Source: a virus
Virus record (IMG/VR): IMGVR_UViG_3300046501_000684
Span: 1-42,224 of that record
Direction: 5' to 3' (one strand)
Length of the DNA stretch: 42,224 nucleotides
A program made the translations under genes and the position numbers. Position 1 is the first letter of the stretch; each line of letters starts with the position of its first letter. Below are positions 1-42,224 of this stretch, piece after piece. Under the pieces are notes generated by a model. It saw only the letters and a program-made list of their open reading frames with translations, was not told where the DNA came from and did no database searches.

Positions 1-300
1 TCATACCTCCCTGCAATACCAAGACTGCGCATACAGAACACCATCGACCTCCTCCACGCCACTCAACGTGAAACCGAGCGTTGCCATGCTGGTCAGGCGA
101 GCATCAAGAAGCGGCCGAAGCGGTGGCGCATCACCCGGCCAGGCACCATGCCGCAGAGATGCGGTGCTGGACGTTCTTTTCAGGATGTCCGACGGCGCGC
201 TGGAGAAAATGATATCGCCCTTTACTGGCTCGGTACTGGCGATATCCTTTTTCGATCTGGCGACGCCGCGCTTTCTCATGGGCACAATCAGGAAATGCAT
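1..300 (-). CDS. Hypothetical protein, prophage-associated type
   Basis: A 99-residue soluble, basic protein that I cannot assign to a function. I chose the ATG at 300 (MHFLIVPMRKRG). The frame stays open to a TTG at 357, but that stretch lacks a ribosome binding site. There is no signal peptide, membrane segment or recognisable catalytic motif. It is transcribed away from the PAAR operon. A LexA-box-like sequence (314-329) lies 13 bases upstream of the chosen start, so SOS control is possible. The stop codon is the first three bases of the window, so the gene is complete but its downstream neighbour is not visible. That the gene is real is inferred from the length of the open frame and its composition. 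Confidence 0.55.
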   Translation of the reverse strand: MHFLIVPMRKRGVARSKKDIASTEPVKGDIIFSSAPSDILKRTSSTASLRHGAWPGDAPPLRPLLDARLTSMATLGFTLSGVEEVDGVLYAQSWYCREV

Positions 301-313
301 TTCTTGCTCGATA

Positions 314-329
314 CTGGATAAAAAAACAG
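314..329 (-). promoter_or_regulatory. Possible LexA (SOS) box
   Basis: On the minus strand this reads CTGTTTTTTTATCCAG, which fits the CTGT-N8-CCAG form of known boxes such as those of dinI and uvrD. It has 12 of 16 matches to the ideal CTGTATATATATACAG. It lies just upstream of the 1-300 gene. It is also part of a longer 7-bp inverted repeat (314-320 with 330-336). Confidence 0.35.
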
Positions 330-499
330 TATCCAGAATCAGCCTAATGATTTTCAACGGCGCGCTGATCGGCGGTCAGCGATTCACCTCCTTGACGTAA
401 GCCTGGCATGCGGGCGACTAATGGAAAAATACTCAGTCCGCCCTAGCGAGCGAGTCTGGTACAGTCAGTGCCGAAAATTTCGCTGACAGGAAGTCGTAC

Positions 500-1039
500 A
501 TGGCCAAACCAGCCGCACGTATTACCGATCCGACCAATTGTCCGGTGCCTGGACATGGCACCAAAGCCATCGCCTCCGGATCCTCTGACGTATTCTTCGA
601 CGGGCTTGGAGCCGCCCGCAAAGATGATACCTGCACCTGTGGCAGCGCCTTGATCTCGGGCGTATCGGCTACGGTTTTCATCAATGGGAAAAATGCTGCA
701 TTGGTTGACACTGTCGGTACCCACGGAGACGTCGTAATAGGGGGATCGGGTACGGTGATCATCGGCGATACGCATACCCCCGCACCTTTTATCCCACCCG
801 TCCCTCTTTCTATTCAGAAAGCATACGGACAATCGTTCAGCATCACTGACAGCGAAACAGGCAATCCCTTAGCCTTCCGGGACTATGTCGCGACAATCAA
901 CGGTGTAGAGACAACAGGCATCACCGACGGCAGCGGCATCGCGCACATTAAGACGCCGACACAAGACGCTAAAATTTCGCTTCACATCAAGTTCAACGCT
1001 CCCGCCCGAACGCTTCACGAACTGTCGGAGGAACACTAA
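500..1039 (+). CDS. PAAR-domain protein (T6SS spike tip)
   Basis: A 179-residue protein whose first ~95 residues form a PAAR domain: glycine-rich beta repeats starting MAKPAARITDPTNCPVPGHG, with the typical G-T-V-I-I-G-D end near residue 90. PAAR proteins cap the VgrG spike of type VI secretion systems and carry effectors. The C-terminal ~80 residues (from about SIQKAYGQSFSITD) look like a beta-rich extension with a carboxypeptidase-regulatory-like fold, probably an effector adaptor. The start is set by an AGGAA motif 7 bases before the ATG. The stop overlaps the next start (TAATG), so translation is coupled to the amidase. The PAAR family is clear; the adaptor role of the tail is inference. 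Confidence 0.88.
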   Translation: MAKPAARITDPTNCPVPGHGTKAIASGSSDVFFDGLGAARKDDTCTCGSALISGVSATVFINGKNAALVDTVGTHGDVVIGGSGTVIIGDTHTPAPFIPPVPLSIQKAYGQSFSITDSETGNPLAFRDYVATINGVETTGITDGSGIAHIKTPTQDAKISLHIKFNAPARTLHELSEEH

Positions 1040-1761
1040 TGACCGCCAAGTTTGCAACACAAGCGACTGCACAAGAGATAAAGCCTGGTGAATTCATGTG
1101 CCCGATCCCGATCACCGTGAACGACCGAGCCGCTACACGCGAGGCGATCATTAAAAAAGTCCAGTCGTTGGGTGCAACGTTCACTGAACGCTCCTCGTGG
1201 AAAGCGGTAAAAGGCAAGTCGGACATGGTCATGGATTGGGACTACACCATGATTGCCCTGCACCACGCTGGACGCAGTCATAGCTGCACTCCCGGCGCGG
1301 AACAGATGCAAGAGATCCAGCAAGGCCATCTGAGCCAAAACTATGACGACATCGGCTACCACTACGGGATTGACTGCACTGGGCAGATATTCGAAGGGCG
1401 AGACATTCGATTGCAAGGCTCAAGCGTTTTGAAATTTAATACTGGCTTGATCGGCATTGTTCTGTTGGAAAACCTGACAACACCGGAAGAAGGCGGCGAC
1501 TGGGTTGCTAAAGGCCGCGTAGCCCTTGACCACATCGGCTACAGCACAACAAACGTGATACCAGCCGCTCAAATTGATGCGTTAATGCATTTGATTGAGG
1601 CGCTGAAAAGTGTCTTCATCATCAAGAACTTTGGTGGTCACAGGGAGTACCCTGGACAAGCTTCGGAAGGAAAAATCTGCCCTGGCAACATCGGGATGGA
1701 ATTGGTCAGAAACATCAGAGCCAAAACCAAGCTGATGCCTCCACCAGCGCCGAAAGAATGA
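1039..1761 (+). CDS. N-acetylmuramoyl-L-alanine amidase, probable T6SS effector
   Basis: A 240-residue protein with an Amidase_2/PGRP-type fold. Family zinc ligands are visible: a His pair at 75-76 (ALHHAG), H201 (GGHREYPG) and C214 (KICPGN), with a GYHYGID segment at 106-112 that holds the usual active-site Tyr. It should cut the amide bond between MurNAc and L-Ala of peptidoglycan. There is no signal peptide, as expected for a protein delivered by a secretion machine. The one-base overlap with the PAAR gene (SD GGAGG at 1027-1031) and the four-base overlap with the small secreted or anchored protein downstream make a carrier-toxin-immunity operon the best reading. An endolysin role is less likely, because the prophage has its own lysis genes on the other strand. 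Confidence 0.85.
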   Translation: MTAKFATQATAQEIKPGEFMCPIPITVNDRAATREAIIKKVQSLGATFTERSSWKAVKGKSDMVMDWDYTMIALHHAGRSHSCTPGAEQMQEIQQGHLSQNYDDIGYHYGIDCTGQIFEGRDIRLQGSSVLKFNTGLIGIVLLENLTTPEEGGDWVAKGRVALDHIGYSTTNVIPAAQIDALMHLIEALKSVFIIKNFGGHREYPGQASEGKICPGNIGMELVRNIRAKTKLMPPPAPKE

Positions 1762-2045
1762 AAAAACTATTGGTCGCAGCAACGCTGGCGTTATTGGCTG
1801 TGCTCTATCTCGGCTACTACGAAGCTCTTGAAGATGGTGACATTGAGACGATTCTGTTCATCAAAAAACACCCAACCTTTCAAATGAAGTTCTACAACAT
1901 CCACGCCAATGATGGAGAGATCAGGAAAGTCGAACGCCTCACGGAGGAGGAGCGAAAGTGGATCATCGACTACTGCAGGTATCGACTGGGAATCGAAACA
2001 GACCTGAGAACACAGGACGACGTTGAAACGTGCAGAAAGAAATAG
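1758..2045 (+). CDS. Putative immunity protein for the amidase effector
   Basis: A 95-residue protein with a hydrophobic N-terminus (KKLLVAATLALLAVLYLGYY) that is either a signal peptide or an inner-membrane anchor. A charged domain of ~70 residues with two cysteines follows. It overlaps the amidase by four bases (ATGA), the usual coupling of toxin and immunity genes. A periplasmic or anchored location is where a self-protecting inhibitor of a peptidoglycan amidase would have to act. I do not recognise the family. The immunity role is inferred from position, size and targeting sequence only. Confidence 0.65.
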   Translation: MKKLLVAATLALLAVLYLGYYEALEDGDIETILFIKKHPTFQMKFYNIHANDGEIRKVERLTEEERKWIIDYCRYRLGIETDLRTQDDVETCRKK

Positions 2046-2089
2046 TCAGCTTTAACTGCAAACGCGAAGGGCCATAAGGATGCAAGGAA

Positions 2090-2110
2090 GGCGGCAGGGC
2101 CGCCGGTTTT
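2090..2110 (+). terminator. Rho-independent terminator of the PAAR operon
   Basis: GGCGGC (2090-2095), loop AGG, GCCGCC (2099-2104), then GGTTTT. It lies between the convergent PAAR operon and the phage spanin genes and ends at the Rz stop codon. Confidence 0.7.
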
Positions 2111-2622
2111 CACTTCGGTGTTGAAATTTCTTTGGCGTAGGCCTGACAGGCCGCAAGGGCGATTAGTCCTCGGTCGCCTTCATCGGTGATGGCGACAATT
2201 CGTTGAGCATGCGATGGGTCAAGTCGGGCGCGCGTTCCTCCATGAACCACGCCGCCGGCTTCGGTACCGGCTGGCACTGAGCTGCCACCGGCTGGATCCT
2301 CGGCAAGGAGGACTGACAGCCGCAAATCAGAAGTGGCAAGGCGATCGCGCAGGCGAGCCTGATTGGTTTGAGCATCGGTCAGTTCCTTGTAGTGGGTTTG
2401 TTCGCTGGCCGACAGGCGCTGCTCGAGGGCTAGGCGCTTGTCCTGATCGGCACGCACCTGAGCGGCAGCTGCATTGCTGATGGCGTCCAGGTCGTTCTGA
2501 TGCAGGCCGGCCTGCTCAGAGAGCTGCTTGCCGTAGCGCCAGTCCTGGACCTGCCAGACCCCGCCGGCGGTGATCAGCAGCAGCGCCAGCACCCCGGCCA
2601 ACTTCCACGCCGCGGGACTCAT
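2110..2622 (-). CDS. Rz-like inner-membrane spanin
   Basis: A 170-residue protein with one N-terminal transmembrane helix (about residues 5-27, WKLAGVLALLLITAGGVWQV) and a long, charged, alanine- and glutamine-rich periplasmic helix. This is the classical i-spanin layout (Rz, DUF2514-like). With the Rz1 lipoprotein it would bridge the periplasm and fuse the inner and outer membranes in the last step of lysis. It overlaps the endolysin stop by four bases (ATGA). The separate outer-membrane lipoprotein Rz1 is encoded entirely within it in another frame (2163-2375). It is the last phage gene before the left boundary. Confidence 0.82.
   Translation of the reverse strand: MSPAAWKLAGVLALLLITAGGVWQVQDWRYGKQLSEQAGLHQNDLDAISNAAAAQVRADQDKRLALEQRLSASEQTHYKELTDAQTNQARLRDRLATSDLRLSVLLAEDPAGGSSVPAGTEAGGVVHGGTRARLDPSHAQRIVAITDEGDRGLIALAACQAYAKEISTPK
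2163..2375 (-). CDS. Rz1-like outer-membrane spanin lipoprotein, nested in Rz
   Basis: A 70-residue protein read in a different frame inside the Rz gene. It has a signal peptide ending in a lipobox (LLICGC, lipidated Cys20) and a short proline-containing mature part (PVPKPAAW), as in Rz1 o-spanins. An AAGGA motif lies 8 bases upstream of the ATG. Full nesting of Rz1 in Rz is the lambda arrangement. The signal peptide and lipobox in the second frame are the main proof that this is not a shadow. Confidence 0.8.
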   Translation of the reverse strand: MLKPIRLACAIALPLLICGCQSSLPRIQPVAAQCQPVPKPAAWFMEERAPDLTHRMLNELSPSPMKATED

Positions 2623-3044
2623 GGCACATCCTTGAAGAAGACGTGATGACCGAGCTTCAGCGTCTGTTTCGCTCCCACAGTCCAGGCTGGAGCCCTCGGC
2701 ATGGTGGTCGCGTAGTAGTGCGTGGCGCCGCCGGTGGGATCAGGCGCGGCACCGGACATCACCAGGTCGGTAGCCTTCTGTGCTTGGGTGAACTGTCCGG
2801 CCGGGATTGGCTTCGCGCCGCTGAGGTAGGCGAAGTTCGGGTCGTTCTTGTTCCAGCAGCTGAACTGGTACGGCTTCTGGCACACACCGGCATAGCCCTC
2901 CCCCCACCACGACTTGGCCTTGCCGTCGTTCACGCGGTTGCGGATGGTCCAGGCCACGGCAATTTGGCCGGCCAGGCTTTCGCCTCGCGCCTCACCCCAA
3001 AGGGTTCGGGCGAGGATGTCGCGGTCTTTATCGGTTGCAGTCAT
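2619..3044 (-). CDS. SleB-type cell wall hydrolase (endolysin)
   Basis: A 141-residue Hydrolase_2/SleB-like domain that fills the whole protein. The N-terminal DKDRDILARTLWGEARGE segment carries the family's conserved acidic residue (E18), followed by AVAWTIRNRV and a C-terminal ATHYYA motif. It should cleave peptidoglycan once the holin opens the inner membrane. There is no signal sequence, so it depends on the holin. I chose the ATG at 3044, with GGAG 7 bases upstream, over an adjacent GTG at 3047. It is separated from its holin (29756-30079) by the entire head and tail region. A terminator-like hairpin immediately precedes its ribosome binding site. Confidence 0.85.
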   Translation of the reverse strand: MTATDKDRDILARTLWGEARGESLAGQIAVAWTIRNRVNDGKAKSWWGEGYAGVCQKPYQFSCWNKNDPNFAYLSGAKPIPAGQFTQAQKATDLVMSGAAPDPTGGATHYYATTMPRAPAWTVGAKQTLKLGHHVFFKDVP

Positions 3045-3059
3045 CACTTTTCTCCAGGC

Positions 3060-3085
3060 AAAAAAATACCCGCTCGATGGCGGGT
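3060..3085 (-). terminator. Intra-operon terminator-like hairpin before the endolysin
   Basis: On the minus strand: stem ACCCGC/GCGGGT (3080-3085 with 3068-3073), six-base loop, then TA and seven T. The SD (CTGGAG) and endolysin start follow directly. The same 18-nt stem-loop recurs exactly at 17955-17972. Confidence 0.65.
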
Positions 3086-3103
3086 TGATTCATGTGAGGC
3101 CGG

Positions 3104-3469
3104 TTAAATCGTTTCGACGGTGCTGATTTCTGAATCAGTGACCATTACAGGCACCGCAGGCTCTGAAGGCCAAACAGGCGCAGTTGGCCATGTAGACTGT
3201 GCAGCGACTTTCCCCAGTCCGAATTTGTAAGCCTTCCATGCCTTCAGGCTGACAATCAAAGCAGACTGTTCGGCTTCATCCTCGGCTGTCGCTTCGCCGA
3301 TGGCGATGCCGTAACCGAGCGTGTCAATGCGATCCTGAATCCGCAAGATCAACGCAGCCGCAGCCCCGTTGCGCCTTGCCAGCTCGGATTTCGCGCCGGC
3401 CAGCAGCGCGGCCTGGGCTGCGGCCTGCTTCATTTCTTTGGTGATGAGCTGAGCCCAATCAATGTTCAT
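3104..3469 (-). CDS. Tail fibre assembly chaperone
   Basis: A 121-residue protein. Its C-terminal part has the signature of phage tail assembly chaperones (Phage_tail_APC-like): LKAWKAYKFGLG followed by WPTAPVWPSEP. The N-terminal half is helical and alanine-rich. Such proteins help tail fibres fold and trimerise and lie just downstream of fibre genes, as here. It overlaps the upstream small gene by 11 bases and has a strong GGAGGTGA ribosome binding site. Assignment is from motif and position. Confidence 0.72.
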   Translation of the reverse strand: MNIDWAQLITKEMKQAAAQAALLAGAKSELARRNGAAAALILRIQDRIDTLGYGIAIGEATAEDEAEQSALIVSLKAWKAYKFGLGKVAAQSTWPTAPVWPSEPAVPVMVTDSEISTVETI

Positions 3470-3788
3470 CGGTCACCTCCATTTCTTCCAGCAACGGCCC
3501 CGGGAGAACTACCTCGCCGTCGGGAACGCCCACCAGATCAAAAGGAAAAGCCTGATCGGGGCTGTAATTACGCGGGTTCGGAAGCAGCAGAGTCACTATC
3601 AGCTTGCCGTTTTCGTCGCGCTCTACGTCCTCGACGAACCATTGAGACCCGATTGCCGTAACCGGCAGCGTATCGCCGGTACCCATGCGGGAAAAATCGA
3701 ACGCCTCACCGTTGATGATGAGGGTATCCCCGTTCTTTGTGAGCGCCAGGGTGTCGTCCCGGCGCTGAGGAGATAGTTTTATGATCAT
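3459..3788 (-). CDS. Tail-fibre-associated hypothetical protein
   Basis: A 109-residue acidic protein (MIIKLSPQRRDDTLAL...) of a type that often sits between fibre and fibre-chaperone genes in Pseudomonas prophages. The start is the ATG at 3788, which overlaps the fibre stop (TAATG). The frame runs open to 3905, but that part lies antisense-free inside the fibre gene and has no ribosome binding site. There are no membrane segments. It may be a fibre cofactor or chaperone partner; I see no catalytic motif. Confidence 0.7.
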   Translation of the reverse strand: MIIKLSPQRRDDTLALTKNGDTLIINGEAFDFSRMGTGDTLPVTAIGSQWFVEDVERDENGKLIVTLLLPNPRNYSPDQAFPFDLVGVPDGEVVLPGPLLEEMEVTDEH

Positions 3789-4831
3789 TAGAACCACCGA
3801 CCGATTGCAGTGAGATAAACATCCTTGACGTTGCCTGCTGCCATAGAAATGCTCGACCATATACGCCATGTTGTAGCAGTGGTGGTTACCGTCCGATGGT
3901 AACAACCCATTACAGGCGCAGCATCGTTTCGAGCGACCGCCGAACTAATCATGGGCACAGCTATAAAGGTAGATGGAAAGTTCCAGGTTATTTCAGAGCC
4001 CGCTTGGAACATCGACCCCGTAGATGAAATTACCGCCTGAGGAGCGCCATCAGCTCGAAAGGTACAGATCATTGTGCCGTCAGCGAACTTCACGTACTCG
4101 CCGTTGCTGTTGGAGCCTCGCTCGATCACGGCACCTGTCGGAACACCACTGGCCTGAGACACGGTGCCCAGTACGTTGGTCTTTCCGTAGGCGCCGGCGG
4201 CTTGCAGTGCTGCGATCAATAAAGGCATCGAAGTGACGCCCGTCCCGCCCTGACCAAGGCTGAGCGCGGTGGTGAGCCCGCTCAGCGACGTGATGTCGCT
4301 GTTTGCACCCTTCGCCGCTTTCGCCGTGGCCTGGGCTTGGAGCTTGCCGAAGGCGGCCAAAATGGCGTCGGTGCCGACCACTGGCGTGGCATCGGTGATT
4401 ACCAAGCCGGTCAATACGGTCGACCGAACACCCAGAGCGGTCATGTACTTGTTGGTCGCTCCCTCCGGGAGGCCATCGGCGTTCGTCAGATTCAGCGCGG
4501 CGCGGACCCCATCAGTGGTCGGCGTATTGCCCAGCACCGCGAGCACCCCACCGAACTGGTTGACCAGAGCCCGCAAGGCGTCCGCAGACTCTTTCACGTA
4601 GCCCTGCATTGGCGCCAGCGCGTATAGCCCACCGGCCGCAGTCACGCCTTGATAGACCGGCGCGATCGTCATCGCCGTGTCGCTCGCGATATTGGTGACC
4701 TCATACCACCCGCCGTCCGGCCCACGGAATGCATCACCGACTCGGCCGTTCGAAAGAAAAGCCGTGCTGGTACCGATAACCGCATTGGAATTTTGGGTGA
4801 CAGAGACCGTTCCTGATTTGTACCAGGGCAT
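3788..4831 (-). CDS. Tail fibre protein
   Basis: A 347-residue protein with the build of a trimeric fibre. The N-terminal ~85 residues (WYKSGTVSVTQNSNAVIGTST) form a virion attachment domain. A helical-repeat region with the common phrase LSLGQGGTGVTS follows, and the C-terminal domain (residues ~230-347) carries FADGTMICTF and ends in YLTAIGRWF, typical of receptor-binding tips. It probably binds the host surface. An SD (GGAG, 7 bases) supports the start at 4831. The following genes are its likely assembly factors. The receptor cannot be read from the sequence. Confidence 0.82.
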   Translation of the reverse strand: MPWYKSGTVSVTQNSNAVIGTSTAFLSNGRVGDAFRGPDGGWYEVTNIASDTAMTIAPVYQGVTAAGGLYALAPMQGYVKESADALRALVNQFGGVLAVLGNTPTTDGVRAALNLTNADGLPEGATNKYMTALGVRSTVLTGLVITDATPVVGTDAILAAFGKLQAQATAKAAKGANSDITSLSGLTTALSLGQGGTGVTSMPLLIAALQAAGAYGKTNVLGTVSQASGVPTGAVIERGSNSNGEYVKFADGTMICTFRADGAPQAVISSTGSMFQAGSEITWNFPSTFIAVPMISSAVARNDAAPVMGCYHRTVTTTATTWRIWSSISMAAGNVKDVYLTAIGRWF

Positions 4832-4856
4832 TGAGTATCTCCAGATCTGAAAAGGT

Positions 4857-5519
4857 TCAGGCCAGCAATTTGGCGCAGAGGAAGGGGCGGTGGCCCTGAT
4901 CGGTCCAGGCAGTGGTGGCGAGGCTGTACATCATGATTCGACTGTTGCCGTAGTCGACGCCGAGCGCACACCCACCGCCGGAGGCGTCATTGTGGCAGTT
5001 CATTGCAAACGGATTCAGGGAGATATATTCGCCGGCGCCAAGGGCCTTGTTGATGCCCCAGATGTACCGGCGCCCCACCGTCAGCACCTCGCTCCCGAGA
5101 TACGTCCAGTTGCCGGCCGCGAAGGTGACAACAACTGCGGGGGCACCGCTGTCATAGACAAGCGCACCGTTCTGATCCCACAGCCGCATGCCGTACGCGG
5201 CGGTCCCCATTGATGCCCAGGCGGCCACAAAATACTGACCGCTCAACGTCGCGTTGACGTTTGACGCCTTCATGGTGAAGCCCGTCCAGTTCCCGGGGCC
5301 GCCGGTGAACCAGACCGAAATCGGCACCTGAATACCACCTGACGAGTCGGGCCGGATGAACACCAGAGGAGGATCCTGACTCGTTACCGCCCGAGCAAAC
5401 GTGCCGCTGGCATTGGTGCTGCCGGAGTACGACCCCTTGGTCAACACGCAGAGCCGCGGGGCCTCGGCGTCGATCTGCACAAACGAATTGTCGTTGATGC
5501 TCTGAAAGCCATACGTCAT
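4857..5519 (-). CDS. Putative virion (tail) protein
   Basis: A 220-residue, beta-rich, Gly/Ala/Asn-rich protein (MTYGFQSINDNSFVQIDAEAPRLCVL...). It starts on an ATGA overlap with the gene before it and lies between J and the tail fibre. The composition and position suggest a tail-tip or fibre-associated structural protein. There are no transmembrane segments and I cannot name a domain. It shares style and layout with the upstream 118-residue protein (5516-5872), so the two may form one assembly unit. Confidence 0.68.
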   Translation of the reverse strand: MTYGFQSINDNSFVQIDAEAPRLCVLTKGSYSGSTNASGTFARAVTSQDPPLVFIRPDSSGGIQVPISVWFTGGPGNWTGFTMKASNVNATLSGQYFVAAWASMGTAAYGMRLWDQNGALVYDSGAPAVVVTFAAGNWTYLGSEVLTVGRRYIWGINKALGAGEYISLNPFAMNCHNDASGGGCALGVDYGNSRIMMYSLATTAWTDQGHRPFLCAKLLA

Positions 5520-5872
5520 GTCGAATACCTGATGGCGTAGCCCTTGGCGACGATCCTTGTCTGGCCGGTCGAAGCCCCGGCTGAGGGGTTTTTCGGGCGC
5601 AGAACCACCTGCCCGGAGGACGTGGTGACGTACGGATAGGACTTGGAGTTTCCGAGCCCGTCGTTCTCCGCCGCCTGCACGTCCTGCGACCTGGTAGGGA
5701 TGATCATGAACACGCAGTTGGCCGGGTTGAAGCCGGGAATATTCAGTGTGTAGCTCGGAGTGGTGCCGCTGAAATCAATCACGCCCTGCCAGATCACCTG
5801 ATAGGTGAAGGAGTTGGTGTCCATGGCGAGTTGGCCATTCTCGTCAAAGACACGCAGTCCAAATAAAGCCAT
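5516..5872 (-). CDS. Putative virion protein downstream of J
   Basis: A 118-residue protein beginning MALFGLRVFDENGQLAMDTNSFTY. Short proteins that open with a G-L-x-V-F-D-E-x-G phrase are common just after J in Pseudomonas siphophages and are presumed tail-tip components. It is three bases from the J stop and overlaps the next gene by four. It is beta-rich with no membrane segment or enzyme motif. The function is inferred from context. Confidence 0.68.
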   Translation of the reverse strand: MALFGLRVFDENGQLAMDTNSFTYQVIWQGVIDFSGTTPSYTLNIPGFNPANCVFMIIPTRSQDVQAAENDGLGNSKSYPYVTTSSGQVVLRPKNPSAGASTGQTRIVAKGYAIRYST

Positions 5873-5875
5873 TTA

Positions 5876-8800
5876 TCACCCCAGATAGCCGAGACGGACA
5901 CGCAGCGTGTTGTTGCTGTCGTAGACCGAGACGTTCAGCGCGTTGATCACCAGCCGCCCCTGTCCGGGCACGATACCGTTGATCTCGAGCGTTCCGTCCT
6001 TGTTGAGAATCCAGCCTTGTTGACCGGCGATGTAGTTGGTCGAACTGATGTAACTGCCGATCTTGGCGTTGGTGATCGTGCCGTCGGCGATGAACGCCGA
6101 GTTGATGAACACCTGGCCACCCTGCACCGCAAACGGAACCGAAATGGCGCCGCCGGCAATGGTGTTGACGATGGCGAACCGATCGGCGCTCACCAGAAAC
6201 TGGCTTTGCAGGCCGGCACCGGTGTTCTCGATGCCGAGGCCGATACCGGCCGCAACATATTGTCCGTTCGCTGTGACCTGCATCTTTACCGACCACATGG
6301 TGGACAACTTGCCGTTGGTGTCGGCAAAGGCAGTTGAGGTCTCTTGAATGGCGGCGGTGTTCTCGCCAACCTTCACATTCACCTGAGTGATCGCCGTAGC
6401 AGTGGTTTCCTTTTCGGTAGCTACTACCTGCCGCAGGTCCGTGACGTTGGCCTCGTTTTCCCCCACGGCGGCGGTAAGGGTAGTGATCTTTTGCGCGCTG
6501 GCCAGGTTCTCCGAAGCCCTTACTTTCTCTTCGGTGGCGATCGCCGCCGTGCTCCCCCACTCCTTCAGCGCACCATCCAAATCGCCTTGCCCATCCTCAT
6601 CACGCCAAGAGGCGCGTAATGCCTGGAATGCAGTTGCCTGAGCCGTGACCACCCCATCGAGCTCTGTGATGCTGGTCGTGTTGGTCGCAACCTGCTGCGC
6701 CAATCCACTCACTGACTCGATCGTCTGACCTACGTCCTGCCAGTAAGCGCCGTTTGGTGGCGGTGTGTTGATCGGAACGTTGCCCATCGCCTGATAGATG
6801 CGTTTGCCGGACACCACCAAATCACCGTCAACATAAGTCGCGTCAGGGTCATATCCACTGAGCCCGTCGAGCGCATCAATCTGCGCCTGAAGGCTTGGGA
6901 TCTTGTTGATTTCGTCCAGCAGATCCTGACCCAGCTCCGTCTCGCCGATCTGACCAGCAATCATCTCCAAGATTGCCGCGGCATCCGAGCTCGATTGCCC
7001 CTGCACGCCGATGCCCACCGGATACCACGGACCGATATTGCCGATCCGGTCCACCAGGCGCGCCCAAAAATAGAACGTCACGCCTGCGCGCAAGCCCAGC
7101 ATCGAGAAGTCGCTTTGCGGGTATGACAGGTCAGTCAGCTTCGTGGCCATTTCCAGGCTGGTGGTCGGGCTGTGCCAGATCTCCGTGCGCTGGGTGTCCT
7201 CGGCGCCGGCCGGGAAGCCCCACTTCAGGTAGATGCCGAACAGCAGCGGCGTGGCCGTCAGGTACGACACCGCAGGCGGCAGCCCCTCTTTACCCTTGAG
7301 CTGGGTGAGCATCGAGTTGCGCCAGATCGACGAGATATCGAAGGCGCTCACCGCGCGCACGCGGGCCACGTAGGCGCCGGCATAGATACCGACCACGTCG
7401 ACGCTGGTCATCCCGGTGCGCTGCAGTTTGATCCAGTTGCCGCTGTCCTTGCGCCATTCCACGTCATAGGCAACGGCGCCGTTCACCGCTGGCCAGGTGA
7501 TAGTCATAGTGGCGACGGCAATGCCCTGCGAGACAATCGAGTTGGATGAAACGGTGACGCTGGTCGGTGCCGGAACGACGGTGATTGGAATCACGCTGAT
7601 GGGACGCTCTTCCAGACGCGCACCCGTGTCGATGTAGGCGAACTTGCTCGGCTCGTACTGCAGGGCGCTGATTTCGAAGTCGCCCTCAAGCGTGCGCTTG
7701 GTTCGTAGCACCCGATACAGCGGGATCGCCAGGTCATCGGCATCGAGCGCCCATTGCAGTTGCGCGATCGGCGGCTCGCTGTAGTTGGTGGTTACTGTCA
7801 CGGCTCGGCCGTTGACGCTCTGTACGGTGCGCCCTTCGGCCCGTCCGCCCGGCAGGTTGATGATCAGCCGGTCACCGGCCTTGGCCTGCGTGTCGCGGTC
7901 AAGTGTCACAACGCGCCCGGACGCCGACGAGATACGACCGCCGACCTCCCGCCCCGCCAGCAGCGAGTCGGCCACCGGGATGATGTGGCCCGGCAGCGGG
8001 ATAACGCCCTCCATGCCGGTCTTGAACGACACGGTGCGGTCCTGATTGTTGCTGAGGATCGCCCACTTGCCGCGCCGCTGGGCCTCGGACGCACGGGTGC
8101 AGCCAATGGCACTCAACTCGGTTGGACGATCGCCGTAACGCCGTTGCAGGTTCAGGTCAGCGAACGGAATGACGTCGGTGTCGTAGTTGTTCGCCGGGTT
8201 GTCGTAGCTGACCAGGGCGCGGGTGTAGCGGGTCTTCGCCGAGGCACTACCATAGGAAAACTTCCCCTCGATGACGTTGGCCCGGGTAAACACGTAGTCG
8301 AAGTCCTGTGCGCGCGGCATGTCGGCCTGCATCACCAGTTGGCCCTGCGCCCAGTAGGTCATGCCTCGGTAAATGCCGGCGATATCGCGCAGCAGCGACC
8401 AGGCATCAGCCTTGCCCTGAAGGTTCATGTCGCACAGGAAGCGCGGTTCGGTACCGCCGAGGCCGTTCGGCACCAACTGATCGCAGTACTGCGAAATCCG
8501 GTACAGCTCCCACTTGTCGACCATGAACGACTTGATGCGTTTACCCAGGCCGAAACGATCCTCGGTGCACACGCCGTAAGTGATCCAGGCCGGGTTATTG
8601 GTCCAGGCCTGCTTCATGCTGCCATCCCACGTCCCGGTGTAGGTGCGTGCGATCGGGTCGTAGTTGCTGGGAACCTGCCAGCGGCGCGCCCGGCATTTCA
8701 CGGTGACGGCGGGGATGTTGGTGAACTGCTCGGCGTCGAACTCGATGTAGAGCAGTGCGGTGTTCGGATAGCGCAGCTTGGCGTCGATCACCTCGGTGTA

Positions 8801-9439
8801 ACCGGCGATCAGCATCGTGTCGGCGATCTTGTTGCTGTTCTGGTTCGGTGTAAGGCGGCGGACGCGGATCTGCCAGCCGGTGGTGGCGTCCGGCAGATCG
8901 ATCCGGCGGGAGCGCTCGTAGCGGGTGGTGGTCTTGCCGTCCACGGCGTCGACCGCCACCTGTTGATAGGCGCCGCCGTCGGTGGCCACGTCGATGGCGT
9001 ACTCGATGCGGTAGCCAACGATGTTGCCTTCATCATCCTGACGTTGCAGGGCTGCCCAGGCGAAACGCACGCGCACGGCCGACAGCTGAATATTGGTGAT
9101 TGAGCGCACCCACGGGGAGTCGCTGCGCAGCTCGACGTTCAGCGAGGTTTCGTTTTCAACCGAAGGAATGCCGGGGATATAGGCCTGGTCCACGGAACCC
9201 GGGCGCCAGTCCCACTTCACGTTCGGGAAGTTGTAGTTGCCGCTCGCGTCCCGGATCGGGGTGTTGTCGAGGTAGATGTCGTAGTCGCTCGGGGTTTCGT
9301 CGAACTCGCCCTCGCCCACGGCGATCAGCAGCTTGGCCAAGTTGGTCGAGCGCAGGCTGTCGCTGGCCTCGGTCGGCGACTTGGGCTTGCTGCTACCGCC
9401 CTTCTCGCCGTGGATGTCGATCTTCTGTGCTGCGCCCAT
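5876..9439 (-). CDS. J: Central tail tip / host specificity protein J
   Basis: An 1187-residue protein closely resembling lambda gpJ in size and layout. The N-terminal tip domain starts GAAQKIDIHGEKGGSSKPKSPTEASDSLRS and is followed by the hub region (NPAWITYGVCTEDRFGLG, FLCDMNLQGKADAWSLLRDIAGIYRGM). Fibronectin-type-III-like segments lie near residues 620-800. The C-terminal third has alanine-rich coiled-coil stretches (DUF1983-like) that end in a receptor-facing region. It forms the trimeric hub of the tail tip and contributes to adsorption. An SD GGAGG lies 5 bases before the ATG, just after a terminator-like hairpin. Confidence 0.93.
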   Translation of the reverse strand: MGAAQKIDIHGEKGGSSKPKSPTEASDSLRSTNLAKLLIAVGEGEFDETPSDYDIYLDNTPIRDASGNYNFPNVKWDWRPGSVDQAYIPGIPSVENETSLNVELRSDSPWVRSITNIQLSAVRVRFAWAALQRQDDEGNIVGYRIEYAIDVATDGGAYQQVAVDAVDGKTTTRYERSRRIDLPDATTGWQIRVRRLTPNQNSNKIADTMLIAGYTEVIDAKLRYPNTALLYIEFDAEQFTNIPAVTVKCRARRWQVPSNYDPIARTYTGTWDGSMKQAWTNNPAWITYGVCTEDRFGLGKRIKSFMVDKWELYRISQYCDQLVPNGLGGTEPRFLCDMNLQGKADAWSLLRDIAGIYRGMTYWAQGQLVMQADMPRAQDFDYVFTRANVIEGKFSYGSASAKTRYTRALVSYDNPANNYDTDVIPFADLNLQRRYGDRPTELSAIGCTRASEAQRRGKWAILSNNQDRTVSFKTGMEGVIPLPGHIIPVADSLLAGREVGGRISSASGRVVTLDRDTQAKAGDRLIINLPGGRAEGRTVQSVNGRAVTVTTNYSEPPIAQLQWALDADDLAIPLYRVLRTKRTLEGDFEISALQYEPSKFAYIDTGARLEERPISVIPITVVPAPTSVTVSSNSIVSQGIAVATMTITWPAVNGAVAYDVEWRKDSGNWIKLQRTGMTSVDVVGIYAGAYVARVRAVSAFDISSIWRNSMLTQLKGKEGLPPAVSYLTATPLLFGIYLKWGFPAGAEDTQRTEIWHSPTTSLEMATKLTDLSYPQSDFSMLGLRAGVTFYFWARLVDRIGNIGPWYPVGIGVQGQSSSDAAAILEMIAGQIGETELGQDLLDEINKIPSLQAQIDALDGLSGYDPDATYVDGDLVVSGKRIYQAMGNVPINTPPPNGAYWQDVGQTIESVSGLAQQVATNTTSITELDGVVTAQATAFQALRASWRDEDGQGDLDGALKEWGSTAAIATEEKVRASENLASAQKITTLTAAVGENEANVTDLRQVVATEKETTATAITQVNVKVGENTAAIQETSTAFADTNGKLSTMWSVKMQVTANGQYVAAGIGLGIENTGAGLQSQFLVSADRFAIVNTIAGGAISVPFAVQGGQVFINSAFIADGTITNAKIGSYISSTNYIAGQQGWILNKDGTLEINGIVPGQGRLVINALNVSVYDSNNTLRVRLGYLG

Positions 9440-9454
9440 GCTTTCCTCCAGGCG

Positions 9455-9477
9455 AAAAAAAACCGCCTCATGGGCGG
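9455..9477 (-). terminator. Intra-operon terminator-like hairpin before J
   Basis: On the minus strand: GGCGG/CCGCC stem (9473-9477 with 9463-9467) with a five-base loop and a run of eight T, followed by the SD CTGGAGG of J. The stem can extend by one wobble pair. Confidence 0.65.
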
Positions 9478-9496
9478 CCTGCTTGCTGCGTCCTGC

Positions 9497-10105
9497 TTAC
9501 ACTTTGTCTTCGGCGTAGATCGAGGCGGAAATGATCATGCCGCCCCATCGGCGCTCGCCGATGCAGATCGGTACCGGGTTGCCGCTCGCAGTGGTGTTCT
9601 TGGCGCTGCCGAAGGCGTACGACGGTGCGTTCTCGGGGGATGAACTCTGCGACAAGCCGCCCTGCTGGGGGCTGAGCATCTGGATCACGCCGCCGGCGAC
9701 ACTGGCCGTACCGGCCGCATACAGAAAAGGGGATGCCGCTGCGAATGGGGTGAACGAAAGCACGTAAGCGGCGGCAATCATTATCGTGCCGATGATCGTC
9801 TGCAAGCCGCCGGCGCGTTTACTGCCCTCGATCACCGGCACAATACGGATCTCTCTTGTGCCGCCGAGATCGAATCCATCCATACCGACATTCTTGCGGT
9901 TGCGAAAGATCGCGAACTTCAAACCCAGACGCTCTAGGCGCTTTATTTCTTCGGCGAATCCCTCGATCGTCGCGTTGAGCGCGCGGAACACCTCAACAGC
10001 CGAGCCGCCATCCAAGAGGTATGGCTTACTGCGAAAGAACTTTTTCGCCAATGAGCCTGAGAGCATAACTTTCGTCGCGGGGGTGTAGGTGATTGCTGAG
10101 CACAT
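9497..10105 (-). CDS. I: Tail tip assembly protein I
   Basis: A 202-residue lambda gpI-like protein. An N-terminal beta-grasp-like domain (LSGSLAKKFF...LDGGSAVEVFRALNATIEGF) is followed by a hydrophobic Gly/Ala-rich segment around residues 100-150 and a C-terminal PVPICIGERRWGGMIISASI phrase typical of the family. It acts in assembly of the J-I-L-K tail tip complex. I chose the ATG at 10105, with GGAG six bases upstream. The open frame continues to 10153, but that part encodes the hairpin. Position directly before J supports the call. Confidence 0.87.
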   Translation of the reverse strand: MCSAITYTPATKVMLSGSLAKKFFRSKPYLLDGGSAVEVFRALNATIEGFAEEIKRLERLGLKFAIFRNRKNVGMDGFDLGGTREIRIVPVIEGSKRAGGLQTIIGTIMIAAAYVLSFTPFAAASPFLYAAGTASVAGGVIQMLSPQQGGLSQSSSPENAPSYAFGSAKNTTASGNPVPICIGERRWGGMIISASIYAEDKV

Positions 10106-10122
10106 GCCATTCTCCAGGCGAT

Positions 10123-10144
10123 AAAAAAACCGCCCGGAGGCGGT
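10123..10144 (-). terminator. Intra-operon terminator-like hairpin before gene I
   Basis: On the minus strand: ACCGCC/GGCGGT stem (10139-10144 with 10129-10134), four-base loop, then seven T. CGCCTGGAGA, the SD of gene I, follows. It is built like the hairpins before J and the endolysin. Confidence 0.65.
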
Positions 10145-10149
10145 CATGT

Positions 10150-10584
10150 TCAAAGCGTTGTGGGAAGAATGTCTATCTGCCCATCACCGCCGGTGAAAAC
10201 TCGGTATTTCTTAACTGCACCATCTTTTACGGTTGCTTCTCGTTCTACGCGCTCTGCGCCCATCGAACAGATACCAGAACCTGTATAAGCAGCACCCACC
10301 GAAACCGTATCGGGCGGCAAGTAGAACGATGCTTTTTGACCAGCATCAAGCCTTGCGACCTGTTTGCCATCAATAAATACAGCCATTGAACACAGGCTGC
10401 CCGTATGACCGGAATCCCGAATCACTTGAAGCACGCCAAACGCCCCTGAAGGCTTTTTCTGGTAAGCGCTCAATTGGTTTGGCGGAGCCTGCGCTGCTTC
10501 GCTTGATGGCGTGGGCGATGTGGCACAGCCAGCCAGCAAAACTATAAATGCTCCAGCAAGCGATAGTTTTTCAAATTTACTCAT
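10150..10584 (-). CDS. Small lipoprotein, probable moron
   Basis: A 144-residue protein with a signal peptide and lipobox (IVLLAGCATS, lipidated Cys about residue 20). A Pro/Ser-rich linker precedes a ~100-residue beta-rich domain with two cysteines. The ATG at 10584 has GAGG six bases upstream. It lies between the K and I homologues, where lambda has no gene, and its coding overlaps the neighbouring non-lambda gene by eight bases. It is probably an envelope protein made in the lysogen or during infection, for example in surface exclusion. That role is inference; the lipoprotein nature is seen directly. Confidence 0.75.
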   Translation of the reverse strand: MSKFEKLSLAGAFIVLLAGCATSPTPSSEAAQAPPNQLSAYQKKPSGAFGVLQVIRDSGHTGSLCSMAVFIDGKQVARLDAGQKASFYLPPDTVSVGAAYTGSGICSMGAERVEREATVKDGAVKKYRVFTGGDGQIDILPTTL

Positions 10585-11425
10585 CGTCATCCTCGTCATA
10601 GCCGGGCTCGCATTCAGTTTCCATGATTCTCACCAGCCCGCCAAACCCGCCAACTTTTTCAATGTAGGCATCAAAAAAATGCCCGTCTGAGCCGCACATA
10701 ATTTTCATTCCGTCGAGAAGCCCCATCTTCTCGCGGTAGCTGCATTTAGTCGCGCCTATGACCTTCGCCATCAGCAAAAACCGTAGATAATCCCCGCCAT
10801 TTACTGGTATCGATCCAATGTCAGAGGACATCAACTGCCATTCTTTGTCCTCTACTTGATGCTTGTTAATGCCCACCCAGCCGCCCTGCCACGGCTCATC
10901 AACAAAAATTGGCAGCATCCCTTCGGGTATGCACTCGATTCGCCCATGTTGCTGCAGCACATGAAGTCGATTGTTTTGCCAGGGCATTGCGATGAATTTA
11001 TAGCCAACCAAACCATCGGAAGGTGGCAGCATGCTTTTGTAAGGCAGTCTGTAGTAGCGCGCCACAAACGGAGAAACAGTTTCGACAATGTGGACTCTTT
11101 TACCGTCCTTCCCGAGCGCCCCTGAATCGCGGACATTAATAACAATCTGCTCAGGTCCATCCCACGCGACTGCCCCAAGACTATCAGGGGCGAATAGCGA
11201 GCGCAGATAATGCTCATCCTCGCCTGCGAACCTCATCGCCGACCGCAAATACAGCATCGCCCCGCCCTTGGTGACGTGCACCAAAGAAGATGCGCCATGT
11301 TCTGCTATGGTCGCCTCTATGGCCTTTTTGTCCTCTGCGGTCAGCCTGTAGCAATCGCGATCGGTAGGGTTTACCGAGTCCTGGGGGTTAAGTAGGTAGG
11401 GCTGAACAAGCTCCAATATGCTCAC
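10577..11425 (-). CDS. Hypothetical protein inserted between K and I
   Basis: A 282-residue soluble protein of unknown function with an acidic tail (GYDEDDDE). I chose the GTG at 11425 (AGGGA ten bases upstream). A TTG at 11446 would add seven residues but lacks an SD. Notable segments are LTAEDKKAIEATIAEHG, HYLRSLFAPDSLGAVAW and LRFLLMAKVIGATKCSY. There are no membrane helices or known catalytic motif. It forms a two-gene unit with the lipoprotein downstream, splitting the lambda K-I-J block. It has a lower GC look than the tail genes around it, suggesting later acquisition. Confidence 0.7.
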   Translation of the reverse strand: MSILELVQPYLLNPQDSVNPTDRDCYRLTAEDKKAIEATIAEHGASSLVHVTKGGAMLYLRSAMRFAGEDEHYLRSLFAPDSLGAVAWDGPEQIVINVRDSGALGKDGKRVHIVETVSPFVARYYRLPYKSMLPPSDGLVGYKFIAMPWQNNRLHVLQQHGRIECIPEGMLPIFVDEPWQGGWVGINKHQVEDKEWQLMSSDIGSIPVNGGDYLRFLLMAKVIGATKCSYREKMGLLDGMKIMCGSDGHFFDAYIEKVGGFGGLVRIMETECEPGYDEDDDE

Positions 11426-11458
11426 ATCAAGAACGTCCCTGATCAAAGATCGAAGACT

Positions 11459-12214
11459 TTAGCACCTGTTGCGATGGCGCAGCACCAGGCGCGTGCGCTG
11501 GAGCCAAGGACCACCGAACACGATGACCTCCGACGGCCTGCCGTACAGGTGGTGCAGCAGAAATGGCCCGGGGCCGAAGGTCGCGGCATCTTCACCGGGC
11601 AACGCCGGATCGGCGCCGAGAAATATCCCGGCATGGTTCGGGTGTACCGTCCGCCCCACTTCCATCACGATCATGTCGCCATGCTGTGGTTGATCGACCC
11701 GGTAGAAGCCGGCAGCCTCAAAATTCGCCTCGTAAAGGCTGGTGTTGTCGGCATTCTCCCACCAACCATCGGCGCGCTTAAAGGCTTCGAACTCAATCCC
11801 CCATTCGCGCTTGTACCAGTCAGCACAGACCTGCCAGCAGTCCCAGGCGCCGTGTACGAACGGGCGCTTGAGCAGCGGCGTCTCGCCGGAAGGCATGACC
11901 GTGCGCAAATCGCCCTCCGGCCAGCTGATGACATGCCACGGCATCGCGGTCGCTTCGCACATGGCCAGGTCACGCGGTGAAGGTCGGCTGGTGGCGTCCG
12001 GGTGCGAGTGGACGATGCCGATCACTTCTCCGATGTCTTCGGCCGTAGCGTAGTCTTCAGGGTCAATCCGGAATTCCTCGTTCGGTTCGAATGCGATGTT
12101 TCGGCATGGGTAATACTGTTGCTTTCGCCCAATACCCAGCAGCAGACCGCAGCACTCTTTCGGGTACTCGGCGGCCGCGTGGGCCTGGATCGCGCTCAAG
12201 ATGTGCTTGCGCAT
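11459..12214 (-). CDS. K: Tail tip protein K: JAMM peptidase plus NlpC/P60 domain
   Basis: A 251-residue two-domain protein as in lambda gpK. The N-terminal Mov34/JAB metallopeptidase domain has the full JAMM motif: E20 (YPKECCG) and H69-S-H71-P...S79-x2-D82. The C-terminal NlpC/P60 cysteine peptidase domain has C126 (WDCWQVCADWY) and H194 (HPNHAGIFLG). The first domain may trim a tail protein and the second cut peptidoglycan during DNA entry. The start at 12214 has a GGAG 6 bases upstream. A longer frame to 12487 is an artefact overlapping L. Confidence 0.9.
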   Translation of the reverse strand: MRKHILSAIQAHAAAEYPKECCGLLLGIGRKQQYYPCRNIAFEPNEEFRIDPEDYATAEDIGEVIGIVHSHPDATSRPSPRDLAMCEATAMPWHVISWPEGDLRTVMPSGETPLLKRPFVHGAWDCWQVCADWYKREWGIEFEAFKRADGWWENADNTSLYEANFEAAGFYRVDQPQHGDMIVMEVGRTVHPNHAGIFLGADPALPGEDAATFGPGPFLLHHLYGRPSEVIVFGGPWLQRTRLVLRHRNRC

Positions 12215-12216
12215 GG

Positions 12217-12966
12217 TCAGCTCCGTGCAATCAAACTCACTGCGGGAAATCCACCGAACGGGTAAGCATTGCCCTCGCCGAAGCGCGGAATACACCCCCG
12301 GCCCAGCGTGGCGTCGCATTCGTCCAGTTCGGGGTTGTCGGTCGACACGCCGTCCTTCGTGACATAGCCGCCGGTGTAGCCGCAGTTCGGCCCCCGATAA
12401 CCGCCGGTGAGGCACCAGTGGCACAGGGTCGTGGCCTGACGCCCGATGGATTCGCCGCCGACGTCGCCCGGGCTGGCAAGCTCCCAACTGACCGTCTCCC
12501 CGTCCTCATTCGTCTTCTGGTCGATGTACCAGACCTCGATCGTCTCTTGGGTTGGGTCCGCTGTTGCATTGCCGGTCGGAAAGTTCACTGCATCCAAGTA
12601 CGCGCCCAAGGTGTGACGCATCGTCAGCTTGAACTCAAGCAGATCGTCGAAGGCCAGGCACAGCGCAGTGATACGCCCATTGACGTTGCCAACCGACAGC
12701 GATGGGCGTACTGCCGTGCCGTCGCCGTTCGCCTCGATACCTTCGATCTGCATTGGCCAGGCGCCGTACTCATTTCCCTGGAACCAGATCGCTTTCGCGG
12801 GGAGTTGATCAGCATCGGCGCCGGCGGCGATAAGCTCGGCAGGCGTGTGCGGAATGGCGTGCCCGTGAAAGCGCAGCACGTCGGCCCCATAATCCGAGCC
12901 GTCCAATTCGAAGAGCAGCACTTCGCTGCCAGGCTCAAGAACCTGGATGTCACTGATCAGTGGCAT
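12217..12966 (-). CDS. L: Minor tail protein L
   Basis: A 249-residue protein resembling lambda gpL, a tail tip protein between M and K. The C-terminal third is cysteine-rich (C182, C185, C195, C217 and C225 in phrases LCHWCLTGGYRGPNCGY and LDECDATLGRGC). Lambda gpL is known to hold a [4Fe-4S] cluster in the corresponding domain, so the same cofactor is likely here. It is packed two bases from K and nine from M. The family assignment is strong; the cluster is inferred by homology. Confidence 0.88.
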   Translation of the reverse strand: MPLISDIQVLEPGSEVLLFELDGSDYGADVLRFHGHAIPHTPAELIAAGADADQLPAKAIWFQGNEYGAWPMQIEGIEANGDGTAVRPSLSVGNVNGRITALCLAFDDLLEFKLTMRHTLGAYLDAVNFPTGNATADPTQETIEVWYIDQKTNEDGETVSWELASPGDVGGESIGRQATTLCHWCLTGGYRGPNCGYTGGYVTKDGVSTDNPELDECDATLGRGCIPRFGEGNAYPFGGFPAVSLIARS

Positions 12967-12975
12967 GGTTGTCCC

Positions 12976-13314
12976 TTATGGTTGGAAGGCACGGTCAAAA
13001 GTGGCCGTAAGTTTGAAAACGGTCCCGCCCATAGGGGTGGGAACCGGTTTTTTGCAGGTGAACAAGCCGAGTTCGCCGAGTGGCGTGGTCCAGAGAAACG
13101 CCTTGGCGCCGGCGTGCCTGTCAAAGAACGCCATAATTTCCAGTACCTTGGCCTTTGGCCCGGTATAGGAGATTGGGTAGGAATCCACTTTGTTGTTCGG
13201 CCCGTCGCCAGATTCTTGCTTGTAGCCATCACCAAACTGCGCGGTGCGCACTCGATAGGTGATATCGGGTGCGTCTCCGTTTTGCGTTGGCCAGGTGAAG
13301 CGCTCGATTGCCAT
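12976..13314 (-). CDS. M: Minor tail protein M
   Basis: A 112-residue protein of the phage minor tail family (MAIERFTWPTQNGDAPDITYRVRTAQFGDGYKQ...). Gene M products of this class close the tail tip around the tape measure. An SD (GGGAGA) supports the ATG at 13314 over an open extension to 13341. It lies two bases after the tape measure stop, in lambda order H-M-L-K. Confidence 0.87.
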   Translation of the reverse strand: MAIERFTWPTQNGDAPDITYRVRTAQFGDGYKQESGDGPNNKVDSYPISYTGPKAKVLEIMAFFDRHAGAKAFLWTTPLGELGLFTCKKPVPTPMGGTVFKLTATFDRAFQP

Positions 13315-13316
13315 GG

Positions 13317-16300
13317 CTATCTCCCGTTTATCCTCTTCCAAATTTCGCCGCCCGGCTGAATCTCCTTGGCGATTGCTCGGTCAACCACTGCCTGCGCTAT
13401 TTGCTGCACGCCTTTCCCGAGGTCGGCCGAGGCCTGCTGGTTGTTTGTGGGCGACTCCGAGCCGCTCGTTTGCACGGACACCGCAACGGGAAAGTTGTAC
13501 GTGTCGCCGCCGCTGCCGCCGCCATTACTGATCGCTGCAACGCCAGGTCCCGCACCGGAAGTCAGCGGTGTCACGCTGCCGCCATTCGCGCCGGTCATGA
13601 GGAAGGACTTGCCGCCCTCGTTGTACAGCTCCGGCCCCAGTTCGTTGACTTCGTACAGCGAGTTTGGGGCGACAGGTCCGCCGGCCGCCCGGTACCCGGA
13701 GAAGTCGACACTGGTGTATCCGGCCTGTGATGCTCCAAGGTTCGAAGAGGTCGCACCGGCAGAGCCAGAGGCCAGCCCGTTACCAGTACCACTGCCGACG
13801 AAGTAGCTGGTTGCAGCCCCCACCAAGCTGCCCAGCAATGCCGAACTGGCTTGCCGAGTAGCGATGCGCGCCATATCGGCCAGAATCGATTTCGCAAAGT
13901 CCCCAAACGATGCCTTCCCGGTCAGGGCGAAGTTGACGATCGAGTCTTCCATCGAGCTGAAGGCGTTGGTAAACAGGTTTCGAGTTTGGCCGGCAATGTC
14001 TCGCGCCGAATCCAGGTAGTTGGCCCAGGCCGATGTCGCGCCCTTGGTCCAGTCACCCTGCGCCGCTTCAACATCGGCATAGTTCTGCCGGATCTGGTCG
14101 GTCGCGGCCTTGTTCGCGTCTGCGAGGGCTTGTGACTTCTGCTTGAACTCTTCCGGGTCCATGTTTCTGGATGGATCGGAGCGCTGGTTTTCCAGTTCCA
14201 AGGACTGTTGCGCGAATCGGTCTTGCTGACTGTTCAGCTCGCCCGACAGCGCGTTCTGCCGATCGCCTTGACCGACGCCATTCACCGCGCGCTGACCTGC
14301 AAGCGCCAGAGCCTTCTGTTGCTGGCCGAGCGCGGCAACGTACTGATCAATCGCGTACCGCTGCTTGTCGAGCCTTCCCTTCTCGGCAGTGGCCAGCACC
14401 TCCTGTTGGCTGTCGGCATCCTTCTGCGCCTTGACCATGGCTGTGCGTGCATCAGCGATCTTCTGGTCCAGTTGAATGCGTTGCGCAGCCGTGGTGCTGG
14501 ACTTGTTCTTAACGGCCTCCAGTGCCGCGATCTCGGCTTCGTACGCTGCTGTGACTTCGTCCCGCTCGTTGCCGATCAGTCCGTCACGCTTTTGCGCGTA
14601 CTCCGCCTGGGAGATAAGTCCGGCCTTCTGCTCGGCATCCAGCTTTTTCTGGGCGTTGCTGTACTCAGCCAGAATTGCCGTGAGCTGATTTTTGGCATCG
14701 TTGAAACCGGTCAGGTCGACGCTGCCCGCTGCTACGGCTGGGTCCTTGTTCTTGTCCTTGATGTTTTGGATCGTCTTGGCCACGTAATCGGGCTTAACGA
14801 GCGGGCTATCCGGGTTTGCCTTGCGGAGATCGTCGACAGACCGCTGGTACTCCTTGATGAGCTTGTTGCGCTTCTCAGAATTAGTGAGGTTTGAATCACT
14901 GATCGCCTTGAGCTTCCGCTCAGCCTCAATCCCTTCCTGATGAATCCGCGCCTGATCGCTGTCGAACTTCGCATTGTCCTTCTGGGCCACCTGCTTGTCT
15001 TGCAGCAGGTTCAACTCATCCTGCAGGGCCTCCATTCGCTGCTTCGCATCACCATCCTCATAACCTGTCCCCAAGGTTGATTGGAGGTAGGCCAGCTTCT
15101 GGGTGATTTCGGTGATGCGCAGCAGCTCATCCTGATCACGACCGACGTTTTTCAGCGCATCCAGCGTCTTGGCGGTTTCACCTCGAATCGCGAGCCATGC
15201 TCTTTCAACAAGCCCAAGGTTCTGAATGATCTCGCCAGCGCGCCCCTTCACTGCATCTGCATAACTGTCGGTCAGCAGCTTCGATGCTCCGATCTCATCA
15301 CCCTGTTCTTTCAGGGCTACGATCTGTGCATACACCGAGGCGGTCAGGAAGTGATATTGATCGTTCAGCGACTTCGCCGCGGCAACCGGGTCATCCGCAA
15401 TCTTGACGAACTCCGCCACCGTCGCGTCGACAGACTTGCCGGTGGCCTTCTCCATTGCCAGGGCTGCTTCGGAAATCTCAACGAAACTCCCGCTGGCCAT
15501 CTTTCCGTTGCCCGCCAGGGTCGCCAGCACTTCCGCTGCCGCACCGGTCGTTCCCACCGTCGCACTGATCTGCCGCGCCATTTCGGCGAGCTCACCAGCA
15601 TTGGTGCCAGCGTAGTTGCCGGTCAGAATCAGGGATTTGTTGTACTCCTGAGCCTCCTTGCTGCCTTGGTAATAGGCATTGGTGAGCACGGCAAGTGCGC
15701 CCGCAGCCAAGGCTATCGGTGCGGCAATTGCCGCAAATCCGATGGCAGCGCTGCCGGCGCCGGCACCCAACTGAGCCACGGCGCGCACACCGCTACCCCA
15801 ATCACCCGAGGACAGAGCATTGCCGAGCTGAACGACGTTTTCCTGCGCCTGGCGGGTGCCGAGCTTCAGCTTGTCGAACGCGCCAGTCACTTCGGTCACG
15901 CCAGCGCGGTCCTTGCCGATCTTTGCCAGCCTATCTGCGTAAGCCGCGGCGTCGATTCCGCCGGCTTTGTGCAAGTCGTTAAGCGCCTTTTCCTGCGCCT
16001 CCAGCTTGGCGAGCTTCGCGACCACCGGGTCAATGCCGTTGACTGTGCGCTTCAGCGCTTCAATCTGGCGGTTCTCGGCATCAATCAGACGTTGTTTCTG
16101 CGCAAGTTCCTTGGCTTCAGCCTTCTCAATTCGGTCAAAGGACTTGCCGAGCCGATCCTGATAAGCCTCCTGCTGCTCAATCGTGACCAGTCCACCCTTG
16201 CGAGCACGCTCCAGCAACCCTTCAGCCTGGACCAAAGATTCCATGCTGGAGATGTTGCCGGACATTGCCTTGTCGAGCTGGCTGATGATGGCGATTTCGC

Positions 16301-16565
16301 TGGTAGCGCTTGCGCCTGATTTCCGTCTTGCCTCGGCCTGACGCTGTGTGGCGCCAGTCGATTTGTCGATCTCCTGAGCAACTTCTTTTTCGGCCTGAAC
16401 AATCTTCTTGCCGGTGTCGGCGAGTTGGGAGCCAGTTTTGCCGAGATCGTCGATTGCCTTTTCGGCATCCACCGCCGAATCAACCAGTTTGTCCAAATCA
16501 TCAGCAGCCTTGACCGCCGACGACGAATTGACCTCGATGCCCAGGGACGCGAAGTTGGTGCTCAT
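13317..16565 (-). CDS. H: Tail tape measure protein (H)
   Basis: A 1082-residue protein with long coiled-coil regions rich in Ala, Lys, Glu and Gln. A hydrophobic stretch at about residues 265-295 (GAGAGSAAIGFAAIAAPIALAAGALAVL) may insert into the membrane at DNA ejection. The C-terminal part (GKASFGDFAKSILADMARIATRQASSALLG) is characteristic of lambda gpH. Its length sets the tail length. The ATG overlaps the stop of the GT extension by four bases. G and GT chaperones, encoded just upstream, coat it during assembly. Confidence 0.93.
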   Translation of the reverse strand: MSTNFASLGIEVNSSSAVKAADDLDKLVDSAVDAEKAIDDLGKTGSQLADTGKKIVQAEKEVAQEIDKSTGATQRQAEARRKSGASATSEIAIISQLDKAMSGNISSMESLVQAEGLLERARKGGLVTIEQQEAYQDRLGKSFDRIEKAEAKELAQKQRLIDAENRQIEALKRTVNGIDPVVAKLAKLEAQEKALNDLHKAGGIDAAAYADRLAKIGKDRAGVTEVTGAFDKLKLGTRQAQENVVQLGNALSSGDWGSGVRAVAQLGAGAGSAAIGFAAIAAPIALAAGALAVLTNAYYQGSKEAQEYNKSLILTGNYAGTNAGELAEMARQISATVGTTGAAAEVLATLAGNGKMASGSFVEISEAALAMEKATGKSVDATVAEFVKIADDPVAAAKSLNDQYHFLTASVYAQIVALKEQGDEIGASKLLTDSYADAVKGRAGEIIQNLGLVERAWLAIRGETAKTLDALKNVGRDQDELLRITEITQKLAYLQSTLGTGYEDGDAKQRMEALQDELNLLQDKQVAQKDNAKFDSDQARIHQEGIEAERKLKAISDSNLTNSEKRNKLIKEYQRSVDDLRKANPDSPLVKPDYVAKTIQNIKDKNKDPAVAAGSVDLTGFNDAKNQLTAILAEYSNAQKKLDAEQKAGLISQAEYAQKRDGLIGNERDEVTAAYEAEIAALEAVKNKSSTTAAQRIQLDQKIADARTAMVKAQKDADSQQEVLATAEKGRLDKQRYAIDQYVAALGQQQKALALAGQRAVNGVGQGDRQNALSGELNSQQDRFAQQSLELENQRSDPSRNMDPEEFKQKSQALADANKAATDQIRQNYADVEAAQGDWTKGATSAWANYLDSARDIAGQTRNLFTNAFSSMEDSIVNFALTGKASFGDFAKSILADMARIATRQASSALLGSLVGAATSYFVGSGTGNGLASGSAGATSSNLGASQAGYTSVDFSGYRAAGGPVAPNSLYEVNELGPELYNEGGKSFLMTGANGGSVTPLTSGAGPGVAAISNGGGSGGDTYNFPVAVSVQTSGSESPTNNQQASADLGKGVQQIAQAVVDRAIAKEIQPGGEIWKRINGR

Positions 16566-17259
16566 TTACTGTCCCTCTGCTCCGCCATCACCCGCAGGGC
16601 TTCGGCTTCCATGATGCGGATATCTGGAAAAATGTCGGTGTCCTGGGCCCGGGTTAAACCGAGGAAGCCAGCGACATCGCGAATTGACGTGTAATCCAGA
16701 CCGGTAGCGCCGCACGCCCCTGTACGCCACTGGGTGCTCATTGCCTCGAAGACCTGGAACGCCTGCCAGGTATCCGGCCAGACCTCACAGATTTCCTCGG
16801 GCAAATCCCGGAGAGAAAGCCCGAAGGCCGCCAGCGATTCAGCTGATGGCCCGGGTTCGTACAGCTTGCGTGCGACGCTTAGGAGTTTCCCAAGCGCGCC
16901 TTGCTGAACGCATCGGAGTAAGCACCCAGCACCGCGCTTGGTGTGGCACTGATTGAGCTGACCAGGATGCGGAGGTTTTCGTCGTTGAACTCTTCGTCGA
17001 CATCCCAGCCAGCCACGATTGCCTTGAGCTGCTCCACCTGGAGATCGATCAGCAAGGTGGTGAACTGCTTCAGTCCCACCTCTTCCGATTTCAGCCCCAG
17101 CGCCTTATGTCGCTCGCCCCAGTCGGCATAGAGATCAGCCAACTCGGTTCGGTCGCGATATTTGAACTCGAATCCCACCTTCACGGGCTCGCCACCAACC
17201 GTAGGAAGCATGACGTCGGCCTTGAAGGTGGGGTTCTGGATAAGCGTGAACTTTGCCAT
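16562..17259 (-). CDS. Tail assembly chaperone GT, made by -1 frameshift
   Basis: The predicted fusion of G with a DUF1799-like T frame. At 16885-16891 the mRNA reads GGGAAAC in the phase required for -1 slippage (ttG GGA AAC). After slipping, the frame runs without a stop to 16562, through PEEICEVWPDTWQAFQVFEAM. The product would have 125 residues from G plus 107 from T, 232 in total. The T part has no good start of its own: the best free-standing start is a TTG at 16804. In lambda, gpGT links the tape measure to tail tube subunits. The organisation (G, slip site, T, H) matches lambda closely. Frameshift efficiency cannot be read from sequence. Confidence 0.85.
16879..17259 (-). CDS. G: Tail assembly chaperone G
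   Basis: A 126-residue acidic protein (MAKFTLIQNPTFKADVMLP...) in the lambda G position between tail tube and tape measure. It has a perfect AAGGAGG SD four bases before the ATG. The zero-frame stop lies two codons after the slip site, so most ribosomes should make G alone and a minority GT. It is a cytoplasmic assembly factor not expected in the virion. Confidence 0.86.
   Translation of the reverse strand: MAKFTLIQNPTFKADVMLPTVGGEPVKVGFEFKYRDRTELADLYADWGERHKALGLKSEEVGLKQFTTLLIDLQVEQLKAIVAGWDVDEEFNDENLRILVSSISATPSAVLGAYSDAFSKARLGNS
16885..16891 (-). promoter_or_regulatory. Programmed -1 ribosomal frameshift site
   Basis: Heptamer G-GGA-AAC in the zero frame of G, of the X-XXY-YYZ type. Lambda uses GGGAAAG at the same place. 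The G stop codon (16879-16881) follows after one more codon, and the -1 frame enters T. Confidence 0.85.
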
Positions 17260-17268
17260 GAGCCCTCC

Positions 17269-17925
17269 TTACGCCGCGGCGCTGTAACGAGTTGGGCGAC
17301 CGGTCAGCGCGATGCTGATGACGCGGGTCATCAGGTTGTTGCGCGACATGGTCGGGGTCGACGTGATCGAAACGTAGCCGTTGTAGATAATGCTGCTACC
17401 GCCCGGGAGGTTGAGGCGAAGGACTCGCACTTGCTTGTCGTCGTCAGCAGCCTCGCAGACATCGACATAGGGCTTGGATGGGTCATCCGCCACGGTGATG
17501 TTCAGCGTGATCGGGTTCTTGGTGGTCGGCATCTGGCGATCGTCATCGTCAGCCAGGAAGCCATAGGTCAGGAACTGCTGGTCGCCGCCGCTGGATGCCA
17601 GTTCGGTAATCTGGGAGATCTCGACGAAGGATGTGATCTCGCGCACAGAGCCAATGCCGGAGCCGGCCGGGTACTGCTGAACGTTGGTGGTGTTGATGCC
17701 ACCCAACGCAAAGGTGCCACTGGCGATATCTGCAACCCGAACAGCCCGGCCATCCAATCGTGTCCAGCCGGAATTGACTGCGATGATGTCGCCTTCGGCC
17801 AGGCCGTGGGCAGCAGCCGTGGCCACTGCTGGGTTCGCGTTGGTCAGTGCAGTGAATGGGATTGCCGTGCCGTAGACGGAAGCAATTTCGAAAGTCGCGC
17901 CGTTAGGCATTTGAATGCCAGCCAT
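17269..17925 (-). CDS. V: Major tail tube protein (V)
   Basis: A 218-residue beta-rich protein in the lambda V position. It opens MAGIQMPNGATFEIASVYGTAI, a family-typical entry, and ends in MSRNNLMTRVISIALTGRP, the conserved closing strand of phage tail tube subunits. There may be a small insertion (AVATAAAHGLAEGDIIAVNSGW, about residues 33-55) as seen in decorated tubes. It polymerises around the tape measure. An SD (AGAGGA) lies 7 bases before the ATG, downstream of a hairpin. Confidence 0.87.
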   Translation of the reverse strand: MAGIQMPNGATFEIASVYGTAIPFTALTNANPAVATAAAHGLAEGDIIAVNSGWTRLDGRAVRVADIASGTFALGGINTTNVQQYPAGSGIGSVREITSFVEISQITELASSGGDQQFLTYGFLADDDDRQMPTTKNPITLNITVADDPSKPYVDVCEAADDDKQVRVLRLNLPGGSSIIYNGYVSITSTPTMSRNNLMTRVISIALTGRPTRYSAAA

Positions 17926-17951
17926 TGGTGTTTCCTCTTTTCAGAAATGAC

Positions 17952-17973
17952 AAAACCCGCTCGATGGCGGGTT
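17952..17973 (-). terminator. Intra-operon terminator-like hairpin before the tail tube gene
   Basis: On the minus strand: AACCCGC/GCGGGTT stem (17967-17973 with 17954-17960), six-base loop, then TTTTG. The core is identical to the hairpin at 3068-3085. The SD and start of the tail tube gene follow. Confidence 0.6.
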
Positions 17974-17995
17974 CTGGGTTTGCCCAATGGGCGGA

Positions 17996-18412
17996 TTAGT
18001 TGGTGTCGGCTCGATACTGGAAGGAAACCGGCACGGTGAAGGTCGTGTCGTCTGGAATGCCGGGGCCTGGGTCGACCGGTGTCATGGTCACCACCGTCAA
18101 TGCCCCCTTCGTGTTCCGTTCGTACAGGGGGAACTGCGCGGCGATCTGGTCAACCAGTGCACCGGCCGCACCGCGATACTTGCCCGAGGGCGTCACGATG
18201 CTGACCTGAAACACGCCGGTGTATAGCTTGTGGTCGCCGCCAAGGGTGTTGCTCGCGGTATCACCTGGCAGCGTGAACGCCTTAAGGTAGGTGGTGCCAT
18301 CCACGGGCGTGTAAGCCTCGTTCTCGACGACCACCTTCAGCGGAACGGGCAAGGCTTTCGCCCAGGCGATCAGCTTGGCCTCGTATATCGAGGCGATGAT
18401 GTGGTGGCTCAT
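17996..18412 (-). CDS. U: Tail terminator protein (U-like, DUF4128)
   Basis: A 138-residue protein (MSHHIIASIYEAKLIAWAKAL...) of the type that caps the head-proximal end of the tail tube. Typical features are the N-terminal helix, the HKLYTGVFQVSIVTPSG strand and VDQIAAQFPL helix in the middle, and a C-terminal FTVPVSFQYRADTN strand. It overlaps the Z-like gene by four bases and precedes the tail tube gene, the lambda order Z-U-V. Confidence 0.82.
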   Translation of the reverse strand: MSHHIIASIYEAKLIAWAKALPVPLKVVVENEAYTPVDGTTYLKAFTLPGDTASNTLGGDHKLYTGVFQVSIVTPSGKYRGAAGALVDQIAAQFPLYERNTKGALTVVTMTPVDPGPGIPDDTTFTVPVSFQYRADTN

Positions 18413-19062
18413 ACCTGGTTGTTCCTGATGGCTTCATCGACGATCTGTTGAAAGCGGGCCAGAGTAATGCGGACCATTCCGCCGGGCGCTTGCTTGGAGT
18501 GTCCGTATTCCAGTGGTACCGCATAAGGCAGGTTGTTCACGATGTATGCAGTCTGGCCGATGGTCAGCGCCTGTACCTGGGTCATGAGCACCGCAACCGA
18601 CACGTTGCCCGATGGGTCGATCTGATCAAGCACGCCGTCGGCCGGAGTATCGATAGTGAACTGCCAGTTGCCCCGGAACCGCCCGCCGACGTAGTCCTTG
18701 CCCGCGACCAAGCCGTTCACGTTGTAGTTCTGGTCACGCTCGGTCTTGGTCAGGGGTTTCGCATACTTCACGCCGCGCTTCAGCTTGCCGGCCTTGGTGA
18801 AGTTGCTGTCGGTCAAGTTGATGACCGTATTGCGCACGGCCACTTTGAAGTCATAGTCATCAGCCGCCGCGGTATTGGCCTGTCGATGTGCGACGTTGGC
18901 CGCCCAGATCTCGGGATTGCCCACCGGTGACATGCGAATAACGCTGCTGCCGATCTCGATCACGATTTCGCGGAAGGTGGCGTCGAGCCCGGACTTGGCC
19001 TGCTCGGCAAACTGGCGGATGTTCTCGGCGAAGCTGCCGTTGAGATCCGCATACTTGCTCAT
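18409..19062 (-). CDS. Z-like / HK97 gp10-like tail completion protein
   Basis: A 217-residue protein with an N-terminal helix (FAENIRQFAEQAKSGLDATFREIVIEIG) and the phrases MSPVGNPEIW, GRFRGNWQ and YAVPLEYGHSKQAPGGMVRITLARF. These are hallmarks of the gp10/Z family that finishes the tail at the neck. The ATG at 19062 is in an ATGA overlap with the preceding gene. An extension to 19182 is only open frame. Context (connector genes before, U-like gene after) supports it. Confidence 0.84.
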   Translation of the reverse strand: MSKYADLNGSFAENIRQFAEQAKSGLDATFREIVIEIGSSVIRMSPVGNPEIWAANVAHRQANTAAADDYDFKVAVRNTVINLTDSNFTKAGKLKRGVKYAKPLTKTERDQNYNVNGLVAGKDYVGGRFRGNWQFTIDTPADGVLDQIDPSGNVSVAVLMTQVQALTIGQTAYIVNNLPYAVPLEYGHSKQAPGGMVRITLARFQQIVDEAIRNNQV

Positions 19063-19427
19063 GATCGAACCTGCAGCTCGTACAGGATCGGCGTGCCGGC
19101 CGGGTTGATCTCTTTCAACGGTGGAACGATTGACCAGGTGCGGCCTTGAACGATGACCTTGCTCAGCAGGCTGGGCACCCACGCCAACCCCTGTGCGGCG
19201 ATTTTGAGCTTCTTGTCGCCCTGCTTGATGAGGCTGTTGTTCTGGAATTCTTGGCCGGTGAAGTCGAGCAGGATGCCTTGGGCGGTCTGCTCGATGACGG
19301 TGTCGGATGGTGCGGTACCGGTTTCCGGGTCGTACTCGCCGACGGTGGTCGCGCGAATGATCACGGGCTGGCCGAACTCTGTGATCATCTCCAGAGCCAT
19401 CACGGCCATTTCGTCGTAGAAGGCCAT
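19059..19427 (-). CDS. Head-tail connector / stopper protein
   Basis: A 122-residue beta-rich protein (QPVIIRATTVGEYDPETGT...TWSIVPPLKEINPAGTPILYELQVR). The last part matches the style of head-closure (stopper) proteins of siphophages, which plug the portal after packaging. It begins right after a hairpin and SD (CTGGAGC) and is translationally coupled to the Z-like gene. Family-level confidence only. Confidence 0.72.
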   Translation of the reverse strand: MAFYDEMAVMALEMITEFGQPVIIRATTVGEYDPETGTAPSDTVIEQTAQGILLDFTGQEFQNNSLIKQGDKKLKIAAQGLAWVPSLLSKVIVQGRTWSIVPPLKEINPAGTPILYELQVRS

Positions 19428-19443
19428 GGTGGCTCCAGATGTG

Positions 19444-19468
19444 AAAAGCCCAGCGCGGTGGTTGGGCT
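19444..19468 (-). terminator. Intra-operon terminator-like hairpin before the stopper gene
   Basis: On the minus strand: AGCCCA/TGGGCT stem (19463-19468 with 19447-19452), ten-base loop with some internal pairing, then TTTT, followed by the SD TCTGGAGC of the 19059-19427 gene. Confidence 0.55.
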
Positions 19469-19476
19469 CTTTGTGG

Positions 19477-19662
19477 TCATTTTTCGGGAAGTTGTTCGTG
19501 AGTAATCGCCTGATATCTAGCCTTAAACAGCTTGGTCATTTGATCCGCATAATCTGCCGCAGCATCCGCGGCAGCTTTGTCGGAAACCATCCCCGTCCTT
19601 CCTGCCAAATAACCAGAGAGAGCTTGGCCTGCAAAGTACTTCCATGCTTCGACTTCAGACAT
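19477..19662 (-). CDS. Small hypothetical protein in the connector region
   Basis: A 61-residue, helical, acidic protein (MSEVEAWKYFAGQALSGYLA...). The chosen ATG at 19662 has a GGAG eight bases upstream; an ATG at 19677 is in frame but lacks one. Tiny proteins of this type (x-AW-x-x-A-x-x-AL) are frequent in head-tail modules of Pseudomonas phages and are of unknown function. No membrane segment is seen. Confidence 0.62.
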   Translation of the reverse strand: MSEVEAWKYFAGQALSGYLAGRTGMVSDKAAADAAADYADQMTKLFKARYQAITHEQLPEK

Positions 19663-19701
19663 AGGTTGGTGCTCCATTTTTGATTGAGCCCCAAACTAGC
19701 A

Positions 19702-20205
19702 CTACGCACGAATGGCGAACAGGCCTCGCTTCTTCAGATAATCGGCAAACTGGGTAGCGCTCGGCCGATCCGGTGCCGCCGGCAACAGTCGTCCGCTGGT
19801 GTTGGAAATCGTCGCGTACTCGCGAGTTACCGCACCTTCGACACGCTCCAGCGTTACCGCACCTTTGCGCTTGTCTATCGGGTCGATGTCGTCGGTGTGA
19901 ATCTCAGCGGCCAAGGCCATCTGGCCGTACTGGATGCGCGCCGGCAGGTAATTGTCGGGCTTGATCTGGCAGTCCAGTTCAACGCCGCGGCGCGGCCAGG
20001 CCAACGCCTGATTGCTATCCATCTTGCGTCCCTTCCAGGTCATGCCATCCATCGCCAAGGCTGACCGGCGAAGCAGTGCTTCTTGCGCAGGCTCATCAGC
20101 AGGGATGGTCACGCCGAACTTTACGGCATACATAACCAGGTCTTCGGCACTCGCGTAGCTTTCCGCGTCTGACTTGCCGGTACCGTCCTCGATAATCAGA
20201 GTCAT
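19702..20205 (-). CDS. Head-tail adaptor-like protein (DnaT-like family)
   Basis: A 167-residue protein opening MTLIIEDGTGKSDAESYASAEDLVMYA, the recognisable start of a phage family annotated as DnaT-like and structurally related to gp6-type adaptors. Continuing motifs are EALLRRSALAMDG, ALAWPRRGVEL and IQYGQMALAAEI. Its place between capsid and stopper genes favours an adaptor ring on the portal over a DNA-replication role. Confidence 0.76.
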   Translation of the reverse strand: MTLIIEDGTGKSDAESYASAEDLVMYAVKFGVTIPADEPAQEALLRRSALAMDGMTWKGRKMDSNQALAWPRRGVELDCQIKPDNYLPARIQYGQMALAAEIHTDDIDPIDKRKGAVTLERVEGAVTREYATISNTSGRLLPAAPDRPSATQFADYLKKRGLFAIRA

Positions 20206-20234
20206 GAATCAGCTCGCTATATGTTTTGGAAGCA

Positions 20235-20257
20235 GGGCTTCGGATATCCCGAGGCCC
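20235..20257 (-). other. Intergenic hairpin without U-run
   Basis: Nine-pair stem with one wobble (20235-20243 with 20249-20257) and five-base loop, between two head-tail genes. It has no T-run, so it is more likely an RNA stabiliser or processing site than a terminator. Confidence 0.4.
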
Positions 20258-20263
20258 GAATCA

Positions 20264-20866
20264 TTAGGCCTTTGGCAAATCAGCGACCGCCTTTTCCAGC
20301 GATTCTACCGAAGCATTCGCCCGGTAGGGCACGTTGGCCGCATCAAGCTTTGCCTTGAGGCTGGCGACCTTGTCCGCATCATCACCTGACTGGACTGCGG
20401 CTGCCTTGAGGTTCGCAACCTCGGTGTGCAGCCGTTCAACTTCAGCAGCCAATCCGTCACGCTCGGTCGTGAGGCTTGCGAGGCCTTCATTCAGGCTGAG
20501 CATCGCGTGAAACAGGCGAATTGGAAGTTCACCGGCGCCAGGGTGTTCCAGCGGGGCCAGTCCTTCTGCGGACACGACCAAACCCAGGATGCCGTCGCGC
20601 TCGGCGCGCAGGTTGCCGTTTTCTTCTTCCAAACGGGCATTGGTTTCGCCGGCAACCGAATCAGTTGTTTGGCTGAGACTTTGCGTCAAAGGCTTCGATA
20701 CCGAAACCTCAACGCCGGCTGCCTCATAGGCCTCGACCACCTTCGGCCAATCGCCAATTACCACAGCATGGGTCACGCCCGCTTCTGGCCGGTCAAAGTG
20801 CGCAGGATTGCGATAGCGCTTGTCCGGATCGAAATCCGTTTTCTGCGAAGAGTAAGTCAGTTCCAT
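20264..20866 (-). CDS. Hypothetical coiled-coil protein next to capsid
   Basis: A 200-residue protein. The N-terminal ~60 residues (SQKTDFDPDKRYRNPAHFDRPEAGVTHAVVIGDW) resemble a small globular domain. Residues ~70-200 contain heptad-like stretches (ARLEEENGNLRAERDGI, LTTERDGLAAEVERLHTEVANLKA). The ATG at 20866 has GGAG six bases upstream. It follows the capsid gene, which suggests a head-associated decoration or completion factor, but no family is recognised. Confidence 0.68.
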   Translation of the reverse strand: MELTYSSQKTDFDPDKRYRNPAHFDRPEAGVTHAVVIGDWPKVVEAYEAAGVEVSVSKPLTQSLSQTTDSVAGETNARLEEENGNLRAERDGILGLVVSAEGLAPLEHPGAGELPIRLFHAMLSLNEGLASLTTERDGLAAEVERLHTEVANLKAAAVQSGDDADKVASLKAKLDAANVPYRANASVESLEKAVADLPKA

Positions 20867-20877
20867 GGAGTTCTCCA

Positions 20878-20900
20878 AAGTGGCCCGCGCTGGGCCACTT
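20878..20900 (-). other. Strong hairpin after the capsid gene
   Basis: A perfect nine-pair stem (AAGTGGCCC, five-base loop, GGGCCACTT) sits between the capsid stop and the SD of the next gene. Only TTT follows, so it may protect or process the 3' end of capsid mRNA, or act as a weak terminator. Confidence 0.5.
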
Positions 20901-20914
20901 GATGGGCGCGCGGA

Positions 20915-21862
20915 TTAAGGCGCGGACAGATCGATCAGGACGCCAGCGGTAACCTTGTCGCTGGTCGCGTACTTGGTCCAGTTGGCACCGGCACCGATTG
21001 CAGCCAGGTTCGGGTTCACACCGCCGGTGGAGTCCTTCCAGCTGTAGCCCAGCAGGTCCAGGTTGAAGGTGCCCTCGGCGCGGAAGCCCATCGCCAAGTT
21101 TTCCTGGTTGTCGATGTTGTACGAACGGAATCCCGGAGCTTGGGACTCGGTGATTTTGATCGCGCCCGCTTGCAGGCCGAAGATGGTTTCCGCAGGGATG
21201 GTGTCCGATACCAAGACCGGCTTGCCCATGGTGCCCGGCTGGCCACCGTAAATGACCACACCGGCTTCTTCGTAGACCTTCTCAGTGATGGCCTGATCGA
21301 CCATATCGAAGTAGGTCGCCGAATCCATAGTCCACAATGCGATGCGGCCGAAGCGGTCACCGAACTTTCGCATGCCCTTGGTCAGCGCCTTCTTGCCGTC
21401 GGTGGCAAAACTGGCCGTAGCGACCATGTTGGCGTTCGCACCAATCGCAGCTTTCAGAGCGGCCATTGCGTACTGGATATAGCCTTCCAGCACTGCGTCG
21501 GCGTAATCCATGCCGACCAGTTCGGAAAACTCTTCTGGCGAACGTGCACGGCGCTTGAAGGCCTCTTCAGTGGTTTCGTAAGGACCGTATTTGAACGGAA
21601 CCTTCACGCCGACCATTTCGCCGGAGCCAATCTTCTGGCCGGTAACAGCTGCGACCGAGTTGACATCACGGTGAGCGATGGCGCCCCCAAGCTTGTAGAA
21701 AGCACGCTTGCGCAGATCGCCCTCGATCAGTTCGTTATCCAGAATCAGCGCGCCATTAGAAGATGCGTTGAAAACGTCGATCACGTCCTGGATACGCTCC
21801 AGATAGGCGGTTTGGGCAAGGTCGTTGTAAACGATCATGTCCGAGTTGACGGTAGTCGCCAT
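20915..21862 (-). CDS. Major capsid protein
   Basis: A 315-residue protein with a layout typical of HK97-fold capsids in this phage group. An N-terminal helix (NDLAQTAYLERIQDVIDVFN) leads to the P-domain (GMDYADAVLEGYIQYAMAALKAAIGAN), then ALWTMDSATYFDMVDQAI and GKPVLVSDTIP, and a C-terminal GFRAEGTFNLDLLGYSW. It builds the icosahedral head. It is preceded by the scaffold gene 11 bases upstream and has an SD (GGAG). I do not assign a narrower family. Confidence 0.86.
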   Translation of the reverse strand: MATTVNSDMIVYNDLAQTAYLERIQDVIDVFNASSNGALILDNELIEGDLRKRAFYKLGGAIAHRDVNSVAAVTGQKIGSGEMVGVKVPFKYGPYETTEEAFKRRARSPEEFSELVGMDYADAVLEGYIQYAMAALKAAIGANANMVATASFATDGKKALTKGMRKFGDRFGRIALWTMDSATYFDMVDQAITEKVYEEAGVVIYGGQPGTMGKPVLVSDTIPAETIFGLQAGAIKITESQAPGFRSYNIDNQENLAMGFRAEGTFNLDLLGYSWKDSTGGVNPNLAAIGAGANWTKYATSDKVTAGVLIDLSAP

Positions 21863-21873
21863 GGGTTACTCCA

Positions 21874-22590
21874 TTATTTGGGCAATTTCAGGTACGCGTC
21901 CTGGCCGTTAGCGGTGATGAACTCACGCTTGGCCACAGACGTCATTTCGGAGCGTTTCAAAGCGGCCCCACCGCCATTTCCAGCACCTCCGGCCCCGCCA
22001 CCAGATGCCTTACTACCCGCAATCAACGGCGCGAAGGCAGTGTTGTTTGCAAATTCCGCTTTCAGCTCGTCCAGCGATGTCGCTGAGAGCTTGCCCTGCT
22101 TGTCGAGTACGACAACCACAGGCTTCCCATCGCGCTGCTCGACACTCAGACGGCGCTCAATGTGGGGCAACAGGGCTTCTGCGCTACCCGGGATTGCCAA
22201 GGCAGACGCGATATCAGTAGCGGTACGGCCAACAGTGAGATCCCGGATCTGAGTGCTCAGCGTTCCACGCTCCTGCTCCAGCATGCCGTTCAGCTCAGCT
22301 TCGCGGCGGGTGTACTTTTCGGACCAGGACTTTTCGAGTTCTTCGACGTTGCCTGATTTGCGTAGCGCTTCTTCGCGATCAAGGCGGGCCTGATCTTCAG
22401 CAGCCTTGCGCTTCTCAGCTTCGGCCTTCTTCTCGTCCAGCAATTCCTGAACCTTAGATTTCAAACCTGAAACGTCTTCAGGTTGTGGCAGACCTTCAAT
22501 GCCGAGTACGAACTTACCGTCCTTCTCGGTGTAAAGAGCGCGCACGGCTTCGTCGACACCATCCAGGCTGTCCAGTTGAAATTTGAGCAT
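21874..22590 (-). CDS. Capsid scaffolding protein
   Basis: A 238-residue protein with a charged coiled coil in the centre (KSKVQELLDEKKAEAEKRKAAEDQARLDREEAL, then VEELEKSWSEKYTRREAELNGMLEQER), a helical C-terminal half and a flexible Gly/Ala linker (KASGGGAGGAGNGGG) before a short basic tail. This is the usual build of internal scaffolds, whose basic end contacts the capsid. It lies directly upstream of the capsid gene. No protease motif is seen within it. Confidence 0.8.
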   Translation of the reverse strand: MLKFQLDSLDGVDEAVRALYTEKDGKFVLGIEGLPQPEDVSGLKSKVQELLDEKKAEAEKRKAAEDQARLDREEALRKSGNVEELEKSWSEKYTRREAELNGMLEQERGTLSTQIRDLTVGRTATDIASALAIPGSAEALLPHIERRLSVEQRDGKPVVVVLDKQGKLSATSLDELKAEFANNTAFAPLIAGSKASGGGAGGAGNGGGAALKRSEMTSVAKREFITANGQDAYLKLPK

Positions 22591-22634
22591 TTGTTGTCTC
22601 CCAGAGACATGGTGCAGGCCCTGCCTGCGGGCAT

Positions 22635-22660
22635 AAAAAAGCCCCGCACTATGGCGAGGC
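22635..22660 (-). terminator. Terminator-like hairpin before the scaffold gene
   Basis: On the minus strand: GCCTCGC/GCCCCGC-type stem (22654-22660 with 22641-22647, one mismatch), six-base loop, then six T. It ends the membrane-protein moron and precedes the scaffold. Confidence 0.6.
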
Positions 22661-22682
22661 TGTATGGTTGAGAACTCAAAAG

Positions 22683-23309
22683 CTAAACGCTATTTCTAAT
22701 ATCGGTGGCGTTTTTTCTCATTTCAAAAAGGCCAGGAGAGATGGGGCCTTCCCAATATCCTGTCGTGGTCCCAACAATAAAAGTAAGCCCTTTAGATATC
22801 CCGTCACAGTACTCACTGACGAATTTTTCTATCTCTAATTCAGCACCTGGCTCCAGATGAATGCTTGCTTGTTGGCCATATTCGAGGCGGACAGGAAAGT
22901 TCTGAATGGGCGAATGGTGAGCAAAACCAGTAATGGCTAAGCCTGTTTTGCTGTGAGTTGACCTTATGCTCAAAGTCGTTGCGGTTACGGGTCTCTTTCC
23001 TTCTGAAGTAAGCGCCAACGATATGAAGGGCTCCCCTAAGTATCCCGGTCCAAAAGGGAAACTCGCGCTGGCAACAACCTTCAATAATTCCGCATCCTCT
23101 CGGCGCTGTTTGTCAGCCAAGTACAGGGTCACCAGAACCGCCAATAGGGCACCAGTTCCGGAGACCCAATCCCCCAAGCTCCCCCAGCTCGGAACAAAGC
23201 GCACAGTCGACTCTGGATTCAAGTTGATGCCGGCGGTAAGGCCAAGCAATCCGCTGATCACGCAAATAAATAAACACCCGGCTATCCACACCAATTTCAT
23301 AAAGGCCAT
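22683..23309 (-). CDS. Membrane protein, probable moron
   Basis: A 208-residue protein with two hydrophobic helices (about residues 6-27 and 48-66) and a ~140-residue soluble C-terminal domain rich in beta strands. It lies between the MuF head gene and the scaffold, a place where head operons normally have no membrane protein. It is more AT-rich than its neighbours and is followed by its own terminator-like hairpin. It could act in superinfection exclusion or envelope modification. The function is unknown; the topology and foreign composition are seen directly. Confidence 0.7.
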   Translation of the reverse strand: MAFMKLVWIAGCLFICVISGLLGLTAGINLNPESTVRFVPSWGSLGDWVSGTGALLAVLVTLYLADKQRREDAELLKVVASASFPFGPGYLGEPFISLALTSEGKRPVTATTLSIRSTHSKTGLAITGFAHHSPIQNFPVRLEYGQQASIHLEPGAELEIEKFVSEYCDGISKGLTFIVGTTTGYWEGPISPGLFEMRKNATDIRNSV

Positions 23310-23340
23310 CCATTTCTAAGATGATGGCACTTTAGCATTT

Positions 23341-24426
23341 CTATATGCCCGCCCGCTCGAACGCCAGAGGCTCAAGAACCTTCATCTGCACAAGGGTCAG
23401 AGGTGAAAAGTTGCGATCAAGCTGCAGCTCGGAGAATCGCCCGATGCTCAGGCCACCTTCGCGAAACAGCTTGGCGCGGATCGGACCAATGGCCTTGTCC
23501 TGAAACGCCGCGGGCTGCTGCTTGAGCCAGTCGTAATAGCTGAGGTCTGCCCTCACCTGCTGCGCCCCACCATCGCCGACGGATGCCCGTGTGGCGTCCT
23601 TGGCGAACAGAGCGCTGAAGCGAGTGACCGCCACTACCGTCGAGCGGCAGTTGATGTGGATCGGCGGCCTCGGTCCTTCAGTCAGCTTGAAGCGCTGCTT
23701 GTCGAGCGATCGGCACTGACTGGTCGTCTTTGAATCCAGCGTGCTGACCCACTCCACCGCCTGCACGACATCGGAGTTCTCTTTTAACGTCTCCATGCGC
23801 GCCTGGGTGGCGACGTGCTGCACCGCTGTTCGCACCACGGCACCAGCGTTCCGGTTGGTCGTGGCCAGGATGCCGTCGTTGTACTGAAGCGCCTTGGTGC
23901 CCCGGATGTTCTTGATGATCTGGAAGTTGGTCTGGCCTTCGAAGAAGCCCTGCCGGATCGCACCAGTGAGGCGTTGTCGCTCGGTGGCGGTGAAGCCATC
24001 AATGAATGGCTTGAGCAGCTTGCCGCCATCTGCACCGCGCACGCTAAGCGGGTTGGTGAGGATTGCCGCCCTGATTGCAGCGGCGCCAGGCACCGCCGCA
24101 TCAAACGAGACGCCCACCGGTGCCGCCCGGGTCAGGCTGGTCGCCTCAAACTCGGCCTCGTAATTGGCGATGTCGATGAGGTCGAGGTTCAGCTTCTCGC
24201 TGTACCGGTCGAAGATGCCCAGCAGCAGGCTATCGACCTCGCTCAGCAACCGCTCCAGTCGGACGATGGTGTAATCCGTCAGGTCGGCCCGTGTCAGCCG
24301 CTCACGAATCGATCGGTCGATCTCCTTGAGGAAAGGCCCGAACTTGGCGACCTCCCCTGACTTCAGTTGCTCAAGGAAGACGGCGTGCCGAATCGTGGCA
24401 TCAAGGATCGCTTGGTTTGCGGCCAT
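23341..24426 (-). CDS. MuF-like (SPP1 gp7) head morphogenesis protein
   Basis: A 361-residue minor head protein. The family signature lies near residues 226-262: W226-V-S-T-L-D-S-K-T...C238-R-S-L-D, then PPIH257INC260RS. These proteins sit inside the capsid near the portal and act in DNA packaging or ejection. It starts with an SD (GAGG) inside the 3' end of the portal gene, overlapping it by 26 bases, which suggests coupled translation. No C-terminal toxin domain is visible. Confidence 0.86.
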   Translation of the reverse strand: MAANQAILDATIRHAVFLEQLKSGEVAKFGPFLKEIDRSIRERLTRADLTDYTIVRLERLLSEVDSLLLGIFDRYSEKLNLDLIDIANYEAEFEATSLTRAAPVGVSFDAAVPGAAAIRAAILTNPLSVRGADGGKLLKPFIDGFTATERQRLTGAIRQGFFEGQTNFQIIKNIRGTKALQYNDGILATTNRNAGAVVRTAVQHVATQARMETLKENSDVVQAVEWVSTLDSKTTSQCRSLDKQRFKLTEGPRPPIHINCRSTVVAVTRFSALFAKDATRASVGDGGAQQVRADLSYYDWLKQQPAAFQDKAIGPIRAKLFREGGLSIGRFSELQLDRNFSPLTLVQMKVLEPLAFERAGI

Positions 24427-25861
24427 TCGGGATTACCTCGTCGTCATCCAGATCTGGGCCGGGATTCTCAGTTTCCAGTTCGTCGCGTATCTGGTCGTCG
24501 GTCTTCTCTGGATTGATAACCCCGCGATCGCGCAGGTACTGCCAGAAGTCACCCGCCGGCAGCTTGCCGCCCTGCACTGCGTTGAACAGTGCAGAGAGGA
24601 TCGTTGCGTCCAGGCTGATCTGACTGAAGTCCTGATTGAGCTTGTACAGCGCCTCGCCGGTAGCGTTCGCGAACTCAGCCATCCAGACCAGACACTGGCT
24701 GTAGGCCTCACTGACGTTGCTCACCACCAGCGACAGAACGCTGTGTTCAGCGGCGCTGTCGTTGTCGGCCTGGGTTGCGGTCTTCACCGCGCTACCCCGC
24801 TCGATCAAGCGGGCACCGAGGGACACCATGTCCTCTTTCTTGCTGTCCATGGCCTCTTTGGCGACGGTGTTCGGCTGAGCCTGCCAGACACCACACGAAC
24901 CATTAACCGGAAGTAGCCAGGGCGCGCGGGAGCCGAGGAATATCCCCTGCTTTTCCATGTGGTCACGCCACTGCTCATCAAGACCCGCCATCCACGGTTG
25001 AGGCTGACCCACCAAATAGGCAGCCTCTTCGTAGTCGGCACTGTTTCGATAATGGCCGATGTTGACCTCGGCCATGTCGTACAACGGCGAGTCGTCGATG
25101 CTGGTGTCGTTGTTCTCACTGCCCAGGAACTGGAACGGGATCACCTCCCACTGCTGGCCGGCGCCATTCAGTGGAGAGAATGGCGCGGTGACCATTTTGG
25201 TTTCGCTGCTGCCCTCTTCCCAAACTTCCTGCGTGTAAACGCCGGCCATGTCCAGACGCAGTACCCGATATTGCACAACCTGCTCACTGCCGAAACCGTC
25301 ATCGGTATCGACGTCGACCGTTTCGCGTAGCACCACCAGACTCAGCAGATGCTGACCGCCAACCTTGCGCGTCTTCCAGTTGATGATCGCTTCGGCGGGA
25401 TAACTTGCAACACTCGCACGAGCCCGACCGGCTTGTTCGTCCGCCTTGCTCACGGTGCCCGACTTCACGGCCGCGTAGTCCACCAGCAGCCCATGGCGGC
25501 CGACTTCGAGCAGATGCCCGATAACCGACTGCGACTGTTGATAGATGCTCACGCCCTGCCCGTCGATATCCTTCGACACGTAGTCGAGGGCGCCGGGAAC
25601 AGTCAGCGTTGGCCAGGTGCGGAACACCGCACCCACCAAACTGTGTTTCGTCCGGCCGGTGGCGTTGTAGAACACGGCGCGCTTCTTGTACGCGTCGTAA
25701 CGAGCCTTGTTATCGCTGCTTTCGTCCGACGCATTGGGTCGCGGCAGATATCGATCGCCAGCATCTTTGATCGTTTCCGAGCCCTTGCAGACGTCGCGCA
25801 CCAAGCGCCAGCGGTATTGCGCCGCCTTGTACTCGGGACGGGTGAAAGTGACATCCGTCAT
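24401..25861 (-). CDS. Portal protein (DUF4055 family)
   Basis: A 486-residue protein of the DUF4055 portal family, with YKAAQYRWRLVRDVCKGSETIK at the N-terminus, a helical stem region (GHYRNSADYEEAAYLVGQPQPW, TATQADNDSAAEHSVLSLVVSNVSEAYSQCLVWMAEF) and an acidic C-terminal tail (NPGPDLDDDE). Twelve copies should form the packaging channel. It overlaps terminase by four bases (ATGA). Confidence 0.9.
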   Translation of the reverse strand: MTDVTFTRPEYKAAQYRWRLVRDVCKGSETIKDAGDRYLPRPNASDESSDNKARYDAYKKRAVFYNATGRTKHSLVGAVFRTWPTLTVPGALDYVSKDIDGQGVSIYQQSQSVIGHLLEVGRHGLLVDYAAVKSGTVSKADEQAGRARASVASYPAEAIINWKTRKVGGQHLLSLVVLRETVDVDTDDGFGSEQVVQYRVLRLDMAGVYTQEVWEEGSSETKMVTAPFSPLNGAGQQWEVIPFQFLGSENNDTSIDDSPLYDMAEVNIGHYRNSADYEEAAYLVGQPQPWMAGLDEQWRDHMEKQGIFLGSRAPWLLPVNGSCGVWQAQPNTVAKEAMDSKKEDMVSLGARLIERGSAVKTATQADNDSAAEHSVLSLVVSNVSEAYSQCLVWMAEFANATGEALYKLNQDFSQISLDATILSALFNAVQGGKLPAGDFWQYLRDRGVINPEKTDDQIRDELETENPGPDLDDDEVIPNGRKPSDP

Positions 25862-27159
25862 CGGGCAACTCCCATTTTCATTGAGGTGACCGGTTTAACG
25901 ATCGGGTACTCGCGATGGATGAAGTAACCGCCGCCGTCGTTGGCGTGGTCGTTGCCCTGGCTCTTGTCCGGCTCGCCGTTGGGTGCCCAGATCTGTTGCT
26001 CAAGGCCGTCGGCATAGGTCGGGCATGTGAACGGGTTGACCAGGTAGCGCCGCTCGCCCTGTGCGTTGCAGAACATGGCGTTCATGGCGTTAATCCGATC
26101 CTTGACTGGCGGGTTGGCCGCCGGCGCGATGACTGTGAAGCCCGCCTGCTTGAGCATGGCGATATCGGTGACGCTGGCATTGACTGACTTGCGCGAATCA
26201 CCTGAGGCGTCCGGGTAGATCCGAATCTCGCAGGTCTTCTTGTAGTCGTTGCCGGTGTGCTCCCAGTAGCGTTCCTTGATGCGACGTATCATGTCCGGCG
26301 TGTCGTAGCCATCCATCAGCTCATCGACTGCCCGAGGAAGACCCTGCTCCCGCTTGACGTGAGTGATCGCCGCCATCTTGCCGACGTTGAAGTCCATGCC
26401 GATGAATAGGGGCTCACCCGGCTGCACAGTGTCGAAACACTGATTCAGCTTGCGGTCGTACGTGTGGTAGATCGAGCCGGACGTCAGGTTGACGAACTGG
26501 CCGTTCAGGTAAGCGAGGATCAGCTGCGGCGGATACGACTCCATCAGTGATTCGATGTAGTCGCTTGGCAGATTCAGTTCGTTGTCGAACGTGCTCGCCT
26601 GCACCAGACCGTACATCTCATTCAGCTTCGGCTTATCGCGGAGTTGCTTCACGAACTGCAGGAAGACGAACTTGAAGCCTTCCGGCGTGGTGGTGACGTC
26701 GACGCCGTTCTTCAGCCCAGGCAGGTTGTAACGCATCCGGGCAATGATCTTGCGCCAAGCCTGCTGAGCCTTGATCGACGTCAAAACGTCGAGCTCATCC
26801 ACCAGGGCGTGGCCAATCTTGAAGCCGACGATGGTCTGCGGCTTCTCCATCGACCGGCAAATCACAGTACCGCGATACTGCCGGCCGCTGTAAATGTGAA
26901 CCTCATGGTTCGCCTGGTTGATCTTGGTCTTCAGCCCCCAGTCATGGGCCACCTCTTCCACTGTCGGATAGAAGATGTCCCGGATCTGCGGGTAAGTCGG
27001 TGCGAAGTAGCCAGCGTTGACGCCGGGCCACTCCATGAAGTGCTTGCAAAGCGCCGAGCATCCCACCCAGGTCTTCCCTGAGCCGAACCCTGCAACGAAT
27101 GCGCGGAATTTGTGAGGCAGCGTGAGGAAGTGAGCCTGCGGAACATTAAGGCTCGGCAT
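25858..27159 (-). CDS. Terminase large subunit
   Basis: A 433-residue packaging motor. Walker A is GFGSGKT (residues 24-30) and Walker B with catalytic Glu is LVDELD (119-124, D121/E122). The C-terminal nuclease half has the first metal-binding Asp in FIGMDFNVGK and further acidic residues in IYPDASGD and near the end (GNDHANDGGGY). It cuts and pumps DNA into the prohead. I chose the ATG at 27159 with AGGAA upstream; an ATG at 27174 adds five residues without an SD. Confidence 0.93.
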   Translation of the reverse strand: MPSLNVPQAHFLTLPHKFRAFVAGFGSGKTWVGCSALCKHFMEWPGVNAGYFAPTYPQIRDIFYPTVEEVAHDWGLKTKINQANHEVHIYSGRQYRGTVICRSMEKPQTIVGFKIGHALVDELDVLTSIKAQQAWRKIIARMRYNLPGLKNGVDVTTTPEGFKFVFLQFVKQLRDKPKLNEMYGLVQASTFDNELNLPSDYIESLMESYPPQLILAYLNGQFVNLTSGSIYHTYDRKLNQCFDTVQPGEPLFIGMDFNVGKMAAITHVKREQGLPRAVDELMDGYDTPDMIRRIKERYWEHTGNDYKKTCEIRIYPDASGDSRKSVNASVTDIAMLKQAGFTVIAPAANPPVKDRINAMNAMFCNAQGERRYLVNPFTCPTYADGLEQQIWAPNGEPDKSQGNDHANDGGGYFIHREYPIVKPVTSMKMGVAR

Positions 27160-27607
27160 TCGGCTTCCTCGCATCCACTACATCGACCTGAATGCGGGTC
27201 GGGATTGCCGGCTCGTCGTCAGGCTCGTCCTTTCGATTGCGATTGACGTACATGTCGCCGGTTTCTTTCGCGGCCTGCTCCAGAATTTGCATGGCCAGGC
27301 CGATGTTCTTCATCGTCTCGGCCCTCTCCACGAAGCGGTTCATGGCGCGGAGACGGAACGCACGATTGGCGATCGGGATCTCAGCCGTCTCTTCCCGGAA
27401 ACGCTTGCGAGTGTCTTCGAACATCGTCACCCATCGCTTTGCCAGGCACTTCCCTGAGGTCTTCGTGGGATCGTGTGTTTCAACCTGCTGGCGGGTAATC
27501 GATACCCCATATTCTTTCTGGACAGCCTCAACAACCTGTGACGGCGTGTCGAAGCACGCCAGGGCCTGAACGATAAAGGCCTTCACGTCATTTTGAAGGG
27601 CAGCCAT
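27146..27607 (-). CDS. Terminase small subunit (DUF2280)
   Basis: A 153-residue DUF2280 protein. An N-terminal helix-turn-helix (KAFIVQALACFDTPSQVVEAVQKEYGVSITRQQVETHDP) would bind the packaging site. Central helices (RFREETAEIPIANRAFRLRAMNRFVE) form the ring, and an acidic C-terminal tail contacts the motor. It overlaps the large subunit by 14 bases. Confidence 0.9.
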   Translation of the reverse strand: MAALQNDVKAFIVQALACFDTPSQVVEAVQKEYGVSITRQQVETHDPTKTSGKCLAKRWVTMFEDTRKRFREETAEIPIANRAFRLRAMNRFVERAETMKNIGLAMQILEQAAKETGDMYVNRNRKDEPDDEPAIPTRIQVDVVDARKPNAEP

Positions 27608-27638
27608 AAATTCTCATCCGTCCAATGCCTGTCCAGAA

Positions 27639-28262
27639 TCAGGCCGACTTGAGCAGACAGGTTCCGCAGGCCCTCGATATGTTCAATTTCCCTACCTCGG
27701 CAGGACTGTTTGCAGCATCCACCAACGCTTGGACGTCAGGGCTAGCACCGTAGCGGCGGACCACACCGACGAACTCTTCGACGTCGTGTCCGCGCAGCTT
27801 CAGCTTGGGAGCGCCTTCTTCGGTGAAGGCTGGCTGGCCGTACTTATCGGTCGCCTGGGCGATGTGGTAGAGCTCATGCTCGACCAGGGCACAGAAGTCA
27901 GCGTCGCTGCACGTTGAGCAGTAATCGGCAGCTAGGGTGATGATGAAAGCCGGCACATCGCCGAACCAGTCACGCATCTGTTGCTCCATCCGAGCCTTCT
28001 GCCAACCTCCAGCACGGAACGCTACCTGTTCGGCCTGGCCCAAAACTGTGCGGCCCTGTTTCTCGAAGCTCGAAGACGCCCACATCACTCGGATGTCTGC
28101 ATCCAGTAGATGGGCATGGTCTTCGTTGTGAATGCTGCCGGTGCCGGCAAGGATTTCAGATTGGAGCCATTCCCACACCTCGGGCGCTGGAGTCAGGCGG
28201 ATGCCGTAGTCGGATAGTTCGGACAGCTCAATCAGTGACGCTGGAGGGTATGGCCTGTCCAT
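27639..28262 (-). CDS. Phage putative metallopeptidase
   Basis: A 207-residue zinc-protease-like protein with HELYH at residues 129-133 and the strongly conserved phage phrases DADIRVMWAS, GQAEQV, WQKARMEQQMRDWFG, CALVEHELYHIAQA and GHDVEEFVGVVRRYG (PhageMetallopep family). The substrate is unknown. It lies directly before the small terminase and is common at this site in Pseudomonas prophages. The C-terminal CGTC motif may bind a metal. The start at 28262 is the first ATG of the conserved part. Confidence 0.85.
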   Translation of the reverse strand: MDRPYPPASLIELSELSDYGIRLTPAPEVWEWLQSEILAGTGSIHNEDHAHLLDADIRVMWASSSFEKQGRTVLGQAEQVAFRAGGWQKARMEQQMRDWFGDVPAFIITLAADYCSTCSDADFCALVEHELYHIAQATDKYGQPAFTEEGAPKLKLRGHDVEEFVGVVRRYGASPDVQALVDAANSPAEVGKLNISRACGTCLLKSA

Positions 28263-28336
28263 GGGACACCCCGGGCTTGAAATGGTGGCTTGTTGCCGGT
28301 ATTGGTGGCGGTCAACTAAACGCAAGGAGCAGCATC

Positions 28337-28666
28337 GTGGGATTAATTACTGCGGACATTGAGGTCTATACGGACAATGATGAATCGGTTCGATTGACCG
28401 GTATTCCATTCACCTTTAACCCTGGAGAGCGGACCATTTACACCGGCGCAGACAATACCAGCGCGGTCGTGCTCCGCGCAGGCTGGCTTGGCCTGAAGAC
28501 CGAACAATTCAAGGGCTGGCAATCGGCGCACATCCTGTCGGTAACCGGTACCAATGGGGATGATCGTGTGTTCGAGGTGAAGCGCAACTTCAATGCCCCG
28601 ATGCAGGACGGCGAATGGCTGTGGTTCCCTGCTATGCCGCAGAGAGTCGAAACGTACCGCGATTGA
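28337..28666 (+). CDS. Plus-strand hypothetical gene in the holin-terminase island
   Basis: A 109-residue protein with a GTG start at 28337 preceded by AAGGAG at 7 bases. The sequence (VGLITADIEVYTDNDESVRLTGIPFTF...) is beta-rich, acidic and without membrane segments. No family is recognised. It runs against the late operon, divergent from the metallopeptidase and convergent with the 28698-28952 gene, and has an intervening hairpin at its end. It is probably an independently expressed moron. The opposite-strand frames here are poor in composition, which supports this strand. Confidence 0.65.
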   Translation: MGLITADIEVYTDNDESVRLTGIPFTFNPGERTIYTGADNTSAVVLRAGWLGLKTEQFKGWQSAHILSVTGTNGDDRVFEVKRNFNAPMQDGEWLWFPAMPQRVETYRD

Positions 28667-28673
28667 TCCATCC

Positions 28674-28695
28674 GTGCCGCACTCACCTGCGGCAC
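28674..28695 (+). other. Hairpin between convergent genes
   Basis: GTGCCGC (28674-28680), eight-base loop, GCGGCAC (28689-28695), located between the ends of two converging genes. There is no T-run on either side, so termination is uncertain. Confidence 0.45.
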
Positions 28696-28697
28696 AC

Positions 28698-28952
28698 CTA
28701 CCCTTCCCCACCATCCAGCAGCACATCAATCAGCGTCTGCTCACCCAGGCGCATGGCACCCAGGCACTGCAGGTCGTCACACTTAGGCCCAAGCCCGAAC
28801 ACGGTGACTTGGCCTTTGGGGCCGATCAGGGTCAGGGCACCTACAGAACAATCCGGATGCACACCTGCATCGAGATCATCAGCAATCTTGCGCAGGGTTT
28901 TGGCGGCGTCGCGCCAGTCCTCCCGCTTGAACTCCAGCAATTTAGCGTCCAT
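28698..28952 (-). CDS. Hypothetical phage protein
   Basis: An 84-residue protein (MDAKLLEFKREDWRDAAKTLRKIADDLDAG...). The helical N-terminal half is followed by a small beta part (GALTLIGPKGQVTVFGLG) and an acidic C-terminus. GGTGA precedes the ATG. It sits in the island between holin and terminase. Short accessory proteins here are often host-takeover or anti-defence factors in Pseudomonas phages, but nothing in this sequence proves that. Confidence 0.65.
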   Translation of the reverse strand: MDAKLLEFKREDWRDAAKTLRKIADDLDAGVHPDCSVGALTLIGPKGQVTVFGLGPKCDDLQCLGAMRLGEQTLIDVLLDGGEG

Positions 28953-29083
28953 TCATTTCACCATTGGAGAAATCAACATTATTGAACCAGCCAAGCGGAC
29001 AGCGCCGCTTCATCGGTCTTTCCACTCATTCAGAACTACTGGTCTATGGTTAAGCATCTGATCAATGCATAGAGGAAATTCGA

Positions 29084-29272
29084 ATGATCGAACGCATCAC
29101 TGAGGGATTGGTAGTGCAGGCGGCTAGGGAATGGGCGGCACGAAAGAACAAAAGCGATGCATCCGCCGTAGCCAATGCCCAGGAAACAATGGCCGCTCTC
29201 AAGGTCAAGCTGTCCGAGGAGGAATACGACCAAGCATTGGCAAAGCTTTATCGCGAGTACGAGGAGTCGTAA
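29084..29272 (+). CDS. Small plus-strand helical protein
   Basis: A 62-residue, almost wholly helical charged protein (MIERITEGLVVQAAREWAARKNKSDASAV...). It has a good SD (AGAGGAAA, 6 bases spacing). It is convergent with the coupled partner of acb2, only five bases tail to tail, and divergent from 28698-28952. Function unknown. Its orientation against the late transcripts suggests expression from its own promoter, possibly in the lysogen. Confidence 0.6.
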   Translation: MIERITEGLVVQAAREWAARKNKSDASAVANAQETMAALKVKLSEEEYDQALAKLYREYEES

Positions 29273-29277
29273 CGCGC

Positions 29278-29466
29278 TCAGCTCACCATGATGTTGGTCT
29301 GCACCTGGGCGTGCCCGTGCAAGAGTGATACGACCAAGCCCTGAGGCAAGCCGGCGTCCTTGGCAGCACTCACCGCCTTGGCGATGGCGCTATCCAAATC
29401 GGTAACAGCCTTATTGATGTCTGGGCTCATCGGCAGAGCGTGATGTAACCGACTGACGTTGCCCAT
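29278..29466 (-). CDS. Small protein coupled to acb2
   Basis: A 62-residue protein. Its conserved-looking core MSPDINKAVTDLDSAIAKAVSAAKDAGLPQGLVVSLLHGHA begins at residue 13 (29430). I list the ATG at 29466 because it overlaps the acb2 stop (TGATG) and neither start has a clear SD. It is helical, with a short hydrophobic segment but not a membrane protein. Coupling to acb2 suggests it is expressed at the same time and may also be a counter-defence factor. Function unknown. Confidence 0.62.
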   Translation of the reverse strand: MGNVSRLHHALPMSPDINKAVTDLDSAIAKAVSAAKDAGLPQGLVVSLLHGHAQVQTNIMVS

Positions 29467-29696
29467 CAGCTAAATGGATCAGCAGGCTTGGCGATCGAAC
29501 GCACAAACCACATGAAGCCCTGCTGCAGGTTGGTCTTGGCCAATGCCAACAGACGCGGGTCGGCACCTTCAATCTGACCGATCTGCTTGAACAACTCACC
29601 GGCATCAGCTTCAAGCGCCTTGATGGAGTTCATTCCGTCGATTTCCGACTGGGTCAGGTCGCGGTAACCGGTGATCTTCTTGTGCTGGTTGTCCAT
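29466..29696 (-). CDS. acb2: Acb2-type cyclic oligonucleotide sponge (anti-CBASS)
   Basis: A 76-residue protein with the signature of the Acb2/Tad1 hairpin family: K-K-I-x-G-Y-R-D-L at residues 6-14, M-N-x-I-K at 22-26 and L-Q-x-G-F-M near residues 58-63. In the studied Acb2, residues Tyr11 and Lys26 contact the cyclic nucleotide, and both are present here at the same positions (Y11, K26). The family forms a hexamer that soaks up cyclic di- and trinucleotide messengers, blocking CBASS effectors. It has a clear SD (GAGGAAA). It sits just after the holin, and a 39-bp dyad lies in its upstream gap. Assignment is from recalled family knowledge plus motif; binding is not shown. Confidence 0.85.
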   Translation of the reverse strand: MDNQHKKITGYRDLTQSEIDGMNSIKALEADAGELFKQIGQIEGADPRLLALAKTNLQQGFMWFVRSIAKPADPFS

Positions 29697-29714
29697 GGTG
29701 CTTTCCTCGTCGCA

Positions 29715-29753
29715 TGTCGCGACACGATTTGAATATTCGCGAAACGTGTCGCG
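29715..29753. repeat. 39-bp dyad element, copy A, upstream of acb2
   Basis: Inverted arms CGCGACACG (29718-29726) and CGTGTCGCG (29745-29753) around an 18-base centre, with the palindrome TGTCGCGACA at the left end. It aligns over 39 bases, 32 identical, with 36032-36070 (opposite orientation). It is non-coding here and lies just 5' of the acb2 SD, where a regulator could act. Confidence 0.7.
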
Positions 29754-29755
29754 GC

Positions 29756-30079
29756 CTATATCTCGTCTGCCTTCCTTTCAGCCCAGCGCTTACCGAGTTG
29801 ACGAGCCTGCTCAACACCGAGCACGCCAATAAAGCCAGCGGTTGCGAATGACCAGGCAATGCTGAAACCGAACTCTTTCACCGTCAGGCCTACCACCATG
29901 ACGATCAGCGCACCGAGCGCTGCTTCGATCAATTGACGCAAAGGCTTCGTCTCTTTGCCGTCGTATTGAATGCGGAGCCAAGTCAGGGCGAAGGTCAGCC
30001 CCATGGCTAAGCCGTTCTCTCTCAGGGCGGTCAGGACCAACACCCAGAACGACGGGTCTTTTTCTGGCATGTGTGGCAT
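29756..30079 (-). CDS. Holin, lambda-family type
   Basis: A 107-residue protein with three hydrophobic helices (about FWVLVLTALRENGLAMGLTF, LIEAALGALIVMVVGLTVKE and AWSFATAGFIGVLGVEQARQ) and a charged C-terminus (KRWAERKADEI), the build of phage holin families annotated as lambda-type. The ATG at 30079 has GGAGG eight bases before it; the open frame to 30376 is an untranslated leader. It should set lysis time. It is the first late gene, whereas the endolysin and spanins lie at the other end of the late operon. Confidence 0.85.
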   Translation of the reverse strand: MPHMPEKDPSFWVLVLTALRENGLAMGLTFALTWLRIQYDGKETKPLRQLIEAALGALIVMVVGLTVKEFGFSIAWSFATAGFIGVLGVEQARQLGKRWAERKADEI

Positions 30080-30113
30080 CTCAGGTTCCTCCCCTATCAG
30101 GGAGCTATAAACG

Positions 30114-30138
30114 AAAAAGCCCCAGCAGATGCTGAGGC
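30114..30138 (-). terminator. Terminator immediately before the holin (tR'-like)
   Basis: On the minus strand: GCCTCAGC, four-base loop, GCTGGGGC (30131-30138 with 30119-30126, one mismatch), then TTTTT. It is the last barrier before the late genes, in the place of lambda tR'. Confidence 0.7.
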
Positions 30139-30356
30139 CAGAAATAGGTGCGCGTGTCTTTCCACGCCTGTCCGCCGAAGACCTTCTCTGCGTCGACGCC
30201 CCTTTGCATCGATCTCGCAGTCCAGTCTCGCGCCACCCTGTAAGCATTGGTGTGCAGGGTGCGCGGGCTGCCGGTGTTTTCTCGTAGCACTGCACTACCG
30301 GCTTATCAGTGTCCAGGCCTTCCCGAAAGCTGCCCTGGCTACAGGTAAATTCGAGG
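30139..30356 (-). ncRNA. Candidate late leader RNA region
   Basis: A gene-free stretch (30080-30404 in full) bounded by terminator-like hairpins on both sides and ending just before the holin. Lambda makes a short 6S RNA from pR' that stops at tR' unless Q acts; this region has the same order. Two minus-strand frames are open across it (one inside the 61-codon 30105-30290), but they lack an SD and run into the hairpin, so I read it as non-coding. No clear promoter could be pinned. Confidence 0.35.
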
Positions 30357-30360
30357 CAAT

Positions 30361-30385
30361 AAAAAGCCCCACACATGGCGAGGCC
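30361..30385 (-). terminator. Terminator after the DUF2513-like gene
   Basis: On the minus strand: GCC, three-base bulge, CCA, loop TGTG, TGG, GGC, then TTTTT. The stem is imperfect but the U-run is good. It ends the 30405-30674 gene. Confidence 0.5.
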
Positions 30386-30404
30386 CTTTCAAATTTTGAA
30401 TCGC

Positions 30405-30674
30405 TTAGATGTTCGGCTTGAGCGTCAAGGAGTCGAGATAGTCATGACCAGCCCAAGTCAACTGGATCAAGTTGCCGCCAGAAATAGTTAGAAATCCTGC
30501 ATCGGCGCATCGATCAATCAGATAAATACATTCGGGCTCACGCAGGAGGATATCTTGCTTTCCACTTGTCGCCTCCCATTTTGGCAGCAGATGAATCAGA
30601 TAGATCCCCGCTTCATCAGCATGAGCCTGAATGAGATCAAGCAGATGTTTAACATGTTCAAGATTACGTCGCAT
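30405..30674 (-). CDS. DUF2513-like protein
   Basis: An 89-residue protein whose N-terminus (MRRNLEHVKHLLDLIQAHADEAG) and C-terminus (LTWAGHDYLDSL) match the DUF2513 pattern, a small winged-helix-like family common in phages. AGGAAG lies 7 bases before the ATG. It is framed by terminators on both sides, so it probably has its own promoter in 30675-30735, which also holds a run of seven G on the plus strand. Role unknown. Confidence 0.72.
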   Translation of the reverse strand: MRRNLEHVKHLLDLIQAHADEAGIYLIHLLPKWEATSGKQDILLREPECIYLIDRCADAGFLTISGGNLIQLTWAGHDYLDSLTLKPNI

Positions 30675-30735
30675 TAGAGAGCTTCCTGTTAATCCGTTAT
30701 GGGGGGGAGAACAGGCAATATCATAATGCAATCAA

Positions 30736-30761
30736 ACAAAAACCCGGCGCTTGGCCGGGTT
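30736..30761 (-). terminator. Strong terminator after the Q-position gene
   Basis: On the minus strand: AACCCGGC, five-base loop, GCCGGGTT (30754-30761 with 30741-30748), then further T-rich sequence. Confidence 0.8.
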
Positions 30762-30837
30762 CAGGGTTTCGTGTGCGTTTCGCGTTACTTGTGCACTATG
30801 GGAAAAGTACGCGCAAAACCCCGTCATGTCAATATTT

Positions 30838-31515
30838 TTATGCCGCCTCTTCATCTTTTTCCGCGTGAATGACCTGCCATACCGGTTGTTGTGCCTGAAT
30901 ATCCACTTCCTTGATGACTTCCTTCAGGGATTCCCACAGGTCGAGCCAGTCGCGCGTCCAGTTCTTCGGGTCGATCGTCACGCCGAAGAAGGTCTTCATC
31001 TCAGCGGCGACCCGGGCCGGCCCCCACTCTGCCGCCCCGACCACCTCGCCCTTGTAGGATTGCAGCGCCAGGGTCACCAGGTACTGCGCCTTCACGCGCT
31101 TGGCCGAAGTGAGGTCTGGCAACTTGGCCTGGGCGGTGATCAGTAGCACGGCGTTCATGACGTGGCGCATGGTCATTGCCGGGTGATAGAGGTAGTGCCC
31201 GAACTGCTGTACCTGGAATGGAAGCGTGTCGATGGCGCGAAGCACCTTCCCGATGGTGGTCAGGTGCGCGGCGCGGGCGGTGGATCGACCAATCGGAGTG
31301 CGGCGCGTCTCGCTGATGCTGATCTTCTGCCGCACGATCTGAATGCGCTCCTCCTTGTCATCGCCCAGGGCGGCAAACACGGCCTCATGGCGGCGCATGC
31401 GGTTGCCCTTCTGCACCGGCGCCGATTCAGCTTTGTCGATTGCCACAGCGCTGATCGACGCGTTCGATTCGTGCTGCGATTCAGTCCATACCTGTCTTGC
31501 GTTGATCAGCTTCAT
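30838..31515 (-). CDS. Putative late regulator in the Q position
   Basis: A 225-residue basic protein (MKLINARQVWTESQHESNASISAVAIDKAES...). The N-terminal third is charged, with ETRRTPIGRSTARAAHL. The rest is helical (TLPFQVQQFGHYLYHPAMTMRHVMNAVLLITAQ; WTRDWLDLWESLKEVIKEV). I do not recognise a Q family sequence, but the gene follows NinG with an ATGA overlap and is the last early gene before the holin leader, exactly where lambda has Q. A late antiterminator is the best positional guess. There is no Zn-finger cysteine pattern. Confidence 0.6.
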   Translation of the reverse strand: MKLINARQVWTESQHESNASISAVAIDKAESAPVQKGNRMRRHEAVFAALGDDKEERIQIVRQKISISETRRTPIGRSTARAAHLTTIGKVLRAIDTLPFQVQQFGHYLYHPAMTMRHVMNAVLLITAQAKLPDLTSAKRVKAQYLVTLALQSYKGEVVGAAEWGPARVAAEMKTFFGVTIDPKNWTRDWLDLWESLKEVIKEVDIQAQQPVWQVIHAEKDEEAA

Positions 31516-32102
31516 GCTGCTTCCCTCTTCAATTCTCTGGTCTTTGCCCGATATTCGGCCTTGATGGTTTTCAGTTCTTCGATCGTGTAGCGCTTGGGCT
31601 CATGCGGCCCTTCCAGCCAATCCACCTTGTCGGCGCCGATGCGCTTCACCAGCTCGATACGGTAATTCACGATGTCGCCGGATTTATGGCTGTTGCACGG
31701 CGCGCACTGCTTCCAGACATTGAGCGGTTCGAAGCGCAGCTCAGGGTTCGCTCCCACAGTACGGTAGTGCCCGGCGTGATACTGACCTTCGTGGTGACGG
31801 CCACAGCTCACGCATGGCAGCGCAGCATCACGCAGGCGAATCCATTCGTTGAATACAACCTGTGTTTCGCGCGTGTGGTCGGCCCGGCTCTTCAGCTTCT
31901 CCTTGCGGACCTTGATCTCTTTGCGCTCGATCTGGGCCAGCGATTTTCGCGCCTTCTCCTGATTCACATCCTTGATGGCCAGTCCGCACTTAGGGCTGCA
32001 CACGGCCTGACCCAGGCGCCGCGGTGGAAAGCTGATACCGCATGCCGGGTTCTTGCACTTCTTCGGCTTGGGTGCCTTCATTTCCTTGATGGCTACGCGC
32101 AT
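31512..32102 (-). CDS. ninG: NinG-like recombination protein
   Basis: A 196-residue protein with an N-terminal zinc-finger-like set (C16, C21, C35, C39 in KKCKNPACG...AVCSPKCG) and a C-terminal HNH-like unit (CVSCGRHHEGQYHAGHYRTVGANPELRFEPLNVWKQCAPCN). NinG (Rap) of lambda is a Holliday-junction endonuclease that helps phage recombination. The start at 32102 overlaps the NinB stop (TGATG), with GGAGGG upstream. The frame to 32366 is only an antisense-free extension. Confidence 0.9.
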   Translation of the reverse strand: MRVAIKEMKAPKPKKCKNPACGISFPPRRLGQAVCSPKCGLAIKDVNQEKARKSLAQIERKEIKVRKEKLKSRADHTRETQVVFNEWIRLRDAALPCVSCGRHHEGQYHAGHYRTVGANPELRFEPLNVWKQCAPCNSHKSGDIVNYRIELVKRIGADKVDWLEGPHEPKRYTIEELKTIKAEYRAKTRELKREAA

Positions 32103-32503
32103 CAGTAACGCCCTCCCCACTTGTCCTGCTCCGTCCAGCGCACGCCGTGCTCGGCGCCGAAGGCGTGCATCAGCTCGAACAGATCGCTGAACCACTTCTG
32201 CGACTGCTTGCGGGTCGACACGGCCATAACTACGAAGCCGCCGTCGAGCCCAGGCTCGGCCCGCTGCTTCTCGAGCGAGGCGCTGAAAAGGCACTTCCAG
32301 TCCTCGTCGCTGAGCTTCTTGCCGTACCAGATCACCTGATTGGAGACGTCCTTGAGCATTGCCCACATCTTGCGGTTGCAGACATCTGGGCGCTTCTCGT
32401 CGCGAATCACCACGACCTTCGGCTTGCTCAAGTCGATGGCGTGCAGAACACCGGCCAACCGGTTGACGTCGCGCTGATCGCGGATCGTGTATTCGGGATT
32501 CAT
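32102..32503 (-). CDS. ninB: NinB-like protein
   Basis: A 133-residue NinB/Orf-family protein. Conserved phrases are NRKMWAMLKDVSNQVIWYGKKLSDEDWKCLFSASL and GGFVVMAVSTRKQSQKWFSDLFELMHAFGAEHGVRW. Lambda NinB (Orf) binds single-stranded DNA and assists phage recombination. It overlaps its upstream neighbour by four bases. It forms a recombination pair with NinG. Confidence 0.92.
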   Translation of the reverse strand: MNPEYTIRDQRDVNRLAGVLHAIDLSKPKVVVIRDEKRPDVCNRKMWAMLKDVSNQVIWYGKKLSDEDWKCLFSASLEKQRAEPGLDGGFVVMAVSTRKQSQKWFSDLFELMHAFGAEHGVRWTEQDKWGGRY

Positions 32504-33036
32504 GGCTGCACCGCCTTGCTCATGGCGGCGCGCCGCTTTTCGTGAAAGGCCATGACCTCTTCCATGCCCCTATCGACCGCGACAATTTCCCTGTCAAAGT
32601 AGGCCTGGCTGGCGGTCTCGCCTTCCGGTGGAAGCTGGCCAGGGCCTGCCAGCGAGTTATAAATCCACTCCATGGCTGCCGCTGGCCCCTTGCCGTGTTC
32701 TTCCTCGATGAGTGCAGAGCGCATGGCGAGGATGTAACGGCCAAAGAGCAGGTCCAGCTCCTTGATGCGCATTCTGGCCACTTCGTTTTCGGCTTTGAAC
32801 TGGTCGCGTTCTGCCTGCATGTCGTAAAACTGCTGCTCTACGTGCCCTATCAGCTTCCCTCGCTGCTCGTTCTCGGCGATCAGGGCCAGCACCGCCTCAG
32901 GCGAGCACTCCTTGAGGAATTTCTCGTCGCGCCCCAAAAGGTCGGCGTCTTCGATCATGCCCACCCATCCATGCGAACGAATGACTTGATCGCGACAACC
33001 CTCGGCCAGCCGCTTCAGTTCGGTGTAGTCGGTCAT
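32500..33036 (-). CDS. Ead/Ea22-like protein
   Basis: A 178-residue protein with the Ead/Ea22 hallmark SPEAVLALIAENEQRGKLIGHVEQQFYDMQAERDQFKAENE around residues 45-85, a coiled coil, and a C-terminal helical region. Ea22 proteins are phage early proteins that influence lytic versus lysogenic development in lambda; the mechanism here is unknown. It overlaps both neighbours by four bases. Confidence 0.78.
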   Translation of the reverse strand: MTDYTELKRLAEGCRDQVIRSHGWVGMIEDADLLGRDEKFLKECSPEAVLALIAENEQRGKLIGHVEQQFYDMQAERDQFKAENEVARMRIKELDLLFGRYILAMRSALIEEEHGKGPAAAMEWIYNSLAGPGQLPPEGETASQAYFDREIVAVDRGMEEVMAFHEKRRAAMSKAVQP

Positions 33037-33539
33037 TGCGAGATCCCTTTCAGCAGCTCCTGCAACTGTTTCAACTTGCCCACCGCAGCGGAATTGCTTT
33101 CCCGCTCAACCTCTACCGAAAGAGCAACTTCCTCGATGCGGCCGGCCAGCGCCTTCATGCGCTTGCCGATCTCATCGGAAAGACTGATCACTTCAGCGGA
33201 AAGGCTGGCCAGGGCATCCAGAGCGCCAGCCTCGGACTTCTTGATCGAAACTACGGCCTGCTTGGATACCTGGGTCACGGACTGCTCCTTGTTTGGTTTT
33301 GGGGTTGCTGCATCTCGCTGAAATTTTCCTCCCGCCGGTTCCCGAATCAGGCCGGCGTCTTTCAGCTCACCTAGGGCGCGGCGTATGGCATAGGGCGATG
33401 CACCGGTTGCCTTGGCTGTCGATACAGCGCCATGAATTTCGTGGTTGCTCCAGCTCGTTTGGATCGGGACATAGCCAAAGACCTTTTGGGCAATTGAGGA
33501 TTGTCCGGCGAGGATCTGCTGCTGCCTTGCTTCGTTCAT
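33033..33539 (-). CDS. Winged-helix protein with coiled-coil tail
   Basis: A 168-residue protein. Residues ~30-70 (HEIHGAVSTAKATGASPYAIRRALGELKDAGLIREPAGGKFQRD) form a winged helix-turn-helix. The C-terminal ~70 residues (VISLSDEIGKRMKALAGRIEEVALSVEVERES) form a coiled coil. The start overlaps the upstream stop (TGATG). DNA binding in the early operon is likely; partner and site are unknown. Confidence 0.72.
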   Translation of the reverse strand: MNEARQQQILAGQSSIAQKVFGYVPIQTSWSNHEIHGAVSTAKATGASPYAIRRALGELKDAGLIREPAGGKFQRDAATPKPNKEQSVTQVSKQAVVSIKKSEAGALDALASLSAEVISLSDEIGKRMKALAGRIEEVALSVEVERESNSAAVGKLKQLQELLKGISQ

Positions 33540-34333
33540 CAGAAACTCTCCTTGCATTGCGCAGCAGCGATGGCCGCGCGGAACTTGCGCTTGCGCAGAT
33601 ATGTGTCAACCCGATCCGCCTGGGCCTTCTTGAGTTGCTCGCGCTTTTGCCGGACCTTCGCCGCATCAACGATCTGCCGCACTTCAGCGAGCTTCTCGCG
33701 CAGGTGCGGTGACGGCTTCGCTTCTGAACCGGTGAGCAGCCCGGCGATGGCTTGGCCATCAGTAGTGATGGGCGCGATCCGAAGGTCAGACAGATACTGG
33801 GCACCGGCCTGCTGAGTGATCAGTTGCATACGCACAGCCGACTCAATCGCTGTAACCCGGCGCCCCGGATCGAGGCCGAGGGAAACGCTCCAAGTGATCG
33901 GTTTGGCTTCAGCCCGGGCAGCAGACACCAGGCGCTCGTAGGCGCTGTTGAACGCCATCCGAGCACCGACCACATCACGGCGACTCAAGATCGGCTGTGC
34001 AGCGACCATCGCTTGGCGTATCTCGACGGTCATCACGACCGTTTCAGATTCGTCGCCTGCGGTCAGCGCAATAGACCACGCCTCGTCTTTACCCGGACGG
34101 CCATCGGCTGCTTGGACGCGCTGCAGAATGTCAGCCATGGACAGACGGCCTTTCACCTCCAGCCGACAGGCCTTTAAGGCGGCGCGGACAACCGGCACCG
34201 AATAGGCACACAGATCCTCGGCCATCATTGCCGCAGTGCCCGGGTTCATTTCCTGCCCCATAGCCTCGGCCGTGGCGATGATTGCGGAGGCAAGCCCGGC
34301 GACTTGGGCATCGTTCATTTCAGAGGTATTCAT
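33539..34333 (-). CDS. Putative replication protein in the P position
   Basis: A 264-residue helical protein with a basic C-terminal quarter (RQKREQLKKAQADRVDTYLRKRKFRAAIAAAQ). It follows the O-like initiator directly (14-base overlap, SD GGGAGAG), where lambda has the helicase loader P. I cannot match it to P or to DnaC by motif, and no Walker A is seen, so a non-ATPase loader or accessory factor is possible. The start at 34333 is preferred over 34318 because of the SD. Confidence 0.6.
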   Translation of the reverse strand: MNTSEMNDAQVAGLASAIIATAEAMGQEMNPGTAAMMAEDLCAYSVPVVRAALKACRLEVKGRLSMADILQRVQAADGRPGKDEAWSIALTAGDESETVVMTVEIRQAMVAAQPILSRRDVVGARMAFNSAYERLVSAARAEAKPITWSVSLGLDPGRRVTAIESAVRMQLITQQAGAQYLSDLRIAPITTDGQAIAGLLTGSEAKPSPHLREKLAEVRQIVDAAKVRQKREQLKKAQADRVDTYLRKRKFRAAIAAAQCKESF

Positions 34334-35300
34334 TGCGCTCTCCCGCCTGGCGCTTGGCCAGGACCATTTGCGCGGCCTGCTCTGCTGCGGAGAGGTTCGC
34401 CTCGGTACGTTCCATCTGGCGGGCCGTGGTCCCGTTGATGCGCTGACCGGTCACCCACTGGGTGTGATAGCTCTCGGCGTTGGCCAACAACTCGTTGAGG
34501 CTGTGACACTTGCGCAGCACGGCGGCATCGCTGGTTTTCAGGAAGTGGGCTGCGACGTGATGCGCGACATCGGCACCGAGGCGGCTGACGAGCTGACCGA
34601 GCTGGCCGCCGACCTTGGCGTTCCACACCGGCCAGGCTCCGTAGCGCTTGCGGTAAGCCATGGCGTAATTCGCCCAGGTCTTGAACGTCTTGCAGCTCTG
34701 GTCTTTGGGGCCGGGCATGTCGGCGGGTATTTCAACGCGAGGAGCTTCGGTGCGATCAACCACCAGCACCAAGCCGCGGGACTGGGGCGGCTTGTCCGAC
34801 CCGTCCTGCAAATCCTGATTACTGGTTACCTGATTGGTACCCTGATTATTGGTACCCTGATTTGTCGGAGATTTTTCCGACCCTGGCTCGGATTTTTTTC
34901 CGACCTTGCTCGGAGATTTTTCCGAGGTAGATCGGATTTTTTTCCGACCATCGAGCGCATCAGAGGTCGGATATTTTTCCGACCCATCCAATTTACGATT
35001 CCACTCTTTGGCCTTCTCGGTCAGGCGGATCAAGGTGATGCTCGACGTGCTGGAGAGCTCGATCAAACCAGCGTCTCGCAGTGCTTTCAGCAGGCGGTAA
35101 GCAGTGTCCGGCTTGTCGGTCAGTAGCGGCAGCTCATCAACGATCTTGCTCTTGCTCAGCGCGAAGTAGATCCCGGTGTCCGTCTTGATTGGATTGGCCC
35201 AACTCGGGCACTCATAGACGAAGGCAAACAGCAGGGCTTGCTGTGCGTTCAAGCCCCACTCCAATGCCTTCGCCTGGTTGATCGTGACGGTGTATTGCAT
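34320..35300 (-). CDS. O-like replication initiator with internal origin
   Basis: A 326-residue protein. The N-terminal ~110 residues are a winged helix-turn-helix (INQAKALEWGLNAQQALLFAFVYEC...KTDTGIYFALSKSKIVDELPLLTDKPDTAYRLLKALRDAGLIEL). Residues ~115-165 are a low-complexity linker (SEKSP/TNQG repeats) encoded by the iterons. The C-terminal part is helical. As in lambda, the initiator probably binds repeats inside its own gene and recruits the P-position product. The linker has no constraint as protein: the DNA repeats fall in all three frames. Confidence 0.82.
   Translation of the reverse strand: MQYTVTINQAKALEWGLNAQQALLFAFVYECPSWANPIKTDTGIYFALSKSKIVDELPLLTDKPDTAYRLLKALRDAGLIELSSTSSITLIRLTEKAKEWNRKLDGSEKYPTSDALDGRKKIRSTSEKSPSKVGKKSEPGSEKSPTNQGTNNQGTNQVTSNQDLQDGSDKPPQSRGLVLVVDRTEAPRVEIPADMPGPKDQSCKTFKTWANYAMAYRKRYGAWPVWNAKVGGQLGQLVSRLGADVAHHVAAHFLKTSDAAVLRKCHSLNELLANAESYHTQWVTGQRINGTTARQMERTEANLSAAEQAAQMVLAKRQAGERNEYL
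34814..34862. repeat. CCTGATT repeats beside the iterons (possible unwinding region)
   Basis: Four copies of CCTGATT at 34814, 34829, 34841 and 34856, two of them within GGTACCCTGATT units. The stretch is AT-richer than its surroundings and lies on the side of the iterons where lambda has its AT-rich unwinding element. The encoded residues are NQGTNNQGTNQ. Confidence 0.5.
34865..34982. repeat. Five origin iterons inside the initiator gene
   Basis: Five 16-bp copies of TCGGA-N6-TCCGA at 34865-34880, 34888-34903, 34910-34925, 34932-34947 and 34967-34982; start-to-start spacing is 23, 22, 22 and 35. The middle is TTTTT-rich (TCGGAGATTTTTCCGA, TCGGATTTTTTTCCGA or TCGGATATTTTTCCGA). About two helical turns apart, they place initiator dimers on one face of DNA, as in lambda ori. 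Confidence 0.82.
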
Positions 35301-35301
35301 G

Positions 35302-36108
35302 TCAGGCCTTCCCGACCAGTGCTGCTAATTCGAGGAAACGATCGACGTACCAATGAGGCTGCGTCTCGCGGGTCGATTGCGGGTTGGTGAGGTTCTTGCC
35401 GTAGGCCATGCCCTTGTCGGTCACGCACCAGAAGTCGACCATTTCCTGTTTGGAGTTCTTGCGCTGGAGCTTCTTGAGGAAGCCCTTCGCGGCCAAGGCG
35501 CGGTTGAACGCCGCCGGCGCGTAACGGATGCCATTGTCTTTCAGCAGGGCTGTAGCCGACTTGGTGGGCATCGAGGACCCGCCGGCAGCATCTGGCGCGG
35601 CGTCGACGGCATAGCCTGGGAGAAACTTCGGGTCCAGGCCGTTGTTCTGGGCGATCTTCGTGAGCATGGCCATCTGGCAGGATGGCGCGGGCTTCAGCAG
35701 GCGCGTGAAGCACTCCATGATTGCGATCTCGCCAACGACCTTGGTGCCATTGAGCATGACTTGCTCGCGGGCGCCCTGCTTTTGTTCCAGCTCGCGCCAG
35801 CGGCGAATCACTTTCATGCGCATCGGCGCGCTGTAGCCGGTGAGGAGGCAGTCGGTGTGCTCGCGGTCAAGCATGTACTCGACCTGCTCACGGTTTTGAC
35901 CGTCCAGATAGATGTGCTCAAAACTGAGTACATCTAATTTCAGTTCTTTCAACATCGCTGCGATGTCGCGCTTCACGTTGGCGTGACGCTTGCCGGTGAC
36001 ATTAGCGATCTCGCGGGAGGACATCGTGGTACGCGACACGTTTTCAGAATTAACAAAACGTGTCGCGACATTGGTCTGGGTATTTACAGAAGCATTTGAA
36101 ATCTGCAT
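35302..36108 (-). CDS. Rha-type phage regulatory / antirepressor-like protein
   Basis: A 268-residue protein. The pRha domain spans residues ~28-110 (TTMSSREIANVTGKRHANVKRDIAAMLKEL...YLLDREHTDCLLTGYSAPMRMKVIRRW-like order). A KilA/antirepressor-like C-terminus contains LLKDNGIRYAPAAFNRALAAKGFLKK, LTNPQSTRETQPHWYVDRFLEL. Rha proteins interfere with growth of the phage in some hosts and are presumed regulators. It lies one base from the O-like gene. Its first 30 codons contain a 39-bp dyad (36032-36070). Confidence 0.84.
   Translation of the reverse strand: MQISNASVNTQTNVATRFVNSENVSRTTMSSREIANVTGKRHANVKRDIAAMLKELKLDVLSFEHIYLDGQNREQVEYMLDREHTDCLLTGYSAPMRMKVIRRWRELEQKQGAREQVMLNGTKVVGEIAIMECFTRLLKPAPSCQMAMLTKIAQNNGLDPKFLPGYAVDAAPDAAGGSSMPTKSATALLKDNGIRYAPAAFNRALAAKGFLKKLQRKNSKQEMVDFWCVTDKGMAYGKNLTNPQSTRETQPHWYVDRFLELAALVGKA
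36032..36070. repeat. 39-bp dyad element, copy B, inside the rha-like gene
   Basis: Perfect 13-bp inverted arms (36032-36044 and 36055-36067) with a ten-base centre, ending in the palindrome TGTCGCGACA (36061-36070). 32 of 39 bases match the element at 29715-29753 in the opposite orientation. Here it encodes part of the N-terminal ATRFVNSENVSRTT. Confidence 0.72.
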
Positions 36109-36148
36109 GATTCACCTCACAGATGCTTTACAAGTTGTTTGCAGTTGG

Positions 36149-36178
36149 AAAAACCGCCGGGCCTGGCGGTTTTTTTTT
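36149..36178 (-). terminator. Terminator between CII-like and rha-like genes (tR1-like)
   Basis: ACCGCC (36153-36158), six-base loop, GGCGGT (36165-36170), flanked by A- and T-runs, so it could work in both directions. On the minus strand it lies after the CII-like gene and before the rha and O genes, so early transcription must read through it. Confidence 0.75.
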
Positions 36179-36208
36179 CGCCTGCGATTTGCGTGAATTC
36201 GATTTTCA

Positions 36209-36640
36209 TCAGGCGGCCTTCAGTGATTCACGTAGAACGTGCAGCGCATCGATGGCTTCCTGAATGGCTTTGTCGCCCTGGGCTTTTTCGTGCTGGCTGA
36301 TGTGGTTGTCAGAAGCGGCGTCGAAGATCAGCCGACCCACATCGCCGCACTCGGCAGTCAGGTGGCACAGCGCAGCCATGAGCGGCTTCGGCTCTGGACG
36401 CTTACGCAGCACAACGTCGCATTCAAACTCGTTGGTGAGCGCGCTCAGCACGCTCAGCCGCCCTTCCTGCGGCAAGTGAGTCAGAACCATCCCCAGCATC
36501 TGGATGTTCATCTTGTGATTCGCCCGGTTTGGGTTCGCACAGTCCAGCAGCGTGGTTTCATTCACGCCCATCCGTTTGGCCAGCGCCGTACCGCCATCAG
36601 CCTTCACCTCCCGGTGCAGCGTTCTTTCAAAATGTTCCAT
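36209..36640 (-). CDS. CII/CP76-like phage regulator
   Basis: A 143-residue protein with a helix-turn-helix-like N-terminal region (GGTALAKRMGVNETTLLDCANPNRANHKMNIQMLGMVLTHL) and a helical C-terminus (ECGDVGRLIFDAASDNHISQHEKAQGDKAIQEAIDALHVLR). The N...PNR...HK pattern fits the phage CII (CP76) family, which helps choose lysogeny. AGGGGA lies 8 bases upstream of the ATG at 36640. The early-operon position before a tR1-like terminator agrees. The target promoter is not known. Confidence 0.72.
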   Translation of the reverse strand: MEHFERTLHREVKADGGTALAKRMGVNETTLLDCANPNRANHKMNIQMLGMVLTHLPQEGRLSVLSALTNEFECDVVLRKRPEPKPLMAALCHLTAECGDVGRLIFDAASDNHISQHEKAQGDKAIQEAIDALHVLRESLKAA

Positions 36641-36742
36641 TGCGAAATCCCCTCTTCTTCTCGCGTGGCACCGAGCCACTACTTCCGCGATCATTCGTTC
36701 ATCAACTGATCAGGGATGAATCCATGACCTTCTTTTCTTCCA

Positions 36743-36821
36743 GTCCCGAACCAGGGACCGGCGCCAATCTTGAAATGCGTTACCGGCCTATCCCTCTCTC
36801 CCTGCGGTCCCTAATTAGGGC
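36743..36821. promoter_or_regulatory. Two GTCCC-type palindromes upstream of the CII-like gene
   Basis: GTCCCGAACCAGGGAC (36743-36758) and CCCTAATTAGGG (36809-36820, preceded by GT). Both have TCCC and GGG half-sites six bases apart, in the 187-base gap between the CII-like gene and the ribbon-helix-helix-like gene. They may be regulator sites. The gap holds no gene of its own. Confidence 0.4.
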
Positions 36822-36827
36822 GGTGAA

Positions 36828-37022
36828 TCAACGCTTGGGCGTGAAGGCGACCACGTTGTTGCTATCGGGCGGGACACCGTCGCAAATCGCTTTCTTGAGT
36901 CCTGGCATGGCCAGTCGCAAAAGCTCGGAGGCCAAGGCATCCGGGGTGATTCCGATCTCCGACGCCCATCGCGCCAGTTCTTCTGTTGCGCCCTTCCTGA
37001 GTTCAACTACTGCACTGGGCAT
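36828..37022 (-). CDS. Small ribbon-helix-helix-like protein
   Basis: A 64-residue protein: AVVELRKGATEELARWASEIGITPDALASELLRLAMPGL. A short strand followed by two helices suggests a ribbon-helix-helix DNA-binding fold, though the match is weak. It lies between the CII-like gene and another Arc-like gene in the early operon. It might be a repressor of early transcription. Confidence 0.6.
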   Translation of the reverse strand: MPSAVVELRKGATEELARWASEIGITPDALASELLRLAMPGLKKAICDGVPPDSNNVVAFTPKR

Positions 37023-37043
37023 GAATCCCCCTTTTCGGCCTTC

Positions 37044-37247
37044 TCAGGCGCGTCTTTTCTCCAGTTCAAACGGCAGCTCTCCGAGCGTCCGTCTGACCTC
37101 AAGCGCGGCCTCGATGATTTCTCGGCTAAGCACGCTGTGCTGCAGCTTCATGTCGCGAGCTACGTCCTTCAGTTCCTGAAAGACTTCGTCATCGAGGCGC
37201 ACCTTCACCTGGTGCTCGTGCCGGTGCGCTTTATCGTCGTAGGCCAT
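37044..37247 (-). CDS. Arc/Mnt-like ribbon-helix-helix protein
   Basis: A 67-residue protein with the Arc-family order: strand (HQVKVRLDDEVFQELKDVARDMKLQHSVLSREIIEAALEV), where VKVRLDDEVF is the beta strand and the two helices follow. It would bind DNA as a dimer of dimers. It lies just after cro in the early operon, so it may tune the early promoter or the repressor gene. Confidence 0.72.
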   Translation of the reverse strand: MAYDDKAHRHEHQVKVRLDDEVFQELKDVARDMKLQHSVLSREIIEAALEVRRTLGELPFELEKRRA

Positions 37248-37282
37248 GGGTTCACTTCCGCTTTCGGTGTGACTGGACTGGA

Positions 37283-37498
37283 TTAGGCGGCTGATTTACG
37301 AGTTGGCTGATGGCGAGAACAAAGCTCGCGAGCGGTAATTTTTCCGCCTGTAAGTTCCTCCGCCTTGAATGCCTTCTCTGCACTCATCAAGTAAATGCCA
37401 GACACCCAGTACGAAACCGCAGCCTGAGATACGCCGAGAGCCAGAGCTGTTTTGGTTTGCCCGCCGAAGTAGTCGACGAGCCTTTCGATAGGGGTCAT
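37283..37498 (-). CDS. cro: Cro-like repressor (YdaS-like HTH)
   Basis: A 71-residue protein with a helix-turn-helix at residues ~14-34 (QTKTALALGVSQAAVSYWVSG). It is the first gene of the early operon, divergent from the CI-type repressor gene. AGGAGG lies 8 bases before the ATG. It presumably binds the three operators at 37514-37574 with an order of preference opposite to that of CI, driving lytic growth. The Cro role is inferred from position and HTH. Confidence 0.83.
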   Translation of the reverse strand: MTPIERLVDYFGGQTKTALALGVSQAAVSYWVSGIYLMSAEKAFKAEELTGGKITARELCSRHQPTRKSAA

Positions 37499-37513
37499 TT
37501 GAGATCCCTCCTG

Positions 37514-37527
37514 ATAAGCCTGCTTAT
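37514..37527. promoter_or_regulatory. Immunity operator 1
   Basis: ATAAGCCTGCTTAT, an ATAAG-N4-CTTAT palindrome. It is nearest to cro and lies downstream of the early -10 box. Confidence 0.72.
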
Positions 37528-37556
37528 ATCCTAAGTAGAAGGAAACTTATTTGCAA
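37528..37556 (-). promoter_or_regulatory. Early rightward-type promoter for cro (PR)
   Basis: On the minus strand: -35 TTGCAA (37551-37556), 17-base spacer, -10 TAGGAT (37528-37533). Operator 2 lies within the spacer and operator 1 just downstream. Confidence 0.62.
37537..37550. promoter_or_regulatory. Immunity operator 2
   Basis: AGAAGGAAACTTAT, one mismatch to ATAAG-N4-CTTAT. Its centre is 23 bases from operator 1 and 24 from operator 3. Confidence 0.65.
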
Positions 37557-37579
37557 GCCGATAAGGGAACTTATAAATT
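37551..37579 (+). promoter_or_regulatory. Repressor maintenance promoter (PRM-like)
   Basis: -35 TTGCAA (37551-37556, the same palindromic hexamer), 17-base spacer holding operator 3, -10 TAAATT (37574-37579). Transcription would begin within a few bases of the repressor ATG at 37587, giving a leaderless mRNA as for lambda cI. Confidence 0.5.
37561..37574. promoter_or_regulatory. Immunity operator 3
   Basis: ATAAGGGAACTTAT, a perfect ATAAG-N4-CTTAT site overlapping the PRM-like promoter, so binding here should shut off the repressor gene. Confidence 0.72.
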
Positions 37580-37586
37580 TCAGCGG

Positions 37587-38243
37587 ATGAGCACACTCGC
37601 CGAAAGAATCAAATCCGCACGAATTCACGCCAAACTGACGCAAAAGGCTCTCGCCCTTAAAGCCGGAGTGGAGCAGCCAGTGATTTCGCAGTTGGAGACC
37701 GGAAAGAACCTTCAAAGCGCGCATCTATCGAAAATTGCGCATGCGTGTGGCGTGAGCGCCATTTGGCTGTCTGAGAATATCGGCCCAATGACCATTACGA
37801 CTGCGTCCGATTCCAATGTCGGCGAAGCCCGCCAGCCTGTTGAATCGTACCGTTATCCAGTAATCAGCTGGGTCGCCGCCGGCGCTTGGGCTGAAGCCGT
37901 GGAGCCCTACCCGGCCGGTTTCTCTGATCGCTACGAGTTTTCCGAGTACGACTCGAAGGGGGCCGCGTTTTGGCTGGAGGTCAAAGGGGACTCGATGACC
38001 TCGCCTGTCGGCCAAAGCGTTACGGAAGGCACGCTGATTCTGGTGGACACGGAGGCTGAAGCAGCGCCCGGGAAGCTGGTGATCGCCAAGCTGCCGGATA
38101 GCAATGAGGCGACGTTCAAGAAGCTGGTCAATGATGGCGGGAAGCTTTTCCTGAAACCGCTGAATCCAGCCTGGCGAATCGAGCCGTTCGATGAGGACTG
38201 TCGGATCGTTGGTGTTGTGGTTCGCGCGCTGCAGAAGTTTTAG
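37587..38243 (+). CDS. cI: CI-type self-cleaving repressor
   Basis: A 218-residue protein. The N-terminal XRE helix-turn-helix (LTQKALALKAGVEQPVISQLETGKN) covers residues ~5-60. A C-terminal S24 peptidase domain has a cleavage site at A98-G99 (VAAGAW), nucleophile S136 (KGDSMTSP) and general base K178 (ATFKKL). RecA-stimulated autocleavage at DNA damage would release the operators and induce the prophage. The ATG at 37587 lacks a strong SD, which fits a leaderless mRNA. The open frame from 37551 would carry operator DNA and is rejected. Confidence 0.92.
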   Translation: MSTLAERIKSARIHAKLTQKALALKAGVEQPVISQLETGKNLQSAHLSKIAHACGVSAIWLSENIGPMTITTASDSNVGEARQPVESYRYPVISWVAAGAWAEAVEPYPAGFSDRYEFSEYDSKGAAFWLEVKGDSMTSPVGQSVTEGTLILVDTEAEAAPGKLVIAKLPDSNEATFKKLVNDGGKLFLKPLNPAWRIEPFDEDCRIVGVVVRALQKF

Positions 38244-38345
38244 GCGATAACCCAACAGCAGATCGCGATCCCGGGCAATGTGATCTGGTGGGCGATGTAT
38301 TCGCGCTGAAGCTGATGAAGCAATGCCCTGAAGAAGGGTTGATCA

Positions 38346-38546
38346 ATGCCAAAGAAACATCAGGAACGCAAAGCAGCGACTGCTGCTGACATTGAGCGCT
38401 CTATCCAGGCGCTGAACAAAATGGCTGAACGCCTCTGGGGCGATGGTCGGGAGACTGAGGCGAAAGCCCTCCTCGATGCCTTAGATGCGTTAAACAGGGC
38501 GCTCGATAGGATCAGAATTGGAGAGAGCCGCAGGGTTCTTCATTGA
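38346..38546 (+). CDS. Small hypothetical protein downstream of cI
   Basis: A 66-residue highly charged helical protein (MPKKHQERKAATAADIERSIQALNKMAERLWGDGRET...). AAGGG lies upstream of the ATG. It is probably co-transcribed with the repressor, and so expressed in the lysogen. No family recognised. Confidence 0.6.
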   Translation: MPKKHQERKAATAADIERSIQALNKMAERLWGDGRETEAKALLDALDALNRALDRIRIGESRRVLH

Positions 38547-38600
38547 AACGTACACGTCCCAGCTGAAGGCTGGGTGTACAAACAGCGAGGCAGATGGCTG

Positions 38601-38756
38601 ATGGGGCTGCTCGAATTTTTATCCGACCTTCTCAGCGGACTCGCTAATATCCAGCCTTACGAAAAACCTCGCAGGGTCTTCACGCGGGGATTTGTCGCAT
38701 TCTGCGTTATGGTGGCTGTGCTTGAGCTGATGACGCTGAACCATTTCTATGGGTGA
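38601..38756 (+). CDS. Small single-pass membrane protein
   Basis: A 51-residue protein with one hydrophobic helix near the C-terminus (FVAFCVMVAVLELMTL) and a short amphipathic N-terminus (MGLLEFLSDLLSG). The ATG at 38601 has GAGG at ten bases; a GTG at 38574 would add nine residues. It lies in the lysogen-expressed block after cI. Superinfection exclusion is one possible use of such a protein, but nothing proves it. Confidence 0.52.
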   Translation: MGLLEFLSDLLSGLANIQPYEKPRRVFTRGFVAFCVMVAVLELMTLNHFYG

Positions 38757-38908
38757 TGCCGGTGTCGAATGCGGATGGAGGTGAAGGCAGGAAGGATTGT
38801 GCAGGTGAAGGCCGGGTGATCTGGCAGGGCGCGAGTTTTAAAAAAATCCGTGGCGCGCTTCTGGCGATGGGCGGTATAAGGTTACTGGTATCGAAAACTA
38901 ACAACCGC

Positions 38909-38917
38909 TGTGATAAT
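38909..38917 (+). promoter_or_regulatory. Extended -10 promoter element for the ImmA/DUF4411 pair
   Basis: TGTGATAAT, an extended -10 with five of six matches in GATAAT, located 39 bases before the 38956 start. No good -35 is present. The 199-base gap 38757-38955 holds no gene. Confidence 0.45.
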
Positions 38918-38955
38918 GGATGATCGATATGTTAATGGAGCTCAGGCGGTGATTT

Positions 38956-40128
38956 ATGCCAGGAATTAACCCCGAGGTGCTGGTTTGGGCTAGGGAAACT
39001 GCTGGCTTGACAGTGACGAAAGCTGCAAAGTCTTTAGTTCTGGGCGGGAAAAAAATTCGTCCCGAAGAAGCATTGCTTCAATACGAGCAAGGATTGAAGG
39101 AGGTTTCTCGCCCCCTACTTGCGAAAATGGCAACAACCTATCGCCGTCCATTGCTAGTTTTCTATCTCCCGAAACCACCCGCAGCGGCTGAGCGCGGAGA
39201 GGATTTCCGCACCGTTCCAGAAGAAATTCGTATCGAAAGCAAAGGGCATTTGGATGCTCTTGTAAGAGATATTTACGTTCGACAGGAGCTGATAAAAAAT
39301 ATCCTTCAGGATGCCGAAGAGGCTATCCCAAAAGATTACGTTGGGTCTATTAGTCGGCATCTTGACGTCGCTGTAGCATCGCAGCAACTAGGAAATTTGA
39401 TCGATTTTGATCTTAAAGCCTTTCGAAAATACCCAAAACCAGAAGACGCGTTCTCCTATCTTCGAAAATGTGTTGAGCAGACTGGCACATTTGTTTTGTT
39501 AATCGGTAATCTGGGAAGCCATCACTCTAATATTCCGGTAGAGGCTTTTAGGGGATTCGCACTCGCTGATAAAATAGCGCCACTTATAGTAATAAATGAC
39601 CAAGATGCACCCGCAGCCCGTTCCTTCACCTTGCTACATGAGTTATCCCACATATTACTGGGTGCAACCGGGCTTAGCGGAAGTAGAGCAGAAGCCAAAA
39701 TAGAGCGTTACTGCAATGACATCGCTAGCACATTACTTATGCCTGCGGGGGAGATCGAGGCGAAAGAATGGCCCACGGAAAATATAGATGTGCTTTTGAG
39801 GTCAATCTCCGGCCACGCAAGAAACATAAATGTGAGTGGCTCTATGATCGCTTACCGTCTTTTTTCTGCCGGTTTAATCAATGACAACACTTGGCAAAAA
39901 ATATCTGAGAAACTCCGCGAACTTTGGCTTATTAAAAAAGCTGCAAAAAAAGATGATCGCGATGACAGCAGCGGGCCAAGCTACTACGTGGTGAGGCGTC
40001 ATAAAGTAGGGAATGCGCTTCTGGAGCTAGTCAACAGAACGATGCGGGAAGGCGCGTTGACCGCGACGAAAGCCGGAAGGGTTCTCGGCGTAAAGCCGGC
40101 AAATGTCTACAATTTGGTTGGCATATAA
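38956..40128 (+). CDS. XRE-type HTH plus ImmA/IrrE metalloprotease
   Basis: A 390-residue protein. The N-terminal region (VWARETAGLTVTKAAKSLVLGGKKIRPEEALLQYEQG) resembles a short helix-turn-helix (COG2856 type). The catalytic zinc motif HELSH is at residues 228-232 (TLLHELSHILLG), followed by EAKIERYCNDIASTLLMPAGE, which supplies the third ligand. ImmA/IrrE proteases cut or antagonise repressors, and COG2856 proteins are also the partner half of predicted toxin-antitoxin pairs. The gene lies one base before the DUF4411 gene. It is AT-richer than the prophage core, which suggests horizontal acquisition. Confidence 0.86.
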   Translation: MPGINPEVLVWARETAGLTVTKAAKSLVLGGKKIRPEEALLQYEQGLKEVSRPLLAKMATTYRRPLLVFYLPKPPAAAERGEDFRTVPEEIRIESKGHLDALVRDIYVRQELIKNILQDAEEAIPKDYVGSISRHLDVAVASQQLGNLIDFDLKAFRKYPKPEDAFSYLRKCVEQTGTFVLLIGNLGSHHSNIPVEAFRGFALADKIAPLIVINDQDAPAARSFTLLHELSHILLGATGLSGSRAEAKIERYCNDIASTLLMPAGEIEAKEWPTENIDVLLRSISGHARNINVSGSMIAYRLFSAGLINDNTWQKISEKLRELWLIKKAAKKDDRDDSSGPSYYVVRRHKVGNALLELVNRTMREGALTATKAGRVLGVKPANVYNLVGI

Positions 40129-40129
40129 A

Positions 40130-40648
40130 ATGGCAGATGATAGGAAGCTTTTCTTGCTGGACGCAAACACACTAATCACCTCGCAAGGTGTTTATTACCC
40201 GCAAGCGATGGTGCCCGAACTCTGGACTTGGCTAATACACCAGGGGATGTCGGGCCGTGTGAAAATGCCGCTGGAAATTTACGAAGAGGTCATTGCTGGA
40301 AAAGATGACCCACTGACAAACTGGATCAAAAAACCAAATATCAAAGCTCATATTATTTTAAATGAGCACGTTAATCCTGAGGCGGTTGCTCACGTCACTT
40401 ACAACGGATACGCCCCCGACCTCAACGAGGATGAAATTGCGTATATAGGAAGAGATCCTTTTTTAATCTCTTACGCACTTGAGTCAAAAGATCGATGTGT
40501 AGTGTCCTTGGAAGCATCAAAGCCATCAACCAAGCGACAAAACCGCCGCGTCCCAGATGTCTGCAAAGCTCTTGGCGCCGAATGCTGTGACGTTTTTGGA
40601 ATGATGAGAGCTTTAGGTTTCCATACTGGCTGGGACAAAGCTAAGTAA
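40130..40648 (+). CDS. DUF4411 (PIN-like) protein
   Basis: A 172-residue protein with the PIN-type opening KLFLLDANTLIT (catalytic Asp) and later acidic residues in LNEDEIAYIGRDPFLISYALE and a C-terminal PDVCKALGAECCDVFGMMRALGF. DUF4411 proteins are predicted RNases and the toxin half of pairs with ImmA/IrrE-HTH genes. Here the pair is in one operon with a one-base gap and a strong terminator behind it. It may be a plasmid-like addiction unit or a phage-defence moron. Confidence 0.82.
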   Translation: MADDRKLFLLDANTLITSQGVYYPQAMVPELWTWLIHQGMSGRVKMPLEIYEEVIAGKDDPLTNWIKKPNIKAHIILNEHVNPEAVAHVTYNGYAPDLNEDEIAYIGRDPFLISYALESKDRCVVSLEASKPSTKRQNRRVPDVCKALGAECCDVFGMMRALGFHTGWDKAK

Positions 40649-40675
40649 TTTTTCGTTTTATATAGTCTGCACGTC

Positions 40676-40699
40676 AGCCCGGCCCAGCGCCGGGCTTTT
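40676..40699 (+). terminator. Rho-independent terminator of the ImmA/DUF4411 operon
   Basis: AGCCCGGC (40676-40683), five-base loop, GCCGGGCT (40689-40696), then TTT. Between here and 40885 I see no gene; the plus-strand open frame starting at 40742 lacks an SD. Confidence 0.85.
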
Positions 40700-40885
40700 C
40701 GTATCCGCCCTGTCATCCCTTCGTCACATCCACCATGCACAATGCGGTCAGCCAAAAGGATTTGGCCCATCCATAGAGAGCCCAGTCCAGTGCCGGTTTT
40801 TTTGTTCTGCCCTCCCCGCCAGGATCGAATCAGCAGCCATATGAGGGAACGGCGTGGAAGTCCAATTGAAAGCTGTTCCCTAGTT

Positions 40886-40914
40886 TTAAAACGCCCCCTG
40901 CTGCATGAGGGCGT
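40886..40914 (-). terminator. Terminator of the 40922-41308 gene
   Basis: On the minus strand: ACGCCC, twelve-base loop, GGGCGT (40909-40914 with 40891-40896), then TTTTAAAA. It stands 8 bases from the gene's stop. Confidence 0.65.
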
Positions 40915-40921
40915 AATTCCG

Positions 40922-41308
40922 CTAGCCAAACTTCTTCTTACAAACCTCTTTCCCTGCGGTTACAACTGCAGTACAGAATGCCAAGCCGACACCAGATGTA
41001 CCAGCGACACATGCTGCCAATGCAGTCGCGGCAACAATATCGCATGCATATCCCTTAATGCCGCCTAGATCTAAATTGAGACCAAAATTTTCAATTGCCT
41101 GCCCATCAATGAAAATCGGAGAATTGAAAGGTCTTGCAATCAGATGTTCGTGGTTCGAGTTTAAATCTATTGGGCTTGGTGCACCGTCATCCGGGATAAA
41201 CTCAGTGTCCTCGGAAATGTAATTTATGCTACTAAGGATCGACAAAACTTTTACTCGATCGTCCTCTGATGACTCCTCAAACGCAGTCCTATCAACTTTA
41301 AGCTCCAT
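40922..41308 (-). CDS. Unknown protein with bacteriocin-like C-terminus
   Basis: A 128-residue protein, well started (GGGAG 6 bases before the ATG) and with its own terminator. The N-terminal ~80 residues are acidic and leader-like (MELKVDRTAFEESSEDDRVKV; INYISEDTEFIPDDG). The last ~45 residues are hydrophobic and Gly/Ala-rich with four cysteines (GYACDIVAATALAACVAG...AFCTAVV...EVCKKKFG). That pattern resembles small membrane-active bacteriocins cut from a longer precursor. There is no signal peptide, modifying enzyme or exporter next to it in the window. The family is not recognised; the bacteriocin idea rests on composition only. Confidence 0.68.
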   Translation of the reverse strand: MELKVDRTAFEESSEDDRVKVLSILSSINYISEDTEFIPDDGAPSPIDLNSNHEHLIARPFNSPIFIDGQAIENFGLNLDLGGIKGYACDIVAATALAACVAGTSGVGLAFCTAVVTAGKEVCKKKFG

Positions 41309-41439
41309 ATCATGCTCCCTTAGTTTGCTCTAGCAGCTTGGAAATTATTGAACAAAATAAAATTCTCGCCACTAGGAAACTTGCCGTTCGTCTGATAAAT
41401 GAACGTATCTTAAACACATTAAACACCAGTCCAAACCCG

Positions 41440-41464
41440 TGATCGGCGCGACTTGCGCCGATCA
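41440..41464. other. Perfect 10-bp hairpin in an intergenic gap
   Basis: TGATCGGCGC, loop GACTT, GCGCCGATCA. There is no T-run on either side, so it is not a normal terminator. It lies in the 286-base gap 41309-41594, which otherwise holds no gene I can support and is AT-rich near 41340-41430. Confidence 0.5.
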
Positions 41465-41594
41465 TCGCCCCGAATAGAACACCACTTCGCTCCCACAGAT
41501 GGCTGTCGCCGACGCCATGGCTCCCCAGCACCGGTTTTTGCTACGTGCGACCTCTGTTGCTACGCTCCCCACTCTCTCGAACGGAGTCGAAGCC

Positions 41595-41813
41595 ATGCCT
41601 ACCCCCGAATATTCTCTTCCTGATGTCCTTGAGCGCATGCATGAAAATCAAAACACTCTGGAGGCTGCCATTATGGAGCTGACGTTGCTGGTTGAGAGTC
41701 AGGGCGCGATCGAGATAGGCGGTAACGTCCGCGGTGCTCTGGATACGATCCGCGAGAACACCGGGCATATCAAACAGGGCTTGGCCAGGCTGAAGACTCA
41801 ACGTTCGGACTGA
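41595..41813 (+). CDS. Small hypothetical protein, Pseudomonas prophage type
   Basis: A 72-residue helical protein (MPTPEYSLPDVLERMHENQNTLEAAIMELTLLVESQG...GHIKQGLARLK). It has a GGAG eight bases before the ATG and a strong terminator after it (41852-41875). Proteins of this type are frequent near prophages of fluorescent pseudomonads and have no assigned function. It may form coiled-coil dimers. Confidence 0.68.
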   Translation: MPTPEYSLPDVLERMHENQNTLEAAIMELTLLVESQGAIEIGGNVRGALDTIRENTGHIKQGLARLKTQRSD

Positions 41814-41851
41814 TCGAGACAGCTTCCTCCTGAAATCCGCAACAGAATATG

Positions 41852-41875
41852 AGCTCGCCAAACGCGGGCTTTTTT
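41852..41875 (+). terminator. Rho-independent terminator
   Basis: AGCTCGC (41852-41858), loop CAAAC, GCGGGCT (41864-41870, one G-U pair), then TTTTT. It ends the 41595-41813 gene. Confidence 0.78.
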
Positions 41876-41911
41876 GTGCCCGGAGAAAAGCCCCCTGCCC
41901 GCACATGCCTC

Positions 41912-41952
41912 TTGCCAAAATATGGCAGGAACAATACTGTACATACATACAG
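41912..41952 (+). promoter_or_regulatory. SOS promoter with LexA box
   Basis: -35 TTGCCA (41912-41917), 17-base spacer, -10 TACTGT (41935-41940), overlapped by CTGTACATACATACAG (41937-41952), which has both CTGT and ACAG half-sites of the LexA box and 14 of 16 matches to the ideal sequence. It lies 20 bases before the DUF1654 start. Confidence 0.85.
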
Positions 41953-41972
41953 TTATTAGCAAGGAGCTTTCT

Positions 41973-42224
41973 ATGTCAGAAATCGCATCACCCGTATCAC
42001 AAGCCAGAGACTCATATGAATTGATTGGGCGGCGCATCCAGCGGCTTATAGCTGCACCCAGCGTGCAAAAGGTCCAGGCCATCACTGTCACCAGGCTTGA
42101 AGCAGAACCCGCTGAAGCATGGCAGCAAGTCCTTCAGGAGATTGAAGAGACCAGCGGTGTAAGCATGGAGCGCCTTGAAAGCGGCGCGGTAAGAATCGGG
42201 TGGCGAGAGTACTGCGAAGCCTGA
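41973..42224 (+). CDS. DUF1654-like protein, SOS-controlled
   Basis: An 83-residue protein of the Pseudomonas DUF1654 type (SYELIGRRIQRLIAAPSVQKVQAITVTRLEAEPAEAWQQVLQEIEE...VRIGWREY). The AAGGAG SD lies 6 bases before the ATG and a LexA box sits in the promoter, so it should be induced by DNA damage together with the prophage. Function unknown. The stop codon is the last three bases of the window. Confidence 0.82.
   Translation: MSEIASPVSQARDSYELIGRRIQRLIAAPSVQKVQAITVTRLEAEPAEAWQQVLQEIEETSGVSMERLESGAVRIGWREYCEA

Follow-up and report, generated by a model that had tools for sequence, protein, structure and literature searches.

A predicted lambda-plan replication origin with a different iteron inside a viral O-like initiator gene, co-inherited with the initiator N-terminal domain

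The window analyzed here is a whole stretch of 42,224 nucleotides of viral DNA (positions 1 to 42,224 of IMG/VR record IMGVR_UViG_3300046501_000684). It carries five repeats in the middle of a gene for an O-like replication initiator, and we read them, with a probability of about 0.93 judged from sequence, as an iteron origin inside its own initiator gene, at which the N-terminal domain of the initiator would bind the repeats, an adjoining block would open, and a helicase would be recruited. The observations behind this reading are the repeats themselves, their constraint at the DNA level, their co-inheritance with the N-domain, and the joint replacement of both.

The repeats are exact copies of TCGGA-N6-TCCGA, listed on the minus strand at 34865-34880 (copy 1, gene position 421), 34888-34903 (copy 2, position 398), 34910-34925 (copy 3, position 376), 34932-34947 (copy 4, position 354), and 34967-34982 (copy 5, position 319). 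Their start-to-start distances are 23, 22, 22, and 35 bases. Checked against the gene positions, copies 1 to 5 are translated as SEKSP, GKKSE, SEKSP, RKKIR, and SEKYP, respectively, so that three frames are used. The first-pass annotation had thus described motif, positions, spacing, and frames exactly. No further exact copy was found elsewhere in the 42,224-base record, and since base composition predicts 0.05 copies for the entire record, five copies within 118 bases are not due to chance. Among related genes, the six-base core is strongly A biased (information content of 0.65 to 1.19 per position), and sites picked by the CGGA/TCCG part alone retain the outer T and A in 94 to 95% of cases. 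Most relatives have 2 to 8 copies per gene, most commonly spaced 22 bp apart. The GC skew of the record made no clear turn at the array; the curve was shallow and reached its minimum about 2.8 kb from the array, near 37.7 kb.

That the iteron is kept as DNA rather than as protein had been claimed from the window alone, and the claim held when 150 distinct related genes were compared with the window gene. Synonymous change in the 24 codons lying wholly within iterons was 0.005, versus 0.38 in the N-domain and 0.35 in the C-domain; in 20,000 random codon sets, no value this low arose. The short runs of codons between iterons showed 16% synonymous variation. Because iteron codons almost never change synonymously, selection acts on the iteron DNA. 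Direct repeats of the ATTGGTACCCTGATT type, absent from the first-pass annotation, flank the iterons at 34821-34862 (minus strand), where TACCA[AG]T recurs at a spacing of 12 to 15 bp. The corresponding residues, 147 to 163, had a synonymous change of 0.065 versus about 0.36. In 145 distinct genes, the density of TACYART past the last iteron was 1.88 copies per 60 bp, versus 0.005 elsewhere in the same genes, and the TACCA[AG]T block is conserved as DNA beside the iterons in relatives from several phyla. The 50 bp past the last iteron are 58% AT in a gene that is 59% GC, and many relatives reach 70 to 90% AT there. By its sequence features, the block looks like the best candidate for an unwinding element.

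The gene that contains the array (34320-35300, minus strand) encodes a protein of 326 amino acids that matches phrog_391, "replication initiation O-like" (8.8e-22, residues 103 to 309), and phrog_11527 (2e-180). Its relatives are annotated as replication protein, DNA replication protein O, or primosomal protein I. Residues 1 to 101 (34998-35300, minus strand) form a putative origin-recognition domain, so assigned from the AlphaFold model and from co-inheritance with the iteron. The model (pLDDT of 80 to 90) predicts a winged helix-turn-helix with helices at 19-29, 50-56, and 64-76 and wing strands at 80-84 and 89-93; the predicted recognition helix is 64-76 and the predicted wing is 80-93. A linker predicted to be disordered coincides with the iterons and is followed by a helical C-terminal domain (residues 190 to 326; 34320-34733, minus strand), which is common to initiators with another N-domain.

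No family in Pfam or NCBIfam covers the N-domain, and a sequence search of the PDB with it found no family. The Pfam lambda O family (Phage_rep_O) matched neither the O-like protein (limit of 1) nor any of 14 N-domains (limit of 10); the sole match of the O-like protein bearing on that family was a weak one to the O-like phrog_678 (8e-5). RepA_N (PF06970) had no match among 14 diverse N-domains, and hhalign gave no alignment between pSK41 RepA and the N-domain. By these sequence tests, the N-domain appears to lie outside both RepA_N and the lambda O family. When the N-domain model was compared with the PDB by Foldseek, the top two entries, both weak (E values of 0.01 to 0.014), were 4pt7 and 4pql, an initiator and an N-terminal DNA-binding-protein domain, which we take to be structures of RepA_N initiator N-domains. 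Below these, the list consisted mostly of MarR, Fur, and ArsR proteins.

The iteron was found to travel with the N-domain. All 80 viral loci picked by whole-protein similarity had three to five strict iteron copies, spaced 35/22/22/23 or the same with one copy lost. Another 80 loci, picked by the C-domain, were of two kinds. Iterons were present in every locus with the TCGGA-type N-domain or with a truncated N terminus, and the 18 loci with another N-domain (HTH_36, 9e-11) all lacked TCGGA iterons. In HTH_36-type initiators, the corresponding place in the gene is occupied by a 23-nt repeat of their own, GGGGTAGTGCAGAAGATTCACCC, with spacings of 22 and 45. In named genomes, a scan by the N-domain, made with an alignment narrower than the most diverse one, yielded 38 loci; 36 of them had two or more iteron cores, and the remaining two had shortened reading frames. 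The hosts of these loci were Pseudomonas and relatives, Halomonas, Chromohalobacter, Psychrobacter, Pasteurellaceae, Wohlfahrtiimonas, Bowmanella, Fusobacterium, and Sebaldella. Relatives selected by protein retained the iteron down to about 30% identity, in elements of Pseudomonas, Pasteurellaceae, Psychrobacter, Halomonas, Flavobacterium, Parabacteroides, and Fusobacteria. The iteron is also present in phages of Psychrobacter, Mannheimia, Pseudoalteromonas, and Flavobacterium, whose initiators match in the N-domain but not in the C-domain. In Parabacteroides phages, where the similarity is likewise limited to the N-domain, the core CGGATTTAAATCCG, of the form CGGA-N6-TCCG, occurs twice. Thus, the search in other Pseudomonas phages that had been proposed as a check was positive, and the range extends well beyond Pseudomonas.

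The association was also seen from the opposite direction, in a blind scan of viral contigs for iteron pairs that used no protein input and returned at least 120 contigs. Among the 120 listed, 117 are consistent with an initiator gene like that of the window: 108 had an N-domain gene around the array, 5 had the gene truncated at its N-domain end, and 4 had a gene fragment at the contig end. The other three (L096, L117, and L167) had something else and lacked this N-domain; they are GC rich (64 to 67%), and two have cores that are not A tracts. The large census counts are not independent events, because many of the sequences are close relatives; a better sample is the set of 51 representatives below 80% N-domain identity, of which 48 had two or more iteron copies in the gene. 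Together, the counts suggest that the iteron and the N-terminal winged-helix domain are inherited as a pair in three or more bacterial phyla, among phages as well as prophages. Across Pseudomonadota, Bacteroidota, and Fusobacteriota, the pair stays nearly fixed as its surroundings are exchanged, and it is therefore a good case for how origin specificity is kept and swapped.

Two other kinds of locus turned up in these searches. A Leptotrichia plasmid has one strict iteron copy beside a frame-broken initiator gene; such broken copies occur in L216 (Leptotrichia wadei plasmid pJMUB3934p2), which has a remnant iteron array, and in L217, and the two plasmids are perhaps plasmid-like prophages. The product of the gene at L096:3558-4757 (minus strand) is initiator-like but unrelated and contains an HNH domain internally (PF01844, 7.7e-10). 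The same gene has three TCGGATNNNNATCCGA repeats 36 bp apart and is possibly an independent combination of initiator and nuclease.

The O-like gene sits in an early region of lambdoid order: CI, Cro, CII-like, Rha, O-like, the gene in the position of P, NinB, NinG, and Q-like, with Rha as an extra gene between CII and O. The CI-like repressor with an S24 peptidase (37551-38243, plus strand; PF00717, 6e-26) is the only one of the following genes on the plus strand; the others, all on the minus strand, encode a Cro-like repressor (37283-37498; P22_Cro, 1e-10; YdaS, 2e-12), a CII-like activator (36209-36694; PF06892, 5e-20), a Rha or antirepressor-type regulator just upstream of the O-like gene (35302-36108; PF09669, 2.4e-14), NinB (32102-32503; PF05772, 8e-35), and NinG (31512-32366; PF05766, 3e-69 from residue 96 on, the true start probably lying within the open reading frame). 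The gene in place of lambda P (33539-34333, minus strand) overlaps the O-like stop codon, is the conserved next gene, and belongs to phrog_6028, of unknown function. Its product gave a confident, all-helical model (pLDDT of 89.5) for which no PDB match and no recognizable relative were found, and the name P is therefore given by position only. The next gene is annotated as replication protein P in Mannheimia phage 587AP2 and as replicative helicase in Psychrobacter phage pOW20-A. Near the repressor, a gene with HTH and IrrE-peptidase features (38956-40128, plus strand; PF06114, 2.8e-11) overlaps a DUF4411 gene (40103-40648, plus strand; PF14367, 2.6e-27), and the two look like a toxin-antitoxin or defense pair.

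In lambda, inverted-repeat iterons lie in the middle of the initiator gene, with an A/T-richer block beside them on the C-terminal side. Features of lambda O and ori are also given in PMC7466680 and PMC6022878. The window gene resembles lambda in the central position of inverted-repeat iterons within the initiator coding sequence, in an A/T-richer conserved repeat block on their C-terminal side, in a predicted N-terminal DNA-binding domain joined to a C-terminal partner domain, and in the order cI-cro-cII-O-(P)-nin. It differs in the sequence of the iteron, which is present in five copies, in an N-domain outside the Pfam lambda O family, and in a P that is not recognizable. The proposal of a lambda ori design with a different iteron is therefore borne out in plan, by DNA-level conservation, the three frames, the location in an O-like gene, the lambdoid order, and co-inheritance with the N-domain, whereas membership of the N-domain in the Pfam lambda O family is not. 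The array is best read as an origin on the lambda plan whose iteron is new and whose initiator domain is missing from Pfam.

In such an origin, we infer N-domain binding, dimerization, unwinding, helicase loading, and origin activity as follows. The N-terminal winged-helix domain would bind each 16-bp palindrome; two subunits would probably occupy the CGGA and TCCG half-sites as a dimer, with the A tract bent between them, and iterons about 22 bp apart would align on one face of the helix. The assembled initiator complex would then open the adjoining repeat block at 34821-34862, and the C-terminal domain, together with the product of 33539-34333, whose role as a loader is suggested by its position, would recruit the host replicative helicase.

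Exchange between related loci bears on what else the array might be. Allelic swaps exchange window positions 34785-35057 as a single block that includes all iterons and the 15-bp repeats, and related loci recombine at its edges. This recombination, together with the matches on Leptotrichia plasmids, could point to a partition or incompatibility site or to a recombination hotspot rather than an origin. We hold that to be highly improbable: no partition genes were seen beside the array, the gene that houses it is a relative of initiators, and the exchanged block consists of exactly the iterons and the repeat block, as expected of an origin module. Slightly more credible, and still very unlikely, is that the repeats are operators through which the N-domain autoregulates transcription through the gene and that replication begins elsewhere. 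Winged-helix folds are common in repressors, as the MarR, Fur, and ArsR entries after the top two Foldseek matches illustrate. However, the array lies about 320 bp 3′ of the start codon in every relative, the constraint on DNA reaches into the adjoining repeat block, iterons and N-domain are exchanged together as a block, and the N-domain is found joined to C-terminal domains of replication type (phrog_391, TIGR02220, and DnaT).

The remaining explanation, selection on a repetitive peptide linker rather than on DNA, has a negligible chance of being correct. Peptides of the SEKxP, GKKSE, and RKKIR types do recur across relatives; however, all three reading frames are used (102, 56, and 34 iterons among the representatives), synonymous change is near zero, and the linker is predicted to be disordered. 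The frame and codon data refute this explanation.

RepA_N plasmids offer a second precedent for the origin reading. pSK41 RepA has a winged-helix N-domain, Rep boxes with an A/T tract centrally in rep, a dispensable linker, and a separate C-domain, and in pPR9 the N-domain and ori have been swapped for the HTH_36 type while the C-domain was kept (PMC5703833). The window initiator has the same plan, with A-tract iterons inside the gene, a linker, and a separate C-domain, and the pPR9 swap is of the same kind as that represented by the HTH_36-type relatives of the window initiator. In contrast with RepA_N, the window N-domain has no sequence match to PF06970 or pSK41 RepA and a structural match that is weak (E of 0.01), and domains of its type are found in phages with lambdoid gene order.

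The same N-domain was also found fused to an HNH nuclease (195 amino acids; PF01844, 5e-11) in 46 distinct contigs from related viruses and, in internally deleted form, in one more such contig (examples are L336:4001-4585 and L258:1404-1991; carriers fall in the range L336-L379 and include L444 and L454). The gene directly 3′ of the fusion, wherever present, was an initiator of the other (HTH_36) type. When 45 carrier records, many of them partial and one with the internally deleted fusion, were searched whole, none had a TCGGA array, and the sole isolated TCGGA site had a non-A core. Both parts of the fusion are under purifying selection, with a dN/dS of about 0.1 among 41 distinct genes. The N-domain of the fusions falls in several places of the O N-domain tree, a tree of 100 residues that is weakly resolved. 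The wing is shortened in most fusions, which could change their affinity. HNH relatives fused to the HTH_36 N-domain were searched for, and none were found.

Alignment of the window with carrier L261 showed homology through Rha and the first 81 codons of the N-domain, a gap, and homology again from codon 173. Window positions 34785-35057 (273 bp, comprising the wing, all iterons, and the repeat block) correspond in L261 to about 800 bp with HNH, a new N-domain, and new iterons. The exchange therefore appears to have removed the origin, left the old DNA-binding domain in the nuclease, and given the C-domain a new specificity. In sibling phages, a cassette of HNH, the new N-domain, and its iterons would have replaced exactly the iterons and repeat block, with the old N-domain staying as a guide for HNH and the old C-domain becoming joined to the new N-domain. 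These data suggest, by analogy, that the fusion is directed against the TCGGA origin, as a weapon or as a homing enzyme, and make it a candidate origin-directed nuclease. It might act by interference, by spreading the new origin type, or by both. On balance, we lean slightly toward the TCGGA origin being the target of chimeric nucleases, such that a swap of the 800-bp cassette would arm its carrier against rivals, as weapon, homing enzyme, or both, and delete its own origin.

A comparable protein is Odn of phage ICP1, in which a RepA_N domain on a T5orf172 nuclease cuts the origin of the satellite PLE (PMC8263062); Odn-like genes occur in coliphages (PMC10448857). Like Odn, the HNH fusion joins an initiator DNA-binding domain to a nuclease, and the carrier itself lacks the presumed target, the iteron origin. 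The two differ in nuclease (HNH versus T5orf172, a GIY-YIG nuclease), in DNA-binding domain (O type versus RepA_N), and in probable targets, which for the fusions, whose cleavage is hypothesized by analogy, would be sibling temperate phages rather than satellites. If the fusions do cut the TCGGA origin, then origins are the means by which members of one phage family fight or convert each other, and the idea of origin-directed nucleases widens from satellites to sibling phages and to another nuclease family. In open-access papers, which leave most subscription journals outside their coverage, we found none on the TCGGA iteron or the HNH fusion. For a large group of temperate phages that includes F116, and in which most replication genes carry hypothetical annotations, the analysis offers a concrete predicted origin, an iteron, and a cognate putative DNA-binding domain.

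Some carriers have altered genes. In L369 and L376, the new-type initiator is split into two frames between its N and C domains, through either a sequencing error or a broken gene. The fusion in L407, on the same contig as L439, has lost most of its N-domain by an in-frame deletion, has RADQ instead of RADH, and looks like a decaying copy.
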